From NCBI GenBank assembly GCA_030386875.1, contig CM059563.1:12728001-12792000 (forward strand): DNA of 64,000 nt, given 5' to 3'. Source of the stretch: Morinoia aosen. Its lineage: Eukaryota; Arthropoda; Malacostraca; Amphipoda; Talitridae. Shown in pieces: positions 1 to 64,000 of the stretch (its first letter is position 1; each line of letters opens with the position of its first letter). Made by a program: the position numbers and the translations under genes. The notes beneath the pieces were generated by a model. The model did no database searches, had not been told where the DNA came from, and saw only the letters and a program-made list of their open reading frames with translations.

Positions 1-1205
1 CTAGGCTTAACTTTACAAAGACACGAAAGGGCTCAAGGTCGGCCATTTTTTTATATGGCGCTCGAGGCGCAGTAATACAAGACACCTGCATATAGATGAC
101 TCGTAAATGCACAAGAGAATCAAATGCTATCGTAACTCTGCAAATCAAAGCATCTCGGCCCCTTCAATAAATAACGCACTTCTTCGATCATACAAATGAT
201 TTTGAGACTCAGTGGTTAAAACTTACAGAGAAATAAAAAATCACTTGAACAAGACAAAACGCACAGTGAAAACATTCTGAAGCTACCGAAGCACACATGT
301 GAAAATTTGACACACGCAAAGGTAGAATGGCTATCTACCGTTCTTACAGATATAAGGCACACTTTCACTTTAGTTCCTTAATTTATATTAAGTTCGATCA
401 TCACTTAAAAAAGGATTAAACACATTTAATGCGCAGGCACAAGAGAATTAGAAGGGCGCCTGAGCACGAAAAGTCACACCTGCTCTCGGAAGAGCTTCTG
501 CTACAGTGACGTGGAAGCTATTCCACAGGGGACGCCAAATAAGAATGTTACCAGAAAACCCCAGCATACGCTAAAGGAAAAAACCCAGATCAACGAAAAG
601 GGCGTAAATGAATAAATTTTCTTACACTTTTTTATTGTTTTCGAGGTTACCAAATAGTACAATCATTTTAGCTCCTTGAAATTAATTGTTTTGCCAACAC
701 AAGTCGTGGCTGTAAACCCCAGGAGACAGATAAAAACCCAGATCCGTGGTTAAAACCCCAGAATGCGCAGCCCACAGACTTAGAATCAAGATTGGCAGGG
801 AACTCCAGCAATTACTTCTACATGCGCGAACAGAACTAGAACGTTTGATAAGTATCGGAGTTTTTTATTCTTAATTTAAATAAAGATATTATCGACTTCA
901 TAAATCGACATTTAGTGACATTAACGATTAATTTCGCTGATAGAATTAAGTTATTGACCTAAAATCGCTCATTTCAAAATCACGAATTTGCTCTGGAAAT
1001 TTCGGAACAGTCAAATGAGAAACGGTTCATTTAAATGGCGGGCTAAAACCCAAATGACTTAAAGACGGAGAAAGGCATGACAAGTGGTGCACAAGCGAAC
1101 GGCTTGTTGAGACCCCCACAGTTCAGTATATAGCTCTCAAACCACAAAAAAGAGTATCATCATTTTACATTACTCAGACTATTAGAAAATATACGCTGTG
1201 GACTT
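1..1205. other. No recognised feature
   Basis: AT-rich sequence without an ORF, splice-supported exon or repeat family that I can name. It ends at the short-repeat tail of the minus-strand SINE that follows. Confidence 0.5.
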
Positions 1206-1520
1206 TTTATATGAAAAAAGGTTAAGGTTAAGGTTAACATCGGCATCTTTGGGATGCTTTATTTCCAATCAAGCCTGATACATAGGATCTTAGCATTGGT
1301 TTTTCAAATGTCTTATAACTAACCCTATATATAGGACACCATGACGGTTCCCCCGTAAAGCCGGTACCCATTTCCGACACCTGGGTTGAGTGGGGTATTG
1401 TGCTTGAGCTTTCCCTTACACCCAACGGGGAAAATCTCCGCGCCAGCGCTGGGAACGAACCCGCGACTTCCAGCATACCAGTCCGATCCCTTAACCGCTG
1501 TGCCACGGAGAGCACTTTCG
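1206..1520 (-). repeat. tRNA-derived SINE
   Basis: Read on the minus strand, the head near 1515-1440 is tRNA-like. It has an A-box-like TGGCACAGCGGTTA and a B box GGGTTCGTTCCC at the spacing of a pol III promoter. A unique body of about 200 bp follows, and the element ends in a short tandem tail, TTAACCTTAACCTTAACC, at 1206-1227. Head, body and simple-repeat tail together are the architecture of a tRNA-SINE. The short ORFs crossing it on both strands are incidental. No clean target-site duplication was found. Confidence 0.85.
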
Positions 1521-1533
1521 GCTTTTTTCAAAA

Positions 1534-2642
1534 GATCATACATATTATAGTTTTAATATATTTAGTAAACCCCAAAATCTGCCCAAGAGATTTTTAAATT
1601 GAATTAAATTTCCTTTACTATTTATTTGATTCAATCGCTTAGTATTTCTCAAATGTGCCTTAAAGTTTGTACTTGATGCCTACTGCATTAAAGTGCAGTG
1701 ATTCCAAATACACTTCCTACATTTCGATTCAATAGGATTCCTATTTGTAAACCATATTTAATTAACTTTTATATAAGATGGAACTCTATAAGTGTCATAA
1801 GCTTCGCTTCTGAAGCTCCACCAACCCTGTTTTTCTACTAATGCTGCAACTGCGGGAGCAATTTGTTTGCTTATCGAGAGCCATTGGCTCTAGCTGGGTG
1901 AAGGGGGCTTGCTCGGTTTTAGAGTTTTTAGATGGGCCTTAAAGTGATAGCAATAGTTCAGGCCTTGCTGCTGCGGTGCTTGTGTTGCGAGTGAGCATCA
2001 AGGCAAAAACGAGTCTCTCAAGTGTTTTTAGTCTGAAAGCACGTGACTATATTCGGTGCACGTGATTAATTTTGCTAATGGTGCTCACAAGGCAGGCGAG
2101 GGTCAGTCAGCTCATAATTGCATCGTATCATGAAGTGATTAACTAGAAGCTTTTGATTAAATTTAGGTTGTGATTCGCCCGCCTTATAGTGTCCTGTTGA
2201 GGCAGTAGGATATATTATATTCGAACGCGGCAAATCGTAGTTTCGTTGTAGTAATTAAAATTGACTACGGTTGTCCTAGATACCTCAAAAATGTTAACGT
2301 TGCTGCCACATGGCTATGAGCCGAAAGTTACTATTGTAATTCACTTATTCAGTTTTTCTGTTGCATTTCACCGAAATTCTTACTCACCTATTCAATTTTT
2401 GCCCTAATAGCTAGACATTGAAGAAAATTAGGGATGGTTTTGAGTTTTGCCAAAAACTAATGTTGGTAAAAAATCGCGTAAACTACAAATTTTATTCACG
2501 ATCTGGTTACAAAAGGTAAAAGCTGTTGTTGAGATTTTTTAGTTTACTTTATTATTGAGTCTATGATCATTTCTCTTGTATTAGCATAGGTGTAGACTCC
2601 TAAACGAATTGTATTTTTACGTCAGCCAAACATATGAGAGGT
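1534..2642. other. No recognised feature
   Basis: AT-rich stretch between the SINE and the hAT element. I see no coding or repeat structure in it. Confidence 0.45.
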
Positions 2643-2650
2643 ATTGCATC

Positions 2651-5092
2651 CAGTGCTTCCACTTTAGGGTAAAATACCCCATTTTAGGGTAATCAGAGGT
2701 GGTCTAGGGTAGAGTTTAGGGTAAAGCAAAATTCCATGATTTTTAGGGTAATTCGACTTCTGTCGGGGTAGAGCTGCAAAATTGATGGGTAATTGCCTGT
2801 TTTTATTACCGACATCAAGTTTGCTCTCAAGTCCTACAATATACCTTGCTTAAGGTACATTGCAGAAGTACGCTACCGAAGCAGTTATGAAAATGTTCAA
2901 TAAGAGTCATATTTGGAACAAACTTGCAATAACTCGCTATTAATTTCGTTTGTATTGCACACAACGATCAGGCACAAATTGTTGTTCACATCCCTGCAGA
3001 TCTCTCGGAATGCTGATCTCTCATCAGTATAATGTTGTCAGATTTGCTCCATAAATAATACCTTCGCTGATTAGAAGTAATGACAACAATTAAAGTGATA
3101 TGCAACTAGGTATAATGTTTGGAATTTTATATTTTCTAACCTTACATAACTAACTCGTAAATGTATCAAGATTTACACCAATACATCGGTCATCGTCCTT
3201 TACTGGAATTGAACAGCTATATACCGTGTACAGAACGACACTGAGAGCCGAGGGTAGGTAGTTTTGTTTCAGTAGAGTGCAATTAACTGTGTCAGGTGCT
3301 GTCACGTTCAGTATTGCATTCTAACGAAATATTTGGTCACTTGCGTCTCAGTAAAATTGTTTTTATTAAATATATTCTGTGTCTGATGAAGCTGCTACAC
3401 CACTTATGAAGGAAAGCCAAATTGTATCGTCTGTTAAGCCCTTTTCACGAAAAGGGAAGAAAGGATAGAGGTTGGTTAGAAAAGTCTCAGTCTTTTACGT
3501 CAACTAAGGATATGGTATACTGTACTATATGGTCAACTATCATTACGTTTGGTAAATCTGAGAATATTCTTCATGCTGACACTCAACGCCATAAAAAATC
3601 TCTCAGTGCATAGAAGGAAAACACAAACCATAACTTTGTTAATTATGGAGGATCATGGAAACATGGTTTGTTAATTATATCACATGATCCAATTGACAAG
3701 TCTTGTATAAAAATTGAAGTGCCGATATGTGCAAATTTTTCTGAGCATGATTTGCCTATTTCGTTACTACTGAAACAAATGTTTCTTATGGAAAGTAAGC
3801 TTAGGGAAACAAAGAGCTTCAAACATTTTTAGACAATGTTTGGGTAAACATCTACTAAGTGATTTCGTCGTTGTCCTTATTGAAGTTTATATTCTGTAAT
3901 AATTAATGAAAGAACTGATCGCAGTAAAGCTAAACAACTCGGAGTCATCGTCCAATAATGGAGTGAGAGCGCAATCTAGAGTTCCTCTGTTGATCTCGTT
4001 GAAAAAGAGGATAGCACAGGCAATGGCTTGTTTAAACTCATGAAAAAAGATTTTAATGATAAAAATATTAAAGTGAGCGACATTGTAGAGTTCTGTTCTG
4101 CCACAACTAACGTTATGATGGGATCCAAACATTCTGTGTCTTCTTTGTTGAAAAAAATGAATTTTTGACTTCATAGAAGAAATGTTGGCTTGGTGGAAGT
4201 ACAGATATTGGGAGTGAATAAAAAAGCTTGCGAGATAGAAATCGACGTTCTTCTTTCATTATTCTTGGCACTAGGGTTTATTTACGTAGGACTCCGATTC
4301 TTGGAGGAGCTACAATTATTCGACTGTAGGTTTTTGGCTTTTTTGACATGTAGGCTTCTATCGAAAAATATTCCGGCCATGGGCCGAGATACTCAATTGT
4401 AACGAGGCTCTTATTTGTAATTCAATGGGGGCTAACTTTGAGCCTTGAGCAACATCTGCTTCGCCTTACTCAACGTAAATTATCTCTATACGCAGTTAAA
4501 TTCGAACCAATTGAGTAAACCGATTGCAAAAATTTGGGAAAATCATAATTCTTCATTTAGTGCATTACATTCTTTGCCACGTTCTTTGCAATTGCACCGA
4601 GAATTAGGGTGTATATGCACTTATTTCACATCTAAATTCCTCTAATTTTTTGCGCAAAAATTGTGAAACAGTGTTTGTGTTGAGTTCCATAAATAAATGT
4701 TTCGAGTATTAATTTGTCGTTCATTTCCTCTTACTATGTCTTTTTTTTTCTCTCTGCTAGTCAGGAATGGATCGCCTGGCCTCATACTTTACGCTGATTG
4801 AACAGAGCTTGTAACTAGGTAACCATTCGAAGAAGATAATGAAGCGAAAGCAACATGAAATGTTGCACGTATCGTGAGACATATGACTTCGTAAAGTCAG
4901 AGAATTTCATTTTCTTATATCCGCTGGGCCTTGATGTTGTGGCATTTCTACACATATAAGCATGGAAACATTGAATATTTTTATGTAATACCAGCTATGG
5001 GCTAATTTGATATTTTAGGGTAATGTATGCATTTTTAGGGTAATCTAGAACAAAGTTTTAGGGTAGGAACTTTTGCACTCGTGGAAGCCCTG
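2651..5092 (+). mobile_element. Decayed hAT-family DNA transposon with 8-bp TSD
   Basis: The element is flanked by the perfect 8-bp direct repeat ATTGCATC at 2643-2650 and 5093-5100. It has matching inverted ends, CAGTGCTTCCAC on the left and CAGGGCTTCCAC as the reverse complement of the right end. An 8-bp duplication with CAG-starting ends is the hAT signature. Inside lie scattered transposase remnants on the plus strand. One near 3480-3610 resembles the N-terminal zinc finger (KDMVYCTI, then HADTQRHKK). Another near 4055-4165 reads VEFCSATTNVMMG followed by SVSSLLKK, like the conserved hAT core. Several interruptions make the transposase non-functional. Subterminal copies of TTTAGGGTAA occur at both ends in the same orientation. 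Confidence 0.85.
3422..4180 (+). pseudogene. hAT transposase remnant
   Basis: Broken reading frames inside the hAT element. Near 3480-3612 a zinc-finger-like stretch with C, H and H spacing is visible. Near 3690-3790 are residues resembling the EHDLPIS segment found before the catalytic core in hAT transposases. Near 4055-4165 is a segment resembling the A(S)D.CN.MMG...SV core motif. The frames are separated by stops and frame changes, and no catalytic triad can be assembled. The family call comes from motif resemblance plus the 8-bp target duplication of the whole element. Confidence 0.55.
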
Positions 5093-5100
5093 ATTGCATC

Positions 5101-5660
5101 GTCCTGCAGCTTGGCAGAAACGGATAGAGAGTATCTGAAGGCGGGTTGCTGACTGGAGCTCCAGCTGATAATTTATGCAATCGCCATCGTCTACACTCTA
5201 CAGCGGTATTAGTATCTTAGCTAGAGTAAAATTTCAGTATTAGTATCAACTAACTGTGCTGAAAAAGGAACAGACTCAAGTCACTTGTACGTATATAATT
5301 GGCATAATTTTGATCACTACAGTGACTGTACAGTGAAAGATTTTCTGTGGGAGTGTATGAAGTCTGGTTCACAGACGAGAAACGTAAGGAACCGTTGGGT
5401 GCATACTGAAAGTAACTGCAGGCCGTAATAAAGAGTTCCACTACCGTTGGCCCTCATTTTCAAGTTCGAGGAAGGGTGGGATAAATAGTGAAAAATATAG
5501 ATTGAAAAAAATGGAAACTAGCAAGCAAAATTAATCAAGACTTATGTAACTAATGTTAAAGTGCGGGTAAGAGTTTTCCAATAGAAGCATATTTTATCAT
5601 GTTATGAAATTTGACTCCTACGTGCAGTAAGGTGTAAGGCTTCAAGTTCAACTGGCACTC
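5101..5660. other. No recognised feature (LINE target flank)
   Basis: Short spacer between the hAT element and the LINE. If the old LINE tail seen at 11283-11466 was the insertion target, its upstream part should lie here, but I could not recognise it. Confidence 0.35.
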
Positions 5661-5671
5661 ATAGTTTCATA

Positions 5672-5704
5672 CAGTTCCGCGGCGTACTTTGTGGCGATTG
5701 GTTA
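5672..5704 (+). promoter_or_regulatory. Putative internal pol II promoter of the LINE (Inr + DPE)
   Basis: The first bases of the element, CAGTT, match the arthropod initiator core (CA+1KT). Counting the A as +1, bases +28 to +32 (5700-5704) read GGTTA, which fits the downstream promoter element consensus RGWYV at its required position. Jockey and I-type LINEs of Drosophila are known to start transcription from such TATA-less internal promoters. Function here is inferred from spacing and consensus only. Confidence 0.5.
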
Positions 5705-5866
5705 ACCAGAAAGTGCTCTATGATTCTTGTGTAGCCCAGTGACACCGGCAAAAAAAAAAAAAAAAAATTTTCCCTTTGTTCAGTATTATTGAGTGGGAAC
5801 CTTTGACTAAAATAATTAGTGTCAACGATAGTGAATAAAATACCCCTGTGCCCTGAAAAGCACACA

Positions 5867-7513
5867 ATGGGGAAACCTGACAGCCTAAACCCAAAGGCCA
5901 GTCAGCCTGTGAAAGGAAGAAAACCAAGCACTCAAACTCTCAACAATGCCCGCGCCTTGCCCTCCCCGGCAAGCCGGTTCAAAAGGCGTCAACGCTCTCC
6001 TGTTGAATCAAGTGGACCTACCAAAAAGACCGCTGTTATGACAACTGATTGTGCAAGTGAAATGCCAGTGGAAGATTTTGACGAATCTTCGGACATGAGT
6101 GGAATCATCTCTGATGAAGACCCTGAGATAAGAAAAACTCCTTCCAACCTATCAAATCTACAAATTGAAAAATCTACAGAGCAACTAACAACAAAAGAAG
6201 CAGCTCCAAACATTCGTCAAGTTCTCATCACTCCAGTAGACAAAACTTGTAACATTGGAAAAATGAATCCTATCCACACGGCACTAGCTCTGGACAAACT
6301 GTGTGGCTCAGTCAAAAAAGTAGAGCATCAGCAATCGGGAGCCATTCTTGTGACTACCAACACTCTAGAGCAAGTAAAATCATTTATGGCAGCCACTACA
6401 ATTGTCATATCTGAGAAAAGCATCAAAATTACAAGTTCTATTGCCTGGTCAAAACAATTCTCCTATGGCAAAATCTATGCACCTGAGTTTGCCTCAGACT
6501 CTCTGGAAGACTTACTAACTATGCTGAAGCCCTATAATGTGGTAGGCATCCGAAAACTATTGCTAGACCCTAACAAAGCGTCAGTGCCGCTGTATGTGCT
6601 GACATTCCTCAACCCTTCTCCTCCTGCTGAGCTGCTACTCGGGTATTGTGTTTATAAGGTTGATAAATACTACCCTAGTCCTTTGAAATGTGGTTTGTGC
6701 TGCCATTACGGCCATTCTCGAGCCCGGTGCACAAGTCGACAGCCAACTTATAGCCATTGTGGTCAGAAAGGACATTTTGTGGACTCCTGCCCAAACTTGT
6801 CTGCTCCTCCATCCTGCTCTAACTGCAAAGAAACTCATAAGGCTACTTCACGTGAGTGCTCCCACTACATGTCAGAAGTTAGAGCTTGCCATCTCACAGC
6901 TGATGAGGGGTTGAGCTTTGTGAAAGCTAGGGCTAAAGCAAGAGAGATGAGACTGTTAGAAGCTATCCAAACCAGCCCCCCAGATCAGAACTGGGAAAAA
7001 CAAAAAAGACCTACAGCAAAGGAGCTAGCTTCTCTGCAAGTTTTTCCTACGCTCACTCAACTTATGGCTCAAGAAGATGAAGTCTCTACACGGCCCTCTC
7101 AACAAACTTTACTGACAACCAAGGTACCTTCAACAGAACAAAGCACTAGAACCTTCGCAGCTTGTGCATCCTTGCCAAGCAGACCGCCAGCACTTCCTTC
7201 TCAGCATGTGCTGCAGCCTTCTTCTCAACCAGTATCCTCAGGCCAGCAACCTAACCTTCCAAATGCCATGAACCCTTTGCCTTTTAGTAGCAAAGCCAAC
7301 CAACCATCTCTCACTGCATTTAATCAAATTCCTGTTGATTTCACTCGACTCATTATTCAGGCGCTGCCAATGATTATCCGACTCTTCCTCTCCACGCAAC
7401 TCACTGAGAAAATAGAATGTTTCAAAGAGCTTGGTCAGATGCTTTCCGTAAAATCAGTTGTCACCGAAACTCTTGCAAATTTAGGACTCTCCTCAATGCA
7501 TAAATCACAATGA
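5867..7513 (+). CDS. LINE ORF1, gag-like nucleic-acid-binding protein
   Basis: Open frame of 548 residues from the first ATG (5867) to TGA at 7511-7513. The frame is open 48 bases further upstream, but without an ATG. The N-terminal third is Ser/Pro/Lys-rich and acidic in places. Three zinc knuckles follow. The first, CGLCCHYGHSRARC at 6690-6731, is a regular CX2CX4HX4C. The second (about 6750-6790) reads SHCGQKGHFVDSC and has Tyr where its first Cys is expected. The third is CSNCKETHKATSREC (about 6813-6857). This is the usual ORF1 pattern of jockey/I-type LINEs, whose product binds RNA in the retrotransposition particle. The C-terminus is Gln/Ser/Pro-rich. The stop overlaps the ORF2 start as ATGA. 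Confidence 0.85.
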   Translation: MGKPDSLNPKASQPVKGRKPSTQTLNNARALPSPASRFKRRQRSPVESSGPTKKTAVMTTDCASEMPVEDFDESSDMSGIISDEDPEIRKTPSNLSNLQIEKSTEQLTTKEAAPNIRQVLITPVDKTCNIGKMNPIHTALALDKLCGSVKKVEHQQSGAILVTTNTLEQVKSFMAATTIVISEKSIKITSSIAWSKQFSYGKIYAPEFASDSLEDLLTMLKPYNVVGIRKLLLDPNKASVPLYVLTFLNPSPPAELLLGYCVYKVDKYYPSPLKCGLCCHYGHSRARCTSRQPTYSHCGQKGHFVDSCPNLSAPPSCSNCKETHKATSRECSHYMSEVRACHLTADEGLSFVKARAKAREMRLLEAIQTSPPDQNWEKQKRPTAKELASLQVFPTLTQLMAQEDEVSTRPSQQTLLTTKVPSTEQSTRTFAACASLPSRPPALPSQHVLQPSSQPVSSGQQPNLPNAMNPLPFSSKANQPSLTAFNQIPVDFTRLIIQALPMIIRLFLSTQLTEKIECFKELGQMLSVKSVVTETLANLGLSSMHKSQ

Positions 7514-10500
7514 AACTAAAAATTCTACAGTGGAACCTCCGTTCTTTTTCTGCGCGACATCCTTACTTGACCAAACTACTTGCAGACTTGGCCTTGGATG
7601 TATTATGTTTGCAGGAAACCTTTTTGTCTCCTAACAAAAAGGTAAAACTGGCTGGTTATCAGAGCTTGGCAGCCCGTTGTGAAAGAGCTGTGGGAAGTGG
7701 AGTGGGGGTCCTTGTGGCCGTAAGCAACAGCATACCACAAACTACTATACCGCTTCCATCATCATTGGAAGAATGTGCAACGCGCATATATCTTCCTCAA
7801 CACGAGTTCACAATATGCTCTATGTATCTTCCACCATCACTACCTAACTCTGTATTAATTGCAGAGCTACCACTCTTACTTCCACTTCTACCCCCACAGT
7901 TCATTATCTCAGTAGTCGCTAATGCATATCATCCATCATGGGGTTCCTGCACTTTGGACAGCAGAGGAAATGTAATGAGCCATTGGGTAACCGCAAACAA
8001 TCTTGTGCTGTTGAACACTACAGAACCAACTTTCCTGTCTTCAACAGGTACTCTAACTCATATAGACCTGACAATAACTACCCCCGATATAGCACCTATG
8101 TTTACATGGTCACCCTTATCTGACCCTTACAACAGTGACCATTTCCCATTATTGATCTCATCAGAATGTACCACACCAACCTGCCAACAACCTAGGTGGC
8201 ATATTAAATCAGCTGATTGGGGCAAATTTCAAGAAGCCCTCTGCCTTCCAAAAACCTACCTACCTAACGCAGGCCTGTGGAGCAGTAACCACCAGCATCA
8301 CAGATGCAGCTTCTAAATCCATTCCTTGCTCTCTACCAGGAAAGAGAACACCAACAAATAGTTGGTGGAACAAAGAATGTGCAGTAGCAAGACGCCAAAA
8401 GCAGCGAGCATTATCTCGCTATAAAAACCATTTAGGAGACATTGACCTATGGATAGCCTTCAAAAAAGCTAGAGCTATTTTCAGACACTGCATAGCCAAA
8501 GCCAGGTCAAAGAGCTGGACAGACTATCTGTCTAGTATCACATGCAGAGCCCACAGTGGACAAGTCTGGAACAAAGTCCGTACACTATCTGCTAAGTTCT
8601 CCCCCAAGGCTATAGTTTTAAAGAGTGGGAATGATAACATAGCGGACCCCAAGTCAATCTCAAACATTCTTGGCCGGCAATATTCTAGAGAAAATGACTC
8701 CACTTCAAATGACCCTTGTTTCATTACCAGAAAAGAGAAAATTGGACGTGAGCTGCCTAGCCCAAAATATAACTCAACTGTATGGTACAATAAACCTTTC
8801 ACAATGAGAGAATTAACTAGAGCACTACGCAACTCCTCATCTCGAGCCCCTGGAGCTGATCGCATTCCCTTCAGCTTCCTTCAACACCTTAGTGGAAGCC
8901 AACTTGAGGTGCTGTTGAACTTCTATAATTTCTTATTCATGCATGGATTCCCACACCAGTGGCAAGAAGCCATAATTGTACCCATACTGAAACCTGGTAA
9001 ACCATCCTCTTCTGCTACATCATACCGCCCTATTGCGCTCACCAACTGTCTAGGCAAGATCATGGAAAAGATGGCAAATTGGCGACTCCAGTCCTTCTTA
9101 GAAAGAAACTCCTACTATGACCCAACTCAGAGTGGCTTTAGAGCGGGGCATAGTACACTTGATGCACTGTTTCGCTTGGAGGCATCAGTAAGGGAAGCTT
9201 TACTGACCCAAAATTACTGCCTAGCCATCTTCCTTGACATCGAGCGAGCTTTTGAATCTGTATGGCACGATGGTGTCTTATTCAAACTGCATAAACTGGG
9301 TCTTGAGGGCAATATGGCTGTCTACATCAAAAACTTTTTACAGCTCCGATCTATACGGGTGAGAGTTGCTGACAAGTTGTCAGACTCTTTTCCTCTTCTG
9401 TGTGGAGTACCTCAGGGATCGGTCATAAGCCCCACACTCTTTACACTCATTGTAAATGACCTTTTTGCTGATGTGCCTGCTCCAGTGCAACACTCTCTGT
9501 ATGCTGATGATGGAGCCATGTGGATTGTCACGTCAACTCTCACTGAGGCAAACACAGTAATGCAAACAGCACTTAACACCATTGGAAAGTGGTCCCAAAA
9601 GTGGGGTCTTCAAATCTCAGCAGCCAAAACTTCAGCTGTTTTGTTCACCCATAGGCATGACTCACCTCCTCAACTGAAGTTGGAAAATGTTTCTCTAACC
9701 TTCAAAAATAATATAAGATTTCTTGGCATCATTTTTGATAGGCATTTAACATGGAAGCCCCACATAACTTCATTGCACTCTGCATGCCAGTCAGATCTAA
9801 GACTCCTCTCAGTCATTTCAGCCAGGAGGTGGGGTGCTGATGCCACAGCCCTTCGTAGATTGTAATAGCTCTGGTTCGCTCTAAGCTCAACTACGCCTGC
9901 TTTCTATATGCAACTGCTGCTCCCACTCATCTTCTAGTGTTAGACCGCATCCAATATGCAGCGTCACGCATCATCAGTGGTGCCCTGAGATGCACACCCA
10001 CAGTTAAACTGGAAGCGGAAGCAGAGCTTATGCCTCTCTCATATCGCCGTCGCCAACTGCTGTTGTCCTATTGTGCTCAAATTCTCACCATTTCTGAGCA
10101 CCCAGTTCGAAAACTGCTGTTGGCCTACTACCCTTATGCTCTCTATGCTCACCTTAGACGTCCAATCCCTGTATCAGGCCGAGCCTACAGTGAGTTTAAG
10201 AAGCTAGGTCTAAATTTTTCCCAGATTCCCACAATTCCCATGCACTTGAGATATCTTTCAGTCCAATGCCCAGTCTTCCTGACATTAGCAGATGTACAAA
10301 AACATTCAAGAGATCCCACCAACTGGCAACAAATGTTTAATGACCTTGTTTGCAGCACATACAGCATGCACCAAATAATCTACACAGATGGATCTGTCCA
10401 AAATGACAGGGCCGGATGTGGAGTGCATGGGGAAATGTTCCAACTCAAGGCTCACCTCCCTCCTAGGACTTCTATCTTTACTGCTGAACTATATGCCATT

Positions 10501-11184
10501 TACATAGCAATTAAGTTTATAACCAACAAACCAGGAGTCTTTGTAATCTTCTCAGACTCACTAAGTGCCTTGACTGCTCTGAAATCAAACACAACTCCCA
10601 AACACTACCTGCTATACTGGATAGCAAAGGCCATCAATCAAATTCCTAGAGACAAAGTCATCCTGGAATGGGTGCCTAGCCATGTGGGTGTATCTGGAAA
10701 TGAGGCTGCAGATAAACTAGCACAGTCTGCGCTAAGCATCCCTCTGACAACTCAAATACCTAAATCCACATCAGAACTCAACTCCTATTTTGCCACCTCC
10801 ATGCACCAAGAAAGGCTGAGGGCATGGAAGCAGCTCCCACCAATCATAAATGAATTAAACCCTTCATTGATTCCTTTACCATCTTCGCTCTCACGCAGCC
10901 AACAAGTCATCACCTCAAGACTAAGACTCGGAGTCTGTAAACTGACTCATGGGCACTATTTAACTGGTTCCTCGCCTCCTTCCTGTCAAAGATGCAACTG
11001 CAAACTTACCTTGAGTCACCTACTGATAGACTGCCCTCTGTATCAAAATCATCGTCTGGCCCTGATTGCTGAGTGCAATACAAGATCTGCTTCTGTGACA
11101 ATGAACACCATCCTTGCTGCTGATTTCCCAACCAAACTGGTGATGGACTTCCTGAGAAAGTCGGAGTTCCTGCATCTCATCTGA
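7510..11184 (+). pseudogene. LINE ORF2: endonuclease, reverse transcriptase, RNase H (two frameshifts)
   Basis: Starts at ATG 7510, inside the ORF1 stop (ATGA), and ends at TGA 11182-11184. The APE endonuclease (about 7510-8160) keeps QWNLRS, LQET, HIDLTI and SDHFP. The expected GDFNAHH catalytic segment reads VVANAYH, so the Asp is lost. A frame change lies near 8258-8275. The second frame holds the RT (about 8800-9800) with YRPIALTN, FLDIERAFESVWH, GVPQGSVISPTLF and the active-site YADD. A second frame change lies near 9855-9865. The third frame holds RNase H (about 10370-10740) with all four acidic positions visible (YTDGS, TAELYAI, FSDSLSAL, GNEAADKLA), then a Cys/His knuckle, CQRCNCKLTLSHLLIDC. 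Confidence 0.88.
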
Positions 11185-11282
11185 GAAATAACTGGAGAGC
11201 AGAGTGGGGGCGCCATTTCCCAAGAAGGAGACGTGCCTCATCCCTAACAAAGTAACAAAGTAAGTATAGTTTCATAGAGAAG

Positions 11283-11466
11283 CAATAGGTTGGTGTTTGC
11301 AGTGTGACAGTGGTATTGAAGAAACAGTGGAACATCTGGTTTTGAAATTTAATGCTAGCATAAAAGTAGGTTCCTTTGAGATGTGGATTTTGCACAGTAA
11401 GAAGAAAACTAATGGCATGCCAGATATAATTAGTATGATGCTGACTTGGGTATGTGCTTCCTGGTA
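11283..11466 (+). pseudogene. Remnant of another LINE C-terminus
   Basis: Directly after the 3' target duplication, one frame reads WCLQCDSGIEETVEHLVLKF. This resembles the Cys-Cys-His(-Cys) knuckle that ends many LINE ORF2 proteins (CX2C, then EETVEHLL), with the last Cys apparently lost. About 40 more codons follow to a stop at 11465. It may be an older LINE into which the 5.6-kb element inserted. The assignment rests on one motif. Confidence 0.4.
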
Positions 11467-11476
11467 GGGTTGGGTC

Positions 11477-11828
11477 AAGGGTGTAATTTGACTGTTGTTG
11501 ACGTGAAAAGTTTTAGAGCAAATGTATTGGAAAAAATGAAGTAGTGATATAAAATAGCTATTTATTTACATAAAATTGGTTGATTTAGAGTAGGTGAGTA
11601 TCCATTTTTGGAAAGCTGGCTCTCTTGGTGTTGCTTTATGGTTGCAGCTGCATGGAATTACCCAAGATAATCCCTGAGTATTTTTTATAGATAAAACTAG
11701 TGTTTAAGCAAAGAACTTGTAAAACCATATTGTAAATATGTTATACAAGTTTTTTGAAAACAATTGTTGGCTGTTATGAAAGCCTTGACTAGTAATTAGA
11801 GTACAAACTTATTTTTTGGAAGATAGAA
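11477..11828. other. No recognised feature
   Basis: AT-rich spacer between the LINE remnant and the long-TIR MITE. Confidence 0.4.
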
Positions 11829-11836
11829 ATACTTAA

Positions 11837-12384
11837 GGTAAATCTGAAGGATATGTCAGTTATCAATTTTCCACTTTTTAGTGCCTGAACCTAATTAATT
11901 GAACCAAAATAAACAAGTTTTCTTCTATGCACTTTCCGTCTCAAATGAGTATTTTAAAACTTATAGCGGTAGGTTTGGTTTCGTCTTTGATGACGAATGC
12001 GCTCGAATAAACAGCTACTCATCAATTTTTTAATTTTTGTTGTTTGAATCATGGTAATAACATCGAAATAAACAACTTTTCTTCTATACCCTTTTTTTGT
12101 CAAATGAGTATTTAACGAGGTATTGCGGTAGGTTTGGTTTTGTCTTTGATGACGATCGCGCTGGAAGCGAGTGCGCATTGCAGTGTCGCTGTTCGACGCG
12201 CTCCTTGAATTACTTGCCGCTTCAAACACTGGAGTTGCGGTCGGTTATTTACCGCTATAACTAATAAAATACTCATTTGAGACGGAAAGTGCATAGAAGA
12301 AAACTTGTTTATTTCGATCTAATTAACTATGCTTAGGCATCAAAATTTAAAAAATCGATAACTGACATATCCTTCAGATTTACC
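11837..12384. mobile_element. 548-bp MITE with long TIRs and 8-bp TSD
   Basis: The perfect direct repeat ATACTTAA lies at 11829-11836 and 12385-12392. Inside it the ends are inverted copies beginning GGTAAATCTGAAGGATATG, and imperfect inverted similarity extends about 140 bp into each side. There is no transposase. The left half contains a second copy of part of its own arm (about 12055-12165 repeats 11905-12005), so the element grew by internal duplication. An 8-bp duplication with GG-starting ends would fit Merlin-type or an atypical hAT-type mobiliser; I cannot decide between them. Confidence 0.8.
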
Positions 12385-12392
12385 ATACTTAA

Positions 12393-12959
12393 TTCTGTTA
12401 GGTTCTATCAAATCAAATTCTGTTATATTAGGCTATGCTTTATGATAATAGTTATCTTTTTTATTTTGTTTGAGTTTTTAATACTATCACTATTAGGTCT
12501 TTACATATCTGTTGCACTCAACAAAACATAACACTTTTTCCAGGAGCAAGCTTCTTCTTGCAATAGAAAGGCTTATGTGAGAAATTTGGTAATGTCTACT
12601 GTAGTTATTGTAGAATTGAAATTCAAGACTGGTAGTTCTATCTGAGCTGTGTTTATGTCAGGAGTGAATTTCTTACCTGCATACAAGTTGGGCCAAATCC
12701 TCCAGGACTTGCTGGCTTGAAGACTTACATGAGTGGCCCAACATGCTGCTCTACTACAAACAGGGAAGGTGCCATTTTGGTTCTAAGGATGAAAGGAGAG
12801 TAGCCTCAAAGCTGCTAATCAAGCATGTAATAAGCTTTAAGGGAGATGTCCATGCTGAAATCGACTGAATGGCTTTAACGTTCTTTCTATGGAATTTAGA
12901 TCTATGAAAATTGGCATATATGTGTATTGTGTGGAATGGGCTCAATCATTAAAGCGCAT
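12393..12959. other. No recognised feature
   Basis: AT-rich sequence between the MITE and its related half copy. No coding or repeat structure was identified. Confidence 0.4.
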
Positions 12960-13184
12960 TAGAAGGGAAGAGTCTATTGTAGTGTTGCCATCCGACGTGC
13001 TCAATGAATTTTTTTCTGCTTCAAACACTAGAGTTGCGGTAAGTCATTTACCGCTATAACTCGTAACATACTCATTTCCGATGAAAAGTGCATAGAAGAA
13101 AACTTGTTCATTTTGATCTAATTAACTATGTCAGGGCACCAATAAGCGGAAAATTGATTACTGGCTATCCCTTTACATTTACCA
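12960..13184. repeat. Diverged half copy of the long-TIR MITE
   Basis: The sequence from about 12975 onwards closely follows the right half of the 11837-12384 element, including TTCAAACACT.GAGTTGCGGT, the ACCGCTATAACT segment and GTGCATAGAAGAAAACTTG. It stops at TTTACATTTACC, the element's right terminus. The left half is not recognisable. It is a solo or truncated copy of the same family. Confidence 0.65.
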
Positions 13185-13774
13185 TACATTTTGAGACGAA
13201 GTCTCTTGAAAAGAACATATTTTCCCCTACACATTCCCCCATTGTCTTCAAAATTATGTCAAAAGTGGAAAAAAGTTATAGAGACAACCCCTACTTGCTT
13301 CAAAAACTGCATGCGTATGCCAAGTTTCATAGATCTAGATCCAATAAAACTAACGTTACAGCCATTTCCTTGATTTTGGATGGACGTCTTCCTTAAGCTA
13401 TTGCTTAAAGAACTAAACAGCCAGCACGTGAAGACTTTGTATGGTCAGAAACAGTGATTGAAAAAGAAAAGAATAAAAGGTACCCAAATATAGCTTCAAA
13501 CATTACAATCTCATAGAACATTCTAAATGCACTGCCAGATAGAATTTTAACGTATGGAATAGATGTGGGAAAATGTGTAGAAATTGCAAAACTTAACTCT
13601 ATAAATACTGGAATTTTGATCAACAAGATATACATTGTTGCAAAGCTGTATATGCAAACTCATATATTACAAAAGCATTGAATTTTTTCCTTTGCTTGCT
13701 TCACTTTTATGCTTACAAGTTAGCTTTAAATAGGTAGTGGGTGTTCAGTTATTCTCTTACATGTAAATTATCTT
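13185..13774. other. No recognised feature
   Basis: AT-rich sequence with short chance ORFs. I see no homology-bearing motif. Confidence 0.4.
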
Positions 13775-13929
13775 TTAAGATACCGTCCGGGATTTTGACC
13801 TTTGTCCGTCCGATTTGCTTGAAAATTGGCCACTATATGTATTTTTTGAAAGTAAACATTTTTTATTTACGTCATTTTTTCGATTTAGGCCTTATTTTTT
13901 TACAAAAAATTAGATTTTTGATACATTTT

Positions 13930-14250
13930 TATGTATATTTCAAGACGTATCAACTCATTGAATTTTGATGCTAAAACAAAACCAAAGACAGTTTTAGAAT
14001 CCTTGAAGCATTTCTAACAAAGTTATAATTTAAAATTTTATCATTTGAAAAAAATTTCTGTGATAAGCGATACTTTATAATATCACAAACAATTACTTTT
14101 TGAGTTTGGAGCCGTAAAAATTTTTTTGTTTTCTAAAATTTGGGAGAGACTTATTATAAATTTGTTAGAAATGTTCTAAGGATTCCAAAACTGTCTTTGG
14201 TTTCGTTCTAGCATCAAAATTCAATGAGTTGATACGATTTGAGTGGTTGA
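13930..14250. repeat. Large imperfect palindrome (about 95-bp arms)
   Basis: The left arm (about 13940-14030) and the reverse complement of the right arm (about 14145-14240) share long matches such as GTATCAACTCATTGAATTTT and CCAAAGACAGTTTT, with a centre of roughly 110 bp between them. Transcription would give a long hairpin. Confidence 0.8.
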
Positions 14251-14859
14251 AATGTATTATTATTCAGGAGAGCCCAAAAACAAAGATATACTATTGAATT
14301 GCAATATCATTGACAATTTTTGTATATGAATGCAGTTTCTTTGATCTATTTTTATGAAAGAATACTGTGCAACATTTTCCTTGTGAATTTCAATGTAACA
14401 TAAGAAATATTGTGCATAAAAACATATAGAAATATCATATTTTATTTGAGTACTCACCATGTAGCTGTTGCAAAACGCGAACATCTTCCGTCATAAATCT
14501 GTGGTTTTTTGAACAGCAGTAGATGATTTTGTGCAACTTTTGATTATTTTTGTGTTATTTTGCGTAATGTTTTCTGTTTATATTAATTATTTTCCACATA
14601 TATAGGTAGAAGAAATAAAGAAATGAAAATTCAAAGTAAAAAATAAATTTCACGCAAATATATGTTTTTTTCGTTTATGATAGAAACACATAAGTAAACA
14701 CAAGTTGACAGACACTATTTGTTGACAGACACTATTTTCAGCACAACATTGCCGACAACATCCTCCACTTGTGGGAAGTAATCTTTGCGAGGAAATCCAA
14801 ACCACAATAGTCCATATACGTAATGATCATATTCCAACAAAAAAAAGTGAATTTTTTTA

Positions 14860-15180
14860 TTGAACCCCCCCCGGGGGGGGGGGGGGATTTGGTGTCCGTA
14901 GTGCCATAATATTTCATGGCACAACAACCCATACGCTAAGCATCATTTTCCGATCAAAAATAAAATTAAATTTTTTATGATTTTGGTCCCCTTTGGACCC
15001 CTCCTGGGGGGGTTCTGGTGTCCGTAGGGCCATAATATTTCATGGCACAATTACCCACGCCATAAGGATCATTTTCGATCAAAAAAAAAAAATAAATTTT
15101 TTTTTGGACCCCTCCTGGGGGGGGGTTCTGGTGTCCGTAGCGCCATAATATTTTATGGCACTATTACCAAGGATCCACCA
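14860..15180. repeat. Tandem repeat (113-125 bp period, 3 units) with C/G runs
   Basis: The phrase GGTGTCCGTAG followed by GCCATAATATTTCATGGCAC recurs starting near 14892, 15018 and 15131. Each unit opens with a run of C then G. The first is C8G14 at 14865-14886; the later two are interrupted (CCCCTCC then G7 or G8). Each unit also contains the inverted repeat GCCAT...ATGGC and a poly(A) stretch. Confidence 0.8.
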
Positions 15181-15270
15181 ATTACCAAGAAAGGATCCTT
15201 TTTTGACAAAAAAAATTTTCAGTCATGGGTGCTGCGGGGGGCCAAATTTGGTCTCGAACGGTACCCTTAA

Positions 15271-16030
15271 ATTAGTAGTGGGTATACAGCTGTATAGCTC
15301 TTGGTTACTAATCTCTGTCAAAATCAAATAGGCTAGGCATAAACTGAAACAATAGTAAACATAAGAGGGTTAAATAAGGCATGCAGGAATGCAGAAACAT
15401 TTTTGTTACTTGCACCTTTACAGCATAAGACTTGTTTTATTCCCATTTCTCTCATGTGTGTGGGTTGCTTTTGAGTATTTGAATGTGAACTACTCTCTTG
15501 TCTATTGTCTTGAATTTTACAAGTCCACGCAACCTGCCATATACCATTGCATGGCAATTATGTTGCTATGTAAATTCAGCCAGAACATGTCTAAGTTAGG
15601 TCACATTGGTATGCTTTTTTGATTTTCATTTTATTGAAGGTTACTGTCATTCTGAAGACAGATTTTCTCTAGCATGGAAAAGGAAATGTAAAAATTTCAA
15701 ACAATGTAAATTCTAGCTTACCAGCTTCAGTAGAGATGCTGGTATAAATACTCTTTTCATCAAGGTTTTTTTGTGAGGCTGTTGTATGTTCTTACACCAG
15801 TATCTATCTGTTGCTCTTTGAAACAAGTTGTAAGCTTTAATAGGAATACTGTAGTCTGTAAATCACTTCCTAAATATTTATGCAAAAGTTAGATGTAACT
15901 GTATTTTTATGTGCGTAAATACATTACTGTAGCAACTAAGAGGATATTCTTCATTGTTTTACAGAATAAATTATGAACAGCTTGTGTGATTCCTAAATTG
16001 GGTTAAAAAATATGCATCCTTGTAATATTG
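15271..16030 (+). other. Upstream region / possible 5' UTR exon of TBC1D2
   Basis: No coding signal. A good 3' splice site (TTGTTTTACAG) ends at 15964, so 15965-16030 may be the untranslated start of the first coding exon, with in-frame stops before the ATG. No promoter or upstream non-coding exon could be identified. Confidence 0.35.
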
Positions 16031-16377
16031 ATGTTACTCAGCATGAATTCTTCCAATGAAGATTACGGAGGTGTGGAAAAGCCAAGCCTATCTGAACCAC
16101 CTCATTTGAGAAATTCTGTACCTGAGAGTTCATTATGTGGCTATCTGGGGAAACTGTCCTCCCAGCAAAAGTCCTTGTCTCAGCTGCTGGCAAACACAGC
16201 TGGGAAAGGCTTTGTAAAAAGTTTGATACGTCAAAGATGGGTTGTATTCTCGGAGCATACGTGCAAGCTCTTCTATTTCAAGGAAAAAGGAAGTACAGAA
16301 TGTCTTGGAGAAATAAATATTGCTGGAGCTACGTTCAACTATGATCCAGAAGACTCTGATGGCCTCTTCACCATTAT
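16031..16377 (+). CDS. TBC1D2: TBC1D2 exon 1: PH domain, N-terminal part
   Basis: The exon starts at ATG 16031 (a second in-frame ATG at 16043 is equally usable) and ends at donor AT|GTAAGT, phase 2. It encodes a short Ser/Pro-rich head, then the PH strands LCGYLGK and RQRWVVFSEHTCKLFYFKEK. The loop after the first strand, with about 20 extra residues, is longer than in vertebrate TBC1D2. Confidence 0.9.
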
Positions 16378-19300
16378 GTAAGTTCTCATCTGGTTAACAG
16401 CATAGCTTGTATGCATCTTCTTACTTTTTAATGTTTATCTTTAGTTATTTGCTAAATGTGTTTTCAGGAAATACCTATATAAGCGTTATGTAGCATAATA
16501 ACCTCTCTAACCTGACTTTGAAATATTGGTTTCCCTTGTCCTGTTTGGGATCATTACATATGCATATTCTTTCCCTGTTGAAAATTTTTTGTTAGTTTCA
16601 AGTTGAGTTATGGTATGTTTAAAGAACTTGCCTTTCTATTTGTCCACAAATTATTTTATTGTTTTACAGATGGTACATCTTTTACAATTCCATCTTGATG
16701 TTATGTTCATTCCCCTGCTGGGAGATGCAACTATTGTGTCTATGGGAATAAGCACTCCCAGGGGGAAAATATGTGGTCCCACACTGAGAATTAGGTAGGC
16801 TTTTTTTTGTTGAAATAAAATATTTTTTGTTATGTTAAGGACCTTTTTTTTTGGTTCACTGCTGTCCTGTTTTTTAACACCTACTTTCTTCTCAACTTTT
16901 ATCATGTTTCACAAACTTTTTTCTCAACTTACTGTTTCTGTGCACCTAGTACATAGATTCCATGTTTCCTTAACTCTATACTAAATGGTGCTTCCCTCCT
17001 TCCTCTCCTTGAAATGCCTTTATTGGGGTTAGGGAGGCTTTAACTACCATCTAATCTAATCCATGAAGTTCCTCCAAGTGACAAATGTAAGTTGTATTTA
17101 ATCTTAGATGAACTGTTCAGCAAGTTAGTAATTCTCTATATAATTGTAAATTATATGTCCTCAAGTTGAATGTCACATAGTAATAAAGTAGGAAGAAGGT
17201 TATTTTAATTTTTGTGTAGTTGTGCTCAATACTTGTATAGGTAGTATTAGATAATATCTTTGAATTGCCTTTGTTATAAAAATGTCTTGTTAAAATTACT
17301 TCCTGTATATATGGTGGTAAAATTGTAGTCATTATTTGAGCCAAGGAATTTTTTCTAGCATATTATCAATAGATTTTTCAAAATCTTTTTTGATATTGTG
17401 GGTCTCAAGTTCTCTGAAGAATTTTGGTAAACTTTGTATTGTGTTAATTAGAAAATTTTGCACAGTAAACATTCAGAATAATTTTAGTTACTACATATAA
17501 TACATAATTCATTCTCAATTTAGAAGACCAGCTTATTTTAGGCATATTCTTTTCAGTTCATTTTAATAAATAATCCTCCATGTGTATTTTGGATCAGCAG
17601 ATGCGAGTTGTGTATCTAGAGATCATTTAGTGTGTGAATCAGCTTGAGCATTTCAACATTAGTTCTCAAATTGACCTTCACTTTTCCAGTCTTTCACACT
17701 TGGCCTTATTCTCTCATATACTTTTTTACTCAAATTTTAACCAGAACAAGTATGAAACAGTGATAGCTATTTACAATTTTGGTGGACTCTGAGTTATTTT
17801 CTTTTTGCAGGAGTGGTAGGGAAATGCATTATTTTACGGCTGGAAACGATGCTTCTCGACAGTCGTGGTTGGAGAGCTTACAGGAGGGCAAAGTGCGCTT
17901 CATCAACAGATGTCAAGTGAGCAGGATGTCATAATATTCAAGTAGATAGCACTCTAGACAACATGTATTTTAGATAGCTAAATGTATTATCTAAAGAAGC
18001 ATTGGAGTGAAATTTTGATATTTTGATTTATTGAGCTTATCAATTTTTCTTCAAAAAATTTTTATTTTATTTTGACATCTTATTTCTGTTATAATTTTTA
18101 AAATGAACAGTTTTCAAAAAATTCATACATCTATTGTTATTTCTTTTTAAGCTCTGTTGATTGATATATTTGCTATTCTGGACCTCTAAAACTGTGGGAG
18201 ACGTAGTATTTCAAACGTCAACAAGTTCAAGTTTTAAGGAGGGCCTGGCAAACTCATCATCTGGCCATGACCTAAGTGACTGGCCTTTTGCAAGCTGTAA
18301 CAGATGAACAAACTTACTTACAAAGCAGTAAAGCATATAACATGAGCAAACAAGAGCTCATGTTTAAACATTATCTATAACATGATCAAAAAAACAGAAA
18401 AATAGTAATTTTTGGATTTTGGTGTAAACCGGTCTCTCTCTAATTGGCTGGCATTTGTAAGCTGTACCAGACAAACAAATACACTTACAAGGAATGGAAG
18501 TATATTGTTAGATTTGTTAGAAAATTCTCTATAACATAAGCTAATAAACAGTAAATTGAGGTTTTTCAGATTTTCAGCTCAAACAGTCCGTTTAAGATAT
18601 TATTTACCAATATATTACTATGATCTCAATATCAGTTTAATTTGGGTAGCAAATGTTGATTATCAAACTGTACGGAAGTAGGCAAAATGGTCAAAATATA
18701 GCACAATTAGAAAAATTTTATCTAACTAAAAAACAGTTGTCAATTTCTTTTGATAATTCAAGTTATCTTATTAGGACCTTCTTTGACAAAATTGTTCAGA
18801 AAAATTTTTTTAGAGTGGAATCTATTGAAATACATTATGATGAACAACCCACAGATTTTTAGGAAAAGGTCATGTTGTTGGTGCTTGGATGAGAAATGTT
18901 ACTACTAACACTAAAATAATGTGTTGGTATGTTGAGTGGAGTTTCAAAAGTGATGACGGCTAATAAAAAAATTAAATGTAAAGATTTTACATCAAATTCA
19001 TTACTGAGTATTCAGGGTAATTTATGAAAACCAAACCATTTACTTTAATGATTCTGATTGTCATTTTAGGTGATCATTTCCATGCATCATTTGAAAAAAT
19101 ATCTTGAAAATATCTTGGGCATATAATATGGAATATTATGTTGATTGAAAGAATGATATGCCTTTAAAGAAACTTTAGTTTTTTGTGATGTGAACTCCCC
19201 TGAACTTCATGCGTCTTGCATCGGTGTAACTTGCACCCTCTACAACAGGAAGGCGAAGGGGGACTGACGAGAATTCAGTGGTACACAAGCCTTCCAAGCT

Positions 19301-22300
19301 CTCCTCCTCCTGAAGTGGGTCGTTTCAACATCTCAAACGTGTTGCACAGCACCGGCAGTAAGGTTGCCCTAGGACGCCTGCGTGCTTCTGCTAAGAAGGT
19401 CTCTTCCTCAGGAGCCTCCAACAATCATTCTGTGCTGTCCGACCGCCACAGCTCTCCTGCACAGCTTAAGAACAAGACCTTTAGTCACGAAAGTAAGTTT
19501 TTAACCTGCCACCACAAGTCTAATTTTATATGGTAGTGATTGATTAAATACTGCTTTATTAGATTTTTGCTTATGTGAATCCAATGATGGGATAGAGCAA
19601 GTTTGATGGGGAGCTTGTGGGTCATAGGATGGGTGAAGAGCTTGTAGGTGTTGGATTGGTTGCATTAGTGAGTGAGCAGTGTTATTGAATACAGACTGTG
19701 AGGAATAAAAAAAGTGCTATTACAAAAGGTGCTGTTAGTGGTTAAATCTATTTCGTTGTTGAGTGGAATTGAATGAGTTGCATATAGTTAGAAGCTGCTT
19801 TGTCATCTAGTCTTTGAGTGGTTGGGGGCGGTGTTTGAGACCGTTAGTGTTCAGTTGAAGAGTTGCTGGACTAGACCTTGATGAGTCTCGTAACTGTAAC
19901 CGAGTTTTTTTACGAGAATTTTCGTCTTTACAGTTACAAGCCAAGATTGATACCAGCAATCAATTTTGTTGTGCTTGATTAAGAACGCGTGTAACTAAGA
20001 TGATTACGGTACTCGTTCAAGTCTTGAACCAGAATTGTTACATGTGCTTGCAGATAGATTCATGTTCAATAGGTTGATATTTATCAGTTAGACTGAATTT
20101 TCAGCCTTTACCTTGTACTTCTCACATTTCCTACAAAATAGTACAATTATTTTTTCTTCATTTGTGCAATATCGTAATAGTTTGTTTTGTACATTGTTGT
20201 GTTCTTCTATTATATCCCTACATCAACCTCTGTCCTTTCTGAAGGACATTAGGAAATCACTTACATCGTTTTTATTTTTTGAATACTTTAATGAAAAGTT
20301 CAAATCAACTGGGTTTCATTTATTTGGTCGTTATAGGGATATCCATAGTATATATTAGATTGAATAACAAAGCATATAACTCAAACAAATAATTATTTCA
20401 CTGTGGCTATACTTGACATGATGCTGTGTAGTGACGTCTTCTTTGTCTAAAGAATGAGAAGTAAATGTGACCAGGAGGGCCAAATTGTAGCTCAGTCTTA
20501 TCTTTGCTGTGGATACGCATGGTGGTAGGCTGAGTGATCATTTTTTAGATCTAAACATTTTCTAAGAAATGAGCTATAGAGCAAGATTAGTGCCAGATAT
20601 GAACTTTACTTACGAGCAAAAGTTAATGCATTAGAGCATAGTTGCATTGTTTGAATCGTTGCTTTTTATTTTTTTCTATTTCAGATTTGTCTTTTGACGA
20701 CATGCAAGTAACTCTGAGACCCAAACGACTCTCTCCAAAAGCTAAGCGGCCAACTTCCATTCACTTCTTGGGCAAACATGAATCACACAATGACAATAAA
20801 AACAGTAATAGCATTGGCAATGGTGGTGTAGATCGTTTACAGAATACTGAGAATATCTCATCTCTCAGCCACACTCAGACTGCCAATGCTCATATGAAGG
20901 GTTGCCATGTGTCTGTTCCTACCTCACCGGAGTTGGAAAGTAGACCACTCTTTCTCCGCTCTAAAAGCACGTCACGAAGTTTCAGGTCTCATTTCTCGCC
21001 TCTAAAAACTGGTTTTAAAAGTAGCACCAAACAAAGCGAGGCTGACGGGAGAAGCCAACTTGTGGAACCTGAGATAGCATCCCCTACCAGTTCCATTCAG
21101 ACGAGCATCTCTCCGTCCCCGAGTTCAGAGGCCTTCCCGGGGCTTAGGCAGATTGGCGCAGACCTCAAGGCTTCACTTAAGTACAGGTGATCCATTACAA
21201 CCAATGCGGTTATCTTATGCCCAGCATCTGTGTGAAAGAACTTTACCACAATTTCACCTATTTGTTTTTCCATGACGTTGCATGCCACTTTTTTGTGTCA
21301 TTTATCTTGGTTTAATTTATGTTTATAAATTTTCTTGTTTTATTTTAAGTAAGCAACAACAGCAGATGAAGAAAATTGAACTCTTCTATAATGTTTTCAC
21401 ATGTTTGGAATGCTGAAGAGATTTCTGTATGATCAATTTTCATGCTTCAGTCGATAGTGAGAATTCAGAGTTGAGAGTAGGATTGAGCTTCTGTCTCGAT
21501 TACTGGTGGAATGTTCTATAATTACAATCTTATTAGTACATTATATTCTGAAAGGATCCAAAATACGGGCTGCATGTTCAGCTGAACTTGAGGTTGGACG
21601 CTGCAGAAAAGTTAGCTTTTGATTTGAATTTTTTTTCAATTTTGTTACTTTCTGGTAGTTGCTTCTTTCTAATAACTTTAGGTTATTGTGCAGTAGTTTC
21701 TGTTCCTGTGATAGCCTTTTGTTTTGAGGTTCATTTTATTTGATATCATTATCTGGTAAATTGAGTTTTTTCGACTGCAGCTTCATAATGAAACCAAAGC
21801 TGCAGAATGAATGTTGGTATTTATTCTGTTAATTTGTAATACAGCTGTCAGAACCAGTGCAAGATTTCAACTTAACTGAATGCCTTACAAATATGAGCTC
21901 CATGTATCTATTAGCAGGAAAGTTTATTCGGATTATAGGATCAAAGTTCATCTCCCGCTGCTCTTTTGGTAAGGTGGATTTATGATATTGTCTTTTTATT
22001 TTAGACCTGCATAATTGTTGAAACTTTCAGCTATTGCACTGCCCTTATTTACTTGGTTAATTTCTAAATTTTGTAGTTTTTTGACGTGACAATTTGTTTT
22101 TGTATAAAGACAAACTGTCTTCTTTTTTGGAGACGAAAAAAAGCCTAAAAGTAAAACTGGTTTGTTTTGAATATTTACTGCTCATTCTTGTGGTTTTGGA
22201 CTTTTAACACCTGTAGACGTGCAGCGCACTGGTGGGGCATATGCTAGCGAGCTAAAACAGCCATTAATTAACGTTTTGGTTCAATAGAATTTGATGAAAG

Positions 22301-25300
22301 GAACGAATCGAGTGGCCTATTCTAGGGTTCCTACCCAAGCCCTGTGGCTGGGGTAGGATGCATTCACCTTCACTTACGTAACAGTAATATAGATAAATTA
22401 ACAGTTAACATTTACAATCATCAATCTTTACAGAATATCTTCCTGTACGTTTGATGTGACAACTCGAGAAAGTGACCGTTTCACTGATGTGTGGCTCTTC
22501 AATCACACTATTTTTTTTGCTTTTACAGTAATATTAGTGTGGTTGCAATTTCATTTCTTTATGTCAAATGTACTAAGAAGTTTAGCTTATTCTGTTTTCA
22601 AGTGTTTCTTCAGCATTCAATACGTTGGGACTTCTGCCTTAACATCTTGCTTGCAATACAACTCACCAATGGATTATTTGAAAAATTTCAACAACCTTTT
22701 AAAATTAATGGTATTTGTATTTAATGGACCAAGTTAATGTTCGGTATTATAAAATTGCTAACAACATTTGACTTTAAATTTGAGTTGAAAATTGAACTTC
22801 AGTTTAACCCATCGCACTCAACATGTTAACTGTTGGGTGACTTGTGTGCAGCCTACAGCGCAACAGCAAACGAAGCTCGGCAGAGGTGAGCGCGGTGGGC
22901 ACGTGGACTGAGGCAGAAGAGGGAGGCTGTGCAAACTGTGTCCAGGTGCGTGGGGTGACATTCTTAGTTTTCTTTTGCGGAGCCTCACTCCTGAACCTCA
23001 TACATCACCTGTGGTTTAATTTTTTCCGCAACATTGGTTACTGGACTCGTTGCGTCAGCCCCTCTGTATTTCTCCTCTTGGTGTGAAAAAACATTATTAC
23101 CTAATCATCTTGTTCCATTTATGAGATCTTAGTGCGAATGTAAGATGGGAAGTTACCTCACAATATAATTATACTGCCAAATAGCGAGAGCAGAAGTGGT
23201 TATCACGCTGTAGGACGAGATGTGAAAGTGAAGTGCACTCATGTTGAAGTAAGTGCACTTATATATGGGAACATACTGGAATATCACATGGCTAGTCCCT
23301 GAAGAAATTTGTCCACACTAGTTGAGGCGAGCGCTGGCATCTGTAGAGGAGCGGCTGGACGTCCGTAACGAGGAGCTCAAGGCTGCCAAGGAAGGCATCG
23401 AGCTACTGCAGCAGGACCTTGCACTGCTGTACCGACAACGTCAGACCAGGTGTGTGCAGGTCTGGTGCCTGGGATAGTACAGTGTTGCAGGTCTGGTGCC
23501 TGGGAGAGTACAGTGTGGCAGGTCTGGTGCCTGGGAGAGTACAGTGTGGCCCCTCAGGGGGATACAACTATTGTATCTATGGGAATTAGCGCTCCCAGGG
23601 GAAAAATGTGAGGGCCCGAGCTGAGAGTTAGGTAGGCCTTCTTTTTGTTGAAATAAAATGTTTTTTGTTATGTTAAGGACCACCTTTTTTCGGTTCACTA
23701 CTGTCCTGTTTTTCAGCCCCTCTGACTTTCTTCTTCAACTTTTATCTTATTTCATGAACTTCTTTCCCATCTTACTGCTTCTATGCCCTTTCTGCATAGA
23801 TTCCTCATTTTCTTATCTCCATACTGAATGGTGCCTTCCTCCTTCCTCTCTTCGATACGCTCTATTTTTCCAGCGGTTAGGGAGGCTTAAACTAACTTAT
23901 AATCTTATAATCTTAGTACAGTGTGGCAGGTCTGGTGCCTGGGAGAGTACAGTGTTGCTTGTCTGGTGCCTGGGAGAGTACAGTGTGGCAGGTCTGGTGC
24001 CTGGGAGAGTACAGTGTGGCAGGTCTGGTGCCTGGGAGAGTACAGTGTGGCAGGTCTGGTGCCTGGGAGAGTACAGTGTGGCAGGTCTGGTGCCTGGGAG
24101 AGTACAGTGTGGCAGGTCTGGTGCCTGGGAGAGTACAGTGTGGCAGGTCTGGTGCCTGGGAGAGTACAGTGTGGCAGGTCTGGTGCCTGGGAGAGTACAG
24201 TGTTGCAGGTCCGGTGTCTGGCAGGGATGCATGAGACTGCTGGCTCATTGGGGGTGTTATGAAATGTTACACTTGAGACATTATTTGTGTCCCGACTTGA
24301 ACAGTTTTATTATGTACAGTGTATCAACGACTTAATACTTTAGAATTTAGCATACATCCGTGGCCTCTCAGGTATGATGTTAGGCCAAATAGATCCCACT
24401 CCTGAAGTTGGCGTTAATCTTTGGCCACTAAATTTTTCCAAGTTCAGAAAAATATGCGAGAGATGAGAGAAATCCTGTGATTAGGGTAGAGGCACACCAC
24501 GGAAGTTCAGTACTCTTCTCTTGATACTACAAAAGCATTTGGTGATACTGTATCGCGTTGCTTGCTATATTCTCCATGTACGTGAAAGAGAGGAAGTTTT
24601 GTAAGGTTTGTGAACTACTAGAAGTAAAATATGTGTAGTTTGTATGTTGCAATAGTGAGAGATTCAGTCACAATAATGATGCTTGCGTGAACTATACTGA
24701 GGTTCCCTATTTGGTCGCTCATTGGGGCGACAAGAAGATGCAGTAGTAAAAGCTCTAAACAAGGCAAACTCTAGAATTCGCACTTGGAGAACGAAATCAG
24801 TAATGAAATAGTAAAACTTGTGATTAAAAATGCTATAAGTTATCACGATGAGCGCATTTGGCATGGGCTAACAGATGAGGACTTGCTATTACTCACCTTT
24901 TTTTTACAGTATTTAATTTTTGTTTTGTTTTTCTCATTCATTTTGCTAATACTGATGTGTTCTGTGGTTGTGGTTTATCTGCAGCTCCTTCTCAGGGGGA
25001 TGTAACTATTGTATCTATGGAAACTAGTGCTCCCTTATTTTTGTTGAAATAAAATATTTTTTTTGCTTTGTTAAGGACCATCTTTTTCAGTTCACTGCTG
25101 TCCTGTTTTTCAGCACCTACTACTTTCTTCAATTTTCATCTTGTTTCATGAACTTCTTTCCCAATTTACTTTTTCTATGCCCCTTCTGCATTCCCTTATC
25201 TCCACACTAAATGGTGTCTTCCTCCTTTCTCTCTTTGATACACTTTTTTTGTAGCGGTTAGGGAGGCTTAAGCTAACCTATAATCTAATCTTATCTGCAG

Positions 25301-28300
25301 CTCTCAGTTGGACGAAAGAAACTGCAGTGACGAACATCTTCTTGAAATTCTGCGCGAAAAAGACCGAAGCTTGGTAGAGTTTGAGCAAAGCGACTGCGTT
25401 CAGAAGAACGAGATCGCCGAGCTGAAGCAAAAGACTCAACGACTCAACGAGCAAGTGGACCTGTTCACCACTCTTGTCAAGGTGAGGCCATGCTTTTCTG
25501 TCGCTTCTTAAGCTGTCCTAGGTCATGTGTGTTCAAAATTACGATCCGTGATGCAGCTGGTCAATGTTCCACTATAGGATCGTAGAATACAATAAGTAGT
25601 TGAAATATTGTATGACCTCTGCTGTTTACTATTCTCTAGTTGAAAATATTCTATGACCTCTGCTGTTTGCTATTCTCTTGCTGAGGAGTTGTTCTAGTGT
25701 TCATGTACATGAGTTCATTGAGGTCTGTCTTTATAGTTCATGTGCAAATGAAAACATAACTTACATGCTAGCATTGAAATTTCGTAGTTGTGTAGGTTAT
25801 ATTTATTAACATGCTGTATGTTGCTTGTTTTTTAAGGCATTTCAAGATTTTTTCTTTGTCAGGCAAAGGACAACGCTATCAGGAGCATCTCCGATGAACT
25901 GGAGGAATTGAAATCTCGTTGCTCCATCAGTTCTCCTCCTCTGACCAATAAAAGCCCTCATTCAGTGCAACTTTCTTCTGGCATCCATAACTTCTTGGTT
26001 TCTTCTCGGGAGGGTAAAAGTGGTGTTAGATTGGAAGGTCATCTCTGTAACACCGCCGTGTGTGCGAGAAATGGCCGGTGTTCTTTGAATAAAATTCTAA
26101 AAGAAGAAACTGCGACCTTAACGTCTTCTGACAACCAAGGTCTTAAGGAAAATTTCTTGCCGCAAAAGCACTTTGAAAATTTGGTCTTCAAGCAGAATTC
26201 TTTTGTGTCGTCCGATTCCGATTTGCCTTTCTTGTGCAAAGATCAGATGAAGATGAACGGCTCTCGCCGCAGAAAATCCACAGACTCTGCGAGTACCGAT
26301 TCTGAACCTTACTCGTCTTGCTTTGATTTGGTCGCCGATCTTTCCGAACTATCGTCTTCTAAATCAGAGTTGTCTAAAACTCGTCGTGTTACTAGTTATT
26401 CACTTGCATCTGATGACTCAACACCTTGTGCAGACTTGCACCCAACTTTGAAGGATTCTATTTCAGAGAGTGTCCATGAATCACAAGTAGATGGAGACCC
26501 TGGTGAGAGCCTATTAGACGCTTCCTGTACTAGCACTCTCACATACAGTAATGATGATGGATCGTCTAACACAAATGATGCTTCAGAGTTGGGGAAAAAT
26601 ACACATGAGGCACATCACGATAAGCCAACAAGTGTCAGACAGAATGATTTTCACTCTCGGTTCATTGAAAAGCCTTTGTTGAACCCTGAAGAAACTTCGC
26701 CTCATCGACCTGCTGCTTTAAACAAGACCCTCGCTGATCTGGCAGATCAACAAGTAGGGCTATTCGACCAGCTGTTGACTGACGATATAATGATGTCTTC
26801 TACTGGAACGGACAGTTTGTCGGTGGTGTTGGATCACTCTAGTGTCTCGGACTCAACAGATCAGGAAGTGAAATTGGAGAGGATGAGCAAGGAGAGAGAC
26901 CGCTATCAAGAGTCGTATCGCGCCTATAAAGCGCAGAATTCTTTCTTACACAAGCAAATTCTGGAGCTCAGCCAGGCGTCTGACTTGATGAAGGAGCGCG
27001 AAGAAAGACTCAAGCAGTAAGTATTCTAACCAATCTCTGTGCCATTATCAGATTCATATAACACCTAATGTGTTCCTAGCGTTCATGCTAATCATACATG
27101 AGTCTCCATGGTTTTGTTTCCAATAACTATTTTCTGGGAATATTTTTTGTCTAAAATAACACGTTCTGGCATTTCTTAAAAGGTAAGGCTGTGTCACGAG
27201 ACGTTAAGTTTAAGCTAACTCTTTGAACGTCCGTTTGGAGGAATTTAAATTCCCAGACAGTAAAAGAGGAAATGGAAAGTTCAGAGATGAAATACACACA
27301 GGATAAGGAAAGAAAGGACTGAGGAAAATAGAAACAGGGAGTATTCTAAGTTCATCTATCGATGCATCAGGATCAATACGGGATAATGACAACTATCAAT
27401 AGAGCATTTCACTGCTTTCATTTAAATTTGAGAATGAACACAATAGTTATTGGCATCAAAAATTATTACGACCCTGGGAAACATTTCACGTTGGCGGCTA
27501 ACGATTTATATAGTTAAAACCCAACAAAATGTACTTAATCAGTACTACGTCTCGTGCTTGACCATCCCCACGTGCCTCGTTCTTAGCTGTCACTGCGTAT
27601 CATCTCTGTACCACCTGACACACACACTGCCGTAATACATTCTTACTAAAACACTCCAGAGCCCACGTTCGCTTTTGAGATCCTGAGCCATCAACAAAGC
27701 CGTCATAGCTCCCATCCTAACTTCATTTAACGCAACGGCTAGCTAACAACCGAGGCTCTTGCCATTGACTTTGTTAAAGAGCCCTTACTACTGTTTCCAA
27801 ACATTAGAAATAGAGCAAGGGGGACGGACATGGCATCCAGGTTTTTGTGATTTTGGAAATTCAGCAAAGTAAAATTAATGTGCTTGCCTGCCGTACGACC
27901 AGTTGGGTTATTTGCAACTTTCGAGCTAGATAAACCATTCTGATACATCTCTCCTGGTTATTATCCTATCTGGTATTGTTCTCACAAATTTTAGCGGTTT
28001 GAATCACGAGACCAGCTCGGTTGAATGAACCAATTTTTTAACATAACTTTAAATTTTGCACGCTCTTGTTTGTTCGACACTCAAATGTTATAGGAAGTCT
28101 TCTGAAAAATATATTTTATACCAATAGCATGTGTTTCATTTAATTACTCATTAATAAATTCATTTTATCAATTTTCATCTGCATTCATTGTTTCATTTCT
28201 TTTCTGATGATTCTATCCGCCATATCTATCGACGATCTATGTCGGTGCTCGGTAGAAGCGTATGTTGTAGATCATTGTTATAAATTTTTTTACAGATTCG

Positions 28301-31300
28301 TCCAGTTTTCTTAGGAAAAGTTTCCAATTGCGGATGTTTATGTAATAAAAATTATACCTTATTAGCAAGCATAATTGATGTTGTGAGAACATTTCTTACC
28401 TAAGGTCATGATTACACCTGCTTAACCTATTTCATTACTCAGCTATCATTGGTATTTATTACCCTGATTACTTGAATGTCTTTATCACAGGGTGCTGAGA
28501 AATAACACGTATATACGTTTTTTTGGAAATTTATAATAGAGATCCTCAGGTGTTGGTGAACTCATTCTTTGATGAGCTTGCGGTTTTTGGGTGTGCTGAT
28601 GGTGTGCTTTCTTTCTCATCGTGGCCATGCTCATTATATCGCTTTACTAGTCTGAGACCGTCTTATTTGAAACGCCGAACAAACCTTCAATTTCACGTAG
28701 GGGTTTTCTTGCCAAAATAGCTCCAAAATGGCACCATGGTTATCTGACAGTCTTAAAACCCACAATAAATCGTTACCATCACTGTGAAAAAGTATACAGG
28801 AATTAAAAAGGGCCAAAAATTGCTAAAAACAAAAATAATATAGCCACCGTACAATACATTCATTATAGGCAATGTCATAAGTTTGAGATTTAATTTTCTG
28901 TTCTTCTTTATAGAATCTGACCGTGTAAACGTCTGTTAATCTTACAAAATTTAAGTTCTCTGTTCTCAAGTTAAGACCACAATGTGATACCTGATGACGG
29001 TATGAGGGCCCGAGCTGAGAGGTAGGCCTTCTTTTTAATAAAATAAAAGGTTTTTTGTTATGTTAAGAATCACTTTTTTTTGGTTCACTGTTCTGTTTTC
29101 AGCACCTACTACTTTCTTCTTCAACTTTCATATTGTTTCATAAACTTCTTTCTCAAGCTACTATATCTATGCTCCTTTTGCATTGATTCTGCATTCCCTT
29201 ATCTCCAGCCGGAGCTGAGAGTTGGGTAGGCTTTCTTTTTGTTGAAATGAAATGTTTTTGTTATGTTAAGGACCTTCTTTTTTTGGTTAACTGCTGTCCA
29301 GTTTTTCAGCACCTACTACTGAAAAAAACAAACACCTCCACTACAGCACCTCCTTCAACTTTGGTCTTGTTTCATAATCTTCTTTCACAACTTACTGTTT
29401 CTATGCCCTTTCTGCGTAAATTCCGCGTTTCCTTAACTCCATACTAAATGATGCCTTCCTCCTTCCTCTCTTTGGATCGTATTTGTTGCTGCGGGGATGG
29501 AGGCTAAAACTAACGACTAATCTAATCTAAGCCCCTTATCTCCATACTAAATGGTGCCTTCCTCTTTCCTTGAACGCTTTATTAGCGGTTAGGGAGGCTT
29601 AAACTAACATCTAATCAGCGTGATGACGGTGCAATGTGCAGCGAGTGCAGCGTGTGGGAGGCGCGGTTCGAGCGCGTGCGCAGCAAGTACCTGGTGCTGC
29701 TCAACGACCTGCACAGCCCGCCCTCCCAGCAGCACGACAAGGACACCCTCGCCCGCATGCTCTCTGATGCCCTCAGTCACACTCCGCACTTTGGGTTCGT
29801 TGCACGAACTCACATTTAGCTTTCTTTTATCATTGAGTCTTGCTTATGTGTGGTCCTCTCAAAAAATGTGTTGTTATGTTTGAAGTGGGGACTGCAAATA
29901 GAAGGCTCCATAGTAAGTGTAAACCAGTTTGAGTGTGTGCGTTGACTGTATGAACATAAACTGTATTTGAGTCCTGTAATTTCATATCGAGGATTAAGTT
30001 TCAAATAAAAACTAGTTTCATGTACTTCATGCCGTTTCTTAGAGTAGTTTTTTATGTTCCGTAAAAAAACAGGGAATTTGAATGAAGGCCGCAAGCATGG
30101 TGGTCAGATTGACTTTTTCTGACAAAGTCCTCAAGCTTTGGCTTTTTCTTATGAAGTTAGACCATAAAGACCACTCAGCGTCTAGCAACCCTGTAAGGTT
30201 TTCAGGTATTGATTAGGGTTAATGGTTAAATACAGAATGTTCGATTTACTGGGAAACAATTTAATTTGCAGAAAATGAATGCTTTGATTACACTGGTTCA
30301 AAATGACAAACACTGCGCTTCTACTCATTAGATTGAATATGCTTCACAATCTAGGTTGCGTGAACTTCATGCTCTTCATTGCTAAAATTCATCAGACTAT
30401 GAGCTGTAAATTACCCTCTCAATCTCATAGTAGTTGATTTATTAGTATTAGATTTACTTACATCATGATGAAAAGCGTTTAAATACATGTACAGAGTGCC
30501 ATCATCTCCTTTACCTTTTTCAACCTAAATTTTTTCTAGCTGCTTGACAGTATAAAATTGATTTTCCTTGGTCTTATCTTTTTTCCCTTGCAACCTTGTA
30601 CGTACGTGTTGCAATGTATATTTATATCAGCCTGAATTTCTTCACCTACCTCTCATGAGTCATGACGTCTCTTTCTCTAAGCCTGAATTCTTTTCAAAGG
30701 CCCTACACGTATTACAAAATATAAGGAGTATGTCTGCATTGTATGTCAGTAGCATTGTATGTTACTGACATACGATGCTATCAATAGCATCGTATGTTGA
30801 TAGCATTGTATGTTGATACTATCGTATGTAAGTAGCATTGCAGCTCATATCTGTGTGTTGCGTCAGTGCGGTGAGCAAGAACGGCCGCTACTATGACGAG
30901 TGCGGGTTTTGCATCACAGCAGCTGACGAAGACTCCCTGCAGCGCTGCGCAACCTTCCTCAGCAGGCAAGCGCAGACCAACGTGGGCGAGGAGCTGCACC
31001 AGGTTTGTGTGGCCGGAGTATGATCTTCATGTTGAACTGTTGGTGCAAATTCAACCTTTCGTACTTTGAAATGCAAGAGATCCATATTTGTTAATGCATG
31101 TATTGTCCACGAAAGGAATGTCAGTTGTTGAATGGCGATGATCATTTTTTCACCAATTTTGTCCTGAGAATGATGATTTTATTTTGCGAACGTTTGTTGC
31201 GCAGGTGAAGCGGACGACCACGGCGTGGGAAGCGGCGCTGGCGAGCGCGTCCGGAGCGCTGCCTTCCCTGCAGGTGCCGGTGCTCAAACACCTCATCAGG

Positions 31301-34300
31301 GAGCGAGGATTGCCACTCCACTTCAGGGTGAGTCAACACAGTCTCTGGTACTCAAATGAGTCCCCAAAATGCTGCTGGTCACACTAATTTGCATTTGTAG
31401 ATTGCCCTTACTACTGCCAATTTCGTTAATTCACACGGCTGACTACCATTTTAATAATTCATATTGTAGACTCTTACTACTAGTTTCATTATTCGATTTA
31501 CAGACTCCTTAGATGACTGATTCACATTGAGAGCTCCCCAGACAACAGCCAGTCTCACCAACCCACTCTAGTAGCATGAATGCTCGATTTGCCCTATGTA
31601 GGTGCTGATCAAGTTGGTAGAGAGGCGTAACCTCGGCGCGTGTCTTCGTTTTTAGCAAAAGCATCTTCCAAATTTGGTATGACTATCAGTTACCACGAAC
31701 TCCTCGAGTTTCAAAGCGGAAGTTGATGTCTCGTGTGCAGGATGCTATTTTTATCTATTGGTGAATCATTTAATTCGGTCCGATATGATATCAGTGTATG
31801 TGGTGTGCATGAATAGTGCCAAGTTTTTATTTTTAATTGATAGCTTTAGCTCAAGAATTTTATATTTTCTCCGTTTTATAAGTAGTCAGAACTTGACATT
31901 TTCTAACAAAAATGTTGTTGTCATCTACCAATATTGATTCAACAAAGAAATTTATATGTTTTCTGTCTAATACACAATAAGACGGAATAGTTTCATCATA
32001 TTTGAATATAGGAGCTAATTTTAGGCATTGTAATTTGTCACTAATTACGACGGCTTTGAATGGAATTAAGTTACTTCTCATTCTTCTCAGTTGTTATGTT
32101 ATGCCACGGAACTAGGTGTTAAGGCCTGTTGACACGAGGGGTGAGCGAGCGCTCCACCGGGAAAGAGAGGCTTAAACCACGCCCATTTTCTCTCGTTTCA
32201 GGCTCAATGGAGCAGTAGACAACAGTCTGTCTATGTTTGGTCTTCGTCGAGCGACTCAATGCTTCCCAGTGCAATTTCAGACGCTGAACGTGTAGGGTGT
32301 GCGTCTCTGCTCCCTGCCTACACGTTCTCTTGGAAAAGTGGCGTTTAGCTGCCAAAAAAGGACTTTTTTAAGCCAACGCTTCGCCCACATTTTCCTCATT
32401 CGTTTTTGTTTCTTCTTTATAGCCGCGAAAACTGATAGAGATTGAAAACGCCATTGCCTTCGTACGTTCTCTCTCTACCGCTGCTAGGAGCCGACTGAGG
32501 ATTTTACTTGGAGCAGTCTGCACCTCTGCCATGGTCCGTGTGGACACGCTGACTCGAACAAGCATTTTACTGAGCTCGTGGTGGAGCGCTCGCCCAGTCC
32601 TCGTGTCAACAGGCCTTTAGAAAAGATGTAGACCATTCTGATTATTATAATGGCTTATTGAGTAAAATTCAGCATTCATAGGTTGGATTTTGATCATATT
32701 GAACTCTTTATTTGGCTTATGACAAGTGAATTAAGCGCTAACTACAATATTAAAATTATTCTTGAAGTTTTTGTTTTACATACAATCACTGCACGGTCAC
32801 TGCGGCCCTCCGGTCATTAGCGCTCGCTTTTCTTGCGAAGGGTCGTCGGTTCGATACCTCACTTACCAGCCTTGTGTTTCCTGCTGTTGGAGTAAAGAGA
32901 AGAACTTGACCTCAAATCACTTCTCAACCCAGGTATATAAGATAGGTATCAGCTCGATTTAAGGCCACTGCTATTCTGTACTGTTTTTTTTTGCTGTAGA
33001 GAATTTTGAAGACCAGTGTATGAAATCTCAACTTAGTTGAAATAAAACCTCAGTGGTTGCCCAAGCTTTCCTCCTCTGAATCAGTAACATTTTTTGCGGG
33101 TGTCAGTTATTTGTTAATGTGTCTGTTGTGGGTTTAGATTTATAGTTATGTAGATCACATCTATAATTCTCTTCTTTTCTGTCTCTCTCGTGAGGGCGGC
33201 CGGCGCACCGTGCTACCAACTTCCTGCACGAGCTTCTTCGTCTTTTATACTTCAATACTGATCATTGTAGGTCTCATTTTCCAGGTTTGCGTGTGGTGGA
33301 TTGACATAAATTATAATTGTTTGACTCTCAGCAGTTCAACTGATTCTGCAGTTCCTGGATTCGGAGTGAAATAGCAAAGAAAAAATCTTCAGTGTACTAG
33401 TACATATTTGCCAATGAACTAAAATTTTAAAGTGAAACATCCTTGAAAGCACCTCTTGTGCTTCACAAGAATTGGAGCTTCAGGCGGAACCGTACACGGC
33501 ATCCATGCTGTGAGGCAAATGGACATATAAAGGGCGACTTGTACTGTCCACCAGGTCAGATAATCATGGTCTTGTTATACTTGCGTGCCACAGCCAAGAG
33601 TGTGGCGGCTGCTGGTGGAGAGCCACGTGGGGGCGCTGCGCCGTACCTTCCCCGAGACTTACTACGAGGACCTGCTCGCCCGCTGTATCATCAGGCCCTC
33701 TGACGACACCTCGTCTGAGTATGTCGATACCAAGACCAAGAAGCAGGTAAACTCTCATCCAATTTCTCTCTCATGTTCGTACGTATGAATCTTTCAAGTC
33801 TGTAAGTGGTGGAAAATACGTTCTTGTTTTTCCTGTTAGGATTATTTTGCGTTGCATATTTTCATTTTATTTTCATGGCAATTTAAAATTGAAAGTAGTG
33901 AACATGAGAGCATTTTAAAATAATACTTACACCAATACCTCACCTATCAGGAAAAATAAATAAATTATTCCCATTGCATTATCTTGACTTGATGGCATAG
34001 TTTGTTGCATCATTGACCTTATCAAGTAAGATAATAAAACAACATGTTTCAATTATATGTTTGGAACAATCAAGTCATTTTGGACCTTGCAATTTCTCTT
34101 GGTCCTCAATTTGAACATTCCCCTGCTTCAAACCCAGTAGTTACCGCTTTACCTCTTCTAGTAACACAGAGCTTCTTGGCCACTTCTTCAACTCTTTTTC
34201 CCAATTTGTTTGCAATAGGAAGCATAGCTGAAATTGTTTTCATTGGATTCAAACGTTGTGTAATCGCAATAGGAATCATAGCCAAGGGCATAATTAGAAT

Positions 34301-37300
34301 TATTTTACAGGTTTTTCCGTGTTTTGTGGGCTAATGCACTGGTATTTGTGCAGGTTGAGCTGGACCTGCTGCGTACGTTGCCCAACAACCGCTTCTATGA
34401 GAACGACTACGCCGACAACATCATCAGGCTGCGTCGTGTGCTGCTCGCATTTGCCGTGCACAACCCGGAGGTTTCCTACTGCCAGGTGACTCACAACTTT
34501 TTGGCGCCCATGTGCTGCTCAATTTGGGAATTGCTGTGAATCATATACTTGGGGATTGGAACAAACTACATCAAATGAAGAATTTGTGAACGGTGGATTT
34601 TATGACCAAACTGTGTCGTTCCGTTTTAAAGGAAAATTTTATAAAGTATGCAAGAATAAGTAGCGTGAATTTGTTATGGATTTATTGAATTGACGCACTA
34701 GATCTAGTGACTCAATACTTCGTTACTTATGGGTTATAGTTGAGTTAACCTCTACCGTCTGTTACACTTTGACATCACTACAAAGTAATGCATATGACTT
34801 TTCTGCGAGCAAAATTCATGGGCACTTTGTGCGGCGCATGCCAGTAAATTATTCTGAATTCTCAAAAAAAAAACTGTCTTCTGAAAATTTGGTCATGTTT
34901 TCTTACAGAAAGTGGTAGCCACGCATTAATTTGAGATGGGCTTTCCAAATTACATGCGTATGTTTCATGGTATCATCTCTGGACTGCCCGACATTTATTA
35001 TTTGCATATTTGCACTTCAGGGCCTGATTCAGGAAGTGTTAGTCATGCTTTAATTTAACACAGGCATACCAAATTACATGCGTATGCTTCATGCCATCAT
35101 TCCTTGATTGCCCGATGTTTACTATTTGCACTTCAGGGCCTGAATCGCCTGGCAGCCATTGCCCTGCTGTTCCTGCCGGAGGTGGACGCGTTCTGGTGCC
35201 TGGTGTGCATAGTGGAGCGCCTCATGCCGGAGCAATACTTCACTCCACGGCTGCTCGGCCCCCAGATCGACCAGGTCTCTGTGTGCTTAGTGTGGCTGTT
35301 GTTACTGTGTTGCGCTGATGGCAGCCGTTTGACTTGGAGGAGGAACTGTGTTTATTATTGACGGGGTTAATTTAATGACAACCGTGATATGTGAATGACC
35401 CACGGTGGTATTTAAATGACCACGGTGGTATTTAAATGACCACGGTGGTATTTAAATGACCACGGTGGTATTTAAATGACCACGGTGATGTTTAAATGAC
35501 CACGGTGATGTTTAAATGACCACGGTGATGTTTAAATGACCACGGTGATGTTTAAATGACCACGGTGATGTTTAAATGGCAGCTGTGTTATTTTAAATGA
35601 CAGCTGTGTTATTTTAAATGACAGCTGTGTTATTTTAGCAGCTGTGTTATTGAAATGACAACAGTGTTATTGAAATGACAACAGTGTTATTGAAATGACA
35701 ACAGTGTTATTGAAATGACAATGGTGTTATTGAAATGACAACGGTGTTATTGAAATGACAACGGTGTTATTGAAATGACAACGGTGTTATTGAAATGACA
35801 ACGATGTTATTGAAATGACAACAGTGTTATTGAAATGACAACGGTGTTATTGAAATGACAACGGTGGTAATTATTGGTGAGTTACGTCCAGGCCTTGTGC
35901 TAAATTCTTAAAATTTTGGTGTATTTTAACCTCGGCTTTTAATAGGCCTTCAGGACTTCTAGCTATCTTACCTTCTTGGCTTCTTTTAGTTTTCATGCAT
36001 TTTTTGTCTGTTCTTTCCCTTCCTTCTGAACTTACTTTTTCTGTTTGCCAGATATCCTGTGTGGGAACACATCTTGTGGATAGACTCCTCGTTTTCCACA
36101 GTCCATACTAAATGTTTTTTTTTTCTTTGTTCTCTTAAGACCTCTTTAGTTGTGGTTTGGTAATTATAAATTATCAACTAATAATAATAATAATAATAAT
36201 GATTTGATATTTAATAGTTTAATGTTATTCGTTATGTTTTGTTTCTCTTTCCCCTCAGGGGAACAGAACTATTTTATTAATGGGAATTAGCATTCCCAGG
36301 GGGATTATGTTAGGGCCTGAGTTAAAGTTTAGGTAGGCCTTCTTTTTGTTGAAATAGAATAGTTTTTTTGTTTTGTTACGGATCATCTTTTTTTTGGTTC
36401 TCTGCTGTCCTGTTTTTCAGCACCCACTATTTTCTTCTTCAACTTAAATCTTGTCTCATAAACTTCTTTCTTAGGTTACTGTTTCAATGCTCCTTGTGTA
36501 GAAATTCCGCGTTCCCTAAGATCCCTACTAAATGGTGTCTTCATCCTTCCTCTCTTTGAACATCTTTGTTGTGGTAAAGGGAAGCTAAGACTTTCTTTTA
36601 ATTAATCAATTTTGTTTCTCTTTGACCTGACGAAACACAGCTATTTCACTAGACGCTTTTGTTTATCGAATATTGAGTAAGGGTAAGATGTTCAGCTAAA
36701 ACTTGACTATTTCGTTTTCACTAAAGGCACAAGAAGCAAATGTGTAATTTTAGGTTACGCAACGTAATTCTCCCGCAACGCGAAGAAGGAGTGGACAAGT
36801 TTTCTAAAGTGTTGTGTGTGTCAGCGCGTTTTGCTGGTGCTCATTGCGGAGAAGCTGCCGCAGCTGCACACTCACCTGAGCCAGCACCGCATCGACATCA
36901 GCATGATCACCTTCAACTGGTTCTTGTGCCTCTTTGTGGAGGAGGTGCCACACGCCCTCTACCTCCACATCTGGGACAGCTTCTTGCTCGAGGGCTCCAA
37001 GGTGAGGTCCCTGCAGAGTTATTGATTTTCCCTTATTGCAAATTCGACTGAAAATGCTGGCTTGGTCGCTTCTGTCATGTTATGCTACATTGACTTTCAC
37101 GTTTTGAACTTGGGCAAAATATGAGCTATTTATCTCTTTGAGAAGGCAAAATATGAGAAGTGTATCAGACGGTCGGACTTCCCTGTACTTCTAGGGAAGT
37201 ATAATTGTTGAGACTGGCCAGTTGTTGGACACGTCAGAACTCAGCAGCTCTGATTAACCTCGATTGATGTGATTTTGGTAGGGTTCTGTAAGCAAGTTCG

Positions 37301-37523
37301 AGTGAGATGATTTTCATTAATGCGCGCTGCTGATTCTGTTGCAACTCCTCTAGTTGCAGTTCAGGTTAATGACCAATTCTGCGCGCAGGTACTATTCCGG
37401 TTTGCACTGGCGATGTTGAAGCTGTGCGAGGAAGGCATCATGGCCCGCACAGAGTTCATGGAGGTCTCCAACTACCTGCGCTCCGTGCCTCCCTCCTTAG
37501 GCAACGTGGATAAGCTCAAGCAA
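16031..37523 (+). CDS. TBC1D2: TBC1 domain family member 2-like Rab GAP (16 coding exons, 3' end not found)
   Basis: Joined exons: 16031-16377, 17811-17916, 19249-19492, 20685-21186, 22852-22945, 23322-23449, 25301-25481, 25863-27016, 29642-29794, 30867-31002, 31205-31327, 33594-33746, 34354-34485, 35137-35274, 36825-37001, 37389-37523. Every junction is GT/AG and all phases agree, giving 1301 residues. The order is a PH domain (about 35-141), a Ser-rich low-complexity linker, coiled coils (about 432-534 and 880-918) and a TBC domain from about 1043. The TBC domain keeps both catalytic fingers, Arg in VELDLLRT (R1114) and Gln in SYCQ (Q1151), so it should be an active Rab GAP. Mammalian TBC1D2 (Armus) acts on Rab7 and links to Rac1 and LC3; this target is inferred for the arthropod protein. 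The conserved helix expected after KLKQ (NPF motif) was not found, so at least one 3' exon is missing. Vertebrate homologues are about 930-960 residues; the extra length lies in the linker. Confidence 0.9.
16705..17070 (+). repeat. SINE-like family copy 1 (intron 1)
   Basis: Near full-length copy with the 5' hairpin block (TCTATGGGAATAAG, then CTCCCAGGGGG), the middle TTGTTGAAATAAAAT and GTTATGTTAAGGACC, and the tail CATCTAATCTAATCC. Target duplication is not clear, suggesting an older insertion. Confidence 0.8.
17811..17916 (+). CDS. TBC1D2: TBC1D2 exon 2: PH domain, C-terminal part
   Basis: Acceptor TTTTTGCAG, donor CAA|GTGAGC. Encodes GREMHYFTAGNDASRQSWLE with the PH C-terminal helix and its conserved Trp, completing the domain begun in exon 1. 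Confidence 0.9.
18270..18560. repeat. Degenerate direct duplication in intron 2
   Basis: Two similar stretches, near 18278-18345 and 18435-18510, share GGCNTTTGNAAGCTGTANCAGA and ACTTACAA. The rest of the 1.3-kb intron shows nothing recognisable. Confidence 0.45.
19249..19492 (+). CDS. TBC1D2: TBC1D2 exon 3: linker
   Basis: Acceptor CTACAACAG, donor GAAA|GTAAGT, phase 1. Encodes a Ser/Pro/Lys-rich segment with no recognised domain, in frame with both neighbours. Confidence 0.82.
20685..21186 (+). CDS. TBC1D2: TBC1D2 exon 4: Ser-rich linker
   Basis: Acceptor TTCTATTTCAG, donor CAG|GTGATC, phase 2. Encodes LSFDDMQVTLRPKRLSPKAK, then a Ser/Thr/Pro-rich stretch rich in possible phosphosites. 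Low complexity and probably disordered. Confidence 0.85.
22590..22829 (+). mobile_element. piggyBac-type MITE copy (intron 4)
   Basis: The right part matches the copy at 47697-47916 in reverse complement: AATTAATGGTATTT, ACTTTAAATTTGAGTTG, GAACTTCAGTTTAACCCATCGC, ending at TTAA 22826-22829. The left end is diverged and placed only roughly. The right end lies 22 bp upstream of exon 5, so that acceptor has little pyrimidine tract of its own. Confidence 0.65.
22852..22945 (+). CDS. TBC1D2: TBC1D2 exon 5
   Basis: Acceptor CTTGTGTGCAG, donor CAG|GTGCGT. Encodes LQRNSKRSSAEVSAVGTWTE and an acidic end, EEGGCANCVQ. Phases fit exons 4 and 6. Confidence 0.8.
23322..23449 (+). CDS. TBC1D2: TBC1D2 exon 6: coiled coil
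   Basis: Acceptor CCACACTAG, donor CCAG|GTGTGT, phase 2. Encodes a heptad-rich Leu/Glu/Lys segment (LRRALASVEERLDVRNEELK, then KEGIELLQQDLALLYRQ). The donor GT is the first base pair of a 31-bp minisatellite. Confidence 0.87.
23450..24220. repeat. 31-bp minisatellite, interrupted by a SINE
   Basis: The unit begins GTGTGGCAGGTCTGGTGCCT and is 31 bp long. About three units lie at 23450-23550 and about ten at 23915-24220, split by SINE copy 2. The array starts exactly at the exon 6 donor. It reads open in several frames on both strands only because the unit lacks stops; these frames are not genes. Confidence 0.92.
23551..23914 (+). repeat. SINE-like family copy 2 with 13-bp TSD
   Basis: Inserted inside the minisatellite, so its ends are exact. 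The duplication AGTACAGTGTGGC lies at 23538-23550 and 23915-23927. This is the best full-length copy: 5' CCCTCAGGGGGATACAAC, the hairpins GATACAA/TTGTATC and TGGGA/TCCCA, an internal AATAAAATG and a tail with two TATAATCT repeats. A 13-bp duplication with a simple-repeat tail indicates target-primed reverse transcription. Confidence 0.9.
24988..25290 (+). repeat. SINE-like family copy 3, duplicated the exon 7 splice acceptor
   Basis: The target duplication TTATCTGCAGCTC lies at 24975-24987 and 25291-25303. It spans the last ten intron bases and the first three bases of exon 7. The insertion therefore copied the 3' splice site; the old pyrimidine-rich tract now precedes the upstream copy, while the working exon is preceded by the SINE tail TAATCTAATC. 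Confidence 0.92.
25301..25481 (+). CDS. TBC1D2: TBC1D2 exon 7: coiled coil
   Basis: Acceptor ATCTGCAG|CTCTCAG, donor AAG|GTGAGG. Encodes a coiled-coil segment with heptads such as EIAELKQKTQRLNEQVDLF. Its first bases belong to the target duplication of SINE copy 3. Starting at the upstream duplicate acceptor (24985) would read into the SINE and hit a stop after about 14 codons. Confidence 0.9.
25863..27016 (+). CDS. TBC1D2: TBC1D2 exon 8: long Ser-rich linker and coiled coil
   Basis: At 1154 bp this is by far the largest exon. Acceptor TTCTTTGTCAG, donor CA|GTAAGT. It encodes the end of the first coiled coil, about 300 residues rich in Ser/Asp/Thr with no domain, then a second coiled coil (KLERMSKERDRYQESYRAYK, then QNSFLHKQILELSQ). 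That second segment is the region conserved before the TBC domain in vertebrate TBC1D2. Confidence 0.92.
27017..28991. other. Intron 8, no recognised feature
   Basis: AT-rich intron sequence up to the SINE pair. No exon-like ORF with splice sites fits the phase required between exons 8 and 9. Confidence 0.5.
29002..29620 (+). repeat. SINE-like family copy 4 (host of nested copy 5), 10-bp TSD
   Basis: The duplication TGATGACGGT lies at 28992-29001 and 29621-29630. The 5'-truncated copy starts at GGGCCCGAGC. It is split into 29002-29207 and 29545-29620 by another member of the same family. The insertion lies 11 bp upstream of the acceptor CAATGTGCAG of exon 9. Confidence 0.88.
29208..29532 (+). 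repeat. SINE-like family copy 5, nested in copy 4
   Basis: The duplication CCCTTATCTCCA lies at 29196-29207 and 29533-29544, and is itself part of copy 4. This copy is 5'-truncated and begins CCGGAGCTGAG. It shows sequential activity of the same family. Confidence 0.88.
29642..29794 (+). CDS. TBC1D2: TBC1D2 exon 9
   Basis: Acceptor CAATGTGCAG completes His from exon 8. Encodes ECSVWEARFERVRSKYLVLL and a following loop, matching the vertebrate region ending KYLAGLRRL. The donor GG|GTTCGT is weak but is the only one that keeps the frame into exon 10. Confidence 0.82.
30730..30845. repeat. Short tandem/palindromic array upstream of exon 10
   Basis: Repeats of AGCATTGTATGTTGAT (about 20-bp spacing), some inverted: GTATGTCAGTAGC pairs with GCT...TACTGACATAC-type sequence. 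The array ends 22 bp before the exon and contains one extra AG (ATTGCAG at 30836-30842) that could act as a competing acceptor. Confidence 0.7.
30867..31002 (+). CDS. TBC1D2: TBC1D2 exon 10
   Basis: Acceptor TTGCGTCAG, donor CAG|GTTTGT. Encodes GRYYDECGFCITAADEDSLQ, equivalent to the vertebrate YDEYGFLTVPDYE block before the TBC domain. Confidence 0.88.
31205..31327 (+). CDS. TBC1D2: TBC1D2 exon 11: TBC domain start
   Basis: Acceptor TTGCGCAG, donor AGG|GTGAGT. Encodes the helix TTAWEAALA and LKHLIRERGLPLHFR, the start of the TBC domain. Confidence 0.9.
32122..32616. mobile_element. 495-bp MITE with 36-bp TIRs and TTA TSD (Harbinger-like)
   Basis: The inverted ends AGGCCTGTTGACACGAGG, then GCGAGCGCTCCACC, match over about 36 bp with three or so differences. 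TTA occurs at 32119-32121 and 32617-32619. The TWA-type 3-bp target and the AGGCC start fit PIF/Harbinger MITEs. No transposase is present. It lies in intron 11. Confidence 0.82.
32790..32960 (+). repeat. Degraded tRNA-derived SINE
   Basis: A tRNA-like head with CCGGTCATTAGCGCTCGCTT and a B box, GGTTCGATACC, at 32850-32860. The A box is decayed and the acceptor stem does not pair, so it is not a functional tRNA gene. Confidence 0.6.
33594..33746 (+). CDS. TBC1D2: TBC1D2 exon 12: TBC domain
   Basis: Acceptor GTGCCACAG, donor CAG|GTAAAC. Encodes PRVWRLLVESHVG, the conserved R..VW..L motif A of TBC domains, and a variable loop. Confidence 0.92.
34354..34485 (+). CDS. TBC1D2: TBC1D2 exon 13: TBC catalytic core
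   Basis: Acceptor TTTGTGCAG, donor CAG|GTGACT. Encodes VELDLLRTLPNN with the catalytic Arg finger and ends in SYCQ with the Gln finger. Both residues known to drive Rab GTP hydrolysis are in this exon. Confidence 0.95.
34907..35147. repeat. Tandem duplication of the exon 14 acceptor region (about 120 bp, 2 units)
   Basis: Unit 1 (about 34907-35028) and unit 2 (about 35029-35147) share CCAAATTACATGCGTATG, GCCCGA.ATTTA.TATTTGCA and GCACTTCAGGGCCTGA. Each ends with a splice acceptor and the first bases of exon 14. The upstream acceptor leads to a stop after ten codons (GLIQEVLVML). Confidence 0.85.
35137..35274 (+). CDS. TBC1D2: TBC1D2 exon 14: TBC domain
   Basis: Acceptor GCACTTCAG, donor CAG|GTCTCT. 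Encodes GLNRLAAIALLFLPEVDAFW and ERLMPEQYF, nearly identical in pattern to vertebrate TBC1D2 (GLNRLAAIALL). Confidence 0.95.
35398..35872. repeat. 20-bp minisatellite with ordered variant blocks
   Basis: All units share AAATGAC followed by an ACGGTG-like end. Four consecutive variants form blocks: GGTATTTAAATGACCACGGT (about 4), GATGTTTAAATGACCACGGT (about 5), a 21-bp TTATTTTAAATGACAGCTGTG (about 3) and TTATTGAAATGACAACAGTG-type (about 11). It lies in intron 14. Confidence 0.93.
35930..36200 (+). repeat. SINE-like family, old copy 6
   Basis: A diverged copy recognisable by CTTTCCCTTCCTTCTG, GTCCATACTAAATG and CTAATAATAATAA. It carries an extra block, CCTGTGTGGGAACACATC, in the middle, shared with the copies at 47362 and 55996, marking an older subfamily. 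It ends in a (TAA)n run. Confidence 0.6.
36251..36609 (+). repeat. SINE-like family copy 7 with 14-bp TSD
   Basis: The duplication TTTTGTTTCTCTTT lies at 36237-36250 and 36610-36623. Full-length, with the 5' CCCCTCAGGGG and both hairpin motifs. Confidence 0.9.
36825..37001 (+). CDS. TBC1D2: TBC1D2 exon 15: TBC domain
   Basis: Acceptor TGTGTGTCAG, donor AAG|GTGAGG. Encodes RVLLVLIAEKLPQL, ISMITFNWFLCLF and IWDSFLLEGSK, the conserved second half of the TBC domain. Confidence 0.95.
37389..37523 (+). CDS. TBC1D2: TBC1D2 exon 16: TBC domain end (last exon found)
   Basis: Acceptor GCGCGCAG. Encodes VLFRFALAMLKLCEEGIMAR to NVDKLKQ. Either the exon is spliced at CAA|GTTAGT to a 3' exon not recognised here, or translation ends two codons later at TGA 37530-37532. 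Homologues continue with a helix containing an NPF motif, so the first option is more likely. Confidence 0.85.
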
Positions 37524-37534
37524 GTTAGTTGACG

Positions 37535-37755
37535 GGGCAGGGCGGGCGGTGTGAGGGTGGCCTGTGTTACCTTACTGAGCAATTGGAGACGGGCGGTGTG
37601 AGTGTGGCGGTTGTTCCTGCGCAGCTGGTGCCGGATAAAGTGAGTGTGGCTGTGTGACAGTTGTGGCTGTGCAGTTGATGGCGGGCAGAGTGAGTGTGGT
37701 TGTGGGGCAGTTGTGGCTGTGCAGTGGTGGATCTAGTGGCAGGCAGAGTGTGTGT
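37535..37755. repeat. GTG-rich minisatellite (about 50-bp degenerate units)
   Basis: About four units containing GAGTGTGGCTGTG and GCAGTTGTGGCTGTGCAG. A further unit-like stretch at about 40305-40370 (TTGAGTGTGGCTGTGTTGCAG) suggests that the sequence between was inserted into the array. Confidence 0.6.
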
Positions 37756-40304
37756 TAACTTACCACGATTCCTATGTATCTTTCAATGTGTAGGGCAATA
37801 ACCATCCAGCAATTCAAAGTCACACTTAGAGTAATCTACAAAATTTATATTACTCTGTTTTGCTTAAAGCAAAGTGTTGGGGTTTTGTCGCTAGTTCAAG
37901 CCATCGGCTGACCTAATTTTAGAGTCAAGTTCCAGTCACCCCATATACTTCCAAACAATACAGGATTCAACACGAATTCATTATTAGAATTTAATTTTAC
38001 AGACAGAAGTTATCACATTTACACAAAGAATAAGTACACCGAATTTGTAGCAAAGAAGTGTCACGAGATATGGTCCTGCCTCCTTACTAAATTGTTTTTA
38101 GTAAGAAAATCAGGTTCTCGGAATTGAGGACTTGGAATACCTCCAAAATGACACTTTACACAATGAATGCCAGGGAATATAAACGAACACAGACACTAAG
38201 AAAAACAAACAACTTGTGCATATACTAAATTTAGGAATGTACTCACCGATGGTTAGAGACCCGACTTACATCAGCGCGTTTCTGTGCGCTATCTGCCTCG
38301 GTGAATGTGATGCTAGCGTTAACGGGGGTTTTAAACGCCAGTTAAATGCTAAGAAATTTTTATCATTAACACCCTACTACAGAACATTTACCGTAAATTA
38401 CTGAAACTGTAAGTTACACAAATTGATAAGTGCTGCTCTACCTAATTGACCGGTCAATTTCTTTAAGTAAACTACACACCAAACACATATATAGAAATGA
38501 TGCCTAACTGTCGGGGTGGCGCACTCCAACGGTACAGTAGATGGTTATTAGCCTCGGCTCACAAATTCCTTCGCCCAAGAGCAGCTTCAGTTCAAATCCC
38601 TGTTTCATAAACAGTGCAGATAATGTCTTTCAACGTCTTTATGAAGAGACCGAACTTGCCAACAAAAGGAAACCGCCCTCCTGTAGGACAACAAAAATTT
38701 ACCGATTACTTTGATTCTACAATTTTGTCATATATATATATTTACATATTCGACATTTAATTCAACTGCACCAATTTTCTTCTTACGTTATATGGACCTA
38801 TTGTTTCCAACGGTATCTATCGTAACAAAAGAACGAGTCTCACCCTCCCGGCGAAGCAACTAAGAATTTTTTTTCTAAACGACCACCACGGTACGGGACC
38901 TTCTTCCCTCTGCAAAAGTAGATGCAAAATTTTAAACTATTGATTCCAAAAAATATATCTTAAAAAGTTTCACTTCTCACTTATTTTTCAATGTATGACA
39001 TTTTAAGTCAACACCTAGTCACGACGCAGAGTATAACATTTTAAGTTAACACCTGGCCACGACGCACCTTATCGAAAGGCTCGCCAAAACTTACTAACTC
39101 TTGTACTCCGCGCTACCCAGAGTGTTCTTCGAGGGCTGCCCTCTTTCCAATCATGACCAATAGTACTTCTCCCGCACTTCCAAAAATATACGCCTACTTC
39201 ATTCCATTGGCTGTTTTGGCGCTTGCCAGCTCCTCATTCACTGTGACAAGAACGCGACTTATTCCCGCCCTCTTTTATGAGTCAATCTTGAAGTTAGAAA
39301 TCGTTGCTATATGGTTACTCTGTGTCTTAAGTGCAGCAATATGTCACTGTCAGCCCCTTGAGTTTTCGGCGAACGAAGCTTCCCACGGCTCTGCCCTATG
39401 GTTAGCAATAAATTTTGCCCTTGCGTCACACACTGCCCCTCTGTTCGAGCTCTCGAGGTCTGATTACAAAGCAAAACATTCGCCCCAACCCGAGTGCACA
39501 CTTCGCTTACACGATACATAAACTTATGTTGAATATAAACATTCAGGCCTACAACACACATGTTGGAGCGACCCATCTGTACCGCTGGAATGCGCCTGAA
39601 CACAATTTATAAACTCACAATTTTAGTTCAAACAAAAAAATGTAAATACGCACAACTTATCCCAAAAATTTAAGCATGAAAGTATATTCCAATAAAACAT
39701 GAAAGTATATCCTAACAAGTATATCCTTAAGTATATCCTAACAGAAGTCACATCCATTGAATTTAGATCCCGTCCCCAGAACAAATGTTACATGATTATA
39801 CACTCCATTGGGTAGCATGACCGAAGCCCGAAGACGAAGCAAGTAGGACAAACAGCAATCAGGCATCAGCTACAGAACAGGCTCCTTGAGGTGTCGACCA
39901 CAGTGCCGCCTACAAAAAATGGATTAATTAAGGTGCTAAACAGTAACTAAGTTAAATATGCGACAACGAAGACTAAATCTTATTTCACAATATTGAAAAG
40001 AAATTAGCAAGGCAGTGCAAACTTTCTATTTACCTGGGTTGGAAGACACCTATTATGAGAGAGTGAAGGCAATAAGAACCGATACCAAGAGGTCACGTCT
40101 CAAGAACAGAAAGAAGTAGGATTCTATTGTCGGTAATCCGGATTGTTTATTTTGGGAATCACTGACACAAAGTTCCCTGCTAAACGTACCCTGATGATTG
40201 CCATTGTAAGTATAGTTTTTAATTTTAAGCTCTGTAGTTTTTGCATTTCTAGTTCCCTATTTCTCAAATGTAACTTCATAAAGAAACAGGAATGATTGCG
40301 TAGC
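37756..40304. other. Block interrupting the minisatellite, identity unknown
   Basis: AT-rich 2.5-kb stretch between two parts of the GTG-rich array. It contains a SINE-like piece at 38510-38710 and a short direct repeat, ACATTTTAAGT.AACACCT, at about 38996-39051. The open frame at 39153-39521 has no recognisable domain. I do not know what this block is. Confidence 0.3.
38510..38710 (+). repeat. Degraded tRNA-SINE-like sequence
   Basis: Contains GGGTGGCGCACTCCAACGGT and a B-box-like GTTCAAATCCC about 70 bp later, then a short body. The A box is interrupted, so it is probably a decayed SINE rather than a tRNA gene. Confidence 0.4.
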
Positions 40305-40835
40305 AATTGTTCCTGTGCTTCCTGTGACGGTGCTTTGACTAGCAGATTGAGTGTGGCTGTGTTGCAGATGTTCCAGTGTAAGTTAGTGAATTTGTCAGCG
40401 GCTGGAGTTAATGTGTATCTTTAGCTATGATATCTGTAGACGTTGTTACAGGTGTTATTTACTGAAAGCGCAAGATAAACGTCTCATAACGGCAGTTATT
40501 TGTGATCTGACGGTCTGGCGCCAGATTCTCCAGGAGATTCCTGATGCTTGTGTTCCTCACTGAAATGAACATCTCACCTGAACTTTTGTTCTGCGCCGTC
40601 TCACCCACCACATGGAGGCCCAGTCACCTCGTTTTTTCGTTCGTGTGTCATTTAATTCATACAAAAGTTGACATTTTTTCGTGTCGCGCGAGGTAGTGTT
40701 CCTTACTAGACCTACCTTGGCAATCGGCAAGGTCAGTATTTTTCTGTCAAATTTAAGCTATGCTTTTTTGACGTTTCTGCAGCCTTCAAGGTCTCAAAGG
40801 TAAATTTGCAAATTATAATTTATTTTTATGCACCA

Positions 40836-41135
40836 GGGTCCGAGCTAAAGGTTAGGTAGGCTTTCAAAATTTTTGTTAAAATAACGAAGGTTTTTGTTTT
40901 TTTACGGACCATCTTTTTTCGGTTCACTGCTGTCCTGTTTTTTTCAGCACCTACTACTTTCTTCTTCAACTTTGATCTTGTTTCATGAACTTCTTTGTCA
41001 TCTTACTGTTTCTATGCCCTTTCTGCATGGATTCCCCGTTCCCTTAACTTCGAACTAAATAGTGCCTTCTTCCTTCCTCTCTTTGGATCTCATTTGTTGA
41101 GGATAGGGAGGCTTAAACTAACTAATAATCTAATC
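40836..41135 (+). repeat. SINE-like family copy 8, 5'-truncated, 12-bp TSD
   Basis: The duplication TTTTATGCACCA lies at 40824-40835 and 41136-41147. The copy begins GGGTCCGAGC, about 60 bp into the full-length element, and ends CTAATAATCTAATC. Truncation at the 5' end with an intact tail is typical of target-primed reverse transcription. Confidence 0.9.
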
Positions 41136-41338
41136 TTTTATGCACCATTGACTTCTTATGGGTGTGGGCTGCATATGTAACTCTGATTCCCAAGCACTCA
41201 ACGAGAGCTGCCGCACCCTGCTTCTGGCACTCGGTTTGCACATTATTGCAGTTTTGCGAATGGTCCAAATGGGCAATAAGCAATCGGGAAGGAAAGGGAG
41301 AAAACGTTTCAACGGAACTGAATCGACGTGTCTACCAA

Positions 41339-41564
41339 TTAACACATTTCCTGCGAAATGACCCACCGGTGGTCACTGACGTGATTTTCATAGTGCTGCT
41401 GACCCACCTGCAGTCACTAACTCATTTTTATTATTACTTAATGAAAGCTAAATGAACACCCGATTCAATTAATGTTTGCTATTTTCAAAGTTATTACCAC
41501 AATTGACTTGAAATTTGAATTGAATATTAAACTTCAGTTTAACACATCGCAGTTAACGTGTTGG
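41339..41564 (+). mobile_element. piggyBac-type MITE copy
   Basis: Starts at TTAACACATTTCCTGCGAAATG, followed by GACCCACCGGTGGTCA. It ends with GAACTTCAGTTTAACACATCGC and GTTAACGTGTT. The ends are inverted relatives. The right TTAA has decayed. Confidence 0.75.
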
Positions 41565-42299
41565 ACAGAAATTATCCGAGTTATCTATAGTAAACTAAAA
41601 GGCGTGTGTGAAAACTGTTCTACTATTTATTTCATTTTTAGACACCAAACCATATATCCCACTTTTATCTAAGGCATTCTCTTCTTGGGAAATATTTCGT
41701 TCAAAAGTACCAGCTTAGTGTCATTTCTCCACCGCAATTTTCGTATTAGATATTGAAGTTGTGTGGAATAAACACTGGTGGGCATCATTCTGAACATGGG
41801 AGCCATTTTATTCGTGGTATATCTGTGAAAGGCTAGTAGTGCTCCATGCTCGATTTATCTTACCAGAGCTGTAATGCGGTCGCAATTTTGTGTACCGCAC
41901 CAAAAAAAGCCACAACGGACCTCCGGATCTTACCAGAGTTGTTCACGATTTTTGTAGCAATTTACATGCTTGCTTATTCCGACGATTAAGTTAGTGGTGT
42001 TTGATAGTCGCGTGATCGCTGCTTTATTTGATGAGTTCAGTGAGGATCTGTGACTGCAGTCATGTCAGAGGGAACAAAAACCTCCAGCTTCTCTCATTAA
42101 ATGTGTTGCCTTATCACAGATGTGTTCTTTCGTGACAGTCTAAACTTCAGAGCATTCAGTGTTTTCCTGTATCTCGCAGTTATTTTATTATTGGTTACTG
42201 ATTCGTGCGCGAATTCATTTTACCGAGACGGTAAAAACTTATAAGTATTTTCTACGTGGAATTTTACCTCGTGTACCTAAAACTTCCTAACTTACAAAA

Positions 42300-42740
42300 C
42301 TCAAATGTGGTTCCTAAGACCATCTTGTCACTTAAATTAGTAGCTTTATGATAGCTGTCGACTAATTTACATGCGTCGCACGCTCTTTTAGTGTTGCTTC
42401 AAGACGCTTCACAGATCTTCAGTTGGTCCCTGTTGTTTTTGGTAGGTAATAAAACTACTGCCTGGTTAATTAGTGTTTATTTTACACAGTGTTGGAACTG
42501 TGCAGCAGTGCATGCTCTAAAGTATAGCGAGGTGGACAAAGCAAGGGGCGGTCTGCGAAAAGCTGTTTTCATAAGAGTGCGTTCCCTAAACACCCAAGCG
42601 ACCATGGCAGGTGTCAGTGACGCATCCTAGGGAGGGTTGGCTTCTGCTGTGACGAGTGGAAGAATTTCTTGTAGCATTCAAAGCCAGCGTTGTCTCAACC
42701 TTAATTTATCTAAAGGAAAAGTCCAGGCTACTATTGCTGT
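42300..42740. other. Open frames without recognisable product
   Basis: Sequence of moderate complexity with a 79-codon open frame (42391-42630) that shows no family resemblance and no supported splice context. I make no gene call here. Confidence 0.3.
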
Positions 42741-42754
42741 GCGCAAGTGTACAT

Positions 42755-42862
42755 TGTGTTATACAGTGTTATACATTGCTCATTGTGTTATACATTGCTC
42801 ATTGTGTTATACATTGCTCATTGTGTTATACATTGCTCATTGTGTTATACATTGCTCAATTT
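42755..42862. repeat. 19-bp tandem repeat (about 5 units)
   Basis: Perfect or near-perfect copies of ATACATTGCTCATTGTGTT. The Cys/Ile-rich peptides predicted across it are artefacts of the repeat. Confidence 0.92.
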
Positions 42863-42869
42863 TTTGTTC

Positions 42870-44024
42870 TTGATGGGAAGGTGTTCTGTTCGTGAGGTTT
42901 ACTCGTGTTGGATACCATGCCTATTTTGTTTAGCGTACACAGAACAAACAACTGAGTGCGTCGTATATGAGAATGAAACGATCCTCTACGTTTTTATAAG
43001 AAGCTCATTGCAGGAAATTGCCAAAAATAATTAATATATGACTACTAAACTAATGCAGCAAGCACGGTATAAGCGGTCTTTTAGTGATGCCGTCATACAC
43101 AGGCAATGTAACATCTAAAGCTACAATATATGTACTCTACCTAACGTTCAACGAGCCGTACATTTGGCATCTTTAAGACTAGAAGCAACGTTTCGTATCA
43201 TGGATGAAACCAAGTTCACTCTATCATGATGAATCAGCGTTTTCAATGGATCTTCAATTAGTTTGTTTAAATACAAAATTGATGTTTTTAATAAGGTTCT
43301 CCATACATGGAGTTTGCTAACCGTAATAAAATACGTGATACTGTTCTTCATTAGTTAATTTTTCGTACCATGATACCGTAGTGAATCGTTTGGTAACCGT
43401 ACGCTACTAAACATGATGAATTTTAAGGTTCCTGGTTAATCAAATTCTTGCATTTGAGAAGTTGATCCATATTTCTTTTGAAATATAAATTAAATAAATA
43501 ATATAAACTTGAAGTTCAGAACCTCTAAAACTCCAGTTTTTAAATGAAAGCTACACCATTCTTCAGTAATGCGGTGGTGCCTCCTGTGGCGCGGTGCTCT
43601 CTGCTCTCATCACAAACATCAACTGAGCCTCAAGTTGTTAACTCCATTTCTCGCGTCTCATAACTTATTGGAAATTGGAAACCCATTTATTACCATCTCG
43701 TTTAGCGGCTTGTAATTTTCCTGTCTTAGCATTTACTTCTGAGAGCAGTCAAGTTGTATAAGACATATTCATCAACAAAATTCGCTCACGAATTGATACT
43801 TGAACACGTTGATCTGGCTGTTGACCGCCTATTCATTTAGCAAATCTCCTCTTTCATTTCCAGTTCTTAGTTGCCTTGAAGCGATCTGTCCTGAAGGTGA
43901 TGTTCGTCCTAGATCAATTGCTTGAATTTTGAAGGCATAAATCTTCACTTGATGCGACTTTTTGTTGCTATAAATTCACCTTTTCATGCAGAAATTTATT
44001 CGTTTCAGCTCTATCCTTAACAAC
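42870..44024. other. Intergenic, no recognised feature
   Basis: AT-rich sequence upstream of the stop codon of the minus-strand gene. Part of it presumably holds that gene's 3' UTR. I did not identify a convincing polyadenylation signal. Confidence 0.4.
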
Positions 44025-44366
44025 TTACTCTCGCTTCCTGCTGTATCCCATATATTTCGCCCTCCTCTCACGTCTTTCCTTCTTCTTTTGCGCCTTTTCT
44101 TTTTTGAGCAGAGCCTTTGCTTTCTGCATTTCCTTGGTCATTATTTTCTCCTTCTTGGTGAGCTTGTCCTTAAGTTCCTTTTTGGCCTGTTGGTTCCTGA
44201 GGCTCTTGTCTTTGTGAGCAGCCTTCTTCCAGGTGCGCTTCTTGGTGCCGCTCTGCTTCTTGTTGGCGCGGCGGCCCTTCATCTCTTTGGTGAGGTCAGA
44301 CAGACGCGCCGCCTTGTTGCTCACGACGCCGCCGTCTTGCTTCGGAGCCTTGCTGCCCTTACCTCC

Positions 44367-44397
<31 letters not shown>

Positions 44398-44419
44398 TGG
44401 CCCTTCTTCTTCGTCGCGC
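44025..44419 (-). CDS. Last exon of the minus-strand gene: polyQ and Lys-rich tail
   Basis: Acceptor TGTGGGCAG just above 44419, stop at 44025-44027. Encodes GATKKKG, Q11 (CAG/CAA mixed with one CAA), then repeated KK/RR/KE motifs such as KELKDKLTKKEKIMTKEMQK. The opposite-strand Leu-rich frames here are shadows of this exon. Confidence 0.8.
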
Positions 44420-47400
44420 CTGCCCACACACATGGGAAACAAACTCTCAATATCGAAATCGTTAGCTAAGTCAAAATGCTAAGGATTTCGAAATTTTGAG
44501 TTTCGAAATCGTTAGCTTTTCGAGGTGAAATTAACTGTGAATTTTGGAATGATGAGCTGTGGTGTTCACAAAAGGCAACCTTCTTTTTAATTTTACTACC
44601 TAGCGCGTGAATCATGGCTACGCATAATTTTCATTGGTTCCCTACGCACATATTTAGTTTTTTGTGCGCTATTTCAATTCAAAACAATGTAAGCTCATTA
44701 CTTGTATGCTAAATCTTCGTATCCAACACACTAGAAGATGAACTATATTATTGAATCGTCCTTAATTAAATTTGTGGTACCCTTAAAGACAGTATTTCGA
44801 TTGTTCTTGAAAATATGAAAGTTTATTATTCGTGTTGAGACGCTCATTATTTCAAGTATAAGTCAGCTACTGTTCAATTTGAACAAAATGGGAACGGAGC
44901 TAATTAATAGGTGTATGTAAGAGCTACACACGCGCAGGGGGCAAGTATACCACTACATTTCGCACGTGCACACATTAAATAGTAATTCACTTTCTACTAA
45001 AGTTGTGCCGCTTTACTGCAATGAAGAAAATATGTTAGTTTTTGCTGCAAGAGAATCCGAAGCGACAATAACTTACGTAGCTTTTGGAACAGCCGCGTAA
45101 CGGCTCTGTTAGTAAAATACTTGTATTTATTCGCCGTCTACCTTGTTTAGGCCGAGCGCACAGGTATATTCACCAATGATAATAACCGTTTAACGATAAT
45201 ACCGTGGGATGTACCCGCATAGTATAAAACTCTTCGCATTCATCTATGCACACCTTTCTAACATGCTACAATATAATTATTTTGTGGTGTAATGGCAGCG
45301 TGAAGGGGTCGCTGGTAAAAATGACCTACGAATAACTCCGCACGCATTAATAACTTCCCTTACCCGTCAGCGCCGCTGTCGTGGCGTTGCGCGGCCTGAC
45401 CTGCAGCAGGAGTTCCCCAGCCAGCAGCTCGTCTTCCTCCTGCTCATTGGTAGTGGAGTTGATTGTCTTGTCTTAGGCATTCGTTGACTGTCGTGAGATG
45501 AGCCATGTAATGCTAGCATGATTTTGCGCGAGAGTTAGCCACTTATTAAAACCAAGAGTTAGTCACCTAATAATAAGATGGCTGTGATTTAAGAAAGCAT
45601 GTTCTCAGGGGGATACAGCTATTGTATCAATGGAAATTAGCGCTCCCGAGCTAACCGTTAGGTAGGCCTTTTTTTGTTCGAATAAAACAGTTTTTTTTTC
45701 GTTTTGTTACGAACCATCTTTTTTCACTTCACTGCTGTCCTGCTTTTCAGCACCTACTACTTTCTCCAACTTTTATCATGTTTCATGGACTTCTTTCTCA
45801 ACTCACTGTTTCTGATACAGAAGCAGATTTTACAGAAACACAGATTCTGCGTTTCCTCAAGTTCTACACTAAATGGTGTCTTCCTCCTTCCTCGCTTTGG
45901 AACGCTTTTGTCGCGGTTAGGGAGCTTTAAACTAATATCTAATCTGCATCGCGTGTTTATTGCTTGCATCGCGTGTTTTTGTTTGATCTTCTTGGCTAGC
46001 GCTCCCAGGGGGACAATGTGAGGGCCTGAGCTGAGAGTTAGGTAGGCCTTCTTTTTGTTGAAATAAAATGTTTTTGTTATGTTAAGGACCACCTTTTTTT
46101 CGGTTCACTGCTGTCCTGTTTTTCAGCACCTACTACTTTCTTCTTCAACTTTTTCTTGTTTCATAATCTTCTTTCACAACTAACTGTTTCTATGCCTTTC
46201 TGCGTAGATTCCGCGTTTCCTTAACTCCATACTAAATGGTGCCTTCCTCCTTCCTCTCTTTGGATCGCAATTGTTGCTGGGTAGGGAGGCTAAAACTAAC
46301 GACTAATCTAATCTTTGATCTTCTTGGTGTGGGGGCAAGTAAGGATTTATTAAATAAATTCATACAAACAATTTGCGAAAAAAGTGTAGGTACGCGATAG
46401 ACTTATGCAAGCGCAGAAAAAGCTTCATTTGAAGACGGTGGTTGAACTGTGTGTGTAACGGTCCCTGAACTTGAATTAGTTATCTAGAAAATCTGAACGT
46501 AAATTTCGTGTTTTGATAGCTCTTAAGACGTTCATCGTGTTTCCGCGGTTGTAAACGGTTGGCTTGGTTAGGTTGTAAGTAGCAGTATAGGGAAATCGAC
46601 TTTAGCGCTGGAATATATTTTTATCCTTACTAAGAAATACGGAAAATACAGTTTCTCGGTACAATTCACCTAGTATGATAACAGCTATTTCTTAAAGAGG
46701 CAGCGAAACAGATATTATGTCATTCAGTTAAACCGCTACGTGAATGAGCAACTTACCGATTGGTACACATATGGCCCAATGAGTACTGCTCAATGTGTAC
46801 GTCATGTGTTGGAGATGGGTAACGAGTAATGCTTAATGTGTTAAAAACGAGTTAATGAGTGCTGCTGAATGTGTACTTAATGTTTTAAAAAATGAGTTGA
46901 AATGCTTTAAAAACGTGTTAAAATGAATGCCGCTTTGACACAACCCATCACCTGCTGGCGAGTGCGGTGCTCGCCCATTCTCCGCCGGTACTCGGCCGTA
47001 GTGGCCATCCCACCGCCGCCGCTGGCTGCGCTGGACTGCTTAGCGAGGCGGTCTGCCGCCACAGCCACGGCCGCGTCGTCCGACACCGCCACCTCCGCAC
47101 CTGCAACGGCACACGTGTGATTATTTAGATTCCCTCTGTAGGTTTTATTCAATTAGGAAAGTCTAAATGAATTATATTGAACGTTTTGTACCTGTCGAAA
47201 CGTTGAACTTAAAGTTTAGTTTGTGCATCAAAAGGAATTTTCACTGTTCCCTTTGCCAAGGTTTAATTTAGTGCAAGGTTTGCGGATATGTGGTCATCGT
47301 TTCTCAATGGCGCGCTTAATGACTTGTCCACACTCAAGCGCCATTTGTGACGTACCTGTCGTCTCAGGAGGATACAGCTGTTGTATGTGTCGCTCCCAGG

Positions 47401-48070
47401 GGAAAATGTGCGGTCCCGAGTTGAGAGTTAGGTAGACGTTCTTTGTGATGAAATATAATAGTTTTTTTCAGTTGTTACGGACCAACATTTTTCGCTTCAG
47501 GGCTGTCTTTTTTCATCACCTGTTTTTTATTTTTCGCTTTACATCTTAATTCGAGAATTTCTTTTAATCTTACTGTTTGCATGCAGGATGTGAAGATACA
47601 CTTTGTGCATACAATCTCTATACCCTTAATTCCAACCTAAAATGATGTCCTCCTTCCTCTCTTGAGAACACCTTCGTTGTGGGAAGGGAAGCTTAACATA
47701 TTGACAGCGATGGGTTAAACTGAAGTTCAATATCCAACTCAAATGAAAGTCCAAAGTTGTTAAAAATTTTATAAATAGCGAACATTAAATGGGTAAAAAA
47801 AATACCATTAATTTAAAAAGATTGTTAGAAAATTTCCAAACGACCTATCGATGGGTTGTTTTGCAGCTGGAAAAACTGAAGCACGACCCACCGGTGGGTA
47901 TACCTCAATGACTGTGTTAAGCTAACTTATCTAATTGAGCCTAATTTTCACTACTTATGACGTGGTGAAATGAGCTGTCTCGAGTACTCACGATGTCTGC
48001 TGCTGTGCTGCACGCGGTTGGTGAGCTCGTGCGGCAGCAGCGCCACCGCCCGTCCGCCCTCGCCGCGCGG
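44025..48070 (-). CDS. Unrecognised gene, 3' end: basic, polyQ-containing protein (4 exons)
   Basis: Minus-strand exons in order: 48070-47992, 47100-46952, 45439-45364, 44419-44025. All junctions are GT/AG and all phases agree (79+149+76+392 coding bases give 232 codons plus stop). The visible part reads RGEGGRAVALLPHELTNRV, then an Ala/Gly-rich segment with YRRRMGEHRTRQQ, then an acidic-to-aliphatic stretch, EEDELLAGELLLQVRPRN. The last exon has KKKG, eleven Gln, and about 110 residues dominated by Lys/Arg/Glu, ending RAKYMGYSRKRE. The tail looks helical and could be nuclear or nucleolar. I do not recognise the family. The 5' exons lie above 48070 and were not found. Confidence 0.75.
45364..45439 (-). 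CDS. Exon of the minus-strand gene
   Basis: Acceptor CCAATGAGCAG, donor ACGG|GTAAGG. Encodes EEDELLAGELLLQVRPRNAT and TAALT, phase 1 into the last exon. Confidence 0.72.
45602..45945 (+). repeat. SINE-like family copy 9
   Basis: Starts TTCTCAGGGGGATACAGCT with the GATACA...TGTATC hairpin and ends AACTAATATCTAATCT. A 20-bp direct repeat (GCTTGCATCGCGTGTTT-like) follows it. The target duplication is unclear. Confidence 0.82.
45996..46313 (+). repeat. SINE-like family copy 10 with 14-bp TSD
   Basis: The duplication TTTGATCTTCTTGG lies at 45982-45995 and 46314-46327. 5'-truncated, beginning at the second hairpin (CTAGCGCTCCCAGG). Confidence 0.9.
46785..46935. repeat. Degenerate tandem repeat (about 50 bp) next to an exon donor
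   Basis: Recurring AATGTGT, TTAATGTGTTAAAAACGAGTT and TGAGTGCTGCTGAATGTGTAC motifs, about three degenerate units, just downstream of the 46952 donor in gene sense. Confidence 0.55.
46952..47100 (-). CDS. Exon of the minus-strand gene
   Basis: Acceptor CCGTTGCAG, donor CAG|GTGATG. Encodes an Ala/Val/Asp-rich then Gly-rich segment followed by ATTAEYRRRMGEHRTRQQ. GC-rich against an AT-rich flank, as expected of a real exon. Confidence 0.75.
47362..47936 (+). repeat. SINE-like family copy 11, split by a MITE
   Basis: Older subfamily copy, with the extra ATGCAGGATGTGAAGATACA block. It reads GGGAAGCTTAA, is interrupted by a TTAA-flanked MITE (47697-47916), and resumes with GCTAACTTATCTAATT. Confidence 0.8.
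47697..47916 (-). mobile_element. piggyBac-type MITE with TTAA TSD, nested in a SINE
   Basis: TTAA at 47693-47696 and 47917-47920. Ends CATATTGACAGCGATGGG on the left and CACAGTCATTGAGG read inward from the right, with ACCCACCGGTGGGT near the right end. Precise interruption of a known SINE proves both boundaries. 220 bp, no coding capacity. Confidence 0.9.
47992..48070 (-). CDS. Exon of the minus-strand gene (most upstream found)
   Basis: Acceptor TGTGCCCACAG, donor CATC|GTGAGT. Encodes PRGEGGRAVALLPHELTNRV and QHSSRH. Its leftover base completes Arg with the next exon. Confidence 0.75.
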
Positions 48071-48970
48071 CTGTGGGCACACACGCATTGTAATGGGCAT
48101 GCGGGCTGCTGGGAGGGAGCAGTTAGGGGCTACAGTGAGGTGCGCTTGTGGGGTACACCGGTATGCTGTGAGGGACGTTTGGAGGTACACTCATGAACAC
48201 ACAATGAAGGGAATTCTTGGGGGGGCAATTGTGTAACTGTGAGGAGCATTTGTGGGGTGTATGGGTCTAAAATGAAGCTAAGAAGACGTCATGACAACCT
48301 CACTAAAGCGCTTCATTATGAAGTAGGAAAGTTTCTCTCTCGTTCTTCATATTCATCGTTGTACAATATAGAATTTTGGTTGCTCTAATCCTACAAAATG
48401 GGGTATTGTTTTAATGATACAAAAGACGGATGCCAAGTAGGGCTCAAACGCTTGTGGGACAAAAGGAGTTTAATGTAAATTTATTTTTATTGCATTAAGT
48501 ATGTCTAATAAAATTTAGTAGCTGATAACGCTGGTGCAAGAAAAAACAGCTACGAGAAGTGGGTGATTTGACACGAATTTCTGAAGGCTGATGGCAGAAA
48601 AGACACGACGAGTTTTTTTAGGGAAGAGCACAAAAGTGCATGTTCACTGATGGGTGCAGTGAAACGTTTTAGATTCATATGTTTATGGACAAGGTCACAC
48701 AGGAACAAGATTATTGAATTTTTTTAGCATACGAGCTTCAAAAATATAAAATTCTCATAATTGGGATGGGGTTTTCATTATAAGAGTTCTTATTCAAAAG
48801 CGATGAAGAATTTGCCTTAGTTAAAGAAAACTATTTTCAGTGGAGATCTGGAATTGCACTTTTCTTTGTTCTGGAGTGTATACAGTATAATCTTGTTTGG
48901 CTTCCCACATTTGTGCTGTCAGTTGAAGTAATATTTGCATGCAGGACAAGTAAAGTTTGAAATATTTTTC
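48071..48970. other. No recognised feature
   Basis: Probably intron or upstream sequence of the minus-strand gene. I found no further exon with matching phase. Confidence 0.4.
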
Positions 48971-48974
48971 CTGA

Positions 48975-49183
48975 CCAATACTTTGACTGCGACGTGCGCC
49001 ACCGGTGGTACACGGAGGTAATTTTCATAATGCTGCTGACCGACCAGTAGTTGCAAATTCAGTTTTCATAAATACGTATTCAGAGCTAAATGAAGACACG
49101 ATCCGGTTCATGTTTGTTATTTTCAATATAGTTTACTACAATTGACTTTAAATTTGAGTTTGGTGTTGAACTTAATATTTAAG
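48975..49183 (+). mobile_element. piggyBac-type MITE copy, diverged
   Basis: Contains TTTGACTGCGACGTGC, GCCACCGGTGG, CATAATGCTGCTGACCGACC, then TTTACTACAATTGACTTTAA and TTTGAGTT..GTGTTGAACTT. The same arrangement occurs at 41339 and 54205. TTAA ends have decayed. Confidence 0.7.
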
Positions 49184-49239
49184 TATTGAATGTTCAATAA
49201 TAAATTTTTTCATACAAGCGTATGATGGCGTACGTACAG

Positions 49240-49690
49240 AGTGACTGGCAATTTGTTGAACAAACTCCAACACAAAAGGTTGGGACCGAACAAATAAAAT
49301 TCGTTACTCAATACCCGTGAGGTCGAAAATGCTACGTTAAAGAGTTACAGAGACTTGAGATATTGAAACCATTGGAGATATAATCAAACTTTCAAGAGTG
49401 CCAGAGAAATGGAATGTTTAAGTTAAGAAAACATTTCTAATTATGAGCACAAGAAACAGAATAACAGCTTTAATTATTAGGACCACAAGAAACACATTTT
49501 TAATTCAGTTTAGGTATTTACAAAAGATGTTCACCATGACACCCATCTGTTGCGATGCCGGCGTTCAAACGCCAGTGTAAAGATTGCCTGATGCGATCGA
49601 AGACACCAGGAGTTTTACAAATCCTTGCAAAGGCCTCAGCACTTCTATCGATTAGGTCTTCTTTAGAATGAATCGGTATTTCGTACACCA
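49240..49690 (-). pseudogene. mariner-type transposase 3' remnant
   Basis: The minus-strand frame ending at 49518 reads LWRLLKSLVYEIPIHSKEDL with one early substitution, then RSAEAFARICKTPGVFDRIRQ and a His-Glu-His-Leu-Leu-type end (HGEHLL). This is the familiar C-terminus of arthropod mariner-like transposases. Only the C-terminal 80 or so codons and the 3' flank remain. Upstream, at 49690, it abuts a 3' SINE fragment. Confidence 0.7.
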
Positions 49691-49795
49691 AACTCTTCAA
49701 AAGTCTCCAGATTCCCTTTTCTCTAAACTCCGTACTAAATCGCACCTTCCTCGCTTTGGAATACTTATAGAGGTTTAAACTAACTAATAATCCTA
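49688..49795 (+). repeat. SINE-like family copy 12, 3' fragment
   Basis: Only the end of the element: TTCCCTTTTCTCTAAACTCC, TACTAAAT.GCACCTTCCTC, and the tail AAACTAACTAATAATCCTA. It joins the mariner remnant directly. Confidence 0.65.
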
Positions 49796-49799
49796 CCAT

Positions 49800-51690
49800 A
49801 AAAAATGCAATGGTCTACATTATGAAGAATTCGTATACCTTAATACCTTAATTTTTTTAAATATCAGTTATTAACTTATTTCAAATTTACTCCAATAATT
49901 TTGATTTCATCGATATAATGCTGACCAGTTATCAATGTAATTTCACATCTTAATTTGTTTCATGGAAACATTTATGAAGGTTGTGACGTACATATTGCCA
50001 TTAAAAAAAACAAAGGATGATTTACATTGGAATAAAAACGACCTTAAAAGTCTTGCAATTGTGTAAGTTTGTTATTCATATATTTATAAATATATATGCA
50101 CATGTGCTTTACGAAAATGACAAATAACGTTGGTCTTATGTATAAAAATTTGCACTAGAAAGTAATGAAACGCACCATCTATGGTGTCGTAAAAATGTAA
50201 TATGAGGGAGAGCTAAATTAGGAACGCTTTTATATTTAAAGATAGATTTATGTGCGCAAAAAAATAAAGCTCAGAAGTTAGCAGGAATTAGCCATAGAAG
50301 TTCTCGAAGTCCCGCTTTGTTCTACTTTTATGCTTGACCTATAATATACAAATGTAAAAAGTAGGGTGGAAAAGTGAAAATGGACTGTGATTGTTAATCA
50401 CTTCATTTAAAAAAATTATTCGAATTGTAGCGATGATTTTTGTTCTAAACCCAAGGAGAGGGAATGAAGTACAAACTCATTGACTTACAAGTTTTCTCTG
50501 TCAATATCTTCAGTTCGTTTTCTTGGTTGTCTGCATCACCAGACCGTGCAGAAAGGAAATTAGTTCTTCATGAGACAAGCTGCTCATGATTGCCATGAGA
50601 GGGATCCTTCGTAAAACCTCAACACAGCAAATTTGCATAGAACTGTATCAGGTCAAGTCATGGGTACTCAATATTGAGCGAATGCATCAATTTGCTATTA
50701 AGGTAGGTTTATTTGGTTGAAATAAACTTGGGCTCTTCGTATGTTCGATAACTGTTCGAACTTGATAATCCAAATCTAACCCATCGGTAAATGTAGATTG
50801 GGTAGTTGTCTTTTAACAGTGATAGTTATTACCTTGCGAAAAACCAATAGAATTAAACTGGAAATTTCTTGATTCCTGCAAAATGTCAGATATTGCGGTA
50901 TAAACTCTAACATCCCCAACGAGAAAAATTGAGAGTATTTAGATTAACAGATCTAAAGAGTTACCCTTAAGCAAAATTACAGAGATCTTAAAAATTTGTT
51001 TTGCCTTCATCAATTCTTTACTAGCCTTGACAGCTGTAACCTCACCTTGTTGGAGTTATCTATTCCCTACCTTGTTTTTCAAGCTCTAGCATCACACAAT
51101 CCTTTACCATCATTCTGTCAGCGTTTCCACTCACTGTCACCTCGGTATCTTATAAAAGTGAACCAGAATGACATTTGAATGTGTCGTGCTGTGGAGCCCG
51201 TTTGCCTGCATTCAGCAACCTTTGCGTCTATAGGTAACTACTGCAGCATCGAAAACACTTCTGCTCTATCTTTTTGGAAAAAATAGATTTATAGAACTAT
51301 TTAGAAAATACACGATTCTGCACGCTCTTTCCTCGAGTACTGCATAGTTTTTTAATTGAAGTTTCCTCCTTATACGAATAGGGGTAGGTAAAACAGATAC
51401 GATATCTCGATAACTACGATTTTTTTTCTGATATGTAATATTTTCATAAATTTTTTGGACTTCCGTACTGTTAGTATGATTATTATTATTATTAAGTTTT
51501 TTAAATGAACGTTGCTTACGCGTGCATTTCTAGTGCAAAATTTTACTTTAGCTTAATTCGAGTAAAACGTCTCTGATGAACGATTGGATGCTATTCAGAT
51601 GTCTACGTTTTCTATTAGACCGAATTGTACTTATCTTTCTGATTACATCGAGCAAAGGCTTTCTAGCAAAGCTCTATAGCTGAATGCTCT
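49800..51690. other. No recognised feature
   Basis: AT-rich sequence with an (ATT)n microsatellite at 51479-51494 and chance ORFs only. Confidence 0.4.
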
Positions 51691-53600
51691 CTCAATGCTC
51701 TCATCAATACCATCGTGGAGTCAGTGCTCTAAAGAGGACGTATGCCTGCGACTCGCTGTTTGCGCCTTAGAGCCTGACTGACTGAACTAGTGGCATATTT
51801 ACCGCGGTGAACTTTGATCTTTATCATCCGCAACCGCCTACTTTATACCGTAAGTTTCTTAATGAAAAGGCGCTCTTTTATCTCTGTTCAGAGTTAATAG
51901 AAAGAGTTACTATTTGGATGCTGATGTATCGCTCATCAAAAATGACGTCGCGTTATTTTTATGTTAGTCACATCTTTTTTGTTTTAAATGAACAAAGGAA
52001 ACGTATCTCAGGTCATGGATCCTATGTTAGTGTACTCGTACACGAGTGCCAAGTAATTGCATCATGTATCTGTGATTGACGGACGGACGCTGCTCCTTCA
52101 ATGATATCGATTTTTTATTGGCAATACGCTATCTGCTCGCCACCAACGTTTGCCTGAACGTAATATGGGCCTGGTGATGGTCTTGATATCACCACCGCCA
52201 GCTTTCAATATGGGTTTCCTGATCGGGTTTTCGGATCACAAATACTGACATTTCATTCCAATTAAGTTGATATTCTTCAAACGACTAGTGAAGTATGTCG
52301 TAATGCCAGGACGCAATGACTATTATCCCCGCTGCCCATTTTATACGCCAGGTTTGGGTGGAGAATAATGGCTCTTCCCTATCCCTCTCCCTCCGGGAAA
52401 GGACACCAAGCTCGTGCTGCGGAGTCTATACGATTGAAAAGCGAGCGCTTTTAATTTCTGTATTATTCGCGCTAGTCTCATTTCAAAATGCGTGCTCGTG
52501 TATTCGTCGTGGTTTATTATTAGAACTCAGTGTTTTCCATAAGTTCGGTCGAAATCACCCTTTGGGTGCTTGTAAATAGTGGCTCGCTCCATGTATTTTT
52601 GCTGCTGTGCCACAATAGGCAGATTTATGTTGGAGTTCTGAAGCGGCAGCTGCTCAAATAATTGTTGTTCGAATGGAAAACTAAGCTTGGTCCCTTAATT
52701 AGACGCCTTAATAAGACTGGCTTGCAGAAGGCCTCATTAGGGACAGCCGTGCTCCAATAGCATGCATCATGCACAGTAATGAGAACAGCAAGATCTAAAT
52801 GAGACGAGCGACGGCTTGATGTCGCTCCCGTCTCGCAAACGCCCCCTGCTCTGCAATACTGCCCGCTCTGCGAATGTTTCCAATAAACTCAAATTTTATT
52901 GCAGTGAACAGCCCGAAACTTCCTGCAAAGTTTGTGAGGTAACTTTTTTGATATTGTGCCACAGATAATTTCCTGCAGAATATTTCCGCTGTGCTAACAT
53001 TTTTGAGAGCTGCAAACTTAGTAACAATATGAATTGATGTTTGACAAAGAACCGACGCTTTGAGAATTCCTGCTGGAATTGCCACTCGGGCCTACGATAC
53101 TCTCCTTCCGTCAAATTGACTTGCCATGAAATTTCAATTGTATTGCTCAAAGTGTAATGTACAAATTTCAGTTAAAATACAACTCTTTTCTTTCTAATTA
53201 GAGCGTAGTGAATCGAGTCGTCGTTCAGCGCTCTTAAAATTAGATCTAATTTCTTTTTTGCTGGAGAGGCTTGTGTCAGTTTTCATCATAATGCATTTTT
53301 CACAAAACCTTCTGAGGCCAGCCAAGCTACATTGCAGAATCGACAACGGGTTTACGCAAGTGCAACTTCGTTTTGTACTGAGAAGGTCAGGTGTTTACTT
53401 TTTGCAGAGTCGCACTATTCTTGAAAATTTATTTTCAAGTTCATAGTTTCTTTTTCCTTTGTGTTCAAACTTCATTTTATTCAAACCCTTCCTACACCTT
53501 TCTTTTTTTATATATGAGTATTTCAAGTATGAGCGAGCTTTCTAGGTAGCTTCACTAATCGCAAAATAACAAAGAAATAAAGCGTATGCACGGGAAGTTA
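51690..53600. other. Higher-complexity non-coding stretch
   Basis: No splice-supported exon. Parts, such as 52680-53100 with CTTAATTAGACGCCTTAATAAG, are less AT-rich and of higher complexity than the flanks. They may be conserved regulatory DNA (see findings). Confidence 0.3.
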
Positions 53601-54204
53601 GTGTCTTAATTCAATGTATGAAATGATGAAATGCATTGATATATCATGACGTGAGTTAGTGCATCATGACAACCGTACGACCAAGCATGGAATCGATTGC
53701 TTCTTCTTCTCTTTGCATGAGAACATTTCCTGTTACCATTTTGACCGAAAGCGGGGCAAAATTCGACGTTCACCGCAAAGAAGTGGCTGTCCATATCCTC
53801 CTTTCATGGCAACTTTTGAGCACAAGTTACGGTTGAGAACGCAGCGCTTGAAGAGCACGGGCCTCATATGCGCTCTCTCGTGCCTTCACGCTCGCTGCTT
53901 TGGAGAGCTGAAATTCCATATTGCCTCCGCCAGGAGCGCTGGTGCTTCACTTTATTGTCGGCTGTGCTGGCGCTCCTCTCTTGAGAGCGCCTGCTTCGCT
54001 TGTGGGAAAGCGTTAGAGGTGTTCTGCATTGTCTGGAATGTAGGGCGACAAATGTAGAGCATAAACAATATGGAAGCAAACAAGTCACTTGGTGGTGTGA
54101 AATGAGGGTGGAAGTGCCTTGCGTACGAAGTCTGCTGGAAAAAATTGAACGTTTGTGACAGCATTCTATTCTAATTGCTACTTAGCAAATACTTGTCTTC
54201 ATAA

Positions 54205-54395
54205 CACTTAAATTGCGACGTGCGCCACTGTTGATCACTGGGGGAGTTATCATGATGCTGCTGACCGATTAGTAGACACAAATTTAATTTTCATAAATAC
54301 TAAATCAAAGCTAAATGAAGGTACGATTCTGGTAATGTTTCTGTTTTCAATATTGCTTACTATAATTGCCCTTAAATTTGAGTTGAGTATTTAAC
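54205..54395 (+). mobile_element. piggyBac-type MITE copy, diverged
   Basis: Matches the 48975 copy: GCGACGTGCGCCAC, TCATGATGCTGCTGACCGA, AGCTAAATGAAGGTACGATTC, TTGCTTACTATAATTG and TTAAATTTGAGTTG. The right end is decayed. Confidence 0.65.
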
Positions 54396-55077
54396 GAGAG
54401 TTTTACCAGCCGCAGTCGAAGTGCTATGTTCACTGCGTGGCTCGCTGCGTAAAGTCTTCTTTGTTTTTTCCACTGCTCCGTGAAACTTTTTCTGTGATGG
54501 CTGGAAGCTGTGTGTTATTTTTTCAAGTTTCAATTTCACTCTGGAATCGACGTCCTTTCAATGAAATTCCAAACTGCCGACAACAGGAAAATGTCTGGTA
54601 GGTCCAAATTTGGTATTTATCGGTTGGGTGATGAAAGGACGGCTATTTCGTCCTTGGCCCAAAATTCTCGAACAGCTGAGACGAGTGACACGGTGTGATG
54701 TCGTGGTGCCAAATACAATTGCTGCTCTTGCACTATTCAGGCCGGTTTTGCGGAACGGCTTTTTGACTATTTGACTTCGGCGTACTAATTCGTAATGAAT
54801 AATGCCACGACAGCCCATCTTCACTGTCTCACAAATCAGCAGAACGACTGTAGCATGTGCTTATTTAGACGGTCTAGTTCGAAACTGATCAAAGCCAGTT
54901 CTGTGCGGAAAATTGCGTCTTGATGCCAGAAAATGCCTGTTGGCACTATTTTTTGCAGAAACTCATTGAACTGTTGAACTGCTCATTGAACTGTTCACGC
55001 GCAATTTTAAGAGTCATCATTTTTTTGATGCCACACTGTCGGTGAGAGTGTGGAGCTTAGTTTAGAATGTACAGTGG

Positions 55078-55200
55078 CATGGGTCCAAAGATTGAAGCTC
55101 GTCAAGGCTCAAGACTCAAATATTGCAGTTCGTCAAGGCTCAAGACTGAAATATTGAAGCGGCAAGGCTCAAGACCCAAAGATTGGAGTTCGTCTCGTAG
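55078..55200. repeat. 33-bp tandem repeat (about 3.5 units)
   Basis: Units of GTCAAGGCTCAAGAC followed by an ATTGAAG-like spacer at 33-bp intervals, with small changes between units. Confidence 0.8.
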
Positions 55201-55995
55201 TCAGGCGGAAACGATAGACGTGCGTAGTATAGTCAGAAATAATACAAGGTGCCGCAGGAGGCGAGTGTGTGTGTGTAATACTGCCTGGTGTGTACGATAG
55301 CTTTGTAACGCACGGGTAAGTAGGGGAGCCCTCATACAGAGTGTCAAATTGCGTTGCTCCGGGTAAGGAAAGCAACATTTGGAAACAAGAATAGTCACAG
55401 TTGTTCGATTGTCTGAGGTGCCTGCAAAAGTAATTGAATTCCTTGCATTGGTTAATTGGTAAATTGAAGCGATGAAAGATATTGGTAAAATAGCGAACGA
55501 AAAATTAATGCGGGTACATTATCTCAGATGAAACATGAGTGTCCTGATAAAGGTTAGAAAACAAATAATGAGCTTGAAAATTACTTTGGTACTAAATCTG
55601 ATTGTTATATACTCTATTTTTAATGTTATGGTGGAATAGGCCTGTATGGTATGCGTTGATGCTGCATTTAAATTCTTCGTATCTATTTTTTCGTGTAATC
55701 TTAGTCGTATAGATGTTTCCTTTCCTCTAATTGACTGAGCTCTGTTTTATGGACGCCTGAGTTCAAACGAGTCGAGTTCATTTTGCTTTCCCTGATGTAG
55801 AATATTCATTCAAGGCTTAGAATTATACGTTCTTAATCGTTACGAATCTTTATTATTTATTCACATTAATATGGAATAAAAAACTAAAGCTTAAGTGTTA
55901 ATATTTTATCACACACGTTTCGGATTGTTTTCGTGTTCTAAAACTAAAAATATATTCGTTTTAGCTTTGGTTCTCCTTTTCATCATCTCATGGAG

Positions 55996-56300
55996 ATAAA
56001 TTCAGTTAGCGTTCTCACGGGGATGATGGAAGCTCTTGGTTTTGTTACGTGCCTTCTTTTATTCCATGCGTTAATTTTTTTTCAGCGTCTTAATTAACTT
56101 TGTTTTCCGAGTATTCTCCTGTTTCACAAACTTTTTTAAATCGGTCTGTTTCTATATCCAGTATGTGGAGACGCACCTGGGGCATAGATTCCTTGTTCCC
56201 ATAATTCTATCCTAAATTGAGCCTTCCTTTTTCTTCTCTCGGCAGCACCTTTGTTGTGATTCGGGAGCCATAAATTAACTAATAATTTAATATGATCTTT
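55996..56300 (+). repeat. SINE-like family, old copy 13
   Basis: Diverged copy with GGGGATGATGGAAGC, TTTCTATATCCAGTATGTGG (older-subfamily block), CATAGATTCCTTGTTCCC and the tail TTAACTAATAATTTAATAT. Confidence 0.6.
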
Positions 56301-57309
56301 TCCATCATTTTGTGTGAGATTTCTCAAAAATCGACCAGTTACTTTCATCATTCATATAAATATTATAAGAGCATGTTAGATTTACTTCGACATGCGCTGT
56401 GTGCAGGATCTGTATCCTCGTACCATCTGTCGCAATGAATCCAGACGAGCTAGGGAACCGCCATTACAGCGATTGCCACCTGAGCGCTGCCGTGTAGTCT
56501 GATAGCCCGAGCGCTTCCCATTTCTGAGTGTGACAGACAATCCAAACCAGATTACTCGGTGTCATTTTTGCTGTCATTTTATGGTGGTGTGACATCGGCT
56601 GTCAGTATTGAGCGGGGCAAAGGTAATACGAGGCGGTGTATTTTTGAATAAACTCCCTGTAATTGAGCTTCCTTCTTTTTTTCTCTTCCGAGTTACAGAG
56701 GGAAAATATCACTGCTTGTCGTGTCTGACAAGTAGTGAACTGAATAAATTGAAATGAAAAAGTTTACTCAATATTCTTAGGAATTATGTTCATGATGATT
56801 AGACTTATCCAAGCCTTCTTTTATGCCATTTCGCGTGTGGCCCATCAGTTCTGATATCGGCACTAGACAACCGAGTAGCTCCTTGATCGGCATTGCGTAC
56901 ACAAATCGAGTAGCTCCTAGTTACGGACAAGTAGCTGCGTATGAACTACGATTGATGTACAGGGCATCAACTCGGCGCCAAGCTGATGCACATGCAGATT
57001 TAGTTTTATGGTAAATAACAGTTTAAAAAAATTACCAGTACTTCGGCTTATGAGCAAGGTGTTTCTTTACCAAGTAACGGATAGTTATTTATTTACTTTA
57101 TACTTCTGTTACCCTCAGAACGAGTAGTTAAGCGTCGTGAGGTGGACTTGGTGGAGTAACGCTTGGTGGAGTACAAAATAAAGCATGCCTGCTATGTGCT
57201 TGTCTAAGGGAAGAGAAGTTTTGCACAACCACACAAAGGTATAGAGCGCGATTGCGTCAGAATCGCTGTTCGTGTTCGCTGCATTATGCTTGTACTTTTT
57301 GGAAGTTTG

Positions 57310-57416
57310 CTTGCAGATTTCGGCTGCTCGATGGGTCGTTGCACGGGAATTTCGAGGCACATGCGAATTTTGGCTGCCCGATGTGTTGCCTCATGTAATT
57401 TTTGATGCTCATGCAC
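57310..57416. repeat. 50-bp direct duplication
   Basis: GATTTCGGCTGCTCGATGGG and GAATTTTGGCTGCCCGATGT open two adjacent about 50-bp units, each ending GGCACATGC or GCTCATGC. Confidence 0.6.
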
Positions 57417-57499
57417 CCGCGACGTGCTAGTCGTATTTTTATCTCTGGCCACGAGGACGCATGTTGAGAGACCGCTTCTAACGACCATCATTGCTGCAG

Positions 57500-60400
57500 T
57501 GACAAGACTTAGTTTTATGCTTTTTATTAATTTTATGTGATTCGAATATTTTGGTAACGTTCGCGGAGTATTTTCGGCGTGGTCATTTCACACTACCGAT
57601 GAAGTTTCAAGTACCTTGCATAAACTGCATCATAGGGTGCAGTATGACTTCTCTGACTGCAATGTCCGCTGCTATGCTTCGAAGCGGCTACTTGGTCATG
57701 CTCTCCACACTTCGGGTCCTCGGATATAACGCGTGAAGGGTAGGGAGGGCCGCTCTGTATTGACAGCAAGTTATGGGCATTAGGACAAGTTGGATGTGCG
57801 CGCCTCGAGTTCTTGATTGGCAGGCCTTAGAGAGTTGCAGAGCGCGCGCTGGACAGCCTGACATTCCTGGGACAGCTCGAGCTCTTCTCCTGTCATTTGC
57901 ATGCGTTATGCAGCGTGCAGACGCAGTGCTATTAGCACTGCATTGTATTGCATATGCATTTCTAACTCCAGCCACAACTCCCGCTATTAGAACTTGCAAA
58001 CTTGCTCTGCAGATTCTCATCAGGCTGGAATCCTTAAATTGCTTCCACTTTATTGAAGTCGAGTTGAACAATCCGCTCAACTTAGGCTCTTTGATGCCCT
58101 CTAGCTTCAATACATATCCCGCCTTGCGTCCGATCAGTATTTTTGGATAAGTGACTTGCAGGAACTCGGCAGTGGAATGCCAATTATCTGAATGTGCATT
58201 TTGAGCTCTGAGTTGGCGTTACTTCTGCGTAATTTTACCAGTGAGGAGTTTATATTGGACGTAAAAATAGACGTTTTAAAACCGCTCGTAGAAGTTACGG
58301 GTAAATTAGGACGCCAGATTTGACGATTTGGCATGGACTGAAGTTGCTTCATTGTGTGCTGTGCATGCATTGTGGGGGACAGAGACCACTAGAGTAATTC
58401 AACTATTAATATTGGACCTGTGTTCGAGGAAATAACGGAAGTGATGTAGTATGAATAAAAATAGCTTTACAAAGCTCTAGAGCTCTAGCTTTCTGTGTTG
58501 TTGGTTGATGGATGTGAAGAAAGCACCCGTGTCACACTTTTTAGTCCATGTGAAAGAAAGGTGTACGGTGCTCTAAAAAGAGTCGCACGCTGTGGCTAGA
58601 GCTGTATTTTCCTAAATTGGATTTTTTCAAAATAATATGACCTAATTACCACTCGGTATCCGTGCAAGATACCGAATGGTCGTATGGGTATATTTACTTA
58701 AAAAAAAAGTTAACACCACGAATTGTGGCCGGTGAATATCTCTAAACTGGCAAACTGGGCGTCATACATAAATAATGTTTGGAAGTGCCAAGTTGGGCTA
58801 TTTATTTACTTGCTTGTATTTCTCCTTAGTCTGTGGGAGTGGAATCAATGACGAGTTTTTAGACTGCCGTTAAACGGCATAGATGTTCCTCTGAAAATCT
58901 TAACTGTTTATTCTTCTGCAGAATTAGCATTATCAGATACCCTTTCTTCTCAGCGGATATGTTTTAGGAGCAAGTGTTCCAGGTTTTGGAATCTGTTTTA
59001 AAAATATCCTGTATTTTGCAAGCTTAAAGAGGAATTAAATTCCACTCGACTCATACTCATTCGAAAGTTATTTGTATCTTCGTATGTATACTTCACGTAG
59101 AAAAAGGCGAAAAATAATCTTGCTACCAGTACACAAATATGACGGTCAAGCTATGTTCATGTATCGTAGAGCTCAGTTTCGCTCGAGAAACTGAGCTCGC
59201 TCGCTAGGAACTATATCGAGTAGTTGGAGGCAGTTGATGCGCAGCAAATTAGAGCCTTTAATTTTAGCCAACACTTGATATTATGAGGGCTTCAAGTGAA
59301 ACAGAAGTAGGTTCTTCAAATTAGTCGAAAAGAAAATACGAATTCTTAGGATCAGGTATGTTTGTGATGGTGTGTAACACAAGACCATTCTCAAAGTTTT
59401 CTCCACCGTGCGAAATAATCCGATGCCTAATTTTATCATCAACTAGATGCCATTTTTTATCATCGGTGGCTCCTCATCGGCAGATGCAGAAAAGACTTGA
59501 AGGTCTTCGAAAGTATTTGTATGAGTTACCTTGTAATGTTGACTCGCTTTCAATGCATTTGAGTCTGCTTGGGTTCTTAATTACTACTGCTGCAGCTGTA
59601 AGATGTGAGCTTTTATTTCTGTCTCCTCGTTTGATTTTTGTTCGGTCAAGGGATTTTCATGTTGTGTTCAAATTATCTTTACGTGAAGCATCCCGTCCCA
59701 ATAATAAAATAGTAGAATGCTGTACGTTTCTGCCACAGTATTTTGCTCTTTTCCGGTTTAATAACGCATCAGTTTAAATGCGTTAGCAAGCCTAAACGCA
59801 GTGTGCGCTGCTTACTGATACCAGGGAAATTTCTTCCCGCGTTTTGCTGTCATTTTGACTGCCACATTTGCCTTGAAGCGTGGAGGCAATTTTTTCGATT
59901 GCTCTCTAGCGGCATTTCAGCCAAGGAAATGAAAAGCTTTTTTCAACTCTATGATGGCTCAGTATTGCAGCCTGGAATGGAGCGGCCGCCCGTAATTGCT
60001 TCTTTTGAGGGGCGGGTGAATGAGCCTCGTTGCTCCCTCGGCGCGGGTGCTTGCATGCTCCTAACGTGCCCTGTTCTGCATAAGTGATCACGAGCAGGAT
60101 TTCTGAACAATTTGTGTTGCAGCAGTACAGATGACGGCGTGAGCTCTTCGAAGTCGACTTGGATACGCTACGTACTATATCAAGCTGGGCGTCTCTCAAA
60201 TAACTCAAGCATCTAGCAACTCTACTGGGTTACCAAATGCTCAATGTTATTTATGCTCACATTTTACTACAAATATGCGAAGCCAACTCGGCTACTCCGG
60301 TGACGTATATTGTTTTAAAATCGGACTAGAAAGACATCGACTGCCTGCTGATTTCATATGAATTGACACCGTCCTAGTGGCAGCGGTAAAATTCTTCTAT

Positions 60401-61250
60401 CTGCCTGTGTAATAAATAAATTGAAAATTTTTTATCTCATCTCTGCCAGCTGTTTCGATAAAAAATGTGCGTCCGACGGGCAAATTCGAACTTTCAATTA
60501 GAAAAGAAAGGCTGACCGAACCATTGCATTAAAAAATATGGGTGCAACTAACAATGAAGAAGCTTTCCGGTTAAAAATTCTCTAAACGAAAACTCCGTAT
60601 TCTGTGCAGGCAAGTGCTCGTTTTTCAGAAACTTGTTTTCCATGACAAATGCAAAGGAGTTGAAGTGAATTTTGAACTATGTTTAGAAATTGCATGATAT
60701 CGCATTAGTAAATAAAATTCTGCTTTGAAAATTCTATTAAAAACAGGGTTTATTAGTCAATCACATTTATCTTCATTCAATTCTAAATATACTGTAGAAC
60801 ATCAAAGAACTCTGTGTATGAATTCGGTACTCATTAGTAATTGCCACGGACTCTTATTTCATATTTTAATTCCTTCTATCTGTATTTGAGTTACCTTTGC
60901 TCGTCGACCATATATTGGATGTCGACTGATGCCCACAAATTTTTACAAATGAAAAGCACGGAACAAGAAAAGAATCAATTGACACCCGAGTAGAGTGTCA
61001 ATGTGAGGGCGTGCCTCTCATGAACGTCCGCTTGCCATTGCCGGAAGTTGAGGCAATTATTTAAGGTCCGCTGTGACTGGTGGCGTTCCCTCGCGTATCT
61101 GAGATGTCAGTCCAGTTGAGTTATCTGCTTTTAATTGCCATGTAAACACTGAGTGTCCCGGACCTGCTCACCGAGTGCCCCGGTACTGCTGCACTCGCAG
61201 GGTGTTGACGGGCCGCGCTTTGGTCGCTTGGTCCCCTTTGTTATCTAAAC
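57500..61250. other. No supported gene; scattered GC-richer islands
   Basis: Long frames at 57688-58150 and 59358-60087 have no recognisable motif and no consistent splice context. GC-richer islands at about 57590-58060, 59930-60090 and 60990-61240 stand out from the AT-rich surroundings. A perfect 12-bp inverted repeat with a 6-base loop lies at 59169-59198 (GAGCTCAGTTTC). Confidence 0.35.
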
Positions 61251-61447
61251 CAATTACCTCTGCTGAATTTTGTGCCGTATGTTGGAATCATCATCTTGGT
61301 TTGCATGTGCTGGTTCTATATTTATTTGAACAAGCGCAAAATTCGCGCTAGTAACAGTAAATATTTCACGTATACTGGCATGGTTTCTTTTGTGATCCAG
61401 CCACACTAAATAGAAGTTCTCTATGCTTCTATCGCAGATGCACTATA

Positions 61448-61742
61448 AATTTAGAAACGAAGAAAATGCTTATAAAATTAATCATTTTATTTAAAAATTG
61501 AAAACGTTTCGGAGATCAACTCCATCAGTTCCGGAAAATACAAAGTGATCAATTCTATGCCAGCATAAAGCTACGATTGACATTGAATATACAGTCTGGA
61601 ATTTTTTGTCGATCGTAGTTCTTTGATTGCGTATTGATCATATTTTGTATTTCATAGAACTGATGATGGAGCTGGTCTCCGAGACGTTTTCGATTTTTTT
61701 TAATAAAATGATTAATTTCATTAGCATTTTCTTCGTTTTTAA
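61448..61742. mobile_element. 0.3-kb palindromic (foldback) element
   Basis: The left arm, AAACGAAGAAAATGC then AAATTAATCATTTTAT, returns inverted at the right end (ATTTTCTTCGTTT). Similarity continues almost to the centre near 61590 (AATATACAGTC region). No TSD could be settled. The arms contain GAAAACGTTTCGGAGATC and its inverted partner. Confidence 0.75.
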
Positions 61743-62029
61743 ATTCCCAGCCAAATTAATGTTGGAGTAAAGCACACCAAATCTGAGAGTTTATCTCCAA
61801 AGTATAAAGAGGGTAATGGCAGTGCGCGCTCCCTGTAGATGAGCCGAGAAAGTGCTGGAAAAGGTTTATTAAGCTTTACGGAGCCGCTGGGGCCGAGCGG
61901 GTGCGATAATGGACTCTGGATCTCATTTCCTACCCCCGCAAATAAGGCAAATCTGCTTAGATATTTCACGGCTGCGCGCAGTTCTCTTCTGCCCTCCAGT
62001 TTGTGCCTAATGCCTCACACGTATTTGTG

Positions 62030-62310
62030 TCGCAGCTCTTGTAACATGACGGTGCTTCTTTTTCGTGAGTATGTGAGCTCTTTTAACGCGACGGTACTTC
62101 TTTTTCGAAAGCGTGAAAACTTTTGTTACAAAAACTTTAACTTTTGTTACAAAAAGGTACTTTTATCGGAAATTGTGTGAGCGCGCTTATAACAAAAAGG
62201 TACTGCTTTTTCAAACGTGTTTGAGCTCTTGTAACATGAAAATATTCAAGTTAAAGTTGCATGTCTGTAAGCTCATTTAACGTGAAGATACTTGCGTTTC
62301 GTGTATTCGG
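62030..62310. repeat. Diverged tandem repeat (about 50-60 bp units)
   Basis: Recurring GAGCTCTTGTAACATGA, ACGGTACTTCTTTTTCG and TTTTGTTACAAAAA, roughly five degenerate units. Confidence 0.7.
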
Positions 62311-62319
62311 AGTTGAGTC

Positions 62320-64000
62320 CACTGCAACAAGCGTTTTTTTATTGTTCTCACAATATACTCGTATTATAGTAAAAAATAGGAAAATCTCCAAGGTAAAATC
62401 TTGTAGCAGAAGATATTAGTTTTGAAACTGTATTTGTCAATTATTCCATCGTACCTCAGATTCAGTTGTTATTTTCCAATTTTGTTCCATATGATTTTCA
62501 AGCTTTCTTCTTGTCATAACGTTAGTATTTTAACGTGGTAAGAAGCATTTTTTCTAAATATTTCAAGAGTTAGCTGGAAGTCTTTTTTACCTACTCATCA
62601 GAACTTCAGAGTTTCATATTTATTAGGCAATGCTAATTTTACTTGTTTTCATTTTGAACGAGATGCCATTATTTTATGCATACTACCAAATTTTGTGAAC
62701 TAAGTTTCAACATATTCTATAAGTTAATTTATTTTAATAATGTAATTATTAGAGCATATAAAGATAGTTGTAATTTATAATATTTAAATGCAACGCATTT
62801 TAGGAAATAAAAGTATAAACTCAGGTTGTGAAGATGTTCCACTTTAAGAGGAAGTTGTTCACGTTTGAGGATGACCAGTCATAGGAAGCCTCAATTAGGT
62901 TATGTTCCAGTTCCAGGGATTCTAGTGTATTTTGTGGGTAGCATTCGGTCACTTTTTCGTTGAATCAAAAGGCTTTAATGTTCATTTTAAGCCCTGTGTT
63001 TACGACTCACTTTGAGATGATGTGTAGTGGCTTAAATATAAAGACTTAGTTTTAAAATAGCTTTTGAGGAAACTAGTAAAGAGTAGAACGGTGTCTTTGC
63101 CCTTTTGTTGCGCGCAAAAGCTTTCCTTAACAGTGGCCGGTGTAAGTGCAACAGAAACTTCAATTTTCCTCGGCTCGCCCAACATATCGAGTGCGCTCTA
63201 TTACCGGACGGAAAATCGAAGCCTTCCGCACGTCGAGGGCCGGCAATAAATCGCAGGCCCGCTGCCTTCCCGAGTAAACCGGCGCTTGGGTCTTAGCCAT
63301 CAGCAACCCTTGCAAGAAACAGCACTTCTGACCGTGCCTTTTTTGCTGGATGCCCTAGCGTTCCTGTTGAAACGCGGCGCTGCTGCCTCCGGACGGGGCG
63401 CTTGGAAGTATGGTTGTCGCGGTAGATCATGTTGTGATGTATGGCTTGTTTGGGATCGGTTGTAGCCATACACTGATCGAGCTACACCTTGACAAAGGAG
63501 TATGTTTGTTTTTTATGGTGTATGAAGGTAGAGTTTTGTGTTTTGCGAATGAGCTCATAGCCCTGTAGTATTCCAATTCTAAAATTGTAATAAGATTATT
63601 AGTTCTCCAGAGTCATTCAGGACGAGATCCTGGTGCAGTAGATTTATATAAGTTGAAAGGGACGTATTAAATTTCCTGTTTTTGATGGTAATACGTAATG
63701 TTCATTCTTTGCGTCATGAATGCTGTGCACGCTCCAGGAGTACTCTTAGAGAAACGAATGAACTTAGAATATTTCTTATTCAAACGACACCGTGTTTAGA
63801 GGGAACTGGAAGTAGATATAGGCGCGTACGTGTTGTTTTCCGGGCAAGCTCACATGAAGCCTTCTGCATCCCGGCCCTCAACCAGCATATAGTTCGAATG
63901 TATTAGGCTTGCAATCGCAGTTATCAATAACTTTCTCTTAATATGAGGTGTTTCAATTTATACTCTCATTCTTACTGTTGTGATAATATTGTACGAACGT
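62320..64000. other. No supported gene; GC-rich island at 63100-63420
   Basis: AT-rich except for 63100-63420, which is GC-rich and complex (CGAGGGCCGGCAATAAATCG). The open frames across the island on both strands show no domain. It is a possible conserved non-coding element. Confidence 0.35.

What the first reader, a model, noticed from the sequence alone, without database searches (positions are those of the whole stretch)
24975..25303. A SINE duplicated a 3' splice site through its own target-site duplication
The 13-bp duplication TTATCTGCAGCTC on both sides of SINE copy 3 includes the AG acceptor and the first three coding bases of TBC1D2 exon 7. The gene therefore has two identical acceptors 316 bp apart: the old one with its pyrimidine tract upstream of the SINE, and a new one whose upstream context is SINE tail. 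Use of the old one would read into the SINE and stop after about 14 codons.
Basis: partly seen in the sequence, partly recalled or inferred. Interest (0 to 1): 0.8.

Follow-up and report, generated by a model that had tools for sequence, protein, structure and literature searches.

The report
SINE duplicated a gene's splice acceptor
A short jumping element landed exactly on the start of an exon in an arthropod TBC1D2 gene and copied the splice signal, so that only the copy behind the element gives an intact protein; the same thing has happened in at least four other genes of this genome, perhaps because the element's own tail can stand in for the splice signals it displaced.

Summary
A 303-bp SINE-like retroposon copy (24988-25290, sense) is flanked by an exact 13-bp duplication, TTATCTGCAGCTC, holding the AG acceptor and first three exon bases of a TBC1D2 exon (25301-25481). 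Exon phases show that only the downstream acceptor keeps the frame (1,215 residues placed); the upstream one reads into the element and stops at codon 15. The copy is old (8.7% diverged plus deletions), so the new acceptor has presumably sufficed for long. The family's 3' end brings a CTAAC branch-point-like motif, here 25 nt before the exon with no AG between. Genome-wide (19,152 exact element starts) I found the same configuration in four further genes: NDUFA8, STT3B, an ALDH3-type dehydrogenase and CEPT1/CHPT1 (4 of 100 examined copies with TGCAG in the 5' duplication; 0 of 60 antisense controls; p 0.30, not significant). In all five a CTAAC/CTAAT adenine lies 24-28 nt before the exon. A close precedent exists: the canine merle SINE sits on the PMEL acceptor, but antisense and harmfully. 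What looks new is sense orientation, apparent tolerance and recurrence within one family. Splice usage is untested: no RNA data were available.

The parts
24975..24987 (+). upstream copy of the target-site duplication, TTATCTGCAGCTC; old acceptor AG at 24983-24984
24988..25290 (+). SINE-like retroposon copy, sense orientation, with 42-, 11- and 3-bp internal deletions relative to the majority of copies; 26 substitutions in 298 aligned sites (8.7%)
25291..25303 (+). downstream copy of the duplication; new acceptor AG at 25299-25300
25273..25277 (+). CTAAC branch-point-like motif in the 3' end of the element; adenine 25276 is 25 nt before the exon, no AG between
   Evidence: CTAAC present in 24 of the 29 copies L002-L030
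25301..25481 (+). TBC1D2 exon following the new acceptor (C TCT CAG TTG ... GTC AAG|gtgagg)
23322..23449 (+). preceding exon, donor phase 2 (ACC AG|gtgtgtgc), compatible with AG|C at 25301
24936..24984 (+). old acceptor context (CTAAT and CTGAT branch-like motifs, T/G-rich tract, CTGCAG)
   Evidence: sequence; acceptor score 8.0
25100..25113 (+). decoy acceptor inside the element (GTCCTGTTTTTCAG), score 6.8; used in phase it meets a stop at codon 33
29003..29616 (+). second sense SINE cluster of the same family, ending 25 bases before the exon at 29642; its edges carry TGATGACGGT (28992-29001 and 29621-29630)
29642..29794 (+). TBC1D2 exon whose acceptor lies just downstream of that second SINE cluster

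Best explanation
A SINE-like retroposon inserted in sense orientation by target-primed reverse transcription into the 3' splice site of TBC1D2; staggered nicking duplicated 13 bp containing the AG and the first exon bases. The transcript now has two identical acceptor cores 316 nt apart. The downstream one is the productive site: the 3' end of the element supplies a branch-point-like CTAAC at -25 and an AG-free (TAATC)n tail, and the duplication supplies ...TCTGCAG|C. The upstream acceptor, if used, gives a short truncated product and probably nonsense-mediated decay. Shown: anatomy, phases, stop, divergence of the copy, recurrence in four more genes. Inferred: the insertion mechanism (from its signature), that the downstream site is the main one in vivo, that CTAAC is the branch point, and any leak into the upstream site.
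For: Exact duplication at the element edges; 5' end and tail shared with other copies; open frame over 15 placed exons only through 25301, with PH (E 2.7e-10) and TBC (E 1.5e-49) domains. Copy 8.7% diverged, so the gene has lived with it. The acceptor score of the new site (5.0) is within the range of the gene's other 13 placed acceptors (-4.5 to 12.6). Same configuration in NDUFA8 (E 5e-9; exon with one match in the genome), STT3B (E 4e-27), ALDH3-type (E 4e-7) and CEPT1/CHPT1 (E 1e-14). CTAAC/CTAAT adenine at -24 to -28 in 5 of 5, no AG to the acceptor in 4 of 5; the upstream acceptor runs into a stop at codon 14-15 in the 4 genes that could be read.
Against: No RNA evidence at all. The old acceptor scores higher (8.0 against 5.0) on a matrix built from only 12 acceptors, and it comes first in the transcript. 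In STT3B an AG lies between the CTAAC and the acceptor (at -18). The element holds decoy AGs (scores 6.4, 8.9, 6.8, 3.9, 5.0). The -24 to -28 spacing follows partly from the element's structure and tail length, so it is compatible with, not proof of, branch-point use. Copies with CTAAC/CTAAT do not carry significantly more confirmed exons than copies with a CTTTC tail (4 of 48 against 0 of 27, p 0.29). Identity of the two 13-mers at this divergence is not proof of constraint (chance 0.09 to 0.31).
Confidence: 0.76

Rival explanations
1. The upstream acceptor is still the main site, so the insertion makes a largely non-functional gene.
For: The old acceptor scores higher and is first in the transcript; its upstream context is intact.
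Against: Old copy, frame otherwise open over 15 placed exons, and the same state in NDUFA8, whose exon has one match in the genome and which is essential by recall, make chronic loss unlikely.
Confidence: 0.12
2. Both acceptors are used in a regulated ratio, the upstream one serving as a poison switch.
For: Two identical acceptor cores 316 nt apart with an in-frame stop at codon 15.
Against: No evidence of regulation was found; none could be looked for without RNA.
Confidence: 0.2
3. The element is an introner that makes new introns.
For: Introners also take a splice site from the target-site duplication (PMC9860276, passages read).
Against: In the four genes whose 5' flank was read (TBC1D2, NDUFA8, STT3B, ALDH3-type) an acceptor-like intron end already lies upstream of the element, and the element does not begin with a donor-like GT.
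Confidence: 0.03
4. Assembly artefact: a misjoined repeat made the direct repeat.
For: None found; reads are not available.
Against: The edges agree with the independent family consensus, and the exon phases fit this order.
Confidence: 0.02

Closest known systems
Canine merle SINE (SINEC_Cf) in PMEL
   Same: SINE at the intron 10/exon 11 boundary, inserted into the original acceptor with a 15-bp target-site duplication (PMC7349775, passages read; PMC6091007, passages read).
   Different: Merle is antisense, its poly(T) acts as a pyrimidine tract for a cryptic acceptor inside the SINE, and it disturbs splicing. Here the element is sense and old, and the acceptor behind it is the one that keeps the frame; several genes of one genome show it.
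Introners (PMC9860276, passages read)
   Different: Introners create introns, many with DNA-transposon signatures; here a retroposon lands on an existing acceptor and no intron is gained.
Alu/MIR exonization (recalled; PMC2766253 seen only in the listing)
   Same: A SINE contributes splicing signals to a host intron.
   Different: No SINE sequence enters the intact mRNA; the SINE gives context upstream of the acceptor, not exon.

Membership tests
SINE | short non-coding element, many dispersed copies | tested here: met
   355-bp consensus; 19,152 exact 18-base 5' ends
SINE | non-LTR insertion signature: target-site duplications and 3' simple-repeat tail | tested here: met
SINE | RNA polymerase III promoter / tRNA, 5S or 7SL head | tested here: inconclusive
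   no Rfam match at gathering score and no tRNA in the window, which holds several copies; no A and B box pair in the consensus within the mismatches allowed
SINE | 3' end shared with a partner LINE | not tested
   no search made
merle-type acceptor-duplicating SINE insertion | target-site duplication spans a 3' splice site | tested here: met
merle-type acceptor-duplicating SINE insertion | antisense element with poly(T) tract | tested here: not met
   element is sense with (TAATC)n tail
introner | insertion creates a new intron in coding sequence | tested here: not met
   acceptor-like context already upstream in the four genes read; no intron-less ortholog could be sought
TBC1D2 | PH domain, coiled coil, C-terminal TBC domain in one gene | tested here: met
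   PH and TBC by Pfam on the placed exons; coiled coil by eye only; the name TBC1D2 rests on recalled human sequence

The most novel reading that the evidence does not exclude
A SINE family whose 3' end works as a portable 3' splice-site module: a branch-point motif (CTAAC) followed by an AG-free tail rich in further CTAAT motifs, so that a sense insertion whose target-site duplication carries an AG rebuilds the acceptor it breaks. A preference for T-rich nick sites would steer sense copies into polypyrimidine tracts, and acceptors across the genome have been replaced this way many times with little cost.
Probability: 0.37. Interest if true: 0.75.

Novelty: new variant of a known kind. Interest (0 to 1): 0.55.

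Why it matters
Insertions on splice sites are expected to be destructive. Here one family may carry what it destroys, which would help explain how high-copy retroposons persist inside genes, and it gives at least five natural pairs of near-identical acceptor cores with different upstream context. That makes a direct test of what a 3' splice site needs (branch point, AG-free zone, order of AGs) possible from ordinary RNA-seq.

Tried and rejected
Empty-site ortholog: none held; the exon stretch matches only itself. Constraint on the upstream 13-mer: identity is not significant for the age. TTTCAG-type copies: 78 in the genome, 20 fetched, none confirmed; L073 looked coding, but both flanks of that SINE read open (by eye) and Pfam was negative, so it is more likely an insertion inside an ORF. 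L090 rejected as uncertain (similar motif on both sides). L065, L101, L152 and L154 look coding but have no homology support and are not counted (L065 Pfam only; L101 Pfam and PDB; L152 PDB and Pfam; L154 not searched by homology). Antisense L123 lies beside tandem copies of its acceptor, 170 nt before the last copy and the exon, and is not counted. Antisense candidates had no Pfam match above cut-off (L207, L214, L215, L218, L222, L117; L123, L125; weak: L125 DUF4817 E 0.005, L222 E 0.1) and four had no PDB match below E 0.5 (L207, L220, L214, L218); L113 and L109 were not searched (L109 is a simple repeat). Sense against antisense is not significant: 4 of 100 against 0 of 60, p 0.30; by coding score 6 of 100 against 1 of 60, p 0.26. 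A first count of CTAAC (27 of 28) was circular, because the pattern used to find the 3' end asked for it; it was redone (24 of 29). The first coding score used wrong exon edges and was redone. Literature: the listings showed no title or abstract start on this SINE or on recurrent sense-oriented acceptor duplication, and one search returned none; the library is limited. Organism: mitochondrial COX1 reads as arthropod from recall; species not determined.
Full report
Observation. The direct repeat TTATCTGCAGCTC at 24975-24987 and 25291-25303 is real and exact. The 303 bases between are a copy of a dispersed element. From 29 other copies chosen by similarity (loci L002-L030) I built a 355-bp consensus running from CCCCTCAGGGGGATACAA to ...GGCTTAAACTAACCTATAATCT with a (TAATC)n tail. 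In 28 copies (from L002-L066) where both ends could be read, the longest shared stretch between the flanks was 5-15 bp, 9 or more in 23; this is the signature of a non-LTR retroposon of SINE type. There are 19,152 exact 18-base 5' ends in the 1.99-Gb genome. No polymerase III head was recognised, so 'SINE' is a description of form.

The gene. I placed 15 exons on the + strand between 16043 and 37523 with one open frame of 1,215 residues; the 3' end of the gene was not placed. Each junction is in phase except 17916/20685, where an exon is probably missing. Pfam finds a PH domain (E 2.7e-10) and a RabGAP-TBC domain (E 1.5e-49) in the joined exons. The exon in question is 25301-25481; the preceding donor is in phase 2 and AG|C gives serine. 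The old acceptor (24984|24985) yields SSFSGGCNYCIYGN and a stop, and the five best-scoring AGs inside the element meet stops at codons 3 to 33.

Age. The copy differs from the consensus at 26 of 298 sites and has 42-, 11- and 3-bp deletions. At ordinary neutral rates (recalled, rough) that is tens of millions of years, so this is not a fresh mutation. Since the placed exons are intact, the new acceptor has presumably carried the gene for that time. The perfect identity of the two 13-mers is not evidence of constraint: at this divergence the chance is 0.31 for one copy unchanged and 0.09 for both.

Why the new acceptor could work. CTAAC stands at the 3' end of 24 of the 29 copies L002-L030. In TBC1D2 its second adenine (25276) is 25 nt before the exon, with no AG between. 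On a weight matrix from 12 other acceptors of the gene the new site scores 5.0 and the old 8.0; leave-one-out scores of the other 13 placed acceptors run from -4.5 to 12.6. Both sites look usable, and the matrix does not favour the new one.

Recurrence. I searched the genome for element starts preceded by TGCAG within 0-6 bases (130 copies, reversed-pattern control 0). The tool listed 100 places and I fetched all 100 listed (30, 20, 40). Four are followed, after the 3' copy of the duplication, by an exon with homology to solved proteins: NDUFA8 (L049; E 5e-9; that exon has one match in the genome), STT3B (L148; E 4e-27), a fatty-aldehyde-dehydrogenase-like ALDH3 (L153; E 4e-7), and CEPT1/CHPT1 (L194; E 1e-14). 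The 5' flanks of NDUFA8, STT3B and ALDH3 end in the duplicated acceptor; for CEPT1 only the matched bases TGCAGGTGCCA before the element were seen. The duplications are not always perfect: NDUFA8 (TCTGTATTGCAG / TCTATATTGCAG) and ALDH3 (TCTGTGTTGCAGG / TCTGTGTCGCAGG) differ at one base. Some of the 100 loci are near-duplicates of each other. TBC1D2 itself is not found by that pattern, because its element start differs.

In all five genes a CTAAC or CTAAT adenine of the element lies 24-28 nt before the exon, and in four of five no AG intervenes (STT3B has one at -18). In the four genes whose 5' side was read, the old acceptor runs into a stop at codon 14 or 15. Of the 100 copies, 48 have CTAAC or CTAAT, 27 a CTTTC-type tail, and 25 neither or no recognisable end; the four confirmed exons all fall in the first class, but 4 of 48 against 0 of 27 is not significant (p 0.29).

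Control. For insertion in the opposite orientation I searched CTGCA before the element (132 copies) and fetched 60 of the 100 listed. None was confirmed as an acceptor by homology: eight candidate peptides had no Pfam match above cut-off, and four had no PDB match below E 0.5. The PDB check of the antisense set covers only these four. By a codon score with a 99% threshold from 1,037 sites in parts of the window taken as non-coding, 6 of 100 sense copies and 1 of 60 antisense copies (L109, a simple repeat) exceed it; of the six sense copies, three are among the four confirmed genes (NDUFA8 scores below the threshold). Six of 100 at a 1% rate has p 0.0005, but sense against antisense is not significant (p 0.26; 0.30 for homology). 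I therefore claim recurrence, not a proven orientation effect. Among TTTCAG-type copies 20 of 78 were looked at and none was confirmed.

Second case in the same gene. A sense SINE cluster (29003-29616) of the same family ends 25 bases before the exon at 29642; its edges carry the 10-mer TGATGACGGT (28992 and 29621). Here the acceptor itself was not duplicated, but its upstream context was replaced, and an AG of the sequence ATCAGCG lies between the element's CTAAC and the acceptor.

Target preference. In 13 copies of L002-L030 with clean edges, T is found in 11 of 13 on each side of the nick. A T-rich nick site on the sense strand would bring sense copies into pyrimidine tracts; this is a small sample that includes near-duplicate loci.

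Comparison. The dog merle allele is the nearest known case: a SINE inserted into the original acceptor at the PMEL intron 10/exon 11 boundary with a 15-bp duplication, but antisense, with a cryptic acceptor inside the SINE (PMC7349775 and PMC6091007, passages read). Introners recruit splice sites from target-site duplications too, but make introns (PMC9860276, passages read). The kind is therefore known; the variant (sense, apparently tolerated, repeated in one family whose tail resembles a 3' splice-site context) did not appear in the listings of my searches.

Noticed in passing
23450-23550 and 23915-24221: A 31-bp minisatellite starts right at the donor of exon 23322-23449 and its unit holds a donor-like CAG|GTCTGG; another SINE copy (23550-23913) sits inside it.
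   Followed up: partly
window 16712-56298: All 13 BLAST fragments of this SINE found in the window (about 9 clusters) are in the same orientation as the TBC1D2 gene, although several lie beyond the exons I placed (p about 0.004 for 9 of 9).
   Followed up: no
29003-29616: Nested or tandem SINE fragments directly upstream of the exon at 29642, changing its branch-point region.
   Followed up: partly
about 5860-11190: A non-LTR retrotransposon with a zinc-knuckle ORF and an endonuclease/reverse transcriptase/RNase H-like ORF, judged by eye only.
   Followed up: no
G000:C27: Several COX1 matches without stop codons lie on one large contig, perhaps joined bacterial contamination; COX1 copies with 8 TGA each lie on C28, C29 and C26.
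   Followed up: no
L123 (G000:C4:89617090-89617370): An exon-like start preceded by three tandem copies of its own acceptor region (ATTGCAG ending at 21, 106 and 191 of the turned locus), beside an antisense SINE of the same family.
   Followed up: partly
L065, L101, L152, L154: Further sense copies followed by coding-looking sequence after the duplicated CAG, without homology support; possible additional cases.
   Followed up: partly
the 100 sense loci L037-L066, L087-L106, L147-L186, L194-L203: The family has at least two 3'-end types: CTAAC followed by (TAATC)n, and CTTTC followed by (TAA)n (48 with CTAAC/CTAAT and 27 with CTTTC among 100 copies).
   Followed up: partly
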